Origin: Sporodiniella umbellata
Taxonomy: Eukaryota; Mucoromycota; Mucoromycetes; Mucorales; Rhizopodaceae
Reading direction: 5' to 3'
NCBI GenBank assembly: GCA_025677835.1
Contig: JAIXMR010000072.1
Span: forward strand, 62,001-126,000
Length of the DNA: 64,000 nucleotides
Shown: positions 1 to 64,000 of the stretch, in pieces
How the letters are laid out: each line of letters opens with the position of its first letter
Numbering within the stretch: the first letter of the stretch is position 1
Translations under genes and position numbers: made by a program
The notes under the pieces: model-generated
The model's database searches: none
What the model saw: the letters and a program-made list of their open reading frames with translations, nothing else
Told to the model about the DNA's origin: nothing

Positions 1-1230
1 ACGCATAAGCACTAAAGTTTGCTCATATACCAAAAAATTGAGGGAATGAATAGGAAAGGCACGTATCAAGGTAACTGTGATACCTTTATAAAAGCCTGCC
101 AGCCCGCCTTTTCTATAAATATCTTGAATACAGTTTTTAGTGCTTCCATATTTTGGTCTAGTTTGTAGGATTTCTTTCTGTATTAGGCTTTTTACAAGGT
201 CTAAGGGAAATACTACAAGCCAACACATGATGCCACAAATACCGCCAGCTAGAAACTGTGTCCCTGGCCCTGCTGGTGTATTTCTTAATTTGCTTAAGGT
301 ATACTTGGTTGTCTCATAACCACCGAAATAAACGCCTGTCCCAATTGCATCTCTTGCTGTAGTTACACATTTTTTGTACGTTAATCCCTTGTTCTAAAAA
401 TTATGTATTCGCTTACCAAGGTGTAAACAAAATCCGTTGTATAGGCCTGTCAACCCTCTTTTCTTTAATATCTCCCTTGCTGAATACCAGCTTGATGTGG
501 AAGTATACACTGTTCTTTTGTGTAGCTTGCAAGGAACAGAGTCTTTAGATACCGGCGGAATAGCTGTAGGGGTTACAGGGAGACCAGCACCAACTGTTCG
601 GTTTATTGTTGATTTCAGTTCATTTGTAGGACGTATGACAGCTAAATCTCCTGTGGATATGCTACTGGCCTGCAGTAAATATTCCAGTTGTTTTTGTATT
701 TTTACTAGTTCGAAAGGGCAACTCAGGGCAGCGATAAATGCCCCACTTATAGAACCGGCTGTTGTAGAAACAATCATTGTTGACATCATACTGTTTTGAT
801 CAAAAATGTTTGGATGTTGCTTTTTGGCGAACAATTTGGAGCGTTCATATACTGAAAACGAAATGGATTTAATAATACTGACAGTGATTAAGGGTGGAAT
901 GACGCCTTATACCGAAAATAAGAGAACAAAGTAAAAGCAAGTTAATATACCGTGTTCTGTGCGCTATTGAGTATAATAATACCTCTAAAAAAACCTCGAA
1001 CGCCCTCTTCTTTGTATGTTTGCTTGACGCAGGCAGTTATAGAGTTGTAGTGTTGGGTTTGAAGCCTAGTTTTTACAGAGTCAAACTAAATGGTCAAATG
1101 GGGAATTCTACGGTCAGCAAAAAAAAACGAAAATGTTGTACGTTTTTGTCTTTTTTTTACGGGATAGCCTGATATCACACCAACAATAGCTGCTGAAGAG
1201 GCAGCGATAACTGTTTTGTTAGCTAGAAAC
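1..1230 (-). CDS. Mitochondrial carrier family protein (SLC25 type), 3' end cut by window edge
   Basis: This is an inner-membrane mitochondrial solute carrier. All three Px[DE]xx[KR] signatures are visible: PFDSVKTRLQTQ in repeat 1, CPFELVKIQKQLE in repeat 2 and FPLDLVKSLIQKE in repeat 3. I infer exons 1230-1161, 1085-993, 905-417 and 356-<1. Each junction restores carrier sequence, for example FFRG|VIPPLITVS and LHLA|RDAIGTGVYFGGYE. The matrix loop of repeat 2 carries an extra, poorly conserved stretch of roughly 50 residues. The start exon was not found: the reading runs up to an acceptor-like site near 1231 with no in-frame ATG. The last residues lie beyond position 1. Substrate is unknown. 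The family is clear; the exact exon 1 boundary is not. Confidence 0.85.
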
Positions 1231-4055
1231 TGGAATATGAGAAATGAATAAAGCTTAAGTAAACATTGAAGCCTTACTCCACAAAAGTTCTTTATTCAAG
1301 AATGGAATGTGTGAGGGATGTGAAGTCCTGTCTGTATTGTTTCCATTCAACATTTTAACAAGTAAAAAAGGGAAGGAGCAAAATTTCAACTAGAGTAATG
1401 ATTTAGACAAACTTTCCACCAATTAAATGCGAATAGATACTGGAGTGAATTTTCCAAAAAAAGGATATATCTATCCCTTTTGGGCTGCTGATCTGAGAGT
1501 CTAACATTCCCTCATTAGGAAGAAGCATAGTCAGGCTTGTGGAGCTTGGTACTTTTTCAAAAATAATTGGTCGAAAGCCATAAATAAATGTCCGCTTTGG
1601 AAAGAAACGTCATAAGTTTACTTATGTTACAGCCCTCCAATTGAAGAAGTCAAGTGTAAGCCATATTTTTGTTTTCGTAAAACCAATATCAAAAAAGCCT
1701 TTCTTCAATCCGTTTCATAAGAAGTCTTTTTTTTTAAAGCACATACAATCACTCTTTCAAGGGCTATTAGGTAGGTACATTTAGTTTTAACCAAACAATT
1801 TTCTATACTAAGGTGGACCTGTCCGCATTTTCAGGCGCACCTTCTTCAACTATAATTGTTAATTTTGAATCGTACCAAGGTGCTCTTTTTTGTGTTTCAA
1901 AAACAGAGTTTTCTGTGTCTTTTTCCTGTAGGTATATAATGTTGTTTCTCAAAAGTACCCGAGTTTCTACTCCAATAAGCACAATTTTTTATTTGCTGTA
2001 TTGGTACAGTCAATATCATTACTTTAATGTGCTTTTGACTTCGCCAATGCAGTAACGATTAAATTTTTTTATAAGTATTCCAACAAAAAGATGTGTTCCT
2101 ATAGCAAACCTTTCCTTTGTTTCTTTATTTGATTCGTGAGCTGTTTACGTTTCGTGTTATGTATTGTCTTTAATCAACTCTCTAGCTTAGTTTTTAGAAC
2201 TGGCCAATATGAGGATATGGGGCTTGAAGCCACTTAGAATTTCTTTAGTATAGAAAAATTATATCCCATCATATTACTTGACCAGTATTGAATCCTAGTC
2301 TTGACACGATATTGCTGCATATCAACAGGGTTGCTTTGGATTAATACTGATATTTTTTTTAGACAAAAAGAGTCAAAATAACAATACATCTTTCAGCTTT
2401 AGTAACAAATCGTGTTCCATAAAACATATATTGATGGATGTTAAGAGTATAATAAAAAATTTACATATATTGACCTATAGCCAAGTAGAAGCGTAAAGTT
2501 AAAATAATGCAACTTCAGGAGCATGCAAAACATGCTTAGAGTACTTCTCAATAGTATGAATCTGTATATTGTACCGTTTCCGCAACTATTTTTGAGTGCG
2601 CTATTTTTTAGTAAATTGTGCGCTAATTTTCTTGTAGTTTATATATGTATTTTGTTTTGGTAATTCCACAATAACCAACTTTATACAATTTTTGCTACAG
2701 TATTTTCAAAGATTGGTTGAGAGAACCAACGCAAATACCATAGTCATTGTTTTTGTAAAATAGCATTCTGTTTCACATTATAGTACCCATACGCGACACG
2801 CAAATCGACCCACTTGGTACTTGTTAAAAGACAAAAACTTTTTTTTTTATTGTATACTCAATCCCTATAAGGCAAAATCATTACTTGTCTGTAACCTTTA
2901 TCATTTTTACTTTAATTTTACTTGATTATTTGAAGACAGCCCTTATTCTCCGTCGTCAATTATCTATTTAGTTGTTCACTACCCTATCTTTTTATTTTTA
3001 CTTTGCCTTTGCGGTTTGATCTACACATACAATCTGGCGGTCACCACCAAACCTATTTCTATCTGATATTTGCAAGACAAGTTTGTATACAAAAATAAAT
3101 CTCTTATCAATTTACTACAAACAATGACATATACAATAGATGAATTTAATAAAAGTGGAAGTATAGTATTTTTTTGGTATCATTTAAATTTGACGGAGCC
3201 GAAATTCCTGACTAAGGGCTATACAGATTGAATTCGTTTTCAACAGAATATGTTTACTCACGAACTTTAGCACATTCTAGTATAGACTTGATAACTAGAG
3301 GGAGAAAAAGCAGAGTACATTTGGACATCGAGAAATGCTCATAATAATTGCTGCTCCTCATCTAAAAAGTAAGACAAAACTGATTTTATGACATTTCTTC
3401 TAGTAAATAATACAAGTGTTAAACTACATTGAGGGATTAAGAGAGTTTTCTTAAACTTCATGTGCTAAACACTCAATGTCCCCTATGGAGCTGCTAAAAA
3501 ACGAACTGCCAAAGTAAAATGGCTATATCAACCATAGCACTCTAATCTACGCTAGCGAAAAGGATGAACACATATAGATATCAGCAATTAGTATTCACGG
3601 TCTATTTTTCTTTAATACAAACAACAAGCACTGCAGATTTTGAGTATAAAAAACAGTAAAGAGCTTTTGAAATATTTGCATGATATGAAGCATACTACCT
3701 GTTGTACACGAAGTTACATTAGCTGTGCCAATTTCCATGAATTTTTTATCTTTGAGTATTATTCAAGAAAAAAAATTCGAAACGCATATGTATTCCTTGC
3801 TAGTATATTGTTACAGAAACCTTTTTATGTCAATCTTGCCCTGTTAATTGCTAGTTTTACTCCTTACTCATGCAACTCCGCTAAATTTTTTACACAGTAC
3901 ATTTTTTGCAATTATTTGCAGTGAAGCAATAAAGAGCATTCAAACGAAAAAAAAAAGTGGAGAGTAGCTAAGAATGCTTTTTATTTTTAACTTTTTTTTT
4001 TATCTTTCTTTTCTTAAATATAGCTAAATCCTGAAACACTGAACCCTTTAGCCGT
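1231..4055. other. AT-rich intergenic region
   Basis: I see no supported gene in this 2.8-kb stretch. Short open frames at 1813-2055 and 3640-3924 lack good starts (the second opens on TTG) and have no recognisable domain. The one structured item is a degenerate repeat copy near 1525-1650, listed separately. Confidence 0.6.
1525..1650 (+). repeat. Diverged copy of the 19.7/22.3-kb repeat family
   Basis: About 80 bp here align by eye with the left member of the inverted repeat at 19648-19740: both contain GGCTT..., CAAAAA.AATTGG and AAATAAATG.CCGCTTT. The similarity also holds in one reading frame (GTFSKIIGRK here, GTFSKTIGLK there). This copy is interrupted by a stop codon, so it looks like a decayed former coding segment. 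Confidence 0.55.
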
Positions 4056-5120
4056 ATGTTAAACGAAGCCGCTGACGAAATAGAATACCAAAAGCTTTTA
4101 TCCGCATGGGACTTATTGAGCGCTTCAAACAAACCAGACTCTTTTATGCAGCTTTTTTTAAGCTACCTTGATCAAATATGGATCGACTCTCAAAATATGC
4201 TACAATGTGCTCAATACTGGCAGACAATACCGACTGAAACAGCTGAGTTTTCTGATGCAGCACATACAATGAATTCCCTTGGCCTACATTTAATGAGAAA
4301 GTCTCTCCAAACACGACAAGAGCTTTCAGCATTGTCTTTTAACGCTGAATTTGATGACAAAGACACTTTTTACAGTGCATCTTCTTACTCAAAGCATGAA
4401 AAGATGATGGAAACCCTTTGCAAAAGTCCTTCAGAGTCGATAAAAGCTATGAATTTGGAGCTTCCTCTAAATAGATCAAGGTCGTTTATTCGTTTAATGA
4501 GATCCCCTTCAGCCCCTAATCAAAGGCGCAGTGAGCTTTACTACAGTTTTCAAGATGTTCTTCCCGAATGCCAATATAACAAGTATCCTCTTGAAAACGT
4601 GAACGAAAGGTGCAAGGTTTGTAAAGGACATTCTCCGTTCAAAAAGTCGTATTCTTTTGAGAACTTTCAAACTACAGATGATGTCCGAAGCGATAGTAGC
4701 TCAGATGTTTACCTGAATGAGAAAGAATACATTGAAAAAAAGCCAGTGGCCACACAGAGACAATCTTCTCCTCTGGCTGAAAAATATTCAGCATATTCTG
4801 ACGAAAAATTCGTAAACCTCAATCCGGTGGACAAGACAGATACATTTACCAGCGACTCAAAAACATGCACTGTATCGGCTCTTGAAGAAGATGTCTACAC
4901 GATTGACTCATCATTTACCGAAAATACTTTTAATGGGACAACTGAAGCAAAAATACAAAGATCCCCTGTTTCTGCTTACAGAGTCATCTCAAATTCGATA
5001 TTTCAACCTTTGCTAAATATAAAACTGTCATTTAAAAAAAGAAGTTCTAAAGTTGACGCCAGCGACAAACCAAAATCGCGAGCCAGAAGATTTGTTTCAA
5101 AATTTCAAATAAAAAGATAG
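4056..5120 (+). CDS. Uncharacterised 354-residue protein
   Basis: I do not recognise this protein. It is a single open frame with an ATG preceded by T-rich sequence. The N-terminal ~95 residues look helical and globular (residues about 1-95). The middle is Ser/Asn-rich and probably disordered. One CxxC pair (CKVCKGH, near residue 186) is too isolated to call a zinc finger. The last ~30 residues are strongly basic, which could serve nucleic-acid or membrane contact. It converges on the Fmp27 gene with only about 31 bp between the stop codons, so the two transcripts must overlap at their 3' ends. It is probably a lineage-specific gene. An upstream exon cannot be excluded because an acceptor-like CCCTTTAG lies just before the ATG. 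Confidence 0.6.
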   Translation: MLNEAADEIEYQKLLSAWDLLSASNKPDSFMQLFLSYLDQIWIDSQNMLQCAQYWQTIPTETAEFSDAAHTMNSLGLHLMRKSLQTRQELSALSFNAEFDDKDTFYSASSYSKHEKMMETLCKSPSESIKAMNLELPLNRSRSFIRLMRSPSAPNQRRSELYYSFQDVLPECQYNKYPLENVNERCKVCKGHSPFKKSYSFENFQTTDDVRSDSSSDVYLNEKEYIEKKPVATQRQSSPLAEKYSAYSDEKFVNLNPVDKTDTFTSDSKTCTVSALEEDVYTIDSSFTENTFNGTTEAKIQRSPVSAYRVISNSIFQPLLNIKLSFKKRSSKVDASDKPKSRARRFVSKFQIKR

Positions 5121-5151
5121 TTTTTATTTTCAATATATACAAATAAATATT

Positions 5152-8100
5152 CTATTTTTTGTTGGACTCATTACTTTTGGACCACTGTGTTGGTCCATTA
5201 TAATACTTTCCAAGTAGTTCTCTACCTCTAGAAGTAAACTCTTCGTCGTCTCTAAAATGGTTAGAAGGTGTAGACAGTGGCCTAGACATTGAGCCTTTGG
5301 CTAGGGTATTCTGGGAGCCAACAGAAAATCGACGTTGGTTGTTATCCGAAGTTGACTTCTTTGACTCTGATGATGATGGCAGTGGGTTTTTTTTGGTTTT
5401 TTTCAGTCTGTTTTTAATTCTTAGTAAGGCTTCTTTTTCATTTGTCAATATCTGGTTATGCATGCTTACCTTGACCAAATATGTGATGGCTTAGAGTTGT
5501 GCTCTAAATGTTCAGAGTCCCACTCTTCGTGAGAGTGTGTGGAGTGTAGAGAAACCATATCTTCGTCTGAGGACCCTTCGCTGTCCTCCGAATGGCTTTC
5601 GTCGTGGTCTTCTAGTATACTTTTTGTTTTTACTGTTGGACCAATAAGATACCTGGAGCCGCTCACTGACGCGCTTTGCAATGTGATTTCTGAAATATTA
5701 TTGGGTTCTCGCGGGTGACGGCGTAACAGTTTCTCTTTCAATAGTGCTGTACTATTATGTAGTAAGGCAGCCTTCATAAAATCTATCGGTTGTTGTATTG
5801 AATATAAAGTTGCTTTGTAAAAACATAACTACAGTTCTGTAGATTACCTTTTTTGATGCTTGTCATCAACTCAAACCAAGACCAAGTTTCATTTCGAAAC
5901 TCAAGCGTAGGTTGCTCAAAAGCAAAGTCTCTCAAGTCCTCGATGTTTTTATCTTTAGGGCCCTATAGTATAGCTAGTTAGCAGTCTTTTCTATCCGAGC
6001 GAAATTGTAAAAAATTACTTGATAGCTAAGACAGTGTCTTGCACCAGGAATTTTGACCAATATAAAAGTGCGGTTACTTGAAGCTCGCTTTTTCATAACA
6101 GTTAAGTCGTCAGATGTTTTAAGCTTGGCATGCTTGTGTAAGTTTTGTTTTTTTGGTTTTCTGGGTTGTTTGAGTGATTGAATTGAGGATGTTTGGCCAT
6201 CGGCAAATGTATCAAACTCAATGTCGTCCTTGTTTGATATGGTTGATTCATTATTTTCGTTACCAAGTACCGTAGTAGGTGCACTTTCAGTACTTTTTGA
6301 TGAGGAGATTATTTTGGATGAATCCCTATCAGAGCTCAAAGCGGGCAAGGTGACAGTGGAAGTAGCAAGCTGTGAGTTGTCGAACTGAGTACTGAAGTCG
6401 TTTGTTGCCAGAGTAGGCGTTGATAAAGATGTTGGTAAGCCATTTTCCGACTGCTTCTGTCGCTTCTCAGGTGGAAAAAGATAATAAGCCAAGGCTTTAC
6501 CAAAACTGTAAGTCATTTGTAAACGTAGGGGGTGCAGGTTTGTTTCCAGATGTTGGACAATTGGTATACCTCCTACGGGAGCCAAAGTCACAAAATAGCA
6601 ACGCAGCATTTTGTGTCGTGAGAAATCGTAGGGTTTTCTGGGGTCAAAATAAGGACCCAAAACATCTGCAAACACTGGAGAGGGCGAGGTGTTTTTTACT
6701 TGCGCAATGTCTACTTCAAATGTATTGATAGCCGAATGATCTTCTTTACTGATAAATATGTAGTTTGTGTTGGTAAGTGTGCATTCACAAAGAGGTACTT
6801 TCCCACTGGAAAGCATTTCCCAAACAAGTTTTTCAATAGAGCAAACTAATTTTAGGTTTGTCTTGGGCTCATTGTAGTCGTTCCTTTGGTTACTTTGGAT
6901 TAGTTTGATAGCTTCCATCCCCAAGTATAGCTCCTCCAGTGTATCAAACAAGCTTAGTCTTATAGATTTGAACTCCTCAATTCGCTTTTCATCCAGAAAT
7001 GCTATATTATGTCGGTACTGGTCGCGAGCATAGTTTAGTTGGCGAACGGTGTTTTGCAGCTCCACGATCTTTTCTGTAATTTCAAACAAACTGGATCGGT
7101 CTGCAGCCATCATAATCTCACGCAGTCTTGCCAGCCTTTCTTGCTTTGCAGGCTCTTTGTAAATAAGAAGATCTGTAGCAACCTGGTAAACAGCGTTGTA
7201 TTGAGACGAATCTGCGGTTAGCTGGAATTTCGGGAAACTGAGTTGTACTGAGTCACAACGCTCCTCAAATGGATGAATTCGAGAAAAGGCGCCTGAATTG
7301 GCCTTCAGTCTTAGCTGATTGTACTTGTCATACTGGAGAGTAGCTGAAATACGATCACCAATTCTTTGAAACTGATCAGAGACATTGACAGAGCTTATAA
7401 GAGCCTCTGGAGGAATCCAAGCAAGCCAATGGTCGTTCTCCTTGGCACCATAATGATTATCTAATAAAAGATCAACGCTATCAAACTGCTCTTTTTTAGC
7501 TACAAAAAACTGTAGCTTGTCCAAGCTTGCTATTGTTCGATGCTTGACCGATCCTATATCAGCGTCAAGTTCGCTCTTGTCAACAATGTTGAATCCTTTG
7601 ACTTGTATTCTTTCGTTTGCTACAAGTACAATGTTGTCAGGAGCAAGATCGCTTTGTAAACTGATTTGTGGATTTAGTAGATCGATTAGATAACTGCTTT
7701 TCATAGAATAGTTGGTAGGAATGCTTTTTGCCTGCATTTCTGGATTGTTAATATTTTCGCTGCGAGACATATCAACGTCATCTAAATCAGATTCTCCTAT
7801 CATGCTTTCCTCCTCTTCTGTCTCATTGGGAGCATAGAATTTTGTGTTCTTTTCCGCTAGCAGCTTCCCAATTAGATCTTGTACCATTGCTGAGTCCATT
7901 CCTCCCTCATTGTCTAAAACGAACTGATCTTCACTACCAGCCTCTTTTAGTTGTGTGGCATCGACTAAGTCTCTTAAAAACTTGATAGTACGCGAGGTCA
8001 TGTAGTAAGAAAATGCACGTCTGTATTCGCGAAGATCCATGGCGTGATACAAAATATTTCTTACTGAGTTATTCCATAGGATTTGAGGGTTGTGCGCAAT

Positions 8101-11100
8101 ACATCGAACCTTGAAGTGTCCCAAATGTGTTTCCCAGTGTCTCAAAGAATCTTCTCCGAATATCAATGAATTTGAGTGAGCGCTTATGTTGCTATCTCTA
8201 GCAGAACTAGTAGTAGATTGCAATGATGTTTCCCTAATGTATTTTTGAAGCAGTTCTCTTTTTTCATACAAAACTCTTGTTTTTTCTACAATTTGCTCAG
8301 ACTGTGTTTTTGTAAAGGATAAAAATTATTAGAGTTAGCTTTTTAGAAGGAGAAAAAAAGCTTACCACTTCGTCTAAAGATTTGTCTGCACCAGGCTGCT
8401 TTCTTTTCATTTCGTTACTGTAAAGACGAGCTTGATGCTTTCGCACCTGAACGTCTATGTTATTTTTTCTTTCTTGAAGTAAAGAAACTTGCATTTCGCG
8501 GGTTTCTAATAGAACGTGTCAAGATAACTTTCGCCTTCTTTTTTGCTAAAAAAAAAAAAAAAAGTACTTACTCATTGCAGTTCCAAGAATACAATCATGT
8601 GTTTCATGTAAATATTTGCATGTTTTGAGCTCATCTCGATTGTTTTGCCGAATATAGTAAAAGTAAGGTGCAAAGGCAAAAGGGATAACTTGAACGATAG
8701 GCGAAATATTTGGTGTATCGCTATTAAGCTCAATGAAATCGTCCAAGTCCACCCATTCAGATGACTCGGGATCTGCCTCACGCTGGAAATTTAGCCCTTC
8801 CATCATATCAGGTACATCATCGCTGTCACTATTTCCAAATATGTCAGAGTCTGCTGAAGGCTCTAAAGAGTTATGTATAGACCCAGCATTAGATGTCTCT
8901 ATGTTGTCGCCATCGGTGTACTGAGCTCTCACAGCACGAATGTCTATGTTTTTCAGTTGAACCTCTGCCTCTTGGATCGGCCAATTGGCTTTGATTTGTT
9001 TTTGGTCTGCCTTGTAGTTAGAAACATTTATGATTTCTTTACGCTGGTGAATATCTAAACTGAAACCCTTTACAAATCCCTTTAGCCCTACAGAATCGCC
9101 TAGTTCTTGCACTGTAACATTATTTGCTTCTACGCTTTCGTCTTTGACAAAACAGCCAATTGTGAGTGGATTGATAACAATTTTGTATTTCAATGTGCTC
9201 ATGTGTTTTCCAAACTTTTTTGATGGCCTTGTGTCAAGCCTAGGGAACAGTGGTCCATTTCTTAAAGGGTAGCCCATAGCGCCACCAAAAAGCCTTACCC
9301 AAGATACAAAATGATCTAGAAAGCCAGGCGATAAGTGCATAGAATTGCCAATAACATGAGTCACGTCGCTTTCAGAATTTGCTACGTCTATTTTTATGAT
9401 ACTAATCGAAAAATGAATGAAATCAGATCGAAACCCTTTATAAGCATCGTAGTTCTACCAATTCGAAAAAAAAAGGAGGGGTTAAAACACTTCATACACT
9501 AAGTATATGTAAGTTACCTCTTCATGGACACTGTCTGGCGTTTTCATTCTCACATTGTAGTGTGGCGAAAAAGTGAGCAAGGTTAGCTTGTGTTCCTCAC
9601 GAACTTCAGGTGAAACATCAGTACTTTCACTACAAATATCGCAGCTACATGAGCGTTCTAATTGGCAACCAAGACCCATGCGAATTCCTCCAGTTAGCTT
9701 AAGGGCCACCTTTGTAAAGCATGACGCATCTTTTTTGTTTTCTGAAGATAAAGTAGAGTCCAAATCAGAGGAAGACAACGAAGATGATCGAGACTTAGGC
9801 AGCTGAATAGATACGGGCAAAATATAAGGGGCTATGAACCCACCGTCTACAAGGTTTGGCACACCAAATGCATAATCGCAACTAATTACTTGCATAAACT
9901 CACGCTCTGGGTTTTCGTATCCTAACAGCCAAATAACGTCATTTTTCCATACTTTTGCTAAACCAAAGCCCTTTTCGTTCATTTCATAAGGATTTCTAGA
10001 ACCTTTCATGACAATGGCCAAGTCCCCACCTCCAGCAAACGCTATCTTTGTGCGTGTGTGTATAATCAGCCTTATTTTATCCCAAATACCCACTTTTTCT
10101 GACGGGTCAACGGGAGGCTTTGTAAACGTTTCGAAAACTCGAGCAATATCTTGAATTGCAGGCTGGTAAGGAATAGACCAGCACAAATAAGAGAGGCCTG
10201 GAGTATGTACATCAATACTGACTGTTGAGAAAAATTTAAGTGGTGTACTGGTACGAGGAAATTGAGTTGTGTAAATAGATTCCTTTTTAGAGTCATTCGC
10301 AATATCTAATTTAATTATACGTGTGGCATCAAGATCGCCCAAAGTGTCTGCTACAGCGTAATTCCCAGATAAAGACCACGAATAGTTACTTTGTTGTTCC
10401 GGTGTGGTGGGTGGTACCAGAACCATAGGCAATGGATAATCGCGAACCTGAGCCCACGTGGCACCAGATTTCCAATCCAGGTGGAATGGCAAAAGTGTTG
10501 AGAGAGGAGTATCCAATGGCTGCCCTTTTCCAAGATCAAATATAAATTCTCGCGTTTTGTGCAAATCAAAGTCGGGACAACGAAAATCCAAGCACGTGTT
10601 GAGGATAGTAATATCAAATAAAGGAGAATAGCGGGGAATTTGAACGACATCGATCAAAAAAAGGTCAGCATATTCGTGGGATTCTTTTTCTAGGTCCATT
10701 GCCTCATCGATTTGTCCAGGGAGAGCAGAATTTCGATAATCGGCAGATCGGATTTTTTCATATGCAGCTTTTTCGCTATGTAATGTTGTGTCTATGCGTT
10801 TCCTCCATGACTTTGAGTAATGCTGTTGAAGTCCCCTCAAGGCTTCAGTTACCCTGGCGTCGTTTTCTTTACTGGCCGAATCTGATATGAACGTTAGAAC
10901 ATGTATTTTATGCTTCTACCATTTTATCTTTACCAGATTTCCCTTCATCAGGCTGCTTCTTTGTGAGCGTCTTTGCTTTTAAGTCGAAAGCGTTTTGCAA
11001 AGCAATACGGTTTGTTTGCTCTTCGACTCCGCTTTTCCATATAGATCTAAGTTTTGCCTCAAAAGGATCGTCTTCTATCTGCACAGTAAATAGATCGCAT

Positions 11101-14100
11101 ACTAGTTGAAGGTTGGGCATCGATATGGGCTCTTTTTTTTCCATTGGAGCTATTTGCAAGAAAGGAATCCCCTTCAATAGCCGGGAGTGTATTGCTTTGA
11201 TTGCCTTGCTTAAATTTACAGCGTTGTCTAATACATGACAAATCTCATACTTGAAAGGTATACGGAAAAAGAATTTGGACATCGACACCTGATAATTTTT
11301 CGAGAGGGCTCCAGTTGAAGAATCAAGGCTTTTTTCTATCAAAAACTTCAAGGTATCCATTTCCAGTAGCTGTTCCCATTTTTGCTTTTCTTGGGTGGAT
11401 ACACCATAGACAGTTAGATTACGGATAGCAGTTGAAGGGACGCTTTCTTGCCCTGCTTTTCCTATCCATTCTGTTCTAAGACTATCTATACGTATATACA
11501 GTTTCGCATCTTCTGGCAAGTGAATGTAGACATCTGTGCGGTTAACTTGAAGTTGAAACTTGCCGATAGCCACAGGAGATGAAGAGCTTCCATCCTTGCT
11601 TTTTTTTTTTCGTTTGATTTCTTGAAACATGAGTTTTGCCGAAATTGTAGCGATCAACAATGCATAATGGCTTGATACTTTGTATTGTATTCCGATTTTT
11701 TTTACGACAACTGAAGGTGAAAGTACTACTTGACTATTTGTTTTTTTTATGCTGGTTCTGATATTTACATGAGGTATCCATAAAATAGCAAGATTTTTTT
11801 CGTCATTGCACTCTCCATCAAATAAGCGCTTTATAGCTATATGATCCAAAGAAGAGCGAAGAGACCCCAAAAGCGTACACCCTTGCTCATTGCCATCGCC
11901 CTCTCCGTCAGAATTATGTGCACTGCTCGCTGCTCCAAACCTAGCACTGTACCGATGCATTTGACGGTTAAGTGCGGACACGCGTGCCCCATTAAACAAA
12001 AAGGTGAAGCAATCTATAGATACAACAACATGAGCCAAAATGTCTTTATCAGGTGCGTTGTCAATGTGGCCACTAGGTGTAGGTCTTTGACCCTTTAGTC
12101 CTTCGTCAAAACCTTTTAATATCACAAGTGTTTCATTAATTTCGAACTGAAATCGGGTGGTTAGTATGTTTTGATACATAGCCTGGCTTTTCTTTTCTGA
12201 AGGCAATGCTTGACTCTTTTTAGATGGGAAAGCATTTTTGATTTCGTTTGTTATATCGTTGATCCAAAACTCCAGCTGGCTCTTTTTAGATTCTGAACAC
12301 AAGTCTAGGACACACTGATCGATAACAACTTTTAGGTCATGGTACTGCTCTCGAGAATTCCACGTAGGTCGAACCATCTGATGGATTTCGTCGGGTGAGC
12401 TGAAGAAGTTAACTTTGAGATTGGAAGTTATTGAGACTTCAATATCCTTGACCGAAAGTAGTGGTTTCTCGTGTTGTTTCTTTACGAACGCGTCTAGAGA
12501 GCTATGCTGTGCAATGAATCTCGAAGATACTTTATATCTCCACTGAACGGTATCAGACGCTCTTTGTTCGGTACTTGCTTCAGTTGGACGCCAGCTTCGT
12601 CTGAAAAGGTTTGTCCACGAAGGCCGTGTAGAAGAATGAACCCGCTGAACGGTGTTTGGGTCAGCAGCATGACCCTCGTTTATATGTCCTGTAGTAGTAC
12701 TCATTGTTGGCACCGTAGGCTCAGAAAAGTTGGAGATGATTGATACAGGGCGATTCTTTTCGGCAGTGTAGGTACCCGATATATCTAAACTTAGCTCTTT
12801 CCAGGATAAAAGACCTACACCTTTTTCCATACTACGAAAATAAACAGACGGGTATTCTACTACAACATTCAGATTTGTACGGGGTAAATTATGAACGGAT
12901 CCACCGTTCTTTTTGTGAGGTGAATTGGGTGATAGAGCATCGTGGTTGGGATGCAGCCTGGCAGAAAGCTTTTTTAACGTGCTCAGCTGTGAAATATCTA
13001 AAAATATCTTGGGCTGATCTAGATGAATAGAAATGTTCACAAACTGTTTGTTGGGTATCAGCTCCTCATTTTTGGAAAGATCTTCGGGTAGACCATCCAT
13101 TTTCTCATACTGTTTTTTTATCAATACAGATAAAGAAGCAGTTGAGTTGATTGTTATCTTTGGCACAGTGGCGACTTCTAAATGGCGGCTTTTTGTTACT
13201 AGGATTGTGTTGTCTACGATTGTCCATGATACGAGTTGCGTTGTACATTGTGCCTTGAGGTATGGCTCGACCTCAAAGACGCCATCCTCCATGTTTACGG
13301 CAAGACCCCCATCCTTTATACTGAGCACGCTGGTACACTCTTTGTTGTGCAGAATATCTAAAGTAGTATCTGTGATCGAAAGTGAGACTGTACGAAGTAG
13401 GCGAACGAAGCTAGGGCCCTTGTTTTCTTTCTTTTCGACAGGCGGTTTAGGCGGTGCAAGTGCTTTGACGGCCTTTGATAGTTCCAAAAGGCGATTAACG
13501 TTCAGCTTAAAGGTATCTACTATTGTATTGGCATTCACATCTTTCAGGGTGACACAGCCAGCCGAAAAGTGACATGAGACAGCAATGCGCACCCCCGAAG
13601 GCATAGTAACAATGTCCTCCGCTTTGTTCTCCGCAGACAGCTGCACGAGGGCAATTGGCCCTGTACTTATCACGATTTCAAAAAATTTCTCTTTAAACAG
13701 ATGCTGAGCACGTTTTATTGAGTGTCGCTGATGACTTGTATGAAGCGACGGACTTCTCTTGGGTAGATCTCTACTAGCCGATGAAGGAAGGTCGACTGCA
13801 GCAAACAATACCGAGCTGAAGTTTGTATTCTGGATTGTGAAAGAAGCTTGGTTTTCAATATCTAACTGAAAGCCATCCATTTCAAAGTCAACATAGTTGG
13901 CAAGTCCAGCCATAACAAACTGAGCCGGCAGAGCTGATATGTACTTGACAATTGATTTGAAGAGCGAAAAGGGATACCACCAAGGCATCAATGATAGCTG
14001 TTTATTGATTGCGCTCTGTGGCTGTGGCTTCTTCCTTGTACTCAAAGAGGCTAAATTATGCAACTGCAGGTGTACATCAGAGACAGTGATTGTAATGAAT

Positions 14101-14351
14101 GGCTGCACTATTGAGGCGTTCTGAGGTGCTTTTTTATTCTGTCTTATTCTAGCCTTTAGCTTGCCCACTTTAAGAGACCATGTTGGAGATTCTGATGATC
14201 GCTGATGATGGTATTGAATGGTTGAAATAGAGAAAAGGCCAATCTTTCCAAACTGAAGTCGAAATCGCAAAAGCAAGACTGTCTTCAGCAGCAGCCTAAG
14301 ACTGTAGCAAAGCAAAAACAAGCAAGCGAAATGATAAATGCTTAGAGACAT
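5152..14351 (-). CDS. FMP27: Fmp27/Hobbit (BLTP2-type) bridge-like lipid-transfer protein, ~2,927 aa
   Basis: This is a giant RBG-type protein. Family members sit at ER-plasma membrane contacts and are thought to channel lipids along a beta groove. I infer eight exons: 14351-10934, 10881-9518, 9454-8572, 8505-8366, 8301-6019, 5962-5848, 5782-5470 and 5419-5152. The introns are 50-66 nt and the sum (8,784 nt) divides by three. A hydrophobic anchor occupies residues 1-30. The GFWDK-type region (VGIWDKIRLIIHTRTKIAF) is near residue 1400. The conserved YDAYKGFRSDFIHFS block follows exon 2, and a coiled-coil stretch around ETIxKIVELQNTVRQL and the helix DFMKAALLHNSTALLKEKL come near the C-terminus. 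The tail is Ser/acidic-rich. Length fits fungal family members (2,600-3,000 aa). The family call is firm; the last intron (5469-5420) is the least certain. Confidence 0.93.
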
Positions 14352-14537
14352 GAAGATTTCGCCTGCCTTTTATATACGAAAAAAAAATCGCAGGAGACAC
14401 AAAATGAGAGAGAAAAGAGAAATTAATAGTAAAAGATGACTTTCCAAATATAGAGAATATGTATCTTGAGCCAGGATCTCCTCTCTAAAATAAATACGAG
14501 TACTCAAGACTGGGATATGGCATTTAATTTGAATTTA

Positions 14538-17500
14538 TTATCGAAGATCGTCATCAAAATCACTACCTCCGATATCAATATCTTCGTCTTCTTCGTTCTC
14601 TGCTTCGTTTCCATCCGACTTTGACAGGGCCAGATGGTTTTCAGACGGATGTGTACTACTTTTGTGCTCGACCACCATGTTTTTCACCTCTTCTTCTTCT
14701 GTCTTGACTTTCTTTTGTTGCATTCTTTTGCCGCCCGCAGGGGTTCTTCTCATCATACTTCCACCAGTAGAAACGGACTTTTTGATACCATAAGAGGCCA
14801 ATTTGCCACCACCTCCGATGCTACTGGCTGTGGACGACCACTTGCCTCCCGATCGCTTACGAGCATGCTTGGGATTTGATTTGGTATCTACCTCCATCTC
14901 GTCTTCTTTCGAGTCATCTACGATTTCGGGCAGCGAGCTTCTTCTTTTCTTCTGAAGGTCTTTGGGGTGAATGTGGGTGGGATGTGTTAGACTAGCCCGG
15001 CTGAAGAGCTCCTGAAGAGCGGATCCAGCAAGGAGGGTGTGTTTTGTTTCTGTATCTGACTCTTCCTCATGCGAAGAGCCGCCGTCCTCGCTGGCCTCGT
15101 CGCTCTCCTCTTTCTTTTTGCTAGACTCAGATTTTGTGGGCTTGAGCGCTTTGTGAGCCATCAAGAGCTCTTGAAGCTGTGCGACAGGCCGCGCTGTGAT
15201 GGGAGGAGCAGGAAAGCCGGTCTTCTCAGATCTGAGTGCAGCCAGCGCCAGCGCCGTCAAACGATTGTCTCGTGTTGCTGCAGGCTTTCGAGGTGTCATC
15301 TGGATAGGAAGGGGTGAAGGAAAGTAAGATTCGATAGAGTCTTCGAGGAAATGGCCTAGCTTGTGCTGGACAGAGCAAGTAATGGCCAATTCTTGGGCAC
15401 GACGTAGGGGGATCCAGGTGCCAAAGAGAGGGCTTTTCTTCTTTGGCATACGCACACGGTCCATCTCGAAACTTAGGATCATACTTCGCTCACTCTCCGT
15501 CTCTATTCCTCCCGCCGCTAAGAGTGCGGTTCCATTGATGAAGCCAGTGTCTAGCCGTCTCATGATACGGTACTCGGGTGTAGTTTCCGTTTTTTCGAGC
15601 ACTGTGATACAAACCGCAATATGGTCGATGACGGTAATGAACATGGCAGGCGTCGTCGGCGTAAGCGTGTTAACAATAGGATCCGTGCTGCTGGCACTGA
15701 CCAGGTTTGGAATCGTCTCAGTTGTCGGAGAAGGCAAAGGGGGAGGGGAGGCTATCTGTGCGGGCGTGGGCTTGTGGAGTGCGTCTTTCTTCAGAAACGC
15801 CTCTAGTAGGGGAAATCTAGCCAGGATGGATTTGATATCGACCGGATTTGGATTTGGCGTGGAGGTAGATGCTGAAGAGGTCGGCGGGTTATTAACATTG
15901 GCGTTTTTGGTCAAGGATTGAATATACACAGCCATGGTCTTGGCCAGATCGAATGTGGGTGATAGTTGTTGTAGTGTCTGCAAATTGGTGGACATCTGCT
16001 GTAGCGTAGATAGATTGACGTTCTGTATATTCATGGATTTCAGCCATTCAGATGCTGATAGAGCCGCAGCGGAAGGTGCTGCGCCATTCGAAGGCAGCAA
16101 GTCTCGTTTGGTGGGAGCAGGCAGGATAGGTGTGGGCATGACAGCTGACGTGGATGCTGCTGTTTGCAGTGGTGGTGTAGATACAGACGGCTCTGTGGTG
16201 GGTGGAGGCGTTTCCTTCTTTTCGTCCTCTTCAAATTTTACAAAATCCTCGCTGTTCTCGACGTCCATCAGGCTCGAGCTGCTAACTGAGGCGGCGTTTT
16301 CCTGTGACGAGAGTGCGCTGCTTGTCTGCTCTGTCTCTGACGAGGCAGGCTCGTCTATCTTTATCTCCGGCACATCCTTCTGACCGCCTTCCTCTTCCTC
16401 GTCATCCTCCTCTATCTTGTCAGCCACCCCTCTTGCTGCGCTTGCCAACAAGACCTTCTGCAGCAGGCTCTTGTCGTTAGGGCCCAGCATGGTAGAAGAA
16501 AAGCTCTTTCGGTGCGACCTCGAGGAAGGATTGGAAGGTGAGCTGCCAAAGTAGTCATCAAGCTCAGATACCGATATTGACTCTGGCGTGGCGATGTTGA
16601 AAGGGATGTGATGTGCGGTGGAAGGGTCGTGAATCAGCACGTTTTCAAAGTCATGCTCAAACGAGAAAGGTGTCCAGAGCTCCTGCTCGCCGGGAAAGCC
16701 GCTATTAAAAGAGAAAGAGGGCTTTCTGGCAGTTGCAGCGGTATTGGCTGTGGTTGTTGTTTCTTCTTGGGGTACTGAAAGAAATGGGGGTTTTAAGGTT
16801 TCCTTAGTAGCACCAGCGTTTGCCGATCGGGGAGTAGGCCTTTTAATGTCAAGTTCCTCCTCGGCGCTCTTTAGCATTTCTTCGTGGAAATCCGCCAACT
16901 TGTTTTCGCTGTCCTCTTCTTCTTCCTCTTCTTCTTCCTCAAATTCTGGCGGAGCAAATTCCGGCACAGAAGAGCTGGACAATGATTTTCTGCGCAAGGT
17001 GGGCGATGGATCGACCTTCCGTTTTTTTGTCACATGTGATTCTTCTTGGGTGTCCTGGGTTTTGTGCGATCTTGACGATTTTCGAGAGGGTCTTTTGGGT
17101 CTTTTTGCTGTATCTTCCTCATGACTCTCTTCATGCGTTTCATCCTCTTCCGTTGCACTGGAGACCGAATCGGTGGCTAATGAATAATTTATTTTTCTTG
17201 AATGGTTTTGATCCACGTGTTTTGCCAGTAGAGGCGCTCTGGGCGGGTTATGTTCTGCTGCTCGTTTAAAGTGCTGTGAGATACGAGAGGAGACAGTCGC
17301 AAACGGCGTAGCTCCTCTACAGAAGGACGTGTTAAATTAAATGTTGTCAATCTATCACCCATGAAAATAAGAGACTTACCCAAGCGTAGCATATTTGTGT
17401 TTGACTATGATATTGGCCAGTTCCTTGGGCGAGCTCGGCTTATTTTCCATTTTAAAAAGCGCCTTTAAAATCGCTGTAAACACTTTATCTTTGGCATCGT

Positions 17501-17585
17501 CGGGGTGGATAGGCACTGGTAGGCTTCCTTGACGTTGCTTGGGTTTGTTTTCAATGCTGTTTTCTTTTTGTTGTGCCATAGTCAT
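14538..17585 (-). CDS. Nuclear regulator with GDS1-type winged helix and APSES/KilA-N-like domain, ~994 aa
   Basis: Two exons, 17585-17380 and 17316-14538, are joined across a 63-nt intron (2,985 nt in total, in frame). Residues ~30-115 form a winged-helix domain like the one in yeast Gds1: VFTAILKALFKMENKPSSPK followed by KYATLGGATPFATVSSRISQ. A long low-complexity region, rich in Ser, Pro, Glu and Asp, follows. Around residues 615-730 lies an APSES/KilA-N-like fold: YRIMRRLDTGFINGTALL, then a gap, then GTWIPLRRAQELAI. This is the DNA-binding module of Mbp1/StuA-type factors. Basic stretches (KKRRSS, KHARKRSGGKWSS) could be nuclear signals, and the C-terminus is acidic. It lies 186 bp downstream of, and codirectional with, the Fmp27 gene. 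The function is inferred to be transcriptional; targets are unknown. The APSES assignment is less certain than the winged helix. Confidence 0.8.
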
Positions 17586-17740
17586 AGAAAGAGTAGAGCT
17601 GTGTTAAATGTAGATGCTAGAACAATCCGCTTGCGTATTAAAATATTAAGAGAAAAAAAAAAAAAATAGGGTATAGGTGACAGATAGAGCGTTTAGAGAA
17701 GGGAAAAAAAAAAAAAAGAAAAAAAAAAAAAAAAAAAAAA

Positions 17741-17770
17741 CCAAATTTTTCCCCCGATGGAAAAATTTGG
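17741..17770. repeat. Short perfect hairpin next to a long A-tract
   Basis: CCAAATTTTTC at 17741-17751 pairs perfectly with GAAAAATTTGG at 17760-17770, leaving an 8-nt loop. It directly follows about 37 nt of nearly pure A (17703-17740). It lies between the divergent start of the GDS1/APSES gene and a decayed region. The role is unknown; it could be a remnant of an inserted element or a structured RNA end. Confidence 0.6.
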
Positions 17771-18032
17771 TTCCAAAAGCGGAGCTTTTATTTTGGTCAA
17801 TAAAAACCAAGAGGATTCTAAGCTTGTCAAACCCTACAGTGATTTCAAAAAAAATAATGTCGCAGTTTTTGAGTTTGATGTCGCGCAAGAACCTTCCTGT
17901 CAGACAATGATGTCAAAGATAAAGTCGAATTCACGTGATATAAATACTGTCTGCTGTCACAAAATGAAAACCACACTGCCTAAATGGCCGTGTTATTTGC
18001 ATCTTATTTTTTTGCAACCTACTCATCCATGA
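17757..18032 (+). other. 91-codon open frame of uncertain status
   Basis: The ATG lies inside the hairpin and the frame runs 91 codons. The sequence (for example NVAVFEFDVAQEPSCQTMMS) is not low-complexity and does not look like random AT-rich translation, but I recognise no family. The opposite strand at 18304-18023 also holds a 93-codon frame (KVAFKKLENILCYRCQSRF). Both adjoin a region full of broken frames, so they are more likely gene fragments than working genes. Confidence 0.25.
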
Positions 18033-18299
18033 GTCTTTGGATATGAGCACCAAAGGTACAATTCATTTAAAAGTAGTCTGTATTTCATAATTGACTGTAT
18101 TCCTTTCTTGAGCCAGTCTTTTTGTACTACTTTAACAGTAGACACTATTACTATTTCGGAGGCTATTTCAAAGTAAATGCAAGATTGATTTTTGGGTAAA
18201 ACAAATTGAACCAACATCAGCCTGAGTGTTCTAAATCGTGACTGACAGCGGTAGCACAAGATATTTTCAAGTTTTTTAAAAGCTACTTTTGAGGATATA

Positions 18300-19692
18300 G
18301 ACATTATCCTACTATCGAATAATGCTTTTGTTCATAGCCCAACCAATATAAGACTTTTCAATTCCAGTAAAATTAATGCAAATGTTCTTCCCCATCTGGT
18401 AGCTCTGATCGGCTGCTGGGAATAAGCTTTTAAGGAGGAAAAATCATCAATGATTAGGGTTAGTAAATCAGGCTACAACCTGCGTTTCTGTGGTTTCAAT
18501 GGTTTTGTTTCTGATCCTGTTAAACACTTTTGGAAACACCTCAACAAGGCAACACATGTCATCACGGCGCCTTTTCAGAAACCACTCTAACAAGTAATTA
18601 AAATAAAGAGTTGGAACATACTAATGAAGTATACAGACAGGATATCTTGATACTTTCTTCAAAACAGCATTCATATAGCTACAAATGCTAACGGACACTC
18701 AGGTGAAAAGTACAAAAAAAGAAAATTAATAAAGAGCTAGTTTGTTTTTTAATAGACAAAACTAATCAAATGGCTGCCGTTACCATAAGCTACAGAGCCC
18801 CTTTTTTCTTCAACGCGGTCTGTTCTAGTCTGTAACTAAGAAAACAAATAGACCTCCATAGCTGAACCTTTCAGCAGGAATTTAGTAGCGCGATCTGACC
18901 CATTGTTCTCATTAGTTCTTGACTAGTATAGTGCTAAAAAAAAAAGCTTGCATAGCATGATTGTGCGATTTGTTTTCTTCAGATACACCAGATCTCTTCA
19001 AATTCAGGGCATATAGCTGATATTTTGACTATATTTTCAGCCAAAGTCTTCAGTTAAGAGTGGATGAAAGTTCAGTCAAAGCAATAACAACGAAAATACA
19101 CACACTGAATCTATTTCAACCTCAGATTTCAGATTCCGATTGTCATCTTTCTGTTCCACTGAATGGTTACCATGACAGAACTAAAAATAAAAGTGCGCTT
19201 CATTTCAGACGGCTTGTGTAGATGAGAAGATGCAAATAACAGCTTGAAAATGTTTTTTTTATCCAAAATATACTGCAAAGCTCAAGGTTGTGTTTCTTAC
19301 TATTGCTTGCATCCGCGTTACACCCTTTGTCAGTCCTGTTTGGCATATTATCGGAAACAGGTGATGTAACTTCTAAGCGCTTATAGGTGCGGTGTAAGAT
19401 TCCAAAAAAAAAAAAAAACTAGACAATGCTTTCTTATTAGAGCCTTTTTTAAACTCGCCTCAGTCACACCGCCATGTGTTGTCTATGTGAAGCAAAGTTT
19501 GTGTCATTCTGGACTGAATAGACCGAAAACAATAAATAAACAAATGCCAAAAAAAGAGATCAAAGACATGAATGATTTCATCAAATTCAAGTGGAGAAAG
19601 CTGTTAAAAATAAGGGTCTATTCACAATGATTTAATCTATATAGCCAGGCTTATTGAAATCGGCACTTTCTCAAAAACAATTGGCCTAAAAT
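18300..19692 (+). pseudogene. Decayed coding region left of the inverted repeat
   Basis: Several separated plus-strand segments read like protein but are broken by stops. Near 18340-18430: NVLPHLVALIGCWE. Near 18430-18590: SGYNLRFCGFNGFVSDPVKH. Near 19265-19365: a Cys-rich piece, YCKAQGCVSYYCLHPRYTLC. The last 100-codon open stretch (19614-19913) enters the left arm of the inverted repeat. I could not join these into one gene by normal splicing, so I treat them as remnants of one or more genes or a transposon. The family is unknown. Confidence 0.35.
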
Positions 19693-19976
19693 CAGAAATA
19701 AATGACCGCTTTAGAAAAATAAATGTCAGATTCTTTTTATCATTCTGTCTAGCCCAAGTGTTGTATATAATCGGTACATCTTTTTGGCAACCTGTTTGTC
19801 ACTTTTCTTTTCTTGAGGAAATAGAACATACAGTGAATCTATTTTCACTTTGCGAATTGACTGAAAGTTTTCATACACGCGACGAAGCTAAATCCAATCA
19901 AATACAGAAATAAGCTTTTTACTAAAATGCAGTCCAGCTGGTGGATATTGAGAATCGATGCACACCATAAAAATAT
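19693..19976 (+). repeat. Left arm of a perfect 284-bp inverted repeat
   Basis: The sequence from CAGAAATAAATGACCGC to CACCATAAAAATAT is identical, in reverse complement and without gaps, to 22162-22445 by my base-by-base reading. The left flank (19648-19692) continues the similarity to the diverged copy at 1525, so this copy keeps the longer ancestral context. The arm contains the open frame with KINVRFFLSFCLAQVLYIIG that ends at 19913. Confidence 0.9.
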
Positions 19977-22161
19977 TATAACACACTAGTAACTTTGCGC
20001 TCATTCATTTCGAATTTGAACTTGATGCTTTGACTTTTTACTGCGTTTATTGTATTTAGAAAAAGCTTATGTGCAAAAGACTTGAAGGAATAGGAGTAGA
20101 CACAAGTCTATTAGATAAAAAGCCTATTAGTTATGTAAGGCTTCATTATTTACTATTAAGCGATATTAGAGTACACTTAACGTTTTCTTTAGAGTAATTT
20201 TCAAGTACAATCACGAGTTAGTTCATCTTCAAAGTTGATGTACTATTGCTCTATCACTCTAGAAACCAACACTATTAATGATCCCACCGCAAGCTTCAGC
20301 GACAATTCAACATCTAATACCAATCTAAGCAACTGTAACATCGATACACCTGTCATTTCTACAACTGATTCGAACAATCATGAATTTAGTATAGCATCAA
20401 CAAATTCCAATCTAAATGCAACAGATTATACTATTATTAATACAAGTGATGAGTATAACAAGGATATTGAATAGGCTAAATCAAAAATTAAAGAACAGGC
20501 CAAAAGAAAACTACAGGAGGCTGAGGTATTACAGAAAAAGTTAAGATGATTAGAGGATGCGGCGATTCGCACATCCCAGATAGAAATCTTTATATAGACA
20601 CATCTATAAACGCGTAAAGGATAATAAATAGAATCTACTAGAATGTAGATAACGCGTATAAATATCAATAATATAAGAGAATCACGCAATAAAAAGACGA
20701 TATGTAACTGTTAAATGAACTTACAAACCAAGACAAAATAAATTAGTGTGAGTCTTAGAGTATAAGGAAAATGCTCTGATATAAAGAAAGAAAGAACAGT
20801 CTAAAGACAATAAGATCAGACTAAGAGTTGTCATGACCTAATTTAGAAAAAACGTCATAGATGACACAATTAGTGTATAGCTGGAAGATTCTCTCTAATA
20901 TCCATATATAGAAAAGATCTATCAGTAGAAGAAGCCTAATACACAATAGCTATAGTAGATTGTAAAAATATATAAAGAACAGTTTATTTTATACTTAATA
21001 AAGGGTAACTCTATTTCATACAGTCTCAAAGTACTTACAAAGTCTTTTTTTTTTTACTTTGCTTTATTATTTTATTTCTCGAAATACAACAGAGGATCTT
21101 TAATACATTGTTTATCATTTTGAGTCCTCTTACAACGAATTTTATGATTGTTATTAAGAGAAACGTTGTTTGTTTGCGGTTAAAGTTATGTTACAAAAAT
21201 AAATTACTTCATCTAATATGTTCTCTTATATTACTAACAGTATGGGTATATTTATGGTAAAATATTAAAGTATTAGAAAGACATGCTATGGATTTTCTCC
21301 ATAATCGCAGTTATATAGCATCTATAAAAACAACATATAAAATTATCAAAAGCGTTCATTTGCAAGTGACCATAGATCCTTGTGATGTCTCACATCCAAA
21401 AAATTTGTACTTGGGTTTGTTATACAACTTTTTGCAATGGTAATTGTGAGCTATGGCTTGAGTTTTTTATTTATTTTTCTAAGTTCAGTTGAAGAAGTGT
21501 CTTGACAAAGCTTGTAATTGAATAAATATCTATTAATTTCAACGAAAACTGAGATACTGTATGATTCTGTTAGTTAAATCATGTTTAAGCACTATAAATT
21601 AAGCCTAGCAGTATTTTTTCCTCTTAATGTATTTTATTCGTGTTGGATCGATAACTGTTTTGATATTAACAAATTAAATTCAGTTATATTTATTTTCTTT
21701 GAGAGATGTCTTAGATTACATTCTCCATACAAAATTCGAAAATAACTCAATGTCCTTATGACTATACGTTACTCTGAGATATATTCATATGTCTAGTAAG
21801 TTCGATCCTTTTAGCATCTCGTTTTTTTTTTAAAAAAAAGTTGACACACATAACAAAATTGTCAGTTACATTTGTTAAAACACCACAATTTAGTTAAAAT
21901 CTTATCGTTAGCTATGTTTAAGAACAACAACTACTTACCATAATCTAGGATGTTTCTCTTTATATTGACTATATTATTTATCTGTTTCAAAATATCTCAA
22001 TCCATGTATTCTTTCGGTAGTGGAAGTATATTTCAATAGTTTTTTTTTCTTAAATAAAAAGGGCGCGTTGTAAGCTCTGGCAACTTGCACCTACTTTTGA
22101 TTATTGGTGGACTCTTATAAGCATATGTTTTTTTTTTTTTTATAATATAGCAATGAGTTGT
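19977..22161. other. 2.2-kb AT-rich spacer between the inverted-repeat arms
   Basis: I see no intact gene. The only long open frame is at 20235-20474 and it decays into stop-riddled sequence. The remainder is very AT-rich with long T runs (for example near 21043, 21826 and 22126). If the flanking arms are terminal repeats of an element, this is its decayed interior. If instead the arms arose by inverted duplication, it is simply trapped sequence. Confidence 0.5.
20235..20690 (+). pseudogene. Decayed coding frame inside the inverted repeat
   Basis: An 80-residue Ser/Thr/Asn-rich stretch opens at an ATG and stops at 20474. The same frame continues with a helix-like stretch (AKSKIKEQAKRKLQEAEVLQ) before a TGA. 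Several stops occur where CAA/CAG or CGA would fit a Gln/Arg-rich helix, which suggests C-to-T decay of an old gene. This is inference: stop density further on is no lower than expected by chance in DNA this AT-rich. Confidence 0.3.
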
Positions 22162-22445
22162 ATATTTTTATGGTGTGCATCGATTCTCAATATCCACCAG
22201 CTGGACTGCATTTTAGTAAAAAGCTTATTTCTGTATTTGATTGGATTTAGCTTCGTCGCGTGTATGAAAACTTTCAGTCAATTCGCAAAGTGAAAATAGA
22301 TTCACTGTATGTTCTATTTCCTCAAGAAAAGAAAAGTGACAAACAGGTTGCCAAAAAGATGTACCGATTATATACAACACTTGGGCTAGACAGAATGATA
22401 AAAAGAATCTGACATTTATTTTTCTAAAGCGGTCATTTATTTCTG
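22162..22445 (-). repeat. Right arm of the perfect 284-bp inverted repeat
   Basis: This is the exact reverse complement of 19693-19976. Outside the arm the flank differs from the left copy. On the minus strand it supplies an ATG at 22488 that opens an 87-residue frame running through the arm (to 22225), ending DEAKSNQIQK like the left-arm frame. Whether that frame is expressed is unknown. Confidence 0.9.
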
Positions 22446-22773
22446 CTGTCTTGACTGTGGACACAAGACGGAGTTTTTCTGATACCATTCTCTTTTTAAA
22501 GGATGCGCTATCCCTGGATAAAGTATCCTCTCCTATTGCAATGAAAGCTTTTTTTGTAGATATTAGTATCTGTTCTATTCCTTTTCTTTCCCTTTCCCAT
22601 TGCCTTTTTTTCTTTTTCTTTTTTAATCAAAAGGGCTTACAAAAGCCTCCCTTACTTTTGAGTAAGTTGGGTGGAAATTAAAAAAAAAAAAGAAAAAAAA
22701 CGTGTATTTTTTAACTCTTATTTTTTCTTTTTTTTTTTTTTATTGAAATGAGCTCTTTAAAACAAAAAGCGTA

Positions 22774-24066
22774 ATGCAATCAGTGCAAAAAGATAAACAA
22801 GCTTCATTTGTTGCTATGGAAGCAAGAATGAGACGAAGCATTGATGACCTTTACGAAATCAAGGCACTTTTGAAAGGAAAGGCCCAGGCTCGTTCTTACC
22901 AGTCTCTTCAAAAGTCTCAGTCAGAGTGTTCTCATCAACCGAGAGACAAAACACTATGGTGCGAAAAGCCAGAAAGTCAACAACAGATACCAGAAGACTG
23001 GAAGCTCAAGCTAGATACGATCCATCAAGAGAAGGTAGAGTTGGCGTCACAAGTGAACTGTTTAGTCGAGAGCTTGAATAAAGAGAGCGCAAAAGTAGCC
23101 CAGCTCGAATCCGATCTGCAAGCAAAAAAACAGGCCCTGAGTGAGGCCACACAGACGACATTTGAAAGAGCGCAATTACTTGACGAGGTCAAACAAGAGA
23201 TCGCTGAAAAGAATCAAGCGCTGAATGAGACAAGACAGACAATAGCAGACAAAGAGAAAGAGCTAACCAAAGCAAAACAATCAGCAACAGAAAAAGATCA
23301 AGTGCTGGATAGATTGGCTCTAGCATTGACAGAAAGAGAAGATGAGCTGAGCAAACTAAAGCAGGAAAGTACAGAGAGAGCCCAGACATTGGACGAGGCA
23401 AACCAATTGGCTTCAGAGTGTAAACGCTCTATAGAAGAAGCCAAAGAAGAGACCCAAAAGAAAAAGCAAGAGCTAAGAGAATCCCGGGAAGAACTTTTGA
23501 AAAGAAAGCAAGAGTTAAGAGAGGCTAGAGAAAAAAACCTGGAACAACAGCAGAATTTGGATGAAGCAAGAGTAGAAATCGCAAAGAAAGAGAAGAAGTT
23601 GAAAGAGTGTCAACAAAATGTTGAGCAGCTAGAAGATCGGATTGAAGAAAAGGAAAAAGAACTAAAAGAGTGTGCTACAGAACAATCATCTGAAGTGGAA
23701 GAGCTCTATGCTCAGATAGAAAAGTTAAAAGAAGAGAATATGGCCATGGAAAAAAAGTATCAAGAACTGGATTCAGCCAAGATGGTAAAAAGTACAAGCA
23801 AGAGCCGGATACCCATGAGAAGTTCCTCTGTTTCCACTCGTAACAGTGAGACAACAGACGAAATTACACAAAAGATGAAACACGATCTATTGCGATACCA
23901 GGACAGGCTAGCTGAAATGACGAACCAGAATAGGGATTTGATCAAGGCATTGAATAGATCCAAAGACCACACAGACATACTAAAGACACTTCTTAATGAC
24001 ACACGGTCAGAATCTGAAGAAAGACTCAAGAAATTGATGATGCTCAGAGGGAGCCAACAAAAATAA
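22774..24066 (+). CDS. Long coiled-coil protein, 430 aa
   Basis: This intronless frame starts at ATG 22774 after a T-rich leader. Residues ~85-335 form an almost unbroken heptad-type coiled coil rich in Glu, Lys, Gln and Leu, with internal near-repeats of the type LxEAxQxxxEKxxxL. A short Ser-rich basic break (TSKSRIPMRSSSVSTRNSE, around residue 345) is followed by a second helical segment to the C-terminus. This architecture suits a cytoskeletal, spindle-pole or vesicle-tether protein, but no family-specific motif is visible and coiled coils give misleading similarity. The basic SRIPMRSSS patch resembles microtubule-binding linkers, which is a guess. The 3' end converges on the neighbouring minus-strand gene with only 18 bp between the stops. 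Confidence 0.75.
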   Translation: MQSVQKDKQASFVAMEARMRRSIDDLYEIKALLKGKAQARSYQSLQKSQSECSHQPRDKTLWCEKPESQQQIPEDWKLKLDTIHQEKVELASQVNCLVESLNKESAKVAQLESDLQAKKQALSEATQTTFERAQLLDEVKQEIAEKNQALNETRQTIADKEKELTKAKQSATEKDQVLDRLALALTEREDELSKLKQESTERAQTLDEANQLASECKRSIEEAKEETQKKKQELRESREELLKRKQELREAREKNLEQQQNLDEARVEIAKKEKKLKECQQNVEQLEDRIEEKEKELKECATEQSSEVEELYAQIEKLKEENMAMEKKYQELDSAKMVKSTSKSRIPMRSSSVSTRNSETTDEITQKMKHDLLRYQDRLAEMTNQNRDLIKALNRSKDHTDILKTLLNDTRSESEERLKKLMMLRGSQQK

Positions 24067-24084
24067 ACACCTATTTAATTCTAA

Positions 24085-25087
24085 TCACACCAACCCGGTG
24101 ATCTTTGTTTGATCGCCTCTTTGCAATGGATGTGCCAGTAGTTGACTTAGGGATCTAGATATTTTGTCCTGGCTTAAGACATTTCCCATTTCATAATACC
24201 AACCGGGCACTTGTTTACTGTCCATATTTCCCCATGCATTGTACACGCTTTGTGTTTTCTGATGTACTTCATGTAAAAATATCACATCCATTGTAAAGTT
24301 GGCCAGGTGGCGGATCTTACAGTGGTTTAAGGCCAGAGGATCAATATGAGGGACTGTAAGGGTCCGGCTGTATACTACAATCATTTGAACAAACTCATTA
24401 CATCTCTCAACGTCCACATTAGCATTAATCGTTTTGAAAATGGTTTCCATGGCTTTTTTTTTTTTTTTTTTTTTTTTTTTTGAAAAAAGACAAACACAAA
24501 GTCAACAAAAGGATTACAAAGCAATCGAGGATTGACTTACCGAAACTTTTGTAGTTTTCTTGGCAGACCTCTTTACCCATATTATCTAAAGAAGAACAAA
24601 CAGACTTTTCGTCTGAGCTGAACGTTCTCCACTAAAAGTCTTCAGTTGACATTTTGGCTTTACTCTATTTGCCGTTTACCCACTCTGCTTCCTCTTTTAA
24701 CAACATAATAGCATACTCGTCCCTAGTATTGCCTATCAACAAATTCATTTGAATGTATCTTTTCAGAAAACGTTGAACAGTTTTCAACCTTGTGCTATGC
24801 ATAAAAACAAAAATAAACAAAAAAAAAAGCTACTCAACATCTCTTTTTTGAATCTACCTTGATACGTAGTTACTGTTTTTAAGTCCACCATCCAAAGATG
24901 GATTTATCAAAGTGTTCATTTCATTTGAAACATCGATGCCAAAGATCTTTTAAAAGAAAACCAAATAAAATAAACATAGTGATTGAATAGAAAAGCTTAC
25001 AATCTTTCTAGGCGTTGCTTTTGACTTCAAAAGCTCTTTAGGCACAGAGTCTTCGTCAATTATAATGGCTGATTCGCTGCTTGTCAT
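24085..25087 (-). CDS. Uncharacterised five-exon gene, ~246 aa
   Basis: I infer exons 25087-25001, 24946-24858, 24794-24684, 24626-24541 and 24452-24085 (741 nt, in frame). An alternative acceptor for exon 4 at 24617 also keeps the frame (243 aa). The protein starts MTSSESAIIIDEDSVPKELL, has a helical middle (TRLKTVQRFLKRYIQMNLLI) and a C-terminal domain with NHCKIRHLANFTMDVIFLHE. I recognise no family. The exon 3 donor is GTGGGT. The exon 5 acceptor comes directly after a ~28-nt A-tract in the sense strand, which is unusual. If exon 3 were read through instead, a separate ~110-residue protein would end at 24665 and a second gene could start at 24580. I favour one gene because both phases agree. 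Confidence 0.55.
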
Positions 25088-25287
25088 TGCAGATATTTGA
25101 AAGCAAAACAAAATTTTCTTGTTATCAACCAGAAATAGTGCACAGACAAAGCCGTTTTGTTTTAATTAGGAAATTTTAAATGAAAACAAATCTCTAAAAC
25201 CAGTATGATTGTTCTACACCCTACCTTTTGTTCACTAACCCTTTTTTTCTTTTTCTTTTTCTGTTTTCAAGAAAAACACAAAGTTCT

Positions 25288-26250
25288 ATGGTACTATTTG
25301 AACGTACGCTGCAGATTGAAACAAAATATGAGGACGATAATAAACTGCATCGAAAGTTCTGTGGCATTATGTCCCTGAGAGGAGGTTGTGGTATTGCATG
25401 TGCTATCTGGATTGTAATGTGGTTATGCGTGTATACGCCTAAATGCTGACTGTTTTTGTTAGGGAATGAATACTTATATTGCCACTACTTCGTTTATGGG
25501 ATATACGCGTAAAAAACAATTAGCTAATCTTTGGCAAAAAAAAAAAAAAAAAGTGTCCGTGTACCGCATAGAACTTACTCATCTCTTCTTTGAATAGTTA
25601 CCTTTTCTTATCTGAATAGCACAGCGTCTATTGTATTGGGATCTATTTCGATTTTTTTTGGCCTAGTAGCGCTTTTTGTTCTGTTTGGATTATTTGTGGT
25701 ATAAAAAAAAGGCTTGGTTTTAGCTTTTTATTTAAAGATTCGTTGGTTAGGATCGACCTGGGCCACTCCAATTGGGCTTTTTGCTCTTGGTTCTTGCCGT
25801 GCCTCTGTTTTTAACAGACTTTTTGGCCACAATTATTTTGTTTGGTGTACAAAAGACGGATTATATGAACTGGTGCCTAGGAAAATCGCTAGGTAAGGTG
25901 GACGAAAAGATCACTGCCACCTTTAGCAACGGAACTCAGAGTTTGATTCAGCCCACGATGAACCCGATCGACACTTTTCATTGTCACAAACTTTGGGAGG
26001 ATGAAATTAAACTCTCTTTTTCCTTACTAATCGTGATATCTGCGTGCTATGTAAGCAAAACGCCTATCAGTCTATACAGCCATTGACTTTCTTTTAGATT
26101 TATTGGACAGCCTGCGTGTTCTTTTACTTTGACAAACTTCGCGGTATTATGGCTTTCAATGGTATCATGCCAGCCCGATTTATGAACTATTACCCTCGCT
26201 TTATACCCAATTCGTTCTTTAGAAATATACCGCCTACAAACAATGTATAA
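25288..26250 (+). CDS. Four-transmembrane protein of unknown function, 241 aa
   Basis: Five exons (25288-25413, 25463-25508, 25598-25698, 25751-26050 and 26098-26250) sum to 726 nt in frame. Four hydrophobic segments are visible: GGCGIACAIWIGMNTYIA, VLGSISIFFGLVALFVLFGL, GFLLLVLAVPLFLTDFLATI and LSFSLLIVISACYIYWTACV. The loop between segments 3 and 4 is about 60 residues, with a possible N-glycosylation site (NGT) and two Cys residues. This tetraspan layout is like MARVEL/LAPTM-type membrane proteins, but I see no diagnostic motif. Likely location is plasma membrane or endomembrane. The exon structure is well supported by phase agreement. Confidence 0.7.
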
Positions 26251-26462
26251 CAATATTAAAAAAGAGTGTCTTTATTAAAGAACGCCAGCGTTTTCTTTAT
26301 TTGTTTTGTTTGAGTAGTTCTAATATATCCAATTCTCTTTTTTTTTTCTCCCCAAAAAAGATTTTGGTTTGGCCGTTTTGTTTACGCTGATTCATTCATA
26401 CACTAGCTTTGCATTTTTTTTTCTGACGCGTTTTTAATATGTAAAAAAATTTTCTAAAAGGT

Positions 26463-27182
26463 TTACGCGATATAGGGTATGCTATCATTGTCTAACAGTG
26501 TATCGAAATGTTTGTAAATAGACTCTTTTTCTACTTGCACTGCCTTATCCTCGTTGTCGCTACTATCCATTTCTTTTGGCTTTTCATTCCGTTTTACACT
26601 TGTTTTCCGGCGCTTTTTTCCCACTGTGGTAGAGACTGACGATTTCTGGTAACAAGGATGCTGGTCTACGAGGTTTGTATAGTACTGCTGAAGAACAGGT
26701 CCTGTAGACGAGAGATGCCAATCGATTAACCTCAGAAACTCCAATTCGAGCGCATTGATTTCTTGAGTTGAGATACCGCCTACTTTTGCATAGTGCGAGT
26801 TGGTACAGTAAGAGTCACTCAGTGCTTTGGATGAGACCGTTACAGCTGTGATCAAGAATCGATGGGCGGTCAACGACGAAACGGTAAACTGCGGATGTCG
26901 ATCGCAGACTCGGTCAATGTATATCAGTAGGATCAACAGGCAAGATTTTTCTACCGAAGTGTACTTTACAATACGTCTTAGATAATCCCCCAGAGAAATG
27001 TTGGGCGGCGAGCGAGAATGAAACCGGGTCAGGTTGTTGGGTGTCAAAGGTATAAGGTCATTATGGGATATAAGTCTCGTCAGCATATCGGCTTTAAGGT
27101 TCGATAAAAAGAGGGTTAGAAGACATACTGATGTAGATGGGTCACTTTTTTTTTTTTTTGCTATTTCATTATACGTCAACAT
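26463..27182 (-). CDS. PHO80-like cyclin, 239 aa
   Basis: This is a cyclin of the fungal Pho80/Pcl family, partners of Pho85-type kinases in phosphate and nutrient signalling. The core shows the family pattern FHSRSPPNISLGDYLRRI, ILLIYIDRVC, VSSLTAHRFLITAVTVSSKA and then YAKVGGISTQEINALELEFL. Start ATG 27182 is chosen as the first in-frame ATG. The N-terminus (KKKKSDPSTS) includes an A-tract and could contain an unspotted intron boundary. The C-terminal ~60 residues are basic then acidic (GKKRRKTSVKRNEK, SSDNEDK) and may carry a nuclear signal. A second, clearly related cyclin lies at 60610-61389. Confidence 0.88.
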   Translation of the reverse strand: MLTYNEIAKKKKSDPSTSVCLLTLFLSNLKADMLTRLISHNDLIPLTPNNLTRFHSRSPPNISLGDYLRRIVKYTSVEKSCLLILLIYIDRVCDRHPQFTVSSLTAHRFLITAVTVSSKALSDSYCTNSHYAKVGGISTQEINALELEFLRLIDWHLSSTGPVLQQYYTNLVDQHPCYQKSSVSTTVGKKRRKTSVKRNEKPKEMDSSDNEDKAVQVEKESIYKHFDTLLDNDSIPYIA

Positions 27183-27299
27183 TACCAATCATATGTGTCA
27201 AGTAATCAATGTCAACAGCATAATAGTATTCTGGCACTTTTATAGTATCTTTTCTTTTGTTATCCGTCTCTTTAGTTTCATTCATGTCATTAAGAAATT

Positions 27300-27905
27300 A
27301 TAGAAAGCTGAAAAACAAAAAAAAATAAAACACTATTCCCCCCTCACACCCAAAAAAAAAAAAATTAAACCTCCACATTGAGTTATCTTGTGTGACCTTT
27401 TTTCTGTTTCCCAACTGTTTTGATTAGGTGTCGCTTTAGCCCTGTCCATTCTACAAAACGAAGTCAGTCATTATCAAACATAAAGGGCTTAACAGTCATG
27501 AATCAGCCTTTAAAAGCCTGACTAATGTCTCTATCGCTACCTTTTGTGTATTTTACTTAGCATATCTACGATCGAACTTTTTTATATTTTAAAGCCAAAC
27601 GATTCAAAATAGGGAAAGACGTAAAAATACATTCACCGATATAAGGGTATATAGTTTTGGAGGTCAAATGTCTCTTTTTTTTTTGAGTGACGTATGCATT
27701 TGGTATAGTCTGTGCTTGCTTGATTAAAGGGGGATTTTTTGTCTGCCACACATCAGAAAAAAAAAAAGAAACAATTCGCAGCTTAAATACATTTTTTCTC
27801 TCAGATCCCAATGTTTTAGTTTTAGGGAGAGCCAACAATAAAATGAGCTGATAATAGGAAAAGAGAAAACAAAGTAACTTACAGAAAGTGTTTTCCCCTT
27901 TCACT
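27300..27905 (-). CDS. Unresolved small spliced gene
   Basis: Several minus-strand segments look like exons with good splice signals. One is LALPKTKTLGSERKN (about 27846-27790). The next, IKQAQTIPNAYVTQKKKRHL (27738-27628), lies across a T-rich intron. A last exon near 27451-27376 reads either TGLKRHLIKTVGKQKKGHTR with a stop, or MDRAKATPNQNSWETEKRSH in another frame. Phases agree for the first two, but I could not settle the first exon or the last frame. Lys/Arg-rich composition hints at a nucleolar or ribosomal role; that is a guess. Confidence 0.35.
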
Positions 27906-28185
27906 GAGAAAAATTTAGCCTTTTTTTTCTTATTGCTTGGGTAAAGCCTGGAGATATACTCGTTGTAAACAAAAAGAGTGAGAAAAGTGTAGGAAAGGAG
28001 TGCTTTATTTTGAAATTAACAAGAAATATCGGAGTTGTTTTCAAAACAATTCTTCAAATAGCATTGGCTACGGACATCTAAAATAAATACAAACAATGTG
28101 CAAAAGATAGAAAAAAATAAAAGGTAAAGTCAAGTAAAGAAAAGGAATGAATGAATCACCAAAAGACTATATTTTCCCCCTTCCT

Positions 28186-28659
28186 CTAAAACCCAGTATG
28201 CAGTGGCAGCCTCAAAACAGAATCTATGCAGAGAAGTGAATAAGCCTATCATAGCAATACACAGGAATGATAATAATAATAACAATAATGATCTTGTTAC
28301 CTTTGTAGTGAGTGGTATATAAGAAACAAGTAATCGTATCAAGCTCTTTCACTGTTTGGTTAGCAAAATGGCGAGAGACGGCAGCAGCCAGTTCTTCTTT
28401 ATTTGCTTTCGATTTCACTTTGATTTTATGTACCCTAGCGTATTTACGAAGTATTGAGTTGTCCATAGAGTTGAAATCAATCTACGTAAGCCTAGTTAGC
28501 AAAAGAAGTCGAATCATAGCAAACACATACTGTTTGGAATTCTTTGCCAACGTTTGTTTCTGCTGCACGTCTTCTTTTTTCACGCTCTCTGTCCTTGTCC
28601 AGCGCTTGGCTCATATTGCTCGCAGGCAAAGACTGTGTTGGTTTCTGCTTGACTCCCAT
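28186..28659 (-). CDS. Minimal SAP30-type Sin3-binding protein, 115 aa
   Basis: Three exons (28659-28531, 28481-28301 and 28223-28186) sum to 348 nt. Residues ~44-105 match the SAP30 Sin3-binding helix bundle: IDFNSMDNSILRKYARVH, KEELAAAVSRHFANQTVKEL, then a hydrophobic FLYTTHYK. SAP30 proteins hold together the Rpd3/HDAC-Sin3 co-repressor in the nucleus. A short basic leader (DREREKRRRAAE) may be a nuclear signal. No N-terminal zinc finger of animal SAP30 is present, as in other fungal forms. The second intron contains an ATT/AAT microsatellite. The 115-residue length is short even for fungi, so it is nearly a bare interaction domain. Confidence 0.75.
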
Positions 28660-31600
28660 TTTTTGGTGTTTGTATACAAAGAAAGGTTATTATTATTTTA
28701 TATTAAAAAAATTCCAAAAAGAAAAAGATGAAAATTGAAAAAAAAATTTTGGTGGTTCCTATTCATACAGTGATTCCAGCAAGTAACATCGTAGCCAATC
28801 AAACGATTTCCTTGACCGCAACTGATTCTTAAAGTTTTTTATTTTGTAATTGAATTTTTTTTTACAAAATGTCTATCAGAATACATACTGCACTCTACAA
28901 GCCCCTTCCCTTGCATTGACTATTTGGAAACGATAGTGACGAAACACTTTGCTTTTGTTTTACAATAAGGGAAAAGGATGTATATTTAACCGTCTGAGAG
29001 AAGACCTTGATATTCATCGCATTTCCTTGGTCATTCAGAGAGATTTTGTAAAACTTGAGTCTAGTAGCCTGAAGTTTACTGCTGTATACAGTGCATCTCT
29101 TCTTATACATATTTTCTACCGCATTTGAACGGCCCATTTTGCTGGGCTGAAGAATATACATTACAAGTTTAAAAAAGAACCACAAGCACATTGACCAACT
29201 TAGATCTGCAAAAATTATCGTTAGAAAAGCTGAAGTCAAGAAGGTTATACACTTTCGTACCTGGCTGTATTTTTTAATATATATTCATATGCGTCTTCTT
29301 TTGTTCGACCTAAAGATAACTTTTATTTCAAACTGAAAGTTGGTGTCTAGATGTTGCACATGACACCACCAATATTGATAAGAGGCTATTCTTTCCTAGG
29401 AATATTGTTGATATTCCAGCTCCTCTAAAAGCCGCTAGTAACTTTGGATTGGATGCCTTATTTAGAGTATGTTCTGAGGCACAAACTTAGTCGGTTTGCT
29501 TTTATATAGCAAGGGTATGGGTGAAAAAACTGAGAGCGGATATCAAACCTGATAGCAGTTTTGAGAACAAATTACCGAGAAAGCGTGCTATAAGAGTACC
29601 ATTGTTCTTCCAGAACCCTGATTATATACGCGGTGTTGAATTCATGCCATACCTTTACCGATACTATCTCTAAAACATTATTTGTGTTTACTGGTCAATT
29701 GCCTACTAACTACAAATATATGTCAACACGGAAACAAAGAATTTCGTAGAAAGTTAGCACGGTCAAGCGAAAGCTGAAGACCCGACGGTGCTATTCCTAA
29801 CGAAATAAAAAGAGCGTCGAAGCTAATATATTAACCAAAGCTAAAAAGATATTACTGGGCTTAAGTAAAGTATTTCCAAAATCGATTATGTACATTTTTG
29901 TCTAGTTTTATTATAAAATGCGACATTGATTTTGGAAACACTGTATATACGCATGTTCCTCTAGTTATAGCTATTGACTCTCTTTCAGTATTCTCTCTAT
30001 TCGTATACTATCATAGGCTTGGCTCAATTTTCGTTCATCTTATATCTTCCCCTTTTTCTCTGTTTGGGGTTTCAACCATCATTTAATGATATCTCGTTCT
30101 CAGCAAGTCTTTTTGAGGCCTTTTTTTAATGATTTTTGTCCTTATCTATATTAGCATTACATGCACAAACTCATAGAATTTTAGGCTACCTTATAGATAC
30201 ATACATGTGTTTTAAGGACCAATAACATCTTTGAGATTATAAACGACATACAAAGCACAGTATTACCATAGCTAAGTGGTCGCTATATAGACACTATACA
30301 TATCTCCGCTAGAAACCATTAAAAAATAATACCCGTACTCAATATATATAGCAATGACAAGGAGCTATTGCGCGATGTTTATAACACTACAAAAACACCT
30401 CTTAAAAAACGACCGCTATCTCATAAGAGACTAAGTAAAAAATTTGCAATATTTCTTTTAAAAGAAACAAAAAAAAATCTTGAGTAGATAAATAACGCGT
30501 TGATTTTCCAAAAAAAAAAAAAAAAAAAAAAAATTGAAAAGGGGATGTATAATTATACTATATATGTATGTTCTATCACGTGACTATATATACAACTCCG
30601 GAAGGCATTGAAAGGCTGTGACTTACTAAAATAACCATATGACATCTATCTCTGTCACTACAAAAAATAGAGACCAAAAATATTTCATACAACTGTTGAA
30701 ACTTTGTTGAAACTTTGAAGAGCTGTTGCTTGATTTTTACTTTATACGCCTTTTTCTATTAGGTAACTGTGGCACTTTGTCTCGCTGTACTCGATACTTC
30801 AAGTAGGACATGTGTAACTGCTAATGTCACCGAAGAGATCCCCTTTGTCTCGCACAGGCCAACATGATCGCAAACTCCACCATCCCTTTTGGCAAAAAAA
30901 AAAAACTCTCATGAATCTTTTGATCGCCTATAAGCCTGATCAAGTGTTTTATGGTATATGTTTTACCATTCTTAATAAGCGCAAGTCAGCTTTGAGCCAC
31001 ATCCGCCCTTGATTACAATAGTCTAAGGGAACGAAAACACGCTATGCATCTTAATTTTTTTTCTGACATACAAACACTTTCCAAAAGAAATGGGGTTACC
31101 AACGCAAACTTTTTTTTTAGAAAGACTCTTGAACAACTAAAAATAGATTCTTAAAACTATGTCTACCGTATAAGCTCTCTTGTAAATGTAACACATTCGA
31201 TATAGCGTTTGCAGCTTTAGGTTTTTACCCACAAAACGATACTTGACTTCAGACCAATCTCTTGTTTCTTTATCCCAAGTGGTTTTGGTTTAGGCACAGC
31301 TTTAGCATTTTGTCTAGAAAAAGAAACATTCCAAAACAAAACTGTACAATGTATGACATCTCGTATCCAATATGTATTATTTTGTTTACTTTACTTTCAT
31401 TAAAACAAAAATAGAAAAAAAATGGTAGATTAACTATGTGTGTATCTACAAATAAATGTCAACAAGTAACACTCCAAAAAAAAAAACTATTTGTTTTGAA
31501 TTTATGCATATTGAGCTGTTTGTTAAAATTCATGTTACACTTACCCTCAGTATCTACGGCATTTGGATGGCTCATTTGGAGAGCCAAAGTTTATTGAACG

Positions 31601-32025
31601 CACCGTTTCTAAACATCGAATAGAAGTACAAAAAAAAAGGGAGGGAACTCGGAAGAATATAGAAGGACTGCGAGCGCAATTCTATACAGCTTTTGTTTTT
31701 TAGTTTGGTTTTTGATAAGTAACAAAAAAGCAAGAATTAAAAAGCCTTGTGGTATTTATTAGCGAACCTTGAATAGACAAATAATACTTCCTATCCTTCT
31801 GAGGATGTCAAAGTCAATTCAACATGAATAAAAACACTAATACGAGTTATATTACACGCGACGACTTTTTGGTGCACAAGACTAAGAGCTATGGTTATAT
31901 TTGCAATTGAAAGTACATTTTTGGTACTTTACTCACGATGATCGTCGCCCAAGTGACTGGCTTTATTTTTGCCTTTTTTTTTTTTTTTCAAGTGTCCGGG
32001 ACTAGACTTTTTACAAAGTACCCCT
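28660..32025. other. Gene-poor AT-rich region with coding relics
   Basis: No intact gene is supported. A 114-codon minus-strand frame at 28895-29239 includes MGRSNAVENMYKKRCTVYSS but matches nothing I know. Plus-strand fragments at 29344-29470 (NIDKRLFFPRNIVDIPAPLK) and 29512-29672 (RKRAIRVPLFFQNPDYIRGV) read like protein, but they cannot be joined in one frame with the available GT/AG sites. They look like a decayed gene or transposon. An A-tract of ~24 nt lies at 30510-30533. The rest shows only short, poorly starting frames. Confidence 0.45.
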
Positions 32026-32782
32026 ATGGAAAAGGAACGCATTCGTCAATGCGCAGTCTGCATGTCACCATATAGCAATGAGACTTTCATTAGGCCGTGC
32101 TTTCATTCCTTTTGTTTTGAGTGCATTTGCTACTGGATCAACCTGACACCTGATGAGTCTGCCTGTCCAGTGTGTCGACAGCAGGTAGAGATTCTTGTCT
32201 ACAACATTGATGAAACGAATGACACATTTGACGAATACCATTTAAAAGACAGAAAAGGAGAGAGGCATTATCCTCCTTTGGACGAAAAAAGTTTACCCAA
32301 AAAAAAAAGAGCTATTGCTCATTCGGATCAGACACAAGCACAGCGACGTCAGTTGTATCAACAAAAATGGCTACAGCCGACCTACCCCACACCTTTGCCA
32401 CGCCACCAACATCTAAATATATTGATGCCCGAACACATACCTAGAGTAAAGAAAAAGATATGAGATTCTGTAAACGATTCCTAAGCGAAAAAACAACAAA
32501 GTTTAGGTTAAGCAGTTTCTTGAATATGAACTGAGCGCTCTCTATGGACCTTCGATGATCGACCCCTTTGTTTTGAATCATATTACAGATATCCTCTTAA
32601 TTCCTTACGATTCAGCTGACTCTTCTCCGATGTCGATGGAAGATCCGATCCTACTAAAGAAACTATCCGAATGGTTGTCGGAAGAAGATTCAGCTATTCT
32701 AAGACTCTTGCGTGAAACAATGGCTTATGTTCAATGTGGACTTTCGTACCGCGATTTTGTTGCCTCAACAGTTTATCCTTGA
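32026..32782 (+). CDS. TOPORS-like RING E3 ubiquitin ligase, 231 aa
   Basis: Two exons (32026-32445 and 32507-32782) join in phase. A C3HC4 RING-HC finger is complete near the N-terminus: CAVC, then RPCFHSFCFEC, then CPVC. This is followed by a TOPORS-type segment and, in exon 2, the conserved block VKQFLEYELSALYGPSMIDP. The family ubiquitinates (and in animals sumoylates) nuclear substrates. The short linker is basic (KKKRAIAHS). Start ATG 32026 is preferred over alternatives inside the upstream T-tract because it gives MEKERIRQCAVC directly before the finger. A role in nuclear protein turnover is inferred from the family. Confidence 0.85.
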
Positions 32783-35700
32783 TTTTTTTTCCCTCAGCGT
32801 TTCTTTGGCCTAAAATGGTTGAAGCCGATGAAAAAAAAAAACAAAGAGAGAGGGCAAAAAAAAAACTTTTTTTTTATTAACACACTATAGACTCGTAGAT
32901 CAAGCAAAAAAGAGTAACAGCTCACTACTCGCTTTTTTTTTTTTTTGCTATTTTAATATATAAAACCAGTGCGGATATACTGCAAATAACAACGAAATCT
33001 TTTTTTAGAAACTATTAAAGTTAACAGTCAGACGAAAACTAAAAAAATGCATACACATCAAAGGATGATTTCATTGAATAACCTTTTAATGTCCCAAAAA
33101 CTATCCACAGTTTGCTTCGTTATGTTTTATTTTCTTTTATTTTTGAAAAAAGTTGTACTGAAAAAACAGCAAAAATACTACTACAGTAATATGATCTCTG
33201 TATGCTTTAGGCCGATTATTTTTTTCAAAAAAGAAGGAACGCATTCCGGCAATATCAGTCTATGTTACAGTTACTCAAGAATTCAAAGCATACAGACAGA
33301 AACCAGCATATCCTGAAAAATACTACACATATTGTATTTCAAAGATATTCGAGCTAAACTTTGGCTATATCTTGAAAACACAACAGTCTTTGTCATGAGT
33401 GCGTATATACAGTCAAAAAGGCAGACTATTCAGAATATACTCTTTTTATAAACCCTGCCTTTATCACAGCACTACATAAAGCCCATGGTAACGCAATATA
33501 GGACGTTTATCAAACAACAACTGTATTGCTTCTTGTGTAATAGCGAGGAAAAAATTAAACAAAAACATGCTCTAACATATGATAGACTATAGATTCGCTT
33601 GAATTTTGCCGCAACTTGTGTCTGATTTGTTCAAATTTGCAATTCATATTTTCTTTGATTGTTTTCGAGTATATATGTCTTGCCTTGAGATTATATTTGA
33701 AAGCTCCTCTCATTTCCAAAAAAAAATATATACAAATAGTACTGTGTAGTTAGTGTTTTTTTTTTTCTTTGTCTCAGCATGAGTCTTAATAACCAAAAAA
33801 AAAAAAAAGTACTCACTCCATTGCATATCGCTTTCCTCTACAATAAAAATTTTCTTTTGTGCCTTACAACTACAAACCAAATACGCAACAATGCCGAATA
33901 CCAAATCACAAGACATCAACCTAATGATAGAGACGTAAATCGACGTTGCAGCAATTTTTGATGTACAATATACATGAAAGATCTAAAAAGCCTCAAGAGT
34001 TGCCCCCATTAATTAAGCACTAGACTTAATTTTTACTATCGAAAATGGTCAACCGGTCTTTGTATGTATTATATGTACATATCTCGCCCGGTAGTATTCT
34101 ATCTATGTACATTGATCAAATGCGCAAACATAAACAGTCAATACCTATACAAAACACCGTATTACTTAAAAACATCTTATGGAGATATCCAATTTATAGA
34201 AATTTGAAAGACTGGCCTTAACAAATCATTTTTTATTTACTAAAGAAAGACACAATACAATTTTTAGGGTGATAGATTTCTCTCAACATGTTTCTAACAT
34301 TTATAGATTAAGAATGACTATGGTAGACATATTGGATACGGCCCGTTATAAGGTGGGTATTTATTTGTTGATGACTTTAACGTTGCGGACGCCAGCTGAT
34401 GTATAAAACACACACTTAAAGAAAATAACTGGAAGCTTCTTTAGATTGTCATCTGAAACTAGCTCTTACGTATACATTGTTATTATTTTTAAACAATAGA
34501 GGCGTCTCCTGTTAAAGACATTTTTTTTCTTGAACTGAGTGCAATCGATATGTTGTTGAAATCGAACTCTAAGTTTATTGAGAAAAAAAAAATTTGAAAA
34601 TCAAGGATTTGCCCCAAGTATCTTTCTACATCTTTACACCTATGAATATATGTACGTAACGGTAGTTTTAATTGAAAGCTCTACAGAGGAAACGTGCATC
34701 TAATAATTTTACACTAATACCCATGTATAGCTAGCCTTTACTGCATACACAATATGTAGAATATAGGGCACCATAATCGGCTCACTGTTTGACAACTCTT
34801 ATCATCGAGCTTTTGCTTATTCTTCAAGTCTTCAATACAGCCCTTTACTTATGACTTTTCGATAAACGCTTTTAGCAGTCCACATGTACATTGAAAAATA
34901 ATTACAAGTTATTTTTGAATCGAAAAAATCAAAACCCATGGTGAAAATAAAGTCGCCGAATATCTGTTTTGGTGTTGTGCAGTGTATCGGCTGATATACT
35001 TCAATTAAAAGTGTTTAATACACAGATACATTGAAAAATAATGACACATGATACTTCTCCTTTCTAACGTGAGAGGCTTATATATATATATATATATTAT
35101 GAGCTACAGGTGTGTTCTATAATGACAAATATACCTTTTTGTTATACCCGCATCCAATTAATACATATACATATATTGTAATATACTGATTTTCTTTTTA
35201 GGGAAAAGAAGAAACTAAAGGTAGAAAATTCATCTAAATATAGACAGTAGTTAGTACAATATAAAAAGAATTCTGGCTGCTTTTTTTTTATGACAAAGAC
35301 TATAGCTTACTGCAGTCGAGTTGAGCTTTAAACTGTCTACAATTCTGAATAGTAGTTCTTTCTATTGCAAAGCCTCAAAACATTTCAAGATAAAAAATGC
35401 TAACATAAAAGAAAACCGCGTTCGACCCATGAGGTCGAAAAAACAAAAAGAAAAAGAAACGATACATACTCTATCGGCTTACATATATCAATGCGCATCA
35501 TACTTTTTTTATGAGCTTTAAAAGAAGCCTTTACTAAAAATAAGCCTGTTAATTAATTCTTGTGCAAGTTCAGTCCAAGGGTGTCTCAAATCAAATGGTT
35601 TTTAACGGCACGATTGATTGATACTTAAAACCTTCAATAGAAAAAAAATGTCTATATTGGTTCATAAATCCAACTATTTTGAGTGATAGTAAAACAAAGC

Positions 35701-36407
35701 CAAGCATTTCTTATTTTTTTCTCCTTTTCTTTTTGAAGATCAAACCTTTTCTAAATATAACAAAAATATTGTTTCAAATAGAAATACTATACTTGGCGTT
35801 ATATCGAGAAATCTATTGTATATTGGGGGTAGGAAGACGAGCACTGCATAAATCAAAATAAATCGATCGCTTACTTTTAACTATGTTAGTATAATATTAT
35901 AACAAATCAAAAATACGTTACTAGTTTTCTTTCTCCAAAAGTCAAACATAAAGTTACTAAAAAGAAACCCTGTTATTACAGTTTCAAATAACAACAATAA
36001 AAATGGGGACTTTGGAACCAACGAAACAAAGCGGTTGGCTTGATTTTTTTTCAAAACGAATAATATTCAATAGAACTTCCCTTTTTTCTGAACGATATCT
36101 TATACACTTCTGTTTATAGCTTTAAAGGCACATATAGCCTCCAAGCTTTGCGAAAAAGTGACTTTATACACAAAAGGCGCGATATGAAATTAAATAGTGA
36201 GTTCATTCACTTTATTGTTATTATCATGGAAACATCGTGTAAATGTTGATACTTTAGTTAATGATAATTGTTGTTCCTATCTTAGCAACATACTCTTTTT
36301 ATTGATTGTTTAGAAGAGAAAAAGAGAGTGGGTAAATCGGTACACTCTTTTCTTTCTTCTTTTTGTCTGTTTGTTTTTCTATACTGCTTTGTCTTAATAA
36401 ACAAAAT
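32783..36407. other. AT-rich gene desert
   Basis: This is 3.6 kb with no supportable gene on either strand. Open frames such as 33047-33316 and 35321-35521 are Lys/Phe/Tyr-rich translations of AT-rich DNA. There is a (TA)n run at about 35080-35098. A short motif, CATTGAAAAATAAT, appears twice (near 34890 and 35030). Confidence 0.6.
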
Positions 36408-38041
36408 ATGAACAGCTCCAATCGCTTCAGTGAAGAATTAAAAGAGCTAGAAAGAAAGAGACCAAAAGGTTACGATTGGTCTAGAAGATGTGATCTTTCT
36501 GTAAACGAGTATCAAGGTAAGGTATCATCTAATAATGGCACACTATTTGACGCGTCTTTTTGCTATCGTCATCGATAAAAGACTATCATAAATCAAAAGA
36601 GAAATCTTTAAAAAATATATGGTCGAGAACACCAGATAACTATAGATCTTTGGCTGATATTTGGGATCAAAGTTCTCCTGAAATGGGATTTGTTAGTCCT
36701 TTGCTGAGCAGTAATGCTTCTACGAGTGATGCATATCAAGCACTTACACCACCAAAGTCCTACGATCAAAAATCAGTTCCTACTGAAACCTTGAATTCTA
36801 ACATAAAAAGCTGGTCCACACCTTTAGTGTCCCTCGATAGTCAAGGTAGAGAAACCTCAACGCCCATACCATGGCCTGTTCAAGAACCTCCTCTCTCTTC
36901 TTCTCGTAGCCATGAACATTCTATTCGTTATCTGTCTGACTCTTTGTCTTTTATGACACTAAATGCCGGCCTTATTAACGATTCGGTATCTGTTATGCGA
37001 AACTATCATGTCATCAAAGCAATCAATGTATATACACAATTACCTAAGTTTTTTATTTATGTTTTCTAGATTCCTTGGTGTGTATCTATCAAAGACATCA
37101 AACAGGTCCTTAACCAAAGTGGTTTGATTATCCTTCCAACTATATCCGAGCTTTCTCAATGTGTTCATGTAAACAGAGTGCTACTCGAACAGAAATAATC
37201 CCTTTTATTTAGATTACAATGGATATCAAAACAGGAAAAACTTTGGGAGTGGCTTTTATTGAATGCAAATTTATATCGGATCGAGATCGGTTTCCAGACT
37301 TGACAAAACTTTTACCTGTACAGGGTCGTCGTCTAAGGTTCACAGAGAGCTCTTATGATGAGCTACTTCGACATCTTTTTCCTGAATGGCCTGGTCATAT
37401 TCATCGGGGTTTGGCTTATAGTCACCTTGAGCAAGAAATGTCATTTTTTTTAAGTCAAAAAGATTTACAGGATCTGTTGAATATTTGCAGAAATTACAAA
37501 GTAAGAGATACTAAATACATTTTACAGGTATCAACTTTTTTTTTTTTTTGGATAGGTTTATTACAATAGAAAATGTGCTGAAAGGCCTTACGAGTATCTT
37601 ATTTCAATTACTATGAACATTCCTTGGAATCAACCTCGAACAGTTACTACAGTTCAACGTGACTTGATTTACGAATGCTATAAACTGGCAACAGGTAAAA
37701 TTTAGGAAGCACTGTTGTATTATTTTATATACAGACATATCTGCAGAAACTTTAAAGAGGCATACAGAAAAAGGAATTAGTCCATTTGAAAAAGAACTGC
37801 TTCCCAAGCTAGTAAGAACAGCTATCGTATGTCCTGGGTTTTCAATCAGACAGAAAAATGGTATTCTTTCTAACGCGTAAGTTTTGTCTCTCTCGCATCT
37901 TTTTTTATTGAAGTGGTAACTATTTATATTTTGAAAAAAAAAACCTCAAAAAGTAAAATGGAATGTCCCGAAGACCTCAAGAACTACATGGAAGAAACAG
38001 CTACAATTGTTGATAGTACTATACTAGATCTAATCCGTTAA
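36408..38041 (+). CDS. RRM-type RNA-binding protein, 436 aa
   Basis: Seven exons (36408-36516, 36582-37027, 37070-37168, 37213-37500, 37556-37694, 37735-37876 and 37954-38041) sum to 1,311 nt in frame. Residues 1-175 are Ser/Pro-rich and probably disordered. An RNA-recognition motif follows, at about residues 180-270. Its beta1-like start is VIKAINIPWCVSIKDIKQVL. Its RNP1-like strand is GKTLGVAFIECKF, which lacks the usual aromatic residues. After it come a helical region and YEYLISITMNIPWNQPRTVT, which may be a second degenerate RRM. It probably acts in mRNA regulation. The atypical RNP1 means RNA binding is an inference. The last intron ends at an A-rich acceptor (CAAAAAG). Confidence 0.75.
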
Positions 38042-39889
38042 ATTAAATTAGATCGAGGAATAAAGCAGTGGAAAAGACAAAAAAAAAAAAAAACAAAGGC
38101 TGTATTCTTTTCTCTCGCTACAGAGACTCTATGTATTCACATTTGTATTCTAAACATTCATTTCAACTTGAAAATAAACTCTAGCTTGTTAAAAAAAAAC
38201 TGTTATTTCGATTGCTTTTCTTCTGAAAATTTTATCGATATATGAAACAGTGACAAGTCTTTATTAATCTCTTTTAAACTATTTTACAGGTTTGCTTGCA
38301 ACCTAATTGAAAACCTTAAACTATCCATAATTTTTTGTACGTTTACAAAAAAAAAGACTCAGAGATGAATCAAAACAGAATATTTGACTAGGGGTGATGA
38401 TATCAACCTACTCCTTTTTACACATTTACCTTTTGTTTTGAAAGAAGAAAAAAATTGATCCTATACATATCAAAAAAGCTTGGGAAGAAGCTCATCAGCC
38501 GTTGCATCTTACTGATACAACTTTTTATTCGGCTACTTTTTTTTAGTGTGCTACCATTTATTTTTTTTGTAAATAACACCTTGCTGATGTGTATCCTTTT
38601 TTTTATGAACTGGAAACCAAAAAAAAAAAGACGCTTAGTTTGAAATAAAATTCTAGATCGAGTCCAAAATGAAATGTATTTCTATAGAAAAAAAAAGCCA
38701 TTGTTCTAGGATTCCGTATTTGATATCAAGTAAGCCCCGCTTCTTTCGCAAAGCACTTTCTATCTATTTACAATGGCGGAAGAATTTATAAACCAAACAT
38801 CTATATTTTCGAAAGAGCTGTTTAGACGCACAAAGTATAAGTATACAAGGGAACACGGTTTTTAAATCAAGTAAAGATCTTCCACGCTCCTTAATTGTAC
38901 ACATATATAAAAAAGACAGAATTTTTATTCTTTCTAAATAAGCATTTCACTTGTTGAGTTTTGCATGTTCTTATTTTAACTAGTAAGCCAGAAAAAAAAA
39001 GTTACACCGTGTTTTTTATTTGCTCTTGTCTTTTTCATATGAAAGAAAGTTTTCTTGTCCATCGTCTTGTAATATTTGTGTGCGAATCTTTACTTTTTTT
39101 AGTGGGTGGTGTGATAAAAATAAACAAAACGTTTTCTGGGTGAATTTAGCCTGGTAACAAATAACTAAAATGGCGGTTAAAAAAAAACGCAAACGAGCAA
39201 ATGTTCCACCGGGGCGATGATGAGCTCATTAAAACTATTTATTTCCAAAAAAGCTTCTTTTTCGATTTATTTTTGGAGAAGGTTTTTCTGTGTAAGAAAA
39301 GCCAAGTAAGCTCTAGCCAGAATGTGTGTAATCTTTTAGAGAAAAAAAAAGCCTCTTTGCATGTTCAAAACTCTTTTGTAAAAAAAAAAAACGAAGGTGT
39401 AAATCAATGCTGAGTAATGGCTTTATATTATTGACATTTATTCGATGCCGTGGTTGGTTGATTCCATGCCCGCCAAACGATTTACTTTTGTACTACTTTG
39501 TTTCTGAGGCACTGCTGTCATCTTTTGGTCGTCATGGTTTCTAAAAATAATATTAAGAATACCAGGTAAAAAAATATAAGCCTATCCAAGTTTGTTGAGC
39601 TCCTCTATTTTTACTATCATACAAGAGAAATTGATTTTCCGGTTTAAAAAAGTGAATAATTAGAAATTAAACCACTTGTGGTGTTTCAAGTGGGCTGAAG
39701 TCAGACCACAGGGTTTCTCAAAATAGTAAGCCAATGATTTATTTTAAGTTTTTGTAAAACCTACACACTGACATATCAACGCAGTAAGACTTTTTTTAAA
39801 AAAAAAAACGAGCATTTCATTTTACATATAAATAGTAGAGTGTTTTACTGCCTTTTTTTTTTATCTTTAGTATCTCAATTTACTTTAAC
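38042..39889. other. Intergenic region
   Basis: I see no gene. Many poly(A) and poly(T) runs of 8-14 nt occur. A few ATG-led frames under 70 codons have no recognisable content. The last ~50 bp before 39890 is a T-rich leader likely to serve the chitin deacetylase promoter. Confidence 0.6.
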
Positions 39890-40832
39890 ATGCACTTTTC
39901 TTCTTTTGTCTCTTTGGCCTTGGTTGCCACTGCCGCTATGGCCTCACCTATCCTCAAGGCTGTGAGTATAAATACGTGTTGTATAAAAGTGTTTTTATTG
40001 ACTTTTTCTCTCTTTCTGTAGCGTGCTCCTGAAGATAATGCCACTGCTAACAACAAGAACGCAGACGGTGTTTTTGTTAAATGTAACCGACCTGGTGTCT
40101 TTGCCATGACGTTCGATGATGGACCCTATCAATACTCTTGGGATTTAGCCAAGTCTTTGAACCAACAAAACATTAAGTCCACATTCTTCATTAATGGCAA
40201 TAACTGGGTGTAAGTAGTAGTAGTAGTAGCAGTATGAAACAAGAGACTTATTTTTTTTTTTATAGTAACGTAGAAACCGACAAAGTAACCACCAGCGATG
40301 GAGAAAAGACTTATATGGAAGTAATCAAGCATTACTACGATATGGGTCATGAAGTAGCCAGTCACACCTATCAACACAAAGAACTTCAAGGCTTAAGCGA
40401 TGAACAAATCGAATATCAAATGAACACTGTTTCTGATATTATCTTCAAGGCTATTGACAAGAGGTATAAAAAAAGGAACAAAAAACCTGAACAGCAGTGA
40501 CTAATAAGCATGATAGACCTGCCTTGATGCGTCCCCCTACTGGTTCCTATGATGCGAATGCATTGAATGTATTGAAAAGACTTGGATACAGCGTCGTCAA
40601 CTGGGATTTGGATACCAACGATTGGCGTGCTCATGACTTTGCTCAAGAAAAGTCTGCCTACACTGAAATGGATAAAGATACCCCTCAAACCCTTGGTCAT
40701 ATCACTTTAGAACATGAAGTCTATGACCAAACTGTGAACGAATTGGTACCTTGGGCTATCGAATATCTCAAATCAAAGGGTTATGAATTGGTTACTGCCT
40801 CCAGCTGTATCGGTGTTGAACCCTATCAATAA
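39890..40832 (+). CDS. Secreted chitin deacetylase (CE4/NodB), 257 aa
   Basis: Converts N-acetylglucosamine units of chitin to glucosamine (chitosan) at the cell wall. Four exons (39890-39961, 40022-40209, 40266-40463 and 40517-40832) sum to 774 nt. An N-terminal signal peptide (MHFSSFVSLALVATAAMA) is followed directly by the NodB domain. All five CE4 motifs are present: TFDDGP (residues 54-59), SHTYQH with metal ligands H120 and H124, RPPTG, DTNDW and LEHEV. There is no C-terminal anchor, so it is probably secreted. The third junction was placed at 40517 because it gives DKRPALMRPPTG, matching the paralogue next door (KKRPAIMRPPQG). The intron after NGNNWV is shared in position with that paralogue. 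Confidence 0.93.
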
Positions 40833-41383
40833 GCTTCCTTTCTCCTTTTTTTCTTTATGTGTTTCCCCCCTCCTTCAGGGCGGGGATGGAAAAGATTTTG
40901 TATATTTTCTTTCTCACCTCTCTGAATTTCACCTTTCTTTAGAAAAAAATGAAATAAAACAAACTGTGTATGTTTATACAATTAAAAAAATGATAAAACT
41001 AAATACTTGTTTATTGTTTGTTACATGACCCTTTTTCTTTTACAAACAGAAACCCTATTTTCTTGGTTTCCCCTTTTGTTCTCACTCTTTTTCCCCTTCT
41101 AGCTCTTGTTTTTATTTTTCTTACTTTAGTCAAACTCTTTACTCGCCCCTTGCTTTTTTTTTTTTTTGAAAAAATCCCCCTTTTTAGACTTATGTACATC
41201 TCCCCTTGCTTCTTTGTAAATAAATAAATAAAAAAATTTGCATGGTTCTATGTCGAGCTATCCGATATATTTATTTATATGGCTATATATGAATAGAAAA
41301 AAAAAGTATATATAAGAAGAGAAAGTTAAAGTTTTTACTTGTTTCTTATCTGTTTTATTTATTTAATCCCTCCCAAATCAGAG

Positions 41384-42194
41384 ATGTATTCATTATTAGT
41401 GTTAGCTACAGTAGCCATCAGTCAAGTGCTCTCGATGCCTTTGTCAAGCTGGACCAACAATAAAAGATCGGAAGGAGCAGTAGCAATATCATGTAATCGG
41501 CCTGGTGTGTTTGCAATGACATTTGATGATGGGCCTTATCAATATTCTTACCAATTAGCAAGTCTTTTAAAAGAAAAAGGTGTTCGAGCCACTTTTTTTC
41601 TTACTGGAAATAATTGGGTGTAAGTTTGATGATAACAAAAAAGAAAAGAAAAACAGTATTCTTAATCGTAAAAAAAAAAAAAAAAGGAACGTAGAATCTG
41701 ATAGTGTAGAAACAGAAGACGGGCAAAAAAGCTACTTGGATGTAATTCGACACGCTTATGCAATGGGTCACGAGATTGCAAGTCATACTTATTCTCATAA
41801 AGTCCTGAGAGGAGCGTCAGAAGAGACAATTAGAGAAGAGATGAACAAAGAATCCGACATTATCTATGAGGCGATCAAAAAACGGCCCGCGATTATGCGT
41901 CCCCCTCAAGGGGATATAGGATCAGAAGAGGTCGATATACTCAATGGGTTGGGTTATACTGTCGTGAACTGGGACCTAAATACAAACGATTGGCAATCGG
42001 AAGACGCAAAAGTAGGCATGCAAGCCTATGAAGAAACACTCAAAGATCAATCCATTGGCCATATCGCTTTAGAGCACGAAGTCTATGATTATACAGTGAA
42101 AGATTTGGTGCCTTGGGCGATAGATTATGTAAAAGGCCTTGGTTTAGAGTTTGTAACCGTATCTGATTGTTTGGGTGTTGAGGCTTATCAATAA
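41384..42194 (+). CDS. Secreted chitin deacetylase paralogue, 247 aa
   Basis: A tandem copy lying about 550 bp downstream of the first deacetylase. Two exons (41384-41619 and 41687-42194) sum to 744 nt. It has a signal peptide (MYSLLVLATVAISQVLSM) and the NodB motifs TFDDGP, SHTYSH, RPPQG, NTNDW and LEHEV. In motif 4 the first Asp is replaced by Asn (NTNDW rather than DTNDW), but the two His and the catalytic Asp pair are kept, so activity is likely. It shares the intron at NNWV|NV with its neighbour but lacks the other two, so the copies have diverged in intron content. The intervening 40833-41383 holds only 3' UTR, a likely promoter and T-rich runs. The retained intron ends after a 16-nt A-tract. 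Confidence 0.92.
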
Positions 42195-43248
42195 CCACCA
42201 CTTTATTAAAAATTGGATCCCTAAAGATTCCAAAGAGACTTCAAAAAAGAGAATATACGTGAAAATAAAAAGAAATTTGAATCAAAAGTATTTTAAAGGT
42301 AATACAAACAGTCTCAAGGGTCCCCTTTGGGATTGAAATTAAAAACATTAAATTTAATAAGACCTTTTAATTAAACAATCATTCAAACCATAAAAACTAT
42401 GTGGCTCATCAAAGCCTCAGATATAGTTGAAAATTGTCTGTGCGAAACATAAAGGCTCCTTAACCAGAAAAATGTCTCCAAGTAATAACAAACTCCCTAA
42501 TGGGCCCAATGAGCCTAAAGCACAATCGCGTCTTAAAACTATAAAAGCCTTTTCTTTTTTTTTTTGTCTTTTTTACTCTTCTTTGTTATTCTTTTTAAAT
42601 AAAAAGACAGAAGTCTGTGGTTTAAACATTCTTTTTTTTTCCCTCTTTTACCTATAATTATTTACTTTACAAAAAAACAAATAGTAACAACAGCCTTTAG
42701 TTTGTTTAAAAGACAAACAACTGCCAAAGGCTCTCTTTAGAAAACTACTATTTTTACACGCTCTTCTCCCTATTCAAAAAGGAGAACACGCCTTATCAAT
42801 AATCCTGAGCAATATTTGACAAAGGCGTAAGATTAGTTCCTTATTTTCTTGAACCATTTGTTTGTTATTTAGAAACTCTATTTTTTATTTTATTTTATTT
42901 TTTTGCGCGTACAATAAAGAGGGGAAGGGGGAAACTACTCTTCGCAGAAAAAAAAAAAAGAAATAATCAATTAAAAGCCTCCTTTTTTCTATTGAAAACA
43001 CAAAGAGGGAGATGAAGCCAATTGTTGAAAAAATGAAATAAATCTATTATGTCGGTGATTCAAGTTTTTGAGATACAATAATTCGTAAAATATAAAAAAA
43101 ATCTTTTCTTTCTTTTTTATTATTATTATTATTATTTGTGATTTTGGTTCTCTTTTTTTAAAAACAAGAAAAGCCAACACACACAACCCACACCTTTCAT
43201 TACACAAACCCTTTTAACAGTCACTCACTTACACCAAAAACAACTTCC
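42195..43248. other. Intergenic region with probable long leader of the bHLH gene
   Basis: No gene is supported. The stretch has poly(A/T) runs, a TTATTATTATTATTATT microsatellite near 43117-43135 and an ACACACAACC-rich leader just upstream of 43249. A frame at 42427-42657 is Phe/Lys-rich and not convincing. Confidence 0.55.
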
Positions 43249-44127
43249 ATGAGTGAAATTGTTTTAACCAATAGTTACGATTACAACATGATGGTTGATA
43301 TGGACCCCAGAGTGAAAGCCAACGATACAAACAATAGCTCTTTAGAAGACTATTCATCCTATCAAGGTAAAAGTAACAACAGCAATAACAATAGCAGTAA
43401 ACTGACCCTCTCCTATCAAGCCTATACACCTTTCCCTGGTTATCCCCCTTACAACAATATGCCTCGAATGGGTTATTATTCAACACATCAAGAAACCAGC
43501 AAAATACAACCCAACAGTCCTGAGTCTTCTTCTTCCAGCACATCTCCTTCACCTTCTTTCAGCACTGAAGAAAAGCTCACTTCTTCTGCCACAGCGCGTG
43601 TAAAAGAAATGATCACTCGTGCCAACTCAGTACCCATGGAGTTCTATCACACCGAGTTCCTTGAATATTCTAAAGAAACCTATGAAAAGAAGATGGAGTC
43701 AAAACGCAACAAACGAAAGCGAACTCTTGATTCTTGTCATCAACAAAATAAAAAGAAAAAAGCACAAGATGAGGAAGAGGAAGAAGAAGAGGATGATGAT
43801 GATAACGATAATGACGAAGAAAAGTAAGGTGTTCTCTGCCATTCTAAGTTTCTTATTTTTTACATAGCAAAATCGCCACCACCACCATTACTCCTTCTAG
43901 TACAGAGATGCGTCGACAGATTCACATTCAATCTGAACAGAAAAGAAGAGCTCAGATCAAAGATGGATTTGACGAATTGAAAAAACATTTACCCGGTTGC
44001 CATAACAAGAAAATGAGCAAAGCTGCCCTTCTTACCCGAACCGTACAGCAACTTCAACATCTCAAAGGTATGCAAAACGAACTGTTATCAGAAATTGAAA
44101 GATTAGGCCAAGAAAATGAAACATTGA

Positions 44128-44160
<33 letters not shown>

Positions 44161-44238
44161 CAATAAAGACTCATCTTTAACAGGTTTCAACATGGCATAC
44201 TTCAACGTCAAGCAATGGAAAAAATGTATACCTTTTAA
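43249..44238 (+). CDS. bHLH transcription factor, 297 aa
   Basis: Three exons (43249-43823, 43868-44131 and 44184-44238) sum to 894 nt. The N-terminal half is Ser/Asn/Tyr-rich and probably an activation region. An acidic run precedes the first intron. Exon 2 encodes the DNA-binding basic helix-loop-helix: basic region RRQIHIQSEQKRRAQIKDGF with the E-box-contacting HxxxExxRR pattern only partly kept (HIQSEQKRR), then ELKKHLPG, loop, and MSKAALLTRTVQQLQHLKGM. A short leucine-zipper-like helix follows. Without exon 3 the frame stops at 44135 inside an A-tract. With it the end reads KFQHGILQRQAMEKMYTF, a natural-looking fungal bHLH terminus, so I include it. Targets are unknown. Confidence 0.85.
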
Positions 44239-44561
44239 TCTCCCCTTTTCTCTCTCCCAAAATCACTCCTTACTCTTTTATATGAACCTATTTTTTGCTT
44301 TCTCTTTTATAAAAATACAGGTTGCTTTTTCAGATCTGTGTTACCCAAAAACAAGTCTTTTTGTTGCTTTGAGTCCACCGGTTTTGTGCTAGTCGGCTAA
44401 TAAAAACAGACTGGCTCAGTACTTTAGTAAGCTCCTAATTTCAAAGAATAAGCTTCTCCTTGCCATTGCCCACTTTTTTTTTTTTTTTTTTTGAGTGCCC
44501 CAAGGCAATTTGTCAATAAATTGATACAGGAACTTAGAAAACGCTTTAGGTTTATAGCCGT
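44239..44561. other. Short intergenic region
   Basis: This is the 3' flank of the bHLH gene and of the convergent minus-strand gene. It is T-rich with an 18-nt T run near 44474-44491. A shadow frame at 44192-44392 overlaps exon 3 and is not supported. Confidence 0.5.
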
Positions 44562-44870
44562 TTAAATAGTTTCAAAAGAGGATCTATCAGAGTGGCTATC
44601 TGTGTTTGTGTAATCAGCAATTACTCTTTTTGTAAATCTTGCTGCATTTGCGGTACCAGAAATCAAACTATAAATGGCAGGCAACGCTGTTTACCTTATC
44701 AGCCTAACTTTACTTTTACCTTGTAGACGGTACGACTTGACACTGCAGTCTATAAAAGAAAATTTGTGTATCTCTTGGACCATTTGGCTTAGAAAGAGAC
44801 TGCAAGTCTTTTCGAGGAAAATGTGGCGTTTTAATTGAGTTTGAAAAAGTTTTTTTTTTTTTTTCTATAT
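44562..44870 (-). CDS. Uncharacterised spliced gene, 5' end unresolved
   Basis: Two minus-strand exons join cleanly across a 52-nt intron (44719-44668). The first reads KTPHFPRKDLQSLSKPNGPR and ends at 44720. The second (44667-44562) reads SGTANAARFTKRVIADYTNT and ends SSFETI. I do not recognise the family. Upstream, the frame passes through a 15-nt A-tract (44864-44850). The only nearby ATG (44937, MESNKEEGKNK) is in a different frame. Either an intron is missed or the tract has slipped. The gene diverges from the uS2 gene, so they may share a promoter. Confidence 0.5.
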
Positions 44871-45030
44871 AGCCAATATTCTTTGGTACAGTATTTTGTT
44901 CTTTCCTTCTTCTTTATTGGACTCCATTGGCCCTTCTCTTTGATCTCAACTCGTTCTGCACCCTAACTCTGCCAGAATATTATAGATAGCCGTCCTAAAA
45001 AAAAATTAAAAAGAAACTTATATAACAAAA

Positions 45031-45982
45031 ATGTCTAAAGTTCCCTCTGGTAAATTAAAGGAATCTTGTATACAAGTTTGAATTAACCCAGGCTGTGTTT
45101 TTCTAGTTTTAAACCCTACTGAAGAAGATATTCAACTTTTGTTGTCTGCTCAAGCCCATATTGGTGCCAAAAACTTGAACACGCGCATGTTGCCTTACGT
45201 GTTCAAGCGTCGTGCCGATGGTAATATTCAACATTAGCCAGAGAGAAAACAAGAGACTAATGCACATCCAACCTTTAGGTGTTCACTTGATCAACCTTGG
45301 CAAGACCTGGGAAAAGCTCATCTTGGCTGCGCGTGTTATTGCTGCTGTTGAGAACCCTGCGGATATTGTGGTTATCTCTGCCCGTCCTTATGGTCATCGC
45401 GCTGCTTTGAAGTTTGCCCGCTACTTGGGTGCTGAAGCTATTGTGGGCCGTTTCACCCCCGGTACCTTCACCAATTACATCACCCGCTCTTTCCGCGAGC
45501 CTCGTTTGGTGATCTGTACCGACCCTCGTTCTGATTTCCAAGCTGTATTGGAAGCCTCGTACGTGAACATCCCTGTCATCTCTCTTGCTGACACCGATGC
45601 TTCTCTTCAATACATTGATGTTGCTATTCCTACCAACAACAAGGGTAAGCATGCCATCGGTCTTATCTACTGGCTTTTGGCCCGTGCTGTTCTGCGTCTC
45701 CGTGGCACACTTGACTACTCCACCCCTTGGGATGTGATGGTCGACATGTTCTTCTACCGCGACCCTGAGGAGGTTGAAAAGACCGATGCTGAGCTCAACA
45801 CCGATGAAGTCCCTGGCGAATGGGGAGCTACCACCGAAGAACAAGACTGGACCATCGAAGCTGAAGGTCCTGCTGGCTTCGCTGCCAACGCTGCCGATTG
45901 GTCTGCTGAAGGTGCTTCCAACGATGTCGGTAACTGGGCTGACGATGTCGCTGCTCCTCCCGCTACTTCTGGTTGGGACTAA
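45031..45982 (+). CDS. RPS0: 40S ribosomal protein uS2 (S0/RPSA), 278 aa
   Basis: This is a structural protein of the small cytosolic ribosomal subunit. Three exons (45031-45049, 45107-45220 and 45279-45982) sum to 837 nt. The first exon is tiny (MSKVPS), typical of ribosomal genes. Family hallmarks are all present: [74 protein letters not shown] and [20 protein letters not shown]. The acidic tail has repeated Trp (W..W, ending TSGWD), as in other eukaryotes. Codon usage is visibly more GC-rich at third positions than in neighbouring genes, as expected for a highly expressed gene. A TATA-like TTATATAA lies just upstream of the ATG. Confidence 0.97.
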
Positions 45983-46255
45983 TACGCTTCTCCAAAGTAA
46001 TAATAAACATTCTGTTTTTTATTTTCACACAAAAAAACCTTTTCTTTTCTCTCACACACACACCCATACGTGCTTTTTGTTTTGTTTTGTGCGTGTCAGG
46101 TGGTATAAAGTTTAACCTTGTAAAACAAATCACACGGTTTTTTTTTAACCAAGCACTCCTTCTGCATGAATTGACGCCAAAAAAAAAAAGATGTGTATAT
46201 AAAAGACAGCCCTTTTTCCTTTTTTTTTTTTGTATTTATCATTGATTTTTAAAGG

Positions 46256-46513
46256 ATGCCTATGGTTAAGAATTTGGAGAACGTTCATCAGCAACTGATG
46301 GAAGTAGCAAGAGAATCTAATACGATGTCCTATCGAAAATATACGGCGGGTGAAGTAGAGAGACTTCAAGACAAGCTTCGCTTGATTGATTCTCAATACA
46401 GCCAGGGTGCCTTTGATATGGGTCTTTATGAGCAAGAAGGACTAGCTCAAGTCTCCCATGAATTGGAAAAAGTACATCGCACCCTTCACTGTCTTTTGGC
46501 TCGTCTTGATTAG
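46256..46513 (+). CDS. Small helical protein, 85 aa
   Basis: A single-exon frame that looks genuinely coding: it is helical, balanced in charge and has no low-complexity runs (for example LENVHQQLMEVARESNTMSY and GEVERLQDKLRLIDSQYSQG). The two halves could form a helical hairpin. I recognise no family. It sits between uS2 and the NodB-like gene. A second ATG two codons on gives an almost identical product. Real expression would need transcript evidence. Confidence 0.55.
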   Translation: MPMVKNLENVHQQLMEVARESNTMSYRKYTAGEVERLQDKLRLIDSQYSQGAFDMGLYEQEGLAQVSHELEKVHRTLHCLLARLD

Positions 46514-46664
46514 CCTCTGTATATAGATATGCATATGTATATTTAAATAAATAAACCACCTTTTAAAAAAAAAGAAAAGTCTTTCTATTATAAAAAAATT
46601 CGTTTGTTTAATTGATATGAATAAGTAAAAAAAAAAAAGAGGGGGGGAATATGATTAAAGATTG

Positions 46665-47464
46665 TTAAAAGTAAACGGCTAAAATAGCCACCACCAGCAA
46701 GCTCAGGATAGGTACTTGGGTGCTCGTAGCTTGACTTTCGATTGCCTTGGTAGGCATGATAATACCCCCTCTGTTGGGTTTTTCATCTACTCTTAATACG
46801 CTTTCAATAGCTTTGGTAGGTTCGTGGCCTTTAGGCAATTGCTGAGTAGGCTTGGCTACAGAAGAGATGGGATCGTGTACATAGATTGGACTTTCAGCCA
46901 CTATTGAAACGGATGAATACAGTTTTTTTTTTTTTTTTTTTTTTTTTTATAGGAAACACTTACTCATCTTGTAAGGGTTTGAATCAGCCAAACAATTATC
47001 CAAGCGCACCAAACTAAAACCAGCATCTGTAATAGCCTTCACAATATGACGGACGGCGTTCACAGAGCTTGACTGGGGTACATCGTAATGAACTGCGATG
47101 AAAGAAGCGCCCTTTTCCCTGGCCAAAGCTTGTTGATAAAATTCTTGAATTGAACCAGGACCGGTAGCTTTCTTTTGAATGTAATCTTCACTATCCAGAT
47201 TATAGCCTACGGTCACAAATCCCAGATTAGCCAAGATGCGGTCAATACGAGGATCTTTGGTAGCTGAATGAAGACGGACATATTTGGGTGCTACGCCAAT
47301 CACCTTTTGGATCCTACGTGCGTTTTCAATCATATCAGCCTCTAACTGTTCATCCGACATATCTTCTGGCTTATCGTTCTTGGCTCGATAGGTCATGCCG
47401 ATCAAATGGCCTGCGCTATGAAGGTTTTGAAGGATCGTTTCATGTTTAGCGCTTGTTAACCTAC

Positions 47465-47495
<31 letters not shown>

Positions 47496-48483
47496 AAGGG
47501 GGAGGAAAGGTATGAGGTTCAAGATACAATATGCATACAAAAAAAAAAATCTCCTGAAAGTTTACCATGTAGAGTTTACAAAGAAATTGGCTTTAGCGTC
47601 AAATTCGCTTAATTGCTGTGCAATCTTGACAGAGGCTTCTGTAGGTCCTTCACTCTAAGAATAAACGTGTTAAGTCTGCCCAGAAGGAGTGTGTGTATGT
47701 AAGGTCTTACATAGGTCAGAGCAATTTCACTCTTGCCTTTACAAGAAATAATAGGTGTCGTAGATGATTTTCCAGTCACGCCAGTGACTTCAGGTGTCCA
47801 TGAAGTCTTTGTTTCTGGTACGAAAGGAGTTTTGTAGGCTGAAATAATAATAATAATAAAAAAAAAAAAAAAACAAGGGATTAGAAAGAATTGGGCCAGA
47901 GTTTTTTTTTTATACCTTTGGTTGGTTTCATGGAGCCTTCTTTCTCTGTAAATCCGAGCACTGGAGGTTTAGGTGGAGCAGATCCTACTTCTGCAGGCTC
48001 TTCAGCCACAGGTTCTTCGGCTACAGGCACTACAGGATCAGCCGATTCATCTGGCACAGGCGGTTGCTCTACCACAGGCTCAACCGCCTCTTCAGGAGCC
48101 TCTTCGGATTCAGCGACAGGCTCTGGTGATTCAGGTTGTTCTTCCACCTCAAATTCGTTTTCTGATGTATCTTCCGTCTCAGAGGGATCTTCTACTAGAC
48201 CAAACTCTTCTTCTGGTTGATCAAAAGGGCTTTCGTAATCCTCTTCAGAATCATAATCGTTATAGACTGAATCCTCCGTCGCGGCAGCATCGTCGTTCCA
48301 TACAGTCACCGTGACACTAGTAGTCACACGGGTCACATCGTCGCCATTCCAGTCATCTTGGTTGGCAACAAGACTACCAAAAAGGGGGAACAGTGCAACA
48401 GCAGCTAAAGACACGTTAAAAGTGTATATTCAAAACACATTTTAGTTTAAAGGTGGCTTACTTAATAAACCAATTGTCCTCAT
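46665..48483 (-). CDS. Secreted NodB-fold protein lacking CE4 catalytic residues, probably GPI-anchored, 486 aa
   Basis: Six exons (48483-48462, 48404-47916, 47838-47711, 47654-47566, 47460-46964 and 46900-46665) sum to 1,461 nt. It has a signal peptide (MRTIGLLTAVALFPLFGS), then an acidic Pro/Glu/Val-rich linker to about residue 170, then a NodB-like domain, then a spacer and a C-terminal hydrophobic tail (VPILSLLVVAILAVYF) typical of GPI attachment. The CE4 motifs are altered. TFDDGP is TYSEGP (residues 212-217), HTxxH is MTYRAK (265-270) so both metal His are gone, RPPxG is RLHSAT, and DTxDW is DSEDY. A His at about 367 (AVHYD) survives. It is therefore probably a non-catalytic, wall-associated chitin-binding or regulatory relative of chitin deacetylase. 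Introns contain 27-32-nt homopolymer tracts. Confidence 0.85.
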
Positions 48484-48945
48484 GGCTGTATGTATATACA
48501 AATATATATAGATATATATATATAGATAGATAGATGGATTATTATTATTATTTTAGGGCTATATAAAAAAAAAAAAAAGTAATAGAACAAGCAAAGAGAA
48601 TAGAAAAAGAAATCTGTTTTCTTCTTTCTTATGATGTACAGACTTCTTGTAAAGTGTGGAAAAAAGAAGAAAATAAAGCAAACACAAAAAAAAAATTGAA
48701 AACGGTTTTTGTTCAATCTGTTCTGAACTGGGGCGATTTACATCCTGTAGACTACATTCTTTGCTATCGAATTTTGGATCAAATCAGAATCCAAGTAAAA
48801 ATAATAACTGTCTTTTAAAAATAATCATCTGATAGCTCGGAGAAATTAGAAGTAACCTTACATCATTCACTCTCATTTTATTTGATTTTCTATTTTTTTC
48901 TTTTTAGGACCTTTTTGCAATTTTAATTTTTTCCAAAGAAGCCTC

Positions 48946-48977
<32 letters not shown>

Positions 48978-49029
48978 TAAAAAATAAAAAAATAAAATAA
49001 AAAAAAAAAAAAGAAAGCAGAGGGTGGAT
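48484..49029. promoter_or_regulatory. Divergent promoter region between NodB-like and P4-ATPase genes
   Basis: This contains a GATA/TATA microsatellite (about 48497-48535), a short ATT repeat and a long A-rich tract just before the flippase start (48955-49014, mostly A). Poly(dA:dT) of this kind commonly disfavours nucleosomes in fungi; that role here is inference. No gene is seen; shadow frames on both strands are Phe/Lys-rich. Confidence 0.45.
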
Positions 49030-52000
49030 ATGTGGTGGCTCAAAAAGAAGGAAAGGAAAAAGAGCGAAAGCACGCCGAGGGACAAATACTATGAAGAGGC
49101 TCGACACCGTACCTCCAGAACGCTATCAACGCTTTCGAGCAGTTATAAGATGCAGCGTATCGAGTCCACCGTCAAATTGAGGCGGATTCAGAGCGGGGGT
49201 CGTCGAGTGTTTGTGAATATGCCTTTGCCTGAGTATTACGAACGGCCCCTGTACGCATCCAACAAGATCAGAACCTCAAAGTATACCGTTGTCACTTTTG
49301 TCCCCAAAAACCTATTTGAGCAGTTTCGTCGACCTGCCAATCTTTATTTCCTCGCTATGGCTGTGATTCAGCTTCTGCCTACCTTTGGTGTCAAATCGCC
49401 CGCTTTGACCCTGTTGCCTATCTGTGCCGTGGTTTTTATCACAGCCCTCAAAGACGGTATCGAAGATCTTCAGCGCCACAAGGTCGATGCCAAATACAAC
49501 CAGAACGTCACCCATACCTTGATCGGACATCACAACACCAACGATCCTCAGCCTCTGCAACCGTCTGATACCGACGGTACCTTTCAGTCCTCACTTGCCA
49601 TGAATGTGCGTGTGGGTGACTTTATCCTCTTGCGTAACGGGGACAGTGTGCCTGCAGATGCTTTGTTGCTCTCCAGCTCAGATAAAGAAGGGCTCTGTTT
49701 TGTCGAAACAAAAGATCTCGATGGCGAGACCAATCTGAAGCCTCGTGCTAGTATGCCTCATTTTCGTCACCTTCAGTCCGGCCAAGACTGTATCGACGCC
49801 TGCCACCTCTACGTCGAAGCCGAAGCGCCCTCACCCGACCTTTACAAATTTGACGGGACACTCGTCACATTCGATAAACATGAAGATAGCTTTGTTGAAA
49901 AGAACAAGGCACCTATCGATATCAACAACATTCTCTTGAGAGGCCATGTCATCCGAAACACAAAATGGGCCATTGCCGTCATTCTCTTCACCGGCACAGA
50001 CACAAAGATCATTCTCAACTCGGGTGAGACCCCCAGTAAACGCAGTCAGATTGATACAGAAATGAACAAAGAAGTAAAGCCCTCTTTTGTTATCACAAAC
50101 GCTCATCCATTCATCCTGTAGATCTTTGTCGCTTTTGCCGTTCTTTTCTTGCTCTGTTTGGTATGTGCCATCATGGCAGGTGTAGTACGTGCAAGAGACT
50201 TGACCAACCCTGGAAGTGATCTTTTTACAGCTCAATCTGGAACACCAGGTTACGTAGGCTTTCTCAATTTCTTTTCAAGTCTGATTATTTTTCAAAATAT
50301 CATTCCCATTTCACTTTATGTTTCGATTGAATTTGTTAAAACATTCCAGGTAAATCTATACTCTACATCCTCCTTTTTATACATGTACTCATACTGTTCG
50401 AAAGGCTTTCTTTATTTGGAGCGATCTTGATATGTGGGATGAAGAAGCAAAGACATCTTGCGTGCCAAAGACAGTAAACAGGATTCGATAGGTTTTATAA
50501 GGTGTGTTTACCTTTCTTTGTGTATCTATAGTGGACATTGTCAGACGATTTAGGTCAAGTCGAATATATTTTTTCAGACAAGACAGGCACCTTGACTCGA
50601 AATATCATGGAATTTAGAGAGTGCACCATTGGCGGGAAACGGTACGGTGACAATGGATTTGCACCTGAATCGGATGGTGCTAAAGGCGCACGACTTCGAC
50701 GTCAAGAGGATAATGTACGTCCTGATCGAGACACGGTATTTAAAGAGTACCAACGTGCGGTAGAAGAGTTATATGAGCCTAGATACGCCTCAATGGATCC
50801 CGAGCGACTGTCGTTTGCAGACCCGCAACTCTTCAAAGATCTTCAGGCTGAAGACGATCAAGCAAAGCGCATTCGCGAATTCATGATGCTTCTCACCCTG
50901 TGTCACACTGTAGTCATCGAACGCATTGATAAAGAAGGCCATGTGTTTGAAGAAGAAGACGAGATAGAGGATGAAGACGAGCATCAGCCAGTGATCAGTG
51001 CCAGTGAGGAAACGGTGGTACATAAAGAGAAAAAGTTGAACAAAATGGGTGCTGCTTTGATGTCTAGCGGCAGCCGACTTCTTCATGGCCTCAAGCGAAA
51101 AAAGAACCGTCGAGGGGAAGAGTTTGAATCCATTGCGGACCCAGACGATGCCAACGACCGTGTGGATCACACCGTACAGGACCAGATCGAGTACAAGGCC
51201 GAATCTCCAGATGAAGCCGCACTGGTGAACGCAGCCAAAGATGCAGGCTTTGCCTTTGTCAAGCGCCGAGGCAATCTCTTGACGGTAGATGTTCTTGGAG
51301 AAGAAAAGAGCTTCAAGGTGCTAGACATACTAGAGTTCAATTCAGATCGAAAACGAATGAGCGTGATTGTCGAACGGCCTGCGCCTTGGAACGATCTCGT
51401 GCTCTACTGTAAAGGTGCAGACAATGTTATTCTCGAACGTCTTGCCCCCGATACTGGCCATCTCTTACACAGAACTCATGAGCACCTCGACGCTTTCTCT
51501 GAAGACGGTCTACGCACCCTGATGCTCACCTATCGTATCCTTGAACGCAGCGAATACGACCATTGGAAAAAGGAACTTGACAGTGCTGCAACCGCTACCG
51601 AACAGCGCGCTGAAAAAACCGCAAGTATACAAGAAAAAATCGAAGTCGACCTCCAACTCTTGGGCGCGACAGGAATCGAAGACAAACTTCAGGAAGGCGT
51701 TCCCCAGTGTATTGAGGATCTTAGAAAGGCTGGGATCAAAGTCTGGGTCTTGACAGGCGATAAACTCGAGACAGCCATCAATATTGGTTATGCAAGCAAC
51801 CTGCTCAGTAGCGAGATGCAGCTCTGGACCGTACGAGGTCATGAACGACCTGAGGATGTGATCAAGAACTTTGATGAGATTTCAGAGCAACTCAGAAACG
51901 ATCCTTCCGATAAAACCAACGGAGAAAGCGCGCTTATTATTGAAGGCACTTCGCTTGTTCATGTTTTTCAGTCGGATGAGATACAAGAAAAGCTGTTGGC

Positions 52001-53006
52001 GATTGCCATGCAGTGCAAGAGTGTTATCTGCTGTCGCGTGAGTCCACTTCAGAAAGCGCAGGTGGTTGAAGTCGTTCGAAAGTCGCACGATGTAGTCACA
52101 CTGGCGATTGGCGATGGCGCCAACGATGTAAGCATGATCCAGGTAGCAAACGTTGGGGTTGGCATCACAGGTCAGGAAGGGGTTCAGGCTGCGATGGCTG
52201 CAGACTATGCTATCTCTCAATTCCGTTTCCTTCACAAACTCTTGCTCGTTCAGGGTCATTGGAGTTATGCGCGTATTTCGGAAATGATTCTCAACTTTTT
52301 TTTCAAAAACGTCTTTTGGGTGTTTCCCTCGCTCTGGTATCAAATCTATAGTGGCTGGTCAGGTAACTTCTTTTACGACTACTCCTTTCTTCAGCTCTAC
52401 AACATCATCTTTACTCTCGCCCCGATCGTCGTTCTCGGTGCTACAGACCAAGACATCACCTCTGCTTATCTTCAACGCCTGCCACAGGTGTATACTATCG
52501 GTATCGAACGTAAACTTTACACGCGCCCCAAGTTCTGGCTTTATTTTATTGATGGCATCTATCAATCTGTCATTGTCTTTTACGCCTTCTACTTTCTGTA
52601 CCGTACTAACCCTAACGCGAACGGAGAACCCGAATCCAACCTACAGCTTTCCACCTCGGTTGCGGTCACAGCGATCGTATTGGCCAATTTGGTACCGAGC
52701 TTCAATACGTCTTACTGGTGCTGGGTTCAGTTCCTGTGTGTCGGTATTGAGCTTCTTGTGACGTTTCTTTGGGTGGTTATCTATGGCGCGTTCCCTACCA
52801 ATAATATCTATGGTATGGCCATGATGGTCTTTGGCTCTTGGTCTTTCTGGCTGACTTTCTTTATCGCCATCGTTCTGGCTCTTTTGCCACGGTACATCAC
52901 AACCTTTGTCTACCAATGGTGGTTTCCCAACATGGTGGCTAAAGGTCGACATTTTGAATATTACGAGAGAAAGAAGAACAGGAAGAGCTGTTTTGGTTTT
53001 CTTTAG
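49030..53006 (+). CDS. P4-ATPase aminophospholipid flippase (Dnf-type), 1,271 aa
   Basis: Moves phospholipids from the outer to the inner leaflet of the plasma membrane or endosomes. Four exons (49030-50073, 50122-50349, 50405-50473 and 50532-53006) sum to 3,816 nt. Family motifs in order: PANLYFL in TM1, KDLDGETNLK (actuator DGET), SDKTGTLTRN with phospho-acceptor Asp near residue 463, KGADNVI in the nucleotide domain, TGDKLETAINIGY, GDGANDVSMIQ, and a C-terminal membrane domain ending YYERKKNRKSCFGFL. The block WTLSDDLGQVEYIFSDKTGT is close to yeast Dnf1/2 rather than Drs2 or Neo1, but subfamily needs a tree. A cytosolic Cdc50 partner is expected by family. It converges with the glycogen phosphorylase gene, 125 bp away. 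Confidence 0.95.
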
Positions 53007-53131
53007 AAATCTCATCTATCTCACATTTATTTATTATATCCCTCCCATACTTCTTTTTATCATCCTATCCATAGAACAATAAAACTTTCTTTTTTTTTTA
53101 TTTCACAAAAAAAAAAAAAAAAAAACAATGA

Positions 53132-55786
53132 TTAGTTGAGATGTACAGGCTTAAGATCCCAAATCTTATCAGCATATTCTCTTGTAGCGCGATCAGCCGA
53201 AAAGAAACCCATACCGGCCGTACAGAGAATGGATTTCTTGGCCCACTCCTTTCTGTTTCTGTAGACATGCTCGACTTGGTCATGTGCATCAAGGTATTTC
53301 TCAAAGTCGGCAGAGATCAAGTAATAATCACCACCATAGGTCAAGGTATTGATGAGAGGAGCAAAGACAGAGGCCGTTTGAGGACCACCAAACTCACCTG
53401 CCTGAATGGCCTGAAGAACGACCTGAAGGTTAGGATCGATCAAGACGCCATGATACTTTTGTTTGTGACGGATGTCAGCCGTTTGGTCAGCGAGGGTGCC
53501 AAACATAAAGATGTTGTCTTGGCCAATCTCATCGCGGATTTCGATATTAGCGCCATCGACGGTACCTAGGATAAGGCCTCCGTTGAGAACGAATTTCATG
53601 TTGGAAGTGCCCGAGGCCTCGGTACCAGCGGTTGAGATGTGTTGAGAGATGTCAGAGGCAGGGACGATGATTTCGGCCAACGAGACGTTATAGTCTGGAA
53701 TATAGACCACCTTGAGCATATCGTGAATCGAGTGGTCGTTGTTGACCACCTCAGCTACGGTGTTGATCAACTTGATGACTGTTTTGGCAGTGTAATAACC
53801 AGGTGCGGACTTGCCACCAAAGATGACAACCCTTGGAATCAGCTCACGTCGTTCTTCGTCCGAGAGCAACTTGATATTCTTGTAACGATAGATAACGCTG
53901 AGGATGTTCATGAACTGACGCTTGTATTCATGAATACGCTTGACCTGGATATCAAACAAAGCCTCAGGATTCAGGGTGATATTGAGGTGGGTCTGAACCC
54001 ATTCTGCCAAACGGGCCTTGTTCTTTGTCTTGACTTGCATCCATTCGTTTTGAAAGTCAGGATCCTCTGCATAGGCCGCGAGCCCTTGCAGCTTGGAAAG
54101 ATGGGTTACCCAATCCTCGGTACCCAGCTTGCGGGTGATCAGGTCGCGTAAGGCAGGGTTAGCCTGGTAAAGCCATCGACGCGGGGTGATACCGTTGGTG
54201 ATGTTGATAAACTTCTCAGGACCATAGAAACGTACAAAGTCAGGGAAAAGCTCGGACTTGACCAGGTCTGAGTGCAATGCGGCCACACCGTTCACCTTGT
54301 GAGAGCCTACGACAGCCAAGTAGGCCATACGTACCTGCTGGGGATTTGATTCTTCAATAATGGACACCTTGTTCAACAAGTCGCGGTCGCCCATGTGCTC
54401 CCTTTCGACTTTCTGCAAAAAGAAAAGGTTGATATCGTAAACAATCTGCATATGACGCGGCAAGATATGCTCCATCATTGGCACAGACCATCGCTCCAGG
54501 GCTTCAGGCAAGACTGTGTGGTTGGTAAAAGCATACACGCGAGTGACGATATCCCAAGCGTCGTCCCAGTCAAGCCCTTCGACATCGACAAGGATACGCT
54601 GGAGTTCAGGAATGGCCAGCGTGGGGTGCGTATCGTTCAACTGGACAGCGACTTTTTCCGGGAAATCTTTCCAGGCTGAGTTCGTACGCTTGAAGCGGTG
54701 GATGATGTCCTGAAGTGAGGCGCTGACAAAGAAATATTCTTGTTTCAGGCGCAACTCTTTGCCGACGAGATGGTTGTCGTTAGGATAAAGGACAGAAGTC
54801 AGGTTTTCTGCATTCTTTTGTTCTGCTGTAGACTTTTCATAGTTGCCGTCATTAAACGAAGCAAAGTCAAAGGTATGGAGCGATTTGGAGGACCAGAGAC
54901 GGATATTACCACATCCTTTTGTGCCAAAACCGGGGATAGGCACGTCATAGGCCATGGCCTGTACCTTTTGAGTGCCTTCCCAAGACATGCGGGACTCGCC
55001 CTTGTCGTTCATCTTGGTGGCCACATAGCCATAGAATTGCACCTCATAAATCACCTCATTTCGCGGGAACTCCCAAGGATTGATGGCAGGGTCTAGCCAA
55101 TAGTCTGGCATCTCAGTCTGGTAGCCTTCCTTGTTAATCAACTGCTTAAAGATACCGTACTGATAGCGGAGACCGTAACCCCAGGTAGGGTATTCCAGCG
55201 TGGCCGTAGCGTCCATGTAGCAAGCAGCGAGACGACCCAAACCACCGTTACCCAAAGCAGCATCTCTCTCTTGTTCGATCAGATCCTCCAGGCTGAACCC
55301 AAGCTCCTTGATACTCTTCTTGTACACATCTTTCACCTCCAGACAGTGCAGCGCATTATCCAGCGCGCGGCCAATCAAGAACTCCATCGATAAATAGTAA
55401 CACCGCTTGGGATTTTTTTCTCGCATGATTTCTTCCGTCGCGTTCCAGTCCTCCAGAAGACGGTCACGCACCGTCAATGCCGTCGCCTTGTAGACAGCCC
55501 AAGCATCCAGGCTGTTGGGTCGACGGCAGAGCGTCTCCACCGTGTGATGGACAATGTTCTTCTTTACAGATTCCGTATCTTTTTCCTTGGGCGTAATATG
55601 CTTTTGCCATTCGTTCAGCGCTTCCGTGTTTAACTTTACATGCTTTGATTGATGGGAAGGCACGCTGGCAGTGGCCACTGTTTCTACCTTGCCATTTTGA
55701 TCGTCGTCTACATGAATCACCACATTCGTTAATCGACGTGTCAGTTTAGGCATAGAGAGTCGCCTTTCAGCAGTGGGTCGTGTCAT
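53132..55786 (-). CDS. GPH1: Glycogen phosphorylase, 884 aa
   Basis: Releases glucose-1-phosphate from glycogen in the cytosol, the first step of glycogen breakdown. It is an intronless frame. Start ATG 55786 (MTRPTAERRLSMPKL) is chosen over an in-frame extension that would translate a T-tract into Phe. Family marks: YYLSMEFLIGRALDNAL, DAALGNGGLGRLAACYMDAT, QLNDTHPTLAIPELQRILVD, NGITPRRWL, FGGKSAPGYYTAK and the PLP site EASGTSNMKFVLNGG. The N-terminal extension with RRLSMPKL resembles a PKA-type phosphorylation site, so control by cAMP signalling is plausible, as in yeast Gph1. Length matches fungal enzymes (about 880-900). Confidence 0.97.
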   Translation of the reverse strand: MTRPTAERRLSMPKLTRRLTNVVIHVDDDQNGKVETVATASVPSHQSKHVKLNTEALNEWQKHITPKEKDTESVKKNIVHHTVETLCRRPNSLDAWAVYKATALTVRDRLLEDWNATEEIMREKNPKRCYYLSMEFLIGRALDNALHCLEVKDVYKKSIKELGFSLEDLIEQERDAALGNGGLGRLAACYMDATATLEYPTWGYGLRYQYGIFKQLINKEGYQTEMPDYWLDPAINPWEFPRNEVIYEVQFYGYVATKMNDKGESRMSWEGTQKVQAMAYDVPIPGFGTKGCGNIRLWSSKSLHTFDFASFNDGNYEKSTAEQKNAENLTSVLYPNDNHLVGKELRLKQEYFFVSASLQDIIHRFKRTNSAWKDFPEKVAVQLNDTHPTLAIPELQRILVDVEGLDWDDAWDIVTRVYAFTNHTVLPEALERWSVPMMEHILPRHMQIVYDINLFFLQKVEREHMGDRDLLNKVSIIEESNPQQVRMAYLAVVGSHKVNGVAALHSDLVKSELFPDFVRFYGPEKFINITNGITPRRWLYQANPALRDLITRKLGTEDWVTHLSKLQGLAAYAEDPDFQNEWMQVKTKNKARLAEWVQTHLNITLNPEALFDIQVKRIHEYKRQFMNILSVIYRYKNIKLLSDEERRELIPRVVIFGGKSAPGYYTAKTVIKLINTVAEVVNNDHSIHDMLKVVYIPDYNVSLAEIIVPASDISQHISTAGTEASGTSNMKFVLNGGLILGTVDGANIEIRDEIGQDNIFMFGTLADQTADIRHKQKYHGVLIDPNLQVVLQAIQAGEFGGPQTASVFAPLINTLTYGGDYYLISADFEKYLDAHDQVEHVYRNRKEWAKKSILCTAGMGFFSADRATREYADKIWDLKPVHLN

Positions 55787-56118
55787 TGCTTTTAGATAAA
55801 AAGAAAAATAAAGTAAAAAAAAAAAAAAAAAAAAAACGCCTTGACTTTCCCCTTTTATTCCCATGAGAAAAATGGGCGGATATTTACTTTTTTTTTTTTT
55901 TTTTCAGTGATACGACAAGTACGTTTCTACGTCACTTTAAACAACTTTTTGTTTATCTATTTTAACGTTTTGAAAAAAAAAAAAAAAAAAAAAAAAAAAA
56001 AGCAGATAAAAACCAGTCTAGACTCCGTTGCTAATCCAAATGGCGAAAAGATGGGCTCCAGTAAAAATTTTAGAATTGCTTAGATCTATTTTTTTTTTTT
56101 TTTTTTTTTCTTTAGATC
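55787..56118. promoter_or_regulatory. Divergent promoter with poly(dA:dT) tracts
   Basis: This 332-bp gap between the oppositely transcribed glycogen phosphorylase and DBP8 genes holds four homopolymer tracts: about 19 A near 55815-55835, 15 T near 55889-55904, 28 A at 55974-56001 and 20 T near 56091-56110. Such tracts usually keep nucleosomes off fungal promoters. I see no clear TATA box or protein-binding site. Confidence 0.5.
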
Positions 56119-57575
56119 ATGTCAGACAATAAACGCCTTAGTAGAGTAGCTGCCTCCCGAGAAAAGACGCAAGTTAAAAAGCAACGTACGATCGCGCCTG
56201 AAGGAGTACGATTTGAAGATGTTGGAGTGGAGGAGTGGATGTCTGAAACTCTAAAGTCCATGTCGATTAGAGAGCCTACCGAGATCCAAAGAGCTTGCAT
56301 ACGGCCTATAATGCAAGGTAAGGATGTGATTGGTGGTGCCAAAACCGGTTCCGGTAAAACAGCCGCCTTTGCTATTCCTATTTTACAAAAGCTTTCACAA
56401 GACCCGTACGGTATTTTTGCGTTGGTGCTGACACCCACCCGAGAACTTGCCTATCAGATTGCGGAACAGTTCAGAGTGCTTGGAAAGGGAATCGGTGCTA
56501 AAGAATGTGTTGTTGTTGGTGGAATGGGTAAGAATAGCCAATTGATACAGCCACAGAGAACTAAGGTCTTGTCTAGATATGATGACACAAGCTTTGGAAC
56601 TTCAAAAACGACCCCATATTGTGATCGCTACACCTGGCAGACTTCGAGATCATATTCGTAGTAGTTCTGGCGCTGTCAACCTTAGCCGCTGTAAGTTTTT
56701 AGTGATGGACGAAGCGGATCGAATGCTCTCTTCTACTTTTGTTCCTGATCTAGAATTCATCTTGCCGCTGTTACCCAAAGAACGACAAACATTACTCTTC
56801 ACAGCCACAATGACTGAATCCATTCTAGCCCTAAAGGATGTAGAAGAAAATCCTGCAAAGAAACCGTTCGTACATGTGTGCGACATGTCGATCTCTACTG
56901 TGAACACGCTGGACCAGTACTATGTCTTTGTTCCTTCCCAAGTCAAATTCGTTTACTTGGCCTACCTGTTACGTACAGAGGACCTCAAAGATAAATCAGT
57001 CATCATCTTCTGCGGTAGATGCTCAACTGCAGAGCTGATCACCGTAATGCTCAAGGAACTAGGGATTCGATGTACTGCTCTACACTCAGAAATGTCACAA
57101 CAACAGCGTCTCAATTCCTTGGGGAAGTTTAGGGCAGAGGTAGTCAACATCCTGATCTCAACAGATGTCGGCAGTCGGTAAGTACTTTTTTTGTTGGCCA
57201 CTTTAGGATACTCATTGCCATTCTCATTCTTATTCGAAAAAGTGGTCTGGATATTCCTTCTGTTCAATGTGTCCTGAACTTGGACATCCCGCGCGATCCT
57301 ACAGATTACATTCATCGAGTGGGTCGTACGGCTCGTGCTGGTCGCGGAGGTAAAGCCCTCTCCATTGTTAGTGAAAAAGATATTCAATTGATACAGAATA
57401 TCGAAGAAAAGACCCGTAAGCTCGCTTGCTATTTTGTATCTATACTTCTCTAACCCATTCACTCTTAGATAAAACAATGGAAAAATACGATGTTCAAGAA
57501 AACGCTGTTTTGGATATTATGGGCGATGTCACCACAGCCAAACGAGTAGCCAGTTTAAAAATCAACAAGAAATAA
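56119..57575 (+). CDS. DBP8: DEAD-box RNA helicase Dbp8 (DDX49-type), 429 aa
   Basis: ATP-dependent RNA helicase of the small-subunit processome; acts in the nucleolus in 18S rRNA maturation. Four exons (56119-56527, 56577-57177, 57243-57415 and 57469-57575) sum to 1,290 nt. Motifs in order: Q motif PTEIQ, I GAKTGSGKT, Ia PTRELA, Ib ATPGRL, II DEAD, III TAT (usually SAT, but TAT is normal in this subgroup), IV IIFCGR, V STDVGSRGLD and VI HRVGRTARAGR. Length matches Dbp8 (about 430 aa) rather than the longer Rrp3/Dbp3 groups. The tail is short and basic (ASLKINKK). Confidence 0.93.
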
Positions 57576-57576
57576 A

Positions 57577-57618
57577 TCACGCACACACAAACACACACAC
57601 ACACACGCACACACACAA
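57577..57618. repeat. (CA)n-like microsatellite
   Basis: An imperfect run of CACACA broken by CAAACA and CGCACA units, directly after the DBP8 stop codon and so probably in its 3' UTR. Confidence 0.9.
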
Positions 57619-59560
57619 AGGAAAAGAAACGACATACATATTCCCCCCCCCACTTTTTTTTTATTCAAACAGATGCATATACTCTTTAGTTAAAACGATT
57701 ATCAAAGTACATTGGTTTTAAATGAAAAAATGCTGTTACAACACTTTTTGTTATTTTGATTTAAAATTTGCAGTGTAATATGCAAGACAGCGTTGGGGAG
57801 GCATTGGACATCAAAAGATGCTTGTTTTGGGCAAAAGTAGTAGTCTATCGAAAACAAGGCAATGACTGTAAAACTTTATATAAAAACATCACCCTAGCTC
57901 TTTACCCCCAACAGACGATACCTGACTAAACAAAAGCAGACTTACAAAAGATTACCTGTAAGAAGTTTTTCTTTTGTTTTTAAAAAGGTCACCGAACGTC
58001 ACAAAAAAAAAAAAAAAAGAGACACCTTGTGTTCAAAAGAGCATCTTATCATTCCATCTGCTGTTGTACCATCGATAAGATAGAGTGAAGCCCTGGGAGA
58101 AAACGAGAAAACACTTATTGTTGAAAAAATAAGGGGGGAGGGGGAAGAAAAAGAAATCTAATTTACAAATACAGTAAAATCCAAAGCTTTCACATATTCT
58201 GTCTGTTTGTTGTTTTTTAACATTCTTTGGTGAGAAAGGGAAAGAATAAGAGAGGCTACCAAATAAAGTGAATTGAGGAGAAAACACGTTCATTGGAAGG
58301 GACAGCCCCCCGAGTGTTGAGTCAAAACACACTACATTTCGAGGATTGCTTTTTCTTTCAATAAGCGTGCTTGTTACTTTACAAAAAAAAATTAAATGTC
58401 GCTTTTCAAAAATGGCTATCCCTTGTCTTTTCGAAATAACTTGAATCGAACCAAAAACGTCATGTATTTTCTCGCTTCACTAAAAGCTGCTTGTGATTAA
58501 ACCCAGAACGTTCACATACTGTAAAGATTGACAATATTTACAACGATCTATTGAAATACCACTTTGACAAAAATACCCATAAAATATTACAATACTTTGA
58601 CGACTGAACCAGATAAAACGTCTGACAATTACAAGTTACTCCATACTGTACAGCAAGCCATCTTCAATTTCAAATCCTGGGTAAAGGAGTCTGATGAGCT
58701 GATAGACAGTTGTTCAGAAAATATGTGTCTTTGAAAGTTTGTTGAGTTAATGGGTGTATTATTTTGAAGATGAAAACGACGTCGCTATGTATGATGGGGA
58801 AATAATTTTCCAATAGATCAAGCTGATTCGTTATATACCAAGATTATTATTAGAACTAGATGATTTTCAATCAACTTTGAAACGGCCTTATGTATGGAAA
58901 GAGAAGAAAACAAAAAATTAGCAATGAAATAAGACTGGCGGCTTTTGAAGAGTAACAACAATAGGTGGCAACGGATATTTCTACTTTTTGCGAAAAGTCC
59001 ACCACGATCAACAAAACCTATGATAACACCTTTTTTCACACCCAATTAAAGGAAAATAATTCATCAGAATGAAGAGGAGGAGTAGGCGTTACAGCAATCA
59101 GGTGAAATCACATTATATTTCTTTTCTATTAGTCACACAAAGTGTTATTTCTCGTGATTAAGCAGGGTCTCAGATCAAGGTGAGATCCAAGACTTTGGCT
59201 AACAGGAACTTTTATTTTAAGAGCTGCCATACTATGATAGGGTGACAATGATCGGACAAGAGGATAAAACTTGGTCTAGGAACCTAAATTGTGGAAGTAA
59301 TACTACGGGTAAATTAGAAACTAAGAGTAATTGTCAGAATAATAAAACATCCCTTCTTTCCTTATTTGAGCGATTAGTTATAACTCTTTAGTGTTTTGAG
59401 AGCTGTAATTATAGTCAACAAAACGCACAAGGATAGAATTTCACAAGACGATAAGTCCCAATACTGTCTTTAATAAATAACTTCCTTTAGACTTTTATTT
59501 CAAAAGTACGGGAAATGCTTTTTTTTTTTTTCTTTATAAAAATGGGCAGGAGATAAAAGT
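57619..59560. other. Gene-poor region with decayed frames
   Basis: No intact gene is supported. On the plus strand around 58590-59050 a frame with many stops contains protein-like pieces (TEPDKTSDNYKLLHTVQQAI, RWQRIFLLFAKSPPRSTKPM). On the minus strand near 58220-58030 two exon-like pieces (MLKNNKQTEYVKALDF and GFTLSYRWYNSRWNDKMLF) would join in phase to a 36-residue peptide. Both are weak; the first looks like an old transposon or gene remnant. Confidence 0.4.
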
Positions 59561-59570
59561 TTCTGACTTT

Positions 59571-60361
59571 ATGGAGGATGTTCTAACGCAAATTACAGAC
59601 CTCAACGTTGTCCTAGAAACTATAACCACGTATAGCTCATATTTAGAAGCTCGCAAATCTGTTAAAAAAAAAAAAAAAAAACGTCAAGCCACAATGTTAG
59701 AAAGTGCTAAAGAAAGAGAAAGGACAGTTCAGTTTGTAAAGGAGCTTGGCGTTAAGCCTTGTACTGCCTGGAGATGGTGAAAATAAGTGCTGTACAAACT
59801 TTCAAAAAACAATGTTGGCCGGCCAAGCTCTTTCACAACTGAAAACGAGACATACGCTCGAGAGCTATTTGATAAGGATTTTCATCCTTATTCTGAAGAT
59901 ATTATCGGTGAGCTATCTGAAAAGTTTATGGATGTTTCTATTTTCAAGACGCAACTTGATCGTTACTTGAGGAACAACCCGCTTGTGGCAATCAAGAAGC
60001 CTACGCTTGAACCCGAAGCTAGAAACTAAAACAAAGACTCCATCGCATACGATCATTGGGGCTATACATTCATCTAGTATCACTCGTCTAACGATAAAGA
60101 AGCTACCGCGAAAAAAAATAAAAAAAAAAATAAAAAAATAGAAAGGAGTCTACAAACAAGATAAGAAAAGTAGCGAAGAGCAAGAAGCATATTGTAAATA
60201 GATTGGTCATAGAAGAATCAATTATAGAGTGCGTTGAAGAAAGCAGTGCTCAAGATAGTTTAGAATTGACGTCAAAAGGTACAACAGCTACACACTTTAC
60301 TAAACCCATGAATGCTCTGCTTGATATCTTGGATCTTGATGAAGATCTAGAAAATTTCTAA
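59571..60361 (+). pseudogene. Degenerate IS630/Tc1-type transposase fragment
   Basis: An ATG-led frame includes a helix-turn-helix-like N-terminus (ERERTVQFVKELGVKPCTAW), then two in-frame stops, then NNVGRPSSFTTENETYAREL and a second helical domain. After a frameshift a segment reads TKTKTPSHTIIGAIHSSSIT, like the core strand of fungal IS630/Tc1 transposases (KTxTHTxxGAI). A final open stretch of about 70 codons, ending LLDILDLDEDLENF at about 60361, may be its C-terminus. The catalytic DDE region is not recognisable and much of the middle is missing. The name rests on the HTH plus the HTIIGAI block, so it is tentative. Confidence 0.5.
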
Positions 60362-60450
60362 ACGTAAAGGGACAATCATTTTTGGCTTAGTGCGATTGAT
60401 TTTCTCAAAGCGACAAAATCTACCGTTCTGACTGTATAAGAAAGAAATAA

Positions 60451-60451
<1 letters not shown>

Positions 60452-60482
<31 letters not shown>
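60452..60482. repeat. (GT)n microsatellite
   Basis: About 15 uninterrupted TG units, between the transposase relic and the second cyclin gene. No coding content. The flanking 60362-60609 contains only short frames. Confidence 0.95.
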
Positions 60483-60483
<1 letters not shown>

Positions 60484-60609
60484 TACACGTGTATAGGATA
60501 GAATATATTTATTGGAAGGGAAAAGGTATATGTAGAGAGTGAGAGTTTCATGTACATAAAGGAGAACAAGTGTGTGTAGGGGAGGGGGATTATGATGTAT
60601 GGAGGGTGA

Positions 60610-61389
60610 TTAAGATAGGGTATAATTCAAGATAGTAGTATTTCCAAAAGAAGGGTCTAATATCTCTTTCTTTTTCCTGTTGGCAAGGATACCACAATCC
60701 TCACTGGTTCTTTTTCTCTTTTTGTTTTCCTGCGGTGGCGATAGTGGGAATACTGAATGGTTTTGTGCTAGTGCGTGGCTCAATAGCTGGTTTCCATAGG
60801 CCTGCATGTTTTCCAGCTTAACATGCAAATCAAAATCACATAAAAACAAAAACTTGAGTTCCAGTTTATTCAGTTCGTACAGGGAGAGTCCCCCGATCTA
60901 TTAAGTATTAAAACGCTTGTGTTTCTTTTCTGGGGCATTATTTACCTTGGCATAACGCTTGTTTGAGTAGAATACGTCTGAGGTGAATTTGGAAGCAACC
61001 ACAATACTAATCCGTTTTTTTATGTAAATATCTATACATATATCTATATATATATATATACAGCAACAGCCCATGTACCTTGTAATCAACAGCCTATGAA
61101 CAGTAAGAGAGCTCACTGCATACTCCGGTCCCTTTTTCTGCACAATTCGATCAAAATAAATAAGAATAGACAATAAGACCTCGTTTGAAAAGGGTGCAAA
61201 CTTCAACACGCGTGTCAGGTAAGCATGAACGCTGATATTCGGTACTGATTTAGAATGAAAGTGTGTGATATTGGCATGGGTCAACAGCTTATCATTTTCT
61301 TTGATAATAGCCTCCAATAGATCTGCGACAACAGTCAATAGAGACAACGTTGAGTGTTCTGCAATGTCCAAATAACTTTCGAGTGACAT
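60610..61389 (-). CDS. PHO80-like cyclin, second copy, 219 aa
   Basis: Cyclin of the Pho80/Pcl type, expected to pair with a Pho85-like kinase. Three exons (61389-61079, 61006-60946 and 60897-60610) sum to 660 nt. The core shows FHSKSVPNISVHAYLTRVLK, VLLSILIYFDRIVQK, YAVSSLTVHRLLIT, then SIVVASKFTSDVFYSNKRYA and YAKIGGLSLYELNKLELKFL, all family-typical. Compared with the copy at 26463-27182 it is spliced where that one is not, and it has a different C-tail (a KKRKRTSED basic patch). Start ATG 61389 gives MSLESYLDIAEHS. The first intron contains a TA/GATA microsatellite. Confidence 0.9.
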
Positions 61390-61493
61390 AAGCACTTTCT
61401 ATCTATATGTATATAAGATGGCTTGTATCTAATCAACACAAAGTAAGAAAAAGAAAAAAAGAAAAAAAAAAGAATAAAGAAAAAGGAAAAAGG

Positions 61494-61497
<4 letters not shown>

Positions 61498-61531
<34 letters not shown>
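61498..61531. repeat. (GA)n microsatellite
   Basis: About 16 GA units at the end of a long A/G-rich run (61445-61545), upstream of the minus-strand cyclin. It could lie in its promoter or 5' UTR. The following stretch to about 62070 contains a 31-nt T-tract (61963-61993) and no supported gene. Confidence 0.9.
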
Positions 61532-61533
<2 letters not shown>

Positions 61534-61959
61534 AAAGAAGAGAGGAGAAAAGGATGACTCCTAAGAGAGGAATATTCTGACCATTTCTCTTCTACTCCCT
61601 CTCGTCTTCCCCCCACACACACTCACATTTACATTTATACACACACAAATCTCCCGGGCCAATCCAATATCTTTGTTTGTGCATTCGGTTATCAGCGCGT
61701 GATAATGGATAGTAATTTGGTTGGATCAAATTTACCTACCAAGGTAACCCAAACCTAAATTCTGAGCAACAATTCCAAAAACAGTTTTTTTTTTTTTGGA
61801 GCGACAGGTTCTAGTTTGACCTTTATCTTGTCAAAAACTATTGTTGGCTCAGTTGAAAAATAAAACATACATAAAGTAAAACAGACATTTTGCCTGCATG
61901 TTCTTTCAACATTTTCAAACTAACCCTAATTCGCTTACTTTTGTTTCTTCTTTTTGAGC

Positions 61960-61995
<36 letters not shown>

Positions 61996-62072
61996 GCTTT
62001 CTAACAATCACCGCGAAAATCACAAAGAAACCTTGGTAACACAGCTGAAGATAGCTATATTCATTGCACACT

Positions 62073-62362
62073 ATGGCTGAGAACATTACCAAAAACAAAA
62101 AGGGGAAGAAAGGCATGTTGAAAGTAAGCACAAATGGGCTGGGATCGCCGGCTTTGATCTACTGCTTGCGGATATTTAAAAGAGCAGAGAAATTTTTGTT
62201 GGGACTCAATTTCCAGAAAAAAAAAAAATTTCCTTTGTTTATTTATTTTCAATACAAGAAAGGCATTTATACACAAAAGATATGTACGCTAAATTGAACA
62301 CCAAATCAAAGTCAATGTTTTTGTTTCTTGACAAAGAGAGTGAGAGTAGAGTGAGAGAGTAG
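62073..62362 (+). CDS. Possible small two-exon gene, 76 aa
   Basis: Exons 62073-62123 and 62183-62362 join in phase at a GTAAGC donor. The product begins MAENITKNKKGKKGMLK and continues SREIFVGTQFPEKKKISFVY, ending KESESRVRE. The basic N-terminus is suggestive of coding but no family is recognised. An open minus-strand frame overlaps it and includes a poly-Lys run from the T-tract, which I reject. Weak support: splice signals and codon choice only. Confidence 0.25.
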
Positions 62363-62598
62363 ATCTTTTGACAAAAGACGGCATGGCTGGCAAAAGTCCG
62401 ATGGTATCTATCAAAGCAGCTTAACTTAAAGATGGTGGTTACCGTCTTTTTTTTTTCGGGGAATACGCCAGACTTATTACAAATAGTACTTTTGTTTCAA
62501 AATTGTAAACCTGACTTTATTTATCAAGAACAAGTCTACTCTAAACATTGCTTCTATAAACGATTAGCAAAATTTCAAATAACAAGAGGATATCAGCC

Positions 62599-62887
62599 AT
62601 GGATAGATCCAATAAGCTAGCTGTACGGAAAAAAAAAAAACAAGAACAGGTCTATTTGTTCAGTCCAAAACATACCAGTGTTAAAAAGAACTATATCAAA
62701 ACGTTTTTGGTAAGTAGCAGGCTCAGGGATTGGGGTGGACACAGTAAAAAATAAACCCCTCATCTGGTTTCAGCTTATTATATTAGTATTACCTTTATAT
62801 TGTACAAGAGACATAAACGGTTTGTTTGGTGAAAAAAAAAAAAGGGGAAGCGTATTTTATTTCAGATGTGTGTGTAAGAGTGTGTAA
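62599..62887 (+). CDS. Possible small membrane peptide, 74 aa
   Basis: Exons 62599-62709 and 62774-62887 join in phase (donor GTAAGT, acceptor TTTCAG). The product starts with a basic region (MDRSNKLAVRKKKKQEQ). It then has one hydrophobic segment (FLLIILVLPLY) directly at the junction and ends Cys-rich (CVCKSV). This could be a signal-anchored or single-pass peptide. It may also be chance; no family is recognised. Confidence 0.3.
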
Positions 62888-63200
62888 GCGATTGGTAGAA
62901 AATATATATTTTTGACAGAGAATATAATGCTCAAACTGCTTCAGGGGGTAGCAAAGATGAGCAGTTCAAAAATAGACATCTAGAATCAAAAAGGGAGCCA
63001 AAGAGAGGAGTTGGCCGTTCTTGATACATCATTGTTTGTAATAAGTGCTTCAAACACATCAGAGACCAATATGATAGCAGCGATGGATTCAGTGTTTTTT
63101 TTTTTCTTGAAGATAGGCTACATGTCGGACGGACTACAAGGGGTAAAAGCAAGGTCTGATATGAAAAAAATGATCGTCTTCTAAACGATAAAACCTACTT

Positions 63201-63846
63201 ATGACTGAGAATCATAACGGTAAGCGAAACTATTGATTCGAATAATAATGAAATAACAACTATTATCTTCCTGTTTTCAGAGCAAACAGGCAAGCTCTTA
63301 AAGTATAATTTGCCAAAGTACTATGAGGACTTGCAATGGATACCTCGACTAAAACGTGTAAGCTGCAAACAAAACAGCATTTTCTTGTATACCCCGACTG
63401 AGAACGGAAGCAAATTCAGCGGGACAAGAAAGCAATAAACTTGTTATGGAGAATTTGACATTCAGCAAGTACTCACTGAATGTCGCTTGCTAGAGCCAGT
63501 TAAGACCCACCCACGGGAGAACCCAAACCATATAGACTAATGTCCAGAGAAAAATAAACGGCTAAATCTAAAAGATATAAAAACGATAAAGCTTGAACCA
63601 CCGGTGCTTTTGGATCCCACAAACGCCATAGAACTTCATACGACCATAGACAGAGGAGCAAAAACATTGATACGATCGTTACCCGAACGGCACTTCCAAG
63701 ACTTCTTTAGATCCCAAATTAACCAACGAAAGTTCCAGAGACTTCATACACAGCACACCAAAAGAAAATGCACCCGAGAAACACATAGGAGGAAAGCAGG
63801 AAAAAACACCAAAAGACGCAACATGATCAAATCTTCTTCCAATTGA
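63201..63846 (+). pseudogene. Long frame broken by two TAA codons at the right edge
   Basis: After a probable first exon (63201-63219) and intron, the frame from 63281 to 63846 reads as natural protein: YNLPKYYEDLQWIPRLKR, then LLEPVKTHPRENPNHID, and further on TTIDRGAKTLIRSLPERHFQ, ending Lys/Arg-rich. It is interrupted only by TAA near 63436 and TAA near 63538. The first stop could be removed by an intron (GTAAGC near 63359 to CAG near 63469). The second has no clear intron. So this is either a spliced gene I cannot finish or a recently decayed one. The family is unknown. Confidence 0.35.
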
Positions 63847-64000
63847 CAAACCAAAAAAGCCAAAAAGAAAAAGGAAAAAAAAAACAAAACAAAGCGTCTT
63901 GTTGCAGCTTAACCATACTATGAGAGACAGGGGGAGCCTTATTCCCTGAGCATAGGCCACCCAGACAGGTCAGACTGTTCAATACAGCTCTGCTTTTTTT

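Follow-up and report, generated by a model that had tools for sequence, protein, structure and literature searches.

In Sporodiniella umbellata, a fungus of the family Rhizopodaceae in the Mucorales, we describe a gene for a NodB-domain protein from which the catalytic set of CE4 deacetylases is absent, and we show herein that the same replacements are conserved in relatives from two fungal phyla, Mucoromycota and Mortierellomycota. The protein most likely belongs to an ancient, CE4-derived pseudoenzyme family, held by a GPI anchor and gripping chitin at the cell wall, a reading to which we assign a probability of roughly 0.55. Mucorales have been credited with unusually many chitin deacetylases, and 34 CE4 models were counted in Rhizopus oryzae, the majority reported as apparently GPI-anchored (available text of PMC3032700). 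Such counts may partly consist of proteins that are unable to deacetylate, as 10 among the best 120 of 185 matches to the family described here bear the public-record name "chitin deacetylase". In this clade, the CE4 active site seems to have been replaced a single time, and the replacement then stayed near-fixed over two phyla. The clade may offer a clean, testable case of a deacetylase fold without its chemistry, in fungi with a chitosan-dependent wall.

Gene structure and protein layout

The gene occupies positions 48483-46665 on the minus strand of the window (the whole stretch of DNA that was analysed, 64,000 nucleotides), and its six exons join into a single open frame of 486 amino acids (aa). 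All five introns have GT-AG borders and are 56 to 105 bases long. Exon 1 (48462..48483; all features of this gene are on the minus strand) contains the start codon and the first codons of a signal-like segment, and is followed by a GT-AG intron at 48461-48405. Exon 2 (47916..48404) encodes the remainder of the signal-like N-terminus and most of an acidic linker, while the end of the linker, Cys203 and the Thr-Tyr of motif 1 are encoded by exon 3 (47711..47838). Motif 1 continues with SEGP in exon 4 (47566..47654), which extends through Trp243; exon 5 (46964..47460) carries altered motifs 2, 3 and 5, an intact motif 4 and Cys399. Exon 6 (46665..46900), for which the tails of relatives were compared, encodes a stalk and a GPI-like hydrophobic tail, and ends with the stop codon at 46667-46665.

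The linker (residues 23-199) is acidic, with 28% Asp plus Glu and 5% Lys plus Arg. The domain that follows (residues 200-405; 46974..47752, interrupted by introns 3 and 4) matches the PF01522 profile with 50.3 bits (cut-off 23.1), and a NodB barrel is its predicted fold; the protein is thus a member of NodB/Polysacc_deac_1 (PF01522). By simple hydrophobicity rules, the N-terminus of the 486-aa reading is signal-like and its C-terminus (hydrophobic segment at 46668..46724) is GPI-like. A preliminary description of this DNA had already proposed six exons with an intact frame, an acidic linker and a GPI-like tail, with the strand unstated, and our reading agrees with it on these points.

The NCBI model of this gene, P0001, is a public S. 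umbellata hypothetical protein of 453 aa whose domain is 100% identical to that of our reading. It differs over the last exon (46900-46665), and the GPI-like tail is missing from it. Inspection by eye found no GT-AG pair for the last junction of the P0001 gene model. We prefer the 486-aa reading because relatives such as P0002 have similar tails, and because a tail is present, by the simple rule, in 96 of the 111 family rows introduced below. Neighbouring genes, identified by eye, are presumably those for ribosomal protein S0/SA (45179-45982, plus strand), a P4-type ATPase (48988-53006, plus strand), a glycogen phosphorylase (53132-55903, minus strand) and a DEAD-box helicase (56116-57453, plus strand).

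CE4 motifs of the S. umbellata protein

CE4 proteins are described by five patterns: TFDD (motif 1), H(S/T)xxH (motif 2), RxPY (motif 3), DxxD(W/Y) (motif 4) and I(V/I)LxHD (motif 5) (available text of PMC6415152). Motif 1 of the S. umbellata protein, TYSEGP (47643..47716, split by intron 3), has TYSE in place of TFDD. Ser214 stands for the base Asp and Glu215 for the metal Asp, so that an acid is retained at the latter place. In the motif 2 region, GHLIGMTYRAKND (47373..47411), the loop reads GMTYRAKND, with Tyr267-Arg268, and His-x3-His is absent in every alignment register obtained. A one-residue insertion lies nearby; in three alignments, the first metal His falls opposite Thr266, Tyr267 or nothing, and the second opposite Lys270, Asn271 or position 269. 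None of these candidate metal positions holds a His in any of the three registers. Motif 3 (PKYVRLHS, 47265..47288) has RLH where RxPY is expected: Arg305 is retained, Pro is replaced by His307 and Tyr is gone. Motif 5 (FIAVHYD, 47082..47102) has AVHYD versus VLSHD, with Tyr368 replacing the acid His and His367 adjoining it. Motif 4 (NLDSEDY, 47181..47201) is intact, as D332-S-E-D335-Y336 fits the published pattern.

The chitin deacetylase of Colletotrichum lindemuthianum (ClCDA, PDB 2iw0) contains Asp-Asp, His-x3-His, the motif-3 Pro and the motif-5 His, all of which are absent from the S. umbellata protein. At motif 4, on the contrary, this active enzyme reads NLDTKDY and is comparable to the S. 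umbellata protein. The preliminary description, which had read the letters TYSEGP, MTYRAK and RLHSAT correctly, held that all key motifs are altered. This is right for motifs 1 and 2, which lose catalytic or metal residues, and half right for motif 3, where Pro and Tyr are missing but Arg is kept; listing DSEDY as an altered motif 4 was a misreading, given the published DxxD(W/Y) (available text of PMC6415152) and the NLDTKDY of ClCDA. The change of the acid His to Tyr368 in motif 5 was absent from it.

A NodB fold with loss of the metal triad and/or catalytic residues is one of the marks of a CE4 pseudoenzyme, and the S. umbellata protein has this combination. In the absence of the metal triad, the base and the acid, the CE4 reaction cannot run in the way known from the available text of PMC6415152.

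Distribution and conservation of the replacements

Three protein searches yielded 128 distinct proteins, which, together with the S. umbellata protein and three controls, gave 132 scored sequences. After removal of 18 fragments, there remained 111 family rows with a whole domain, within which the S. umbellata protein and P0001 are identical. One search covered the best 120 of 185 matches, with 7999 candidates scored, and some rows are metagenomic. An organism name is attached to 104 of the 111 rows, representing 38 genera. The family spans Mucorales, Umbelopsidales and Endogonales (Mucoromycota) as well as Mortierellales (Mortierellomycota), with one species per order looked up; among the named organisms (best 120 of 185 matches; 7999 candidates scored), none outside these two phyla was seen. 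The four members compared with NCBIfam (P0001, P0024, P0107 and P0010) score well under the cut-offs of bacterial polysaccharide deacetylase models (best 68.4 bits versus 237.4).

The replacements are near-fixed across these rows. Column 214 is Ser or Asn in 109/111 and Gly in the other two (P0070 and P0071), and therefore no row has the base Asp. Glu215 occurs in 110 rows (exception P0020), Tyr267 in all 111, Arg268 in 110 (exception P0125), His307 in 110 (exception P0097, with Pro) and Tyr368 in 109, the remaining two having Ser (P0097 and P0071). Arg305 is found in 102 rows and Lys in the other nine; Trp243 is found in 109. Cys203, Cys399, Asn330, Asp332, Asp335, Tyr336 and Asp369 are each present in 111/111. 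Column 367, one place before Tyr368, is His in nine rows (the S. umbellata protein included), Gln in 85 and Gly in 17, and three of the 111 rows have His in column 271, where the second metal His falls in one register. The preliminary description had suggested a search for orthologues sharing the substitutions, with intact motifs as a possible refutation. Among the 111 domain-complete rows (best 120 of 185 matches), none has both Asp of motif 1, none has a full His pair in motif 2 and none has His in the motif-5 column, which supports its claim that the CE4 catalytic set has been lost.

These counts also bear on whether a metal-dependent deacetylase, residual or altered, could persist with a new metal site. 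Glu215 could bind a metal, the alignment places His307 in the pocket, motif 4 remains unaltered, and His367 adjoins the motif-5 place in the S. umbellata protein. However, only 307 among the altered motif positions is a near-invariant His, His367 is shared by few rows, and the protein offers no His-x3-His in any register. Moreover, the inactive proteins in the table of PMC5855634 are said, in its available text, to be without the motif-2 His, though BA0330 (see below) keeps them. We consider this explanation highly improbable.

Conservation was computed on 46 rows, non-redundant at 85% identity. The six changed CE4 positions (214, 215, 267, 271, 307 and 368) had a mean conservation of 0.862 versus a domain mean of 0.676, a value reached by 3.2% of 20,000 random position sets. 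Conservation reaches 96 to 100% at positions 215, 267, 307 and 368, while 214 (72%) and 271 (54%) are not unusually conserved. A five-position set scored 0.978 (9/20,000 random sets), but its positions were chosen after viewing the alignment, and it is not counted as evidence. Of the 50 columns conserved to 95% or more in 44 other members, the S. umbellata protein retains 42; none of the eight that it has changed (207, 218, 221, 249, 250, 257, 391 and 398) is a catalytic-motif residue.

The polar pocket residues are strictly conserved, a pattern that a new activity would fit just as well as binding. The domain might thus be a repurposed enzyme, in which a metal-free active site (Glu215, His307, Arg268 and Tyr267/Tyr368) acts on another wall-glycan bond. 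The PuuE allantoinase (3cl6; 15% identical in a structural alignment) does act on another substrate, but its catalytic residues in motifs 4 and 5 are retained, in contrast to the S. umbellata protein with its Tyr for the motif-5 His. In addition, position 368 is Ser in two rows and position 307 is Pro in one, and conservation alone does not demonstrate chemistry. Repurposing therefore seems unlikely to us. A narrower form, in which a metal-independent site was rebuilt with Arg268 in place of zinc, was fixed before Mucoromycota and Mortierellomycota split and acts on a wall glycan peculiar to chitosan-rich fungi, is a little less likely again.

Several further features of the family were noted. 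Following the NodB domain is a family-specific stretch with the approximate consensus FVxDxFSFGxxxYxxGQ, located at residues ~228-243 of P0107 and at the same place in P0002, P0010 and P0038. Two short strands are modelled right after it in P0107, and the S. umbellata protein retains only its start (YVHDPIS). P0026 and P0028 look like fused gene models, with N-terminal parts unrelated to the family. The Lichtheimia protein CDH53462.1, "Hypothetical protein RO3G_06829 (Predicted peptidoglycan/xylan/chitin deacetylase)", was identified by two spectra in a 2D-gel spot of Lichtheimia corymbifera (table 1, LC34); the spot is shared with other proteins, and serum reactivity is not assignable to CDH53462.1 (available text of PMC4973876). 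Its source name is borne by two family members, P0017 and P0045, either of which may be the protein. This mass-spectrometry identification hints that some member of the family is expressed.

Phylogenetic placement

A quick maximum-likelihood tree was built from 55 domain rows: the S. umbellata protein, 46 of the 110 other family rows, hand-picked for spread, and eight ordinary CE4 proteins. The latter comprised ClCDA and AngCDA (solved structures), the only two from outside, and six from the S. umbellata genome. The family falls on one side of a branch with an SH-aLRT support of 100, in a tree for which the program flags long branches; with these eight ordinary CE4 proteins, the Mucoromycota/Mortierellomycota clade is monophyletic. 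Within it, the Mortierellales rows form one group (support 100), and the S. umbellata gene lies in a group of Mucorales and Umbelopsis consisting mostly of long-linker rows (support 99). Other rows, with short linkers, likewise include members of Mucorales as well as of Umbelopsis. An early duplication in the family is thereby suggested, although these rows share no resolved base in the tree.

The end branch of the S. umbellata protein measures 0.41 versus a median of 0.13. The Sporodiniella copy thus seems to be evolving faster than average, with its pocket retained, and function in this lineage could be relaxed. Local decay in one species is rejected in view of the same substitutions across the 111 domain-complete rows. 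A chitin deacetylase decaying only in Sporodiniella, for which the long end branch and the eight changes at otherwise conserved columns might speak, is scarcely credible: homologues of two phyla share the substitutions, they form one clade, and the frame is intact. The earlier view that this is maintained sequence rather than decay gains support.

Other CE4 genes in the genome

Two CE4 genes lie in tandem at 39890-40832 and 41384-42194, both on the plus strand. Each has the Asp pair of motif 1, the His pair of motif 2, DxxDW at motif 4 and the motif-5 His, in keeping with the two intact deacetylases that had been reported within 8 kb. The pair (39890-42194) is 60% identical mutually, and each is 22% identical to the S. 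umbellata NodB domain; on these values, a recent tandem duplication from the neighbouring deacetylases is rejected. The NodB gene and both neighbours have a phase-2 intron one codon apart (between NST and W, and between NNW and V), possibly a shared intron.

Genome-wide, PF01522 gave 28 exon-level matches; those off the contig of the window group into 22 loci, and there are at least 24 other CE4 genes. By pattern search, rather than full gene models, motif 2 is canonical in both neighbours and in 21 of the 22 further loci. The remaining locus, L038 (G000:C157:103800-105200), has an apparent intron within motif 2 (HTW, then the intron), and its second His was judged by eye; its motif 1 is SFDDGP. 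Motif 3 is variable among the CE4 genes of the genome, for example RPA for RPP in L007. Pattern-based motifs revealed no other degenerate CE4 gene in the 22 further loci and the two neighbours, and the NodB gene is the only CE4 gene in the genome recognized without the motif-2 His. Two single-sequence searches, with a limited candidate list scored, found no second member of the pseudo-CE4 family.

Among pseudoenzymes, dead paralogues commonly serve as regulators. The S. umbellata domain might tune the conversion of chitin to chitosan by pairing or competing with active chitin deacetylases or chitin synthases. Potential partners are plentiful among the other CE4 genes, and a groove that binds substrate without cleaving it would act as a competitor for that substrate. 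On the other hand, the two flanking CE4 genes are so divergent in sequence from the domain (22% identity) that their proximity says little on partnership. A regulatory role is possible, if rather unlikely.

Discussion

The explanation that we favor, a pseudoenzyme that grips chitin at the wall, would operate as follows. The protein would be secreted and held by its GPI anchor at the plasma membrane or wall, with the domain carried on an extended stalk of acidic character. By prediction, the NodB barrel is retained. The zinc site is gone, as are the base and the acid of catalysis, and a near-fixed set of residues (Glu215, Tyr267-Arg268, His307 and Tyr368) stands in their stead; Arg268 may replace the charge of the zinc. 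Motif 4, including the exposed aromatic Tyr336, still forms one side of the substrate groove; Arg305 and Trp243 are also present, and together with the likely anchor and acidic stalk they suggest that the polymer is held rather than cut. Motif 4 and Trp243, in particular, point to the binding of chitin or chitosan. The old groove would then grip chitin or partly deacetylated chitin with no removal of acetyl groups, and by doing so would tie the membrane to the wall or order a chitosan-rich wall. Since relatives in two phyla have the same rebuilt site, the task at the wall is probably a non-enzymatic one. Counterpoints to this reading are the unremarkable conservation of positions 214 and 271, the occasional His at 271 and 367, the tailless end of the P0001 model and the long end branch of the S. 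umbellata protein.

CE4 pseudoenzymes as such are already known. EcCDA (ECU11_0510, PDB 2vyo), from the microsporidian Encephalitozoon cuniculi, is an inactive CE4 homologue that lies outside our tree and is 20% identical in a structural alignment; it additionally lacks the motif-3 Arg, where the S. umbellata family has Arg or Lys. BA0150 (4m1b) and BA3943 (7bkf) of Bacillus anthracis are also CE4 pseudoenzymes, but bacterial. As far as the available text goes, BA0150 retains the catalytic Asp and His, both lost in the S. umbellata family, and BA3943 is not named as an exception to the motif-2 pattern. No fungal clade of such breadth with a near-fixed replacement set was found described in the accessible part of the PMC literature, outside which most subscription papers lie. 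Judged from sequence comparison, such a clade is what appears to be new here.

The best experimental parallel, and the functional model that we use for the S. umbellata family, is the lipoprotein pair BA0330/BA0331 of B. anthracis. According to the available text of PMC4505593, these are membrane-anchored NodB-fold proteins with no deacetylase activity, which bind a wall polymer (peptidoglycan) and play a non-enzymatic role in the wall; variants devoid of the catalytic Asp sufficed to complement the phenotypes of their loss. Unlike the S. umbellata family, they keep Asp-His-His; in BA0330, zinc was observed and an Fn3-like domain is additionally present (available text of PMC4505593). The retained zinc site is a counterpoint to our reading.
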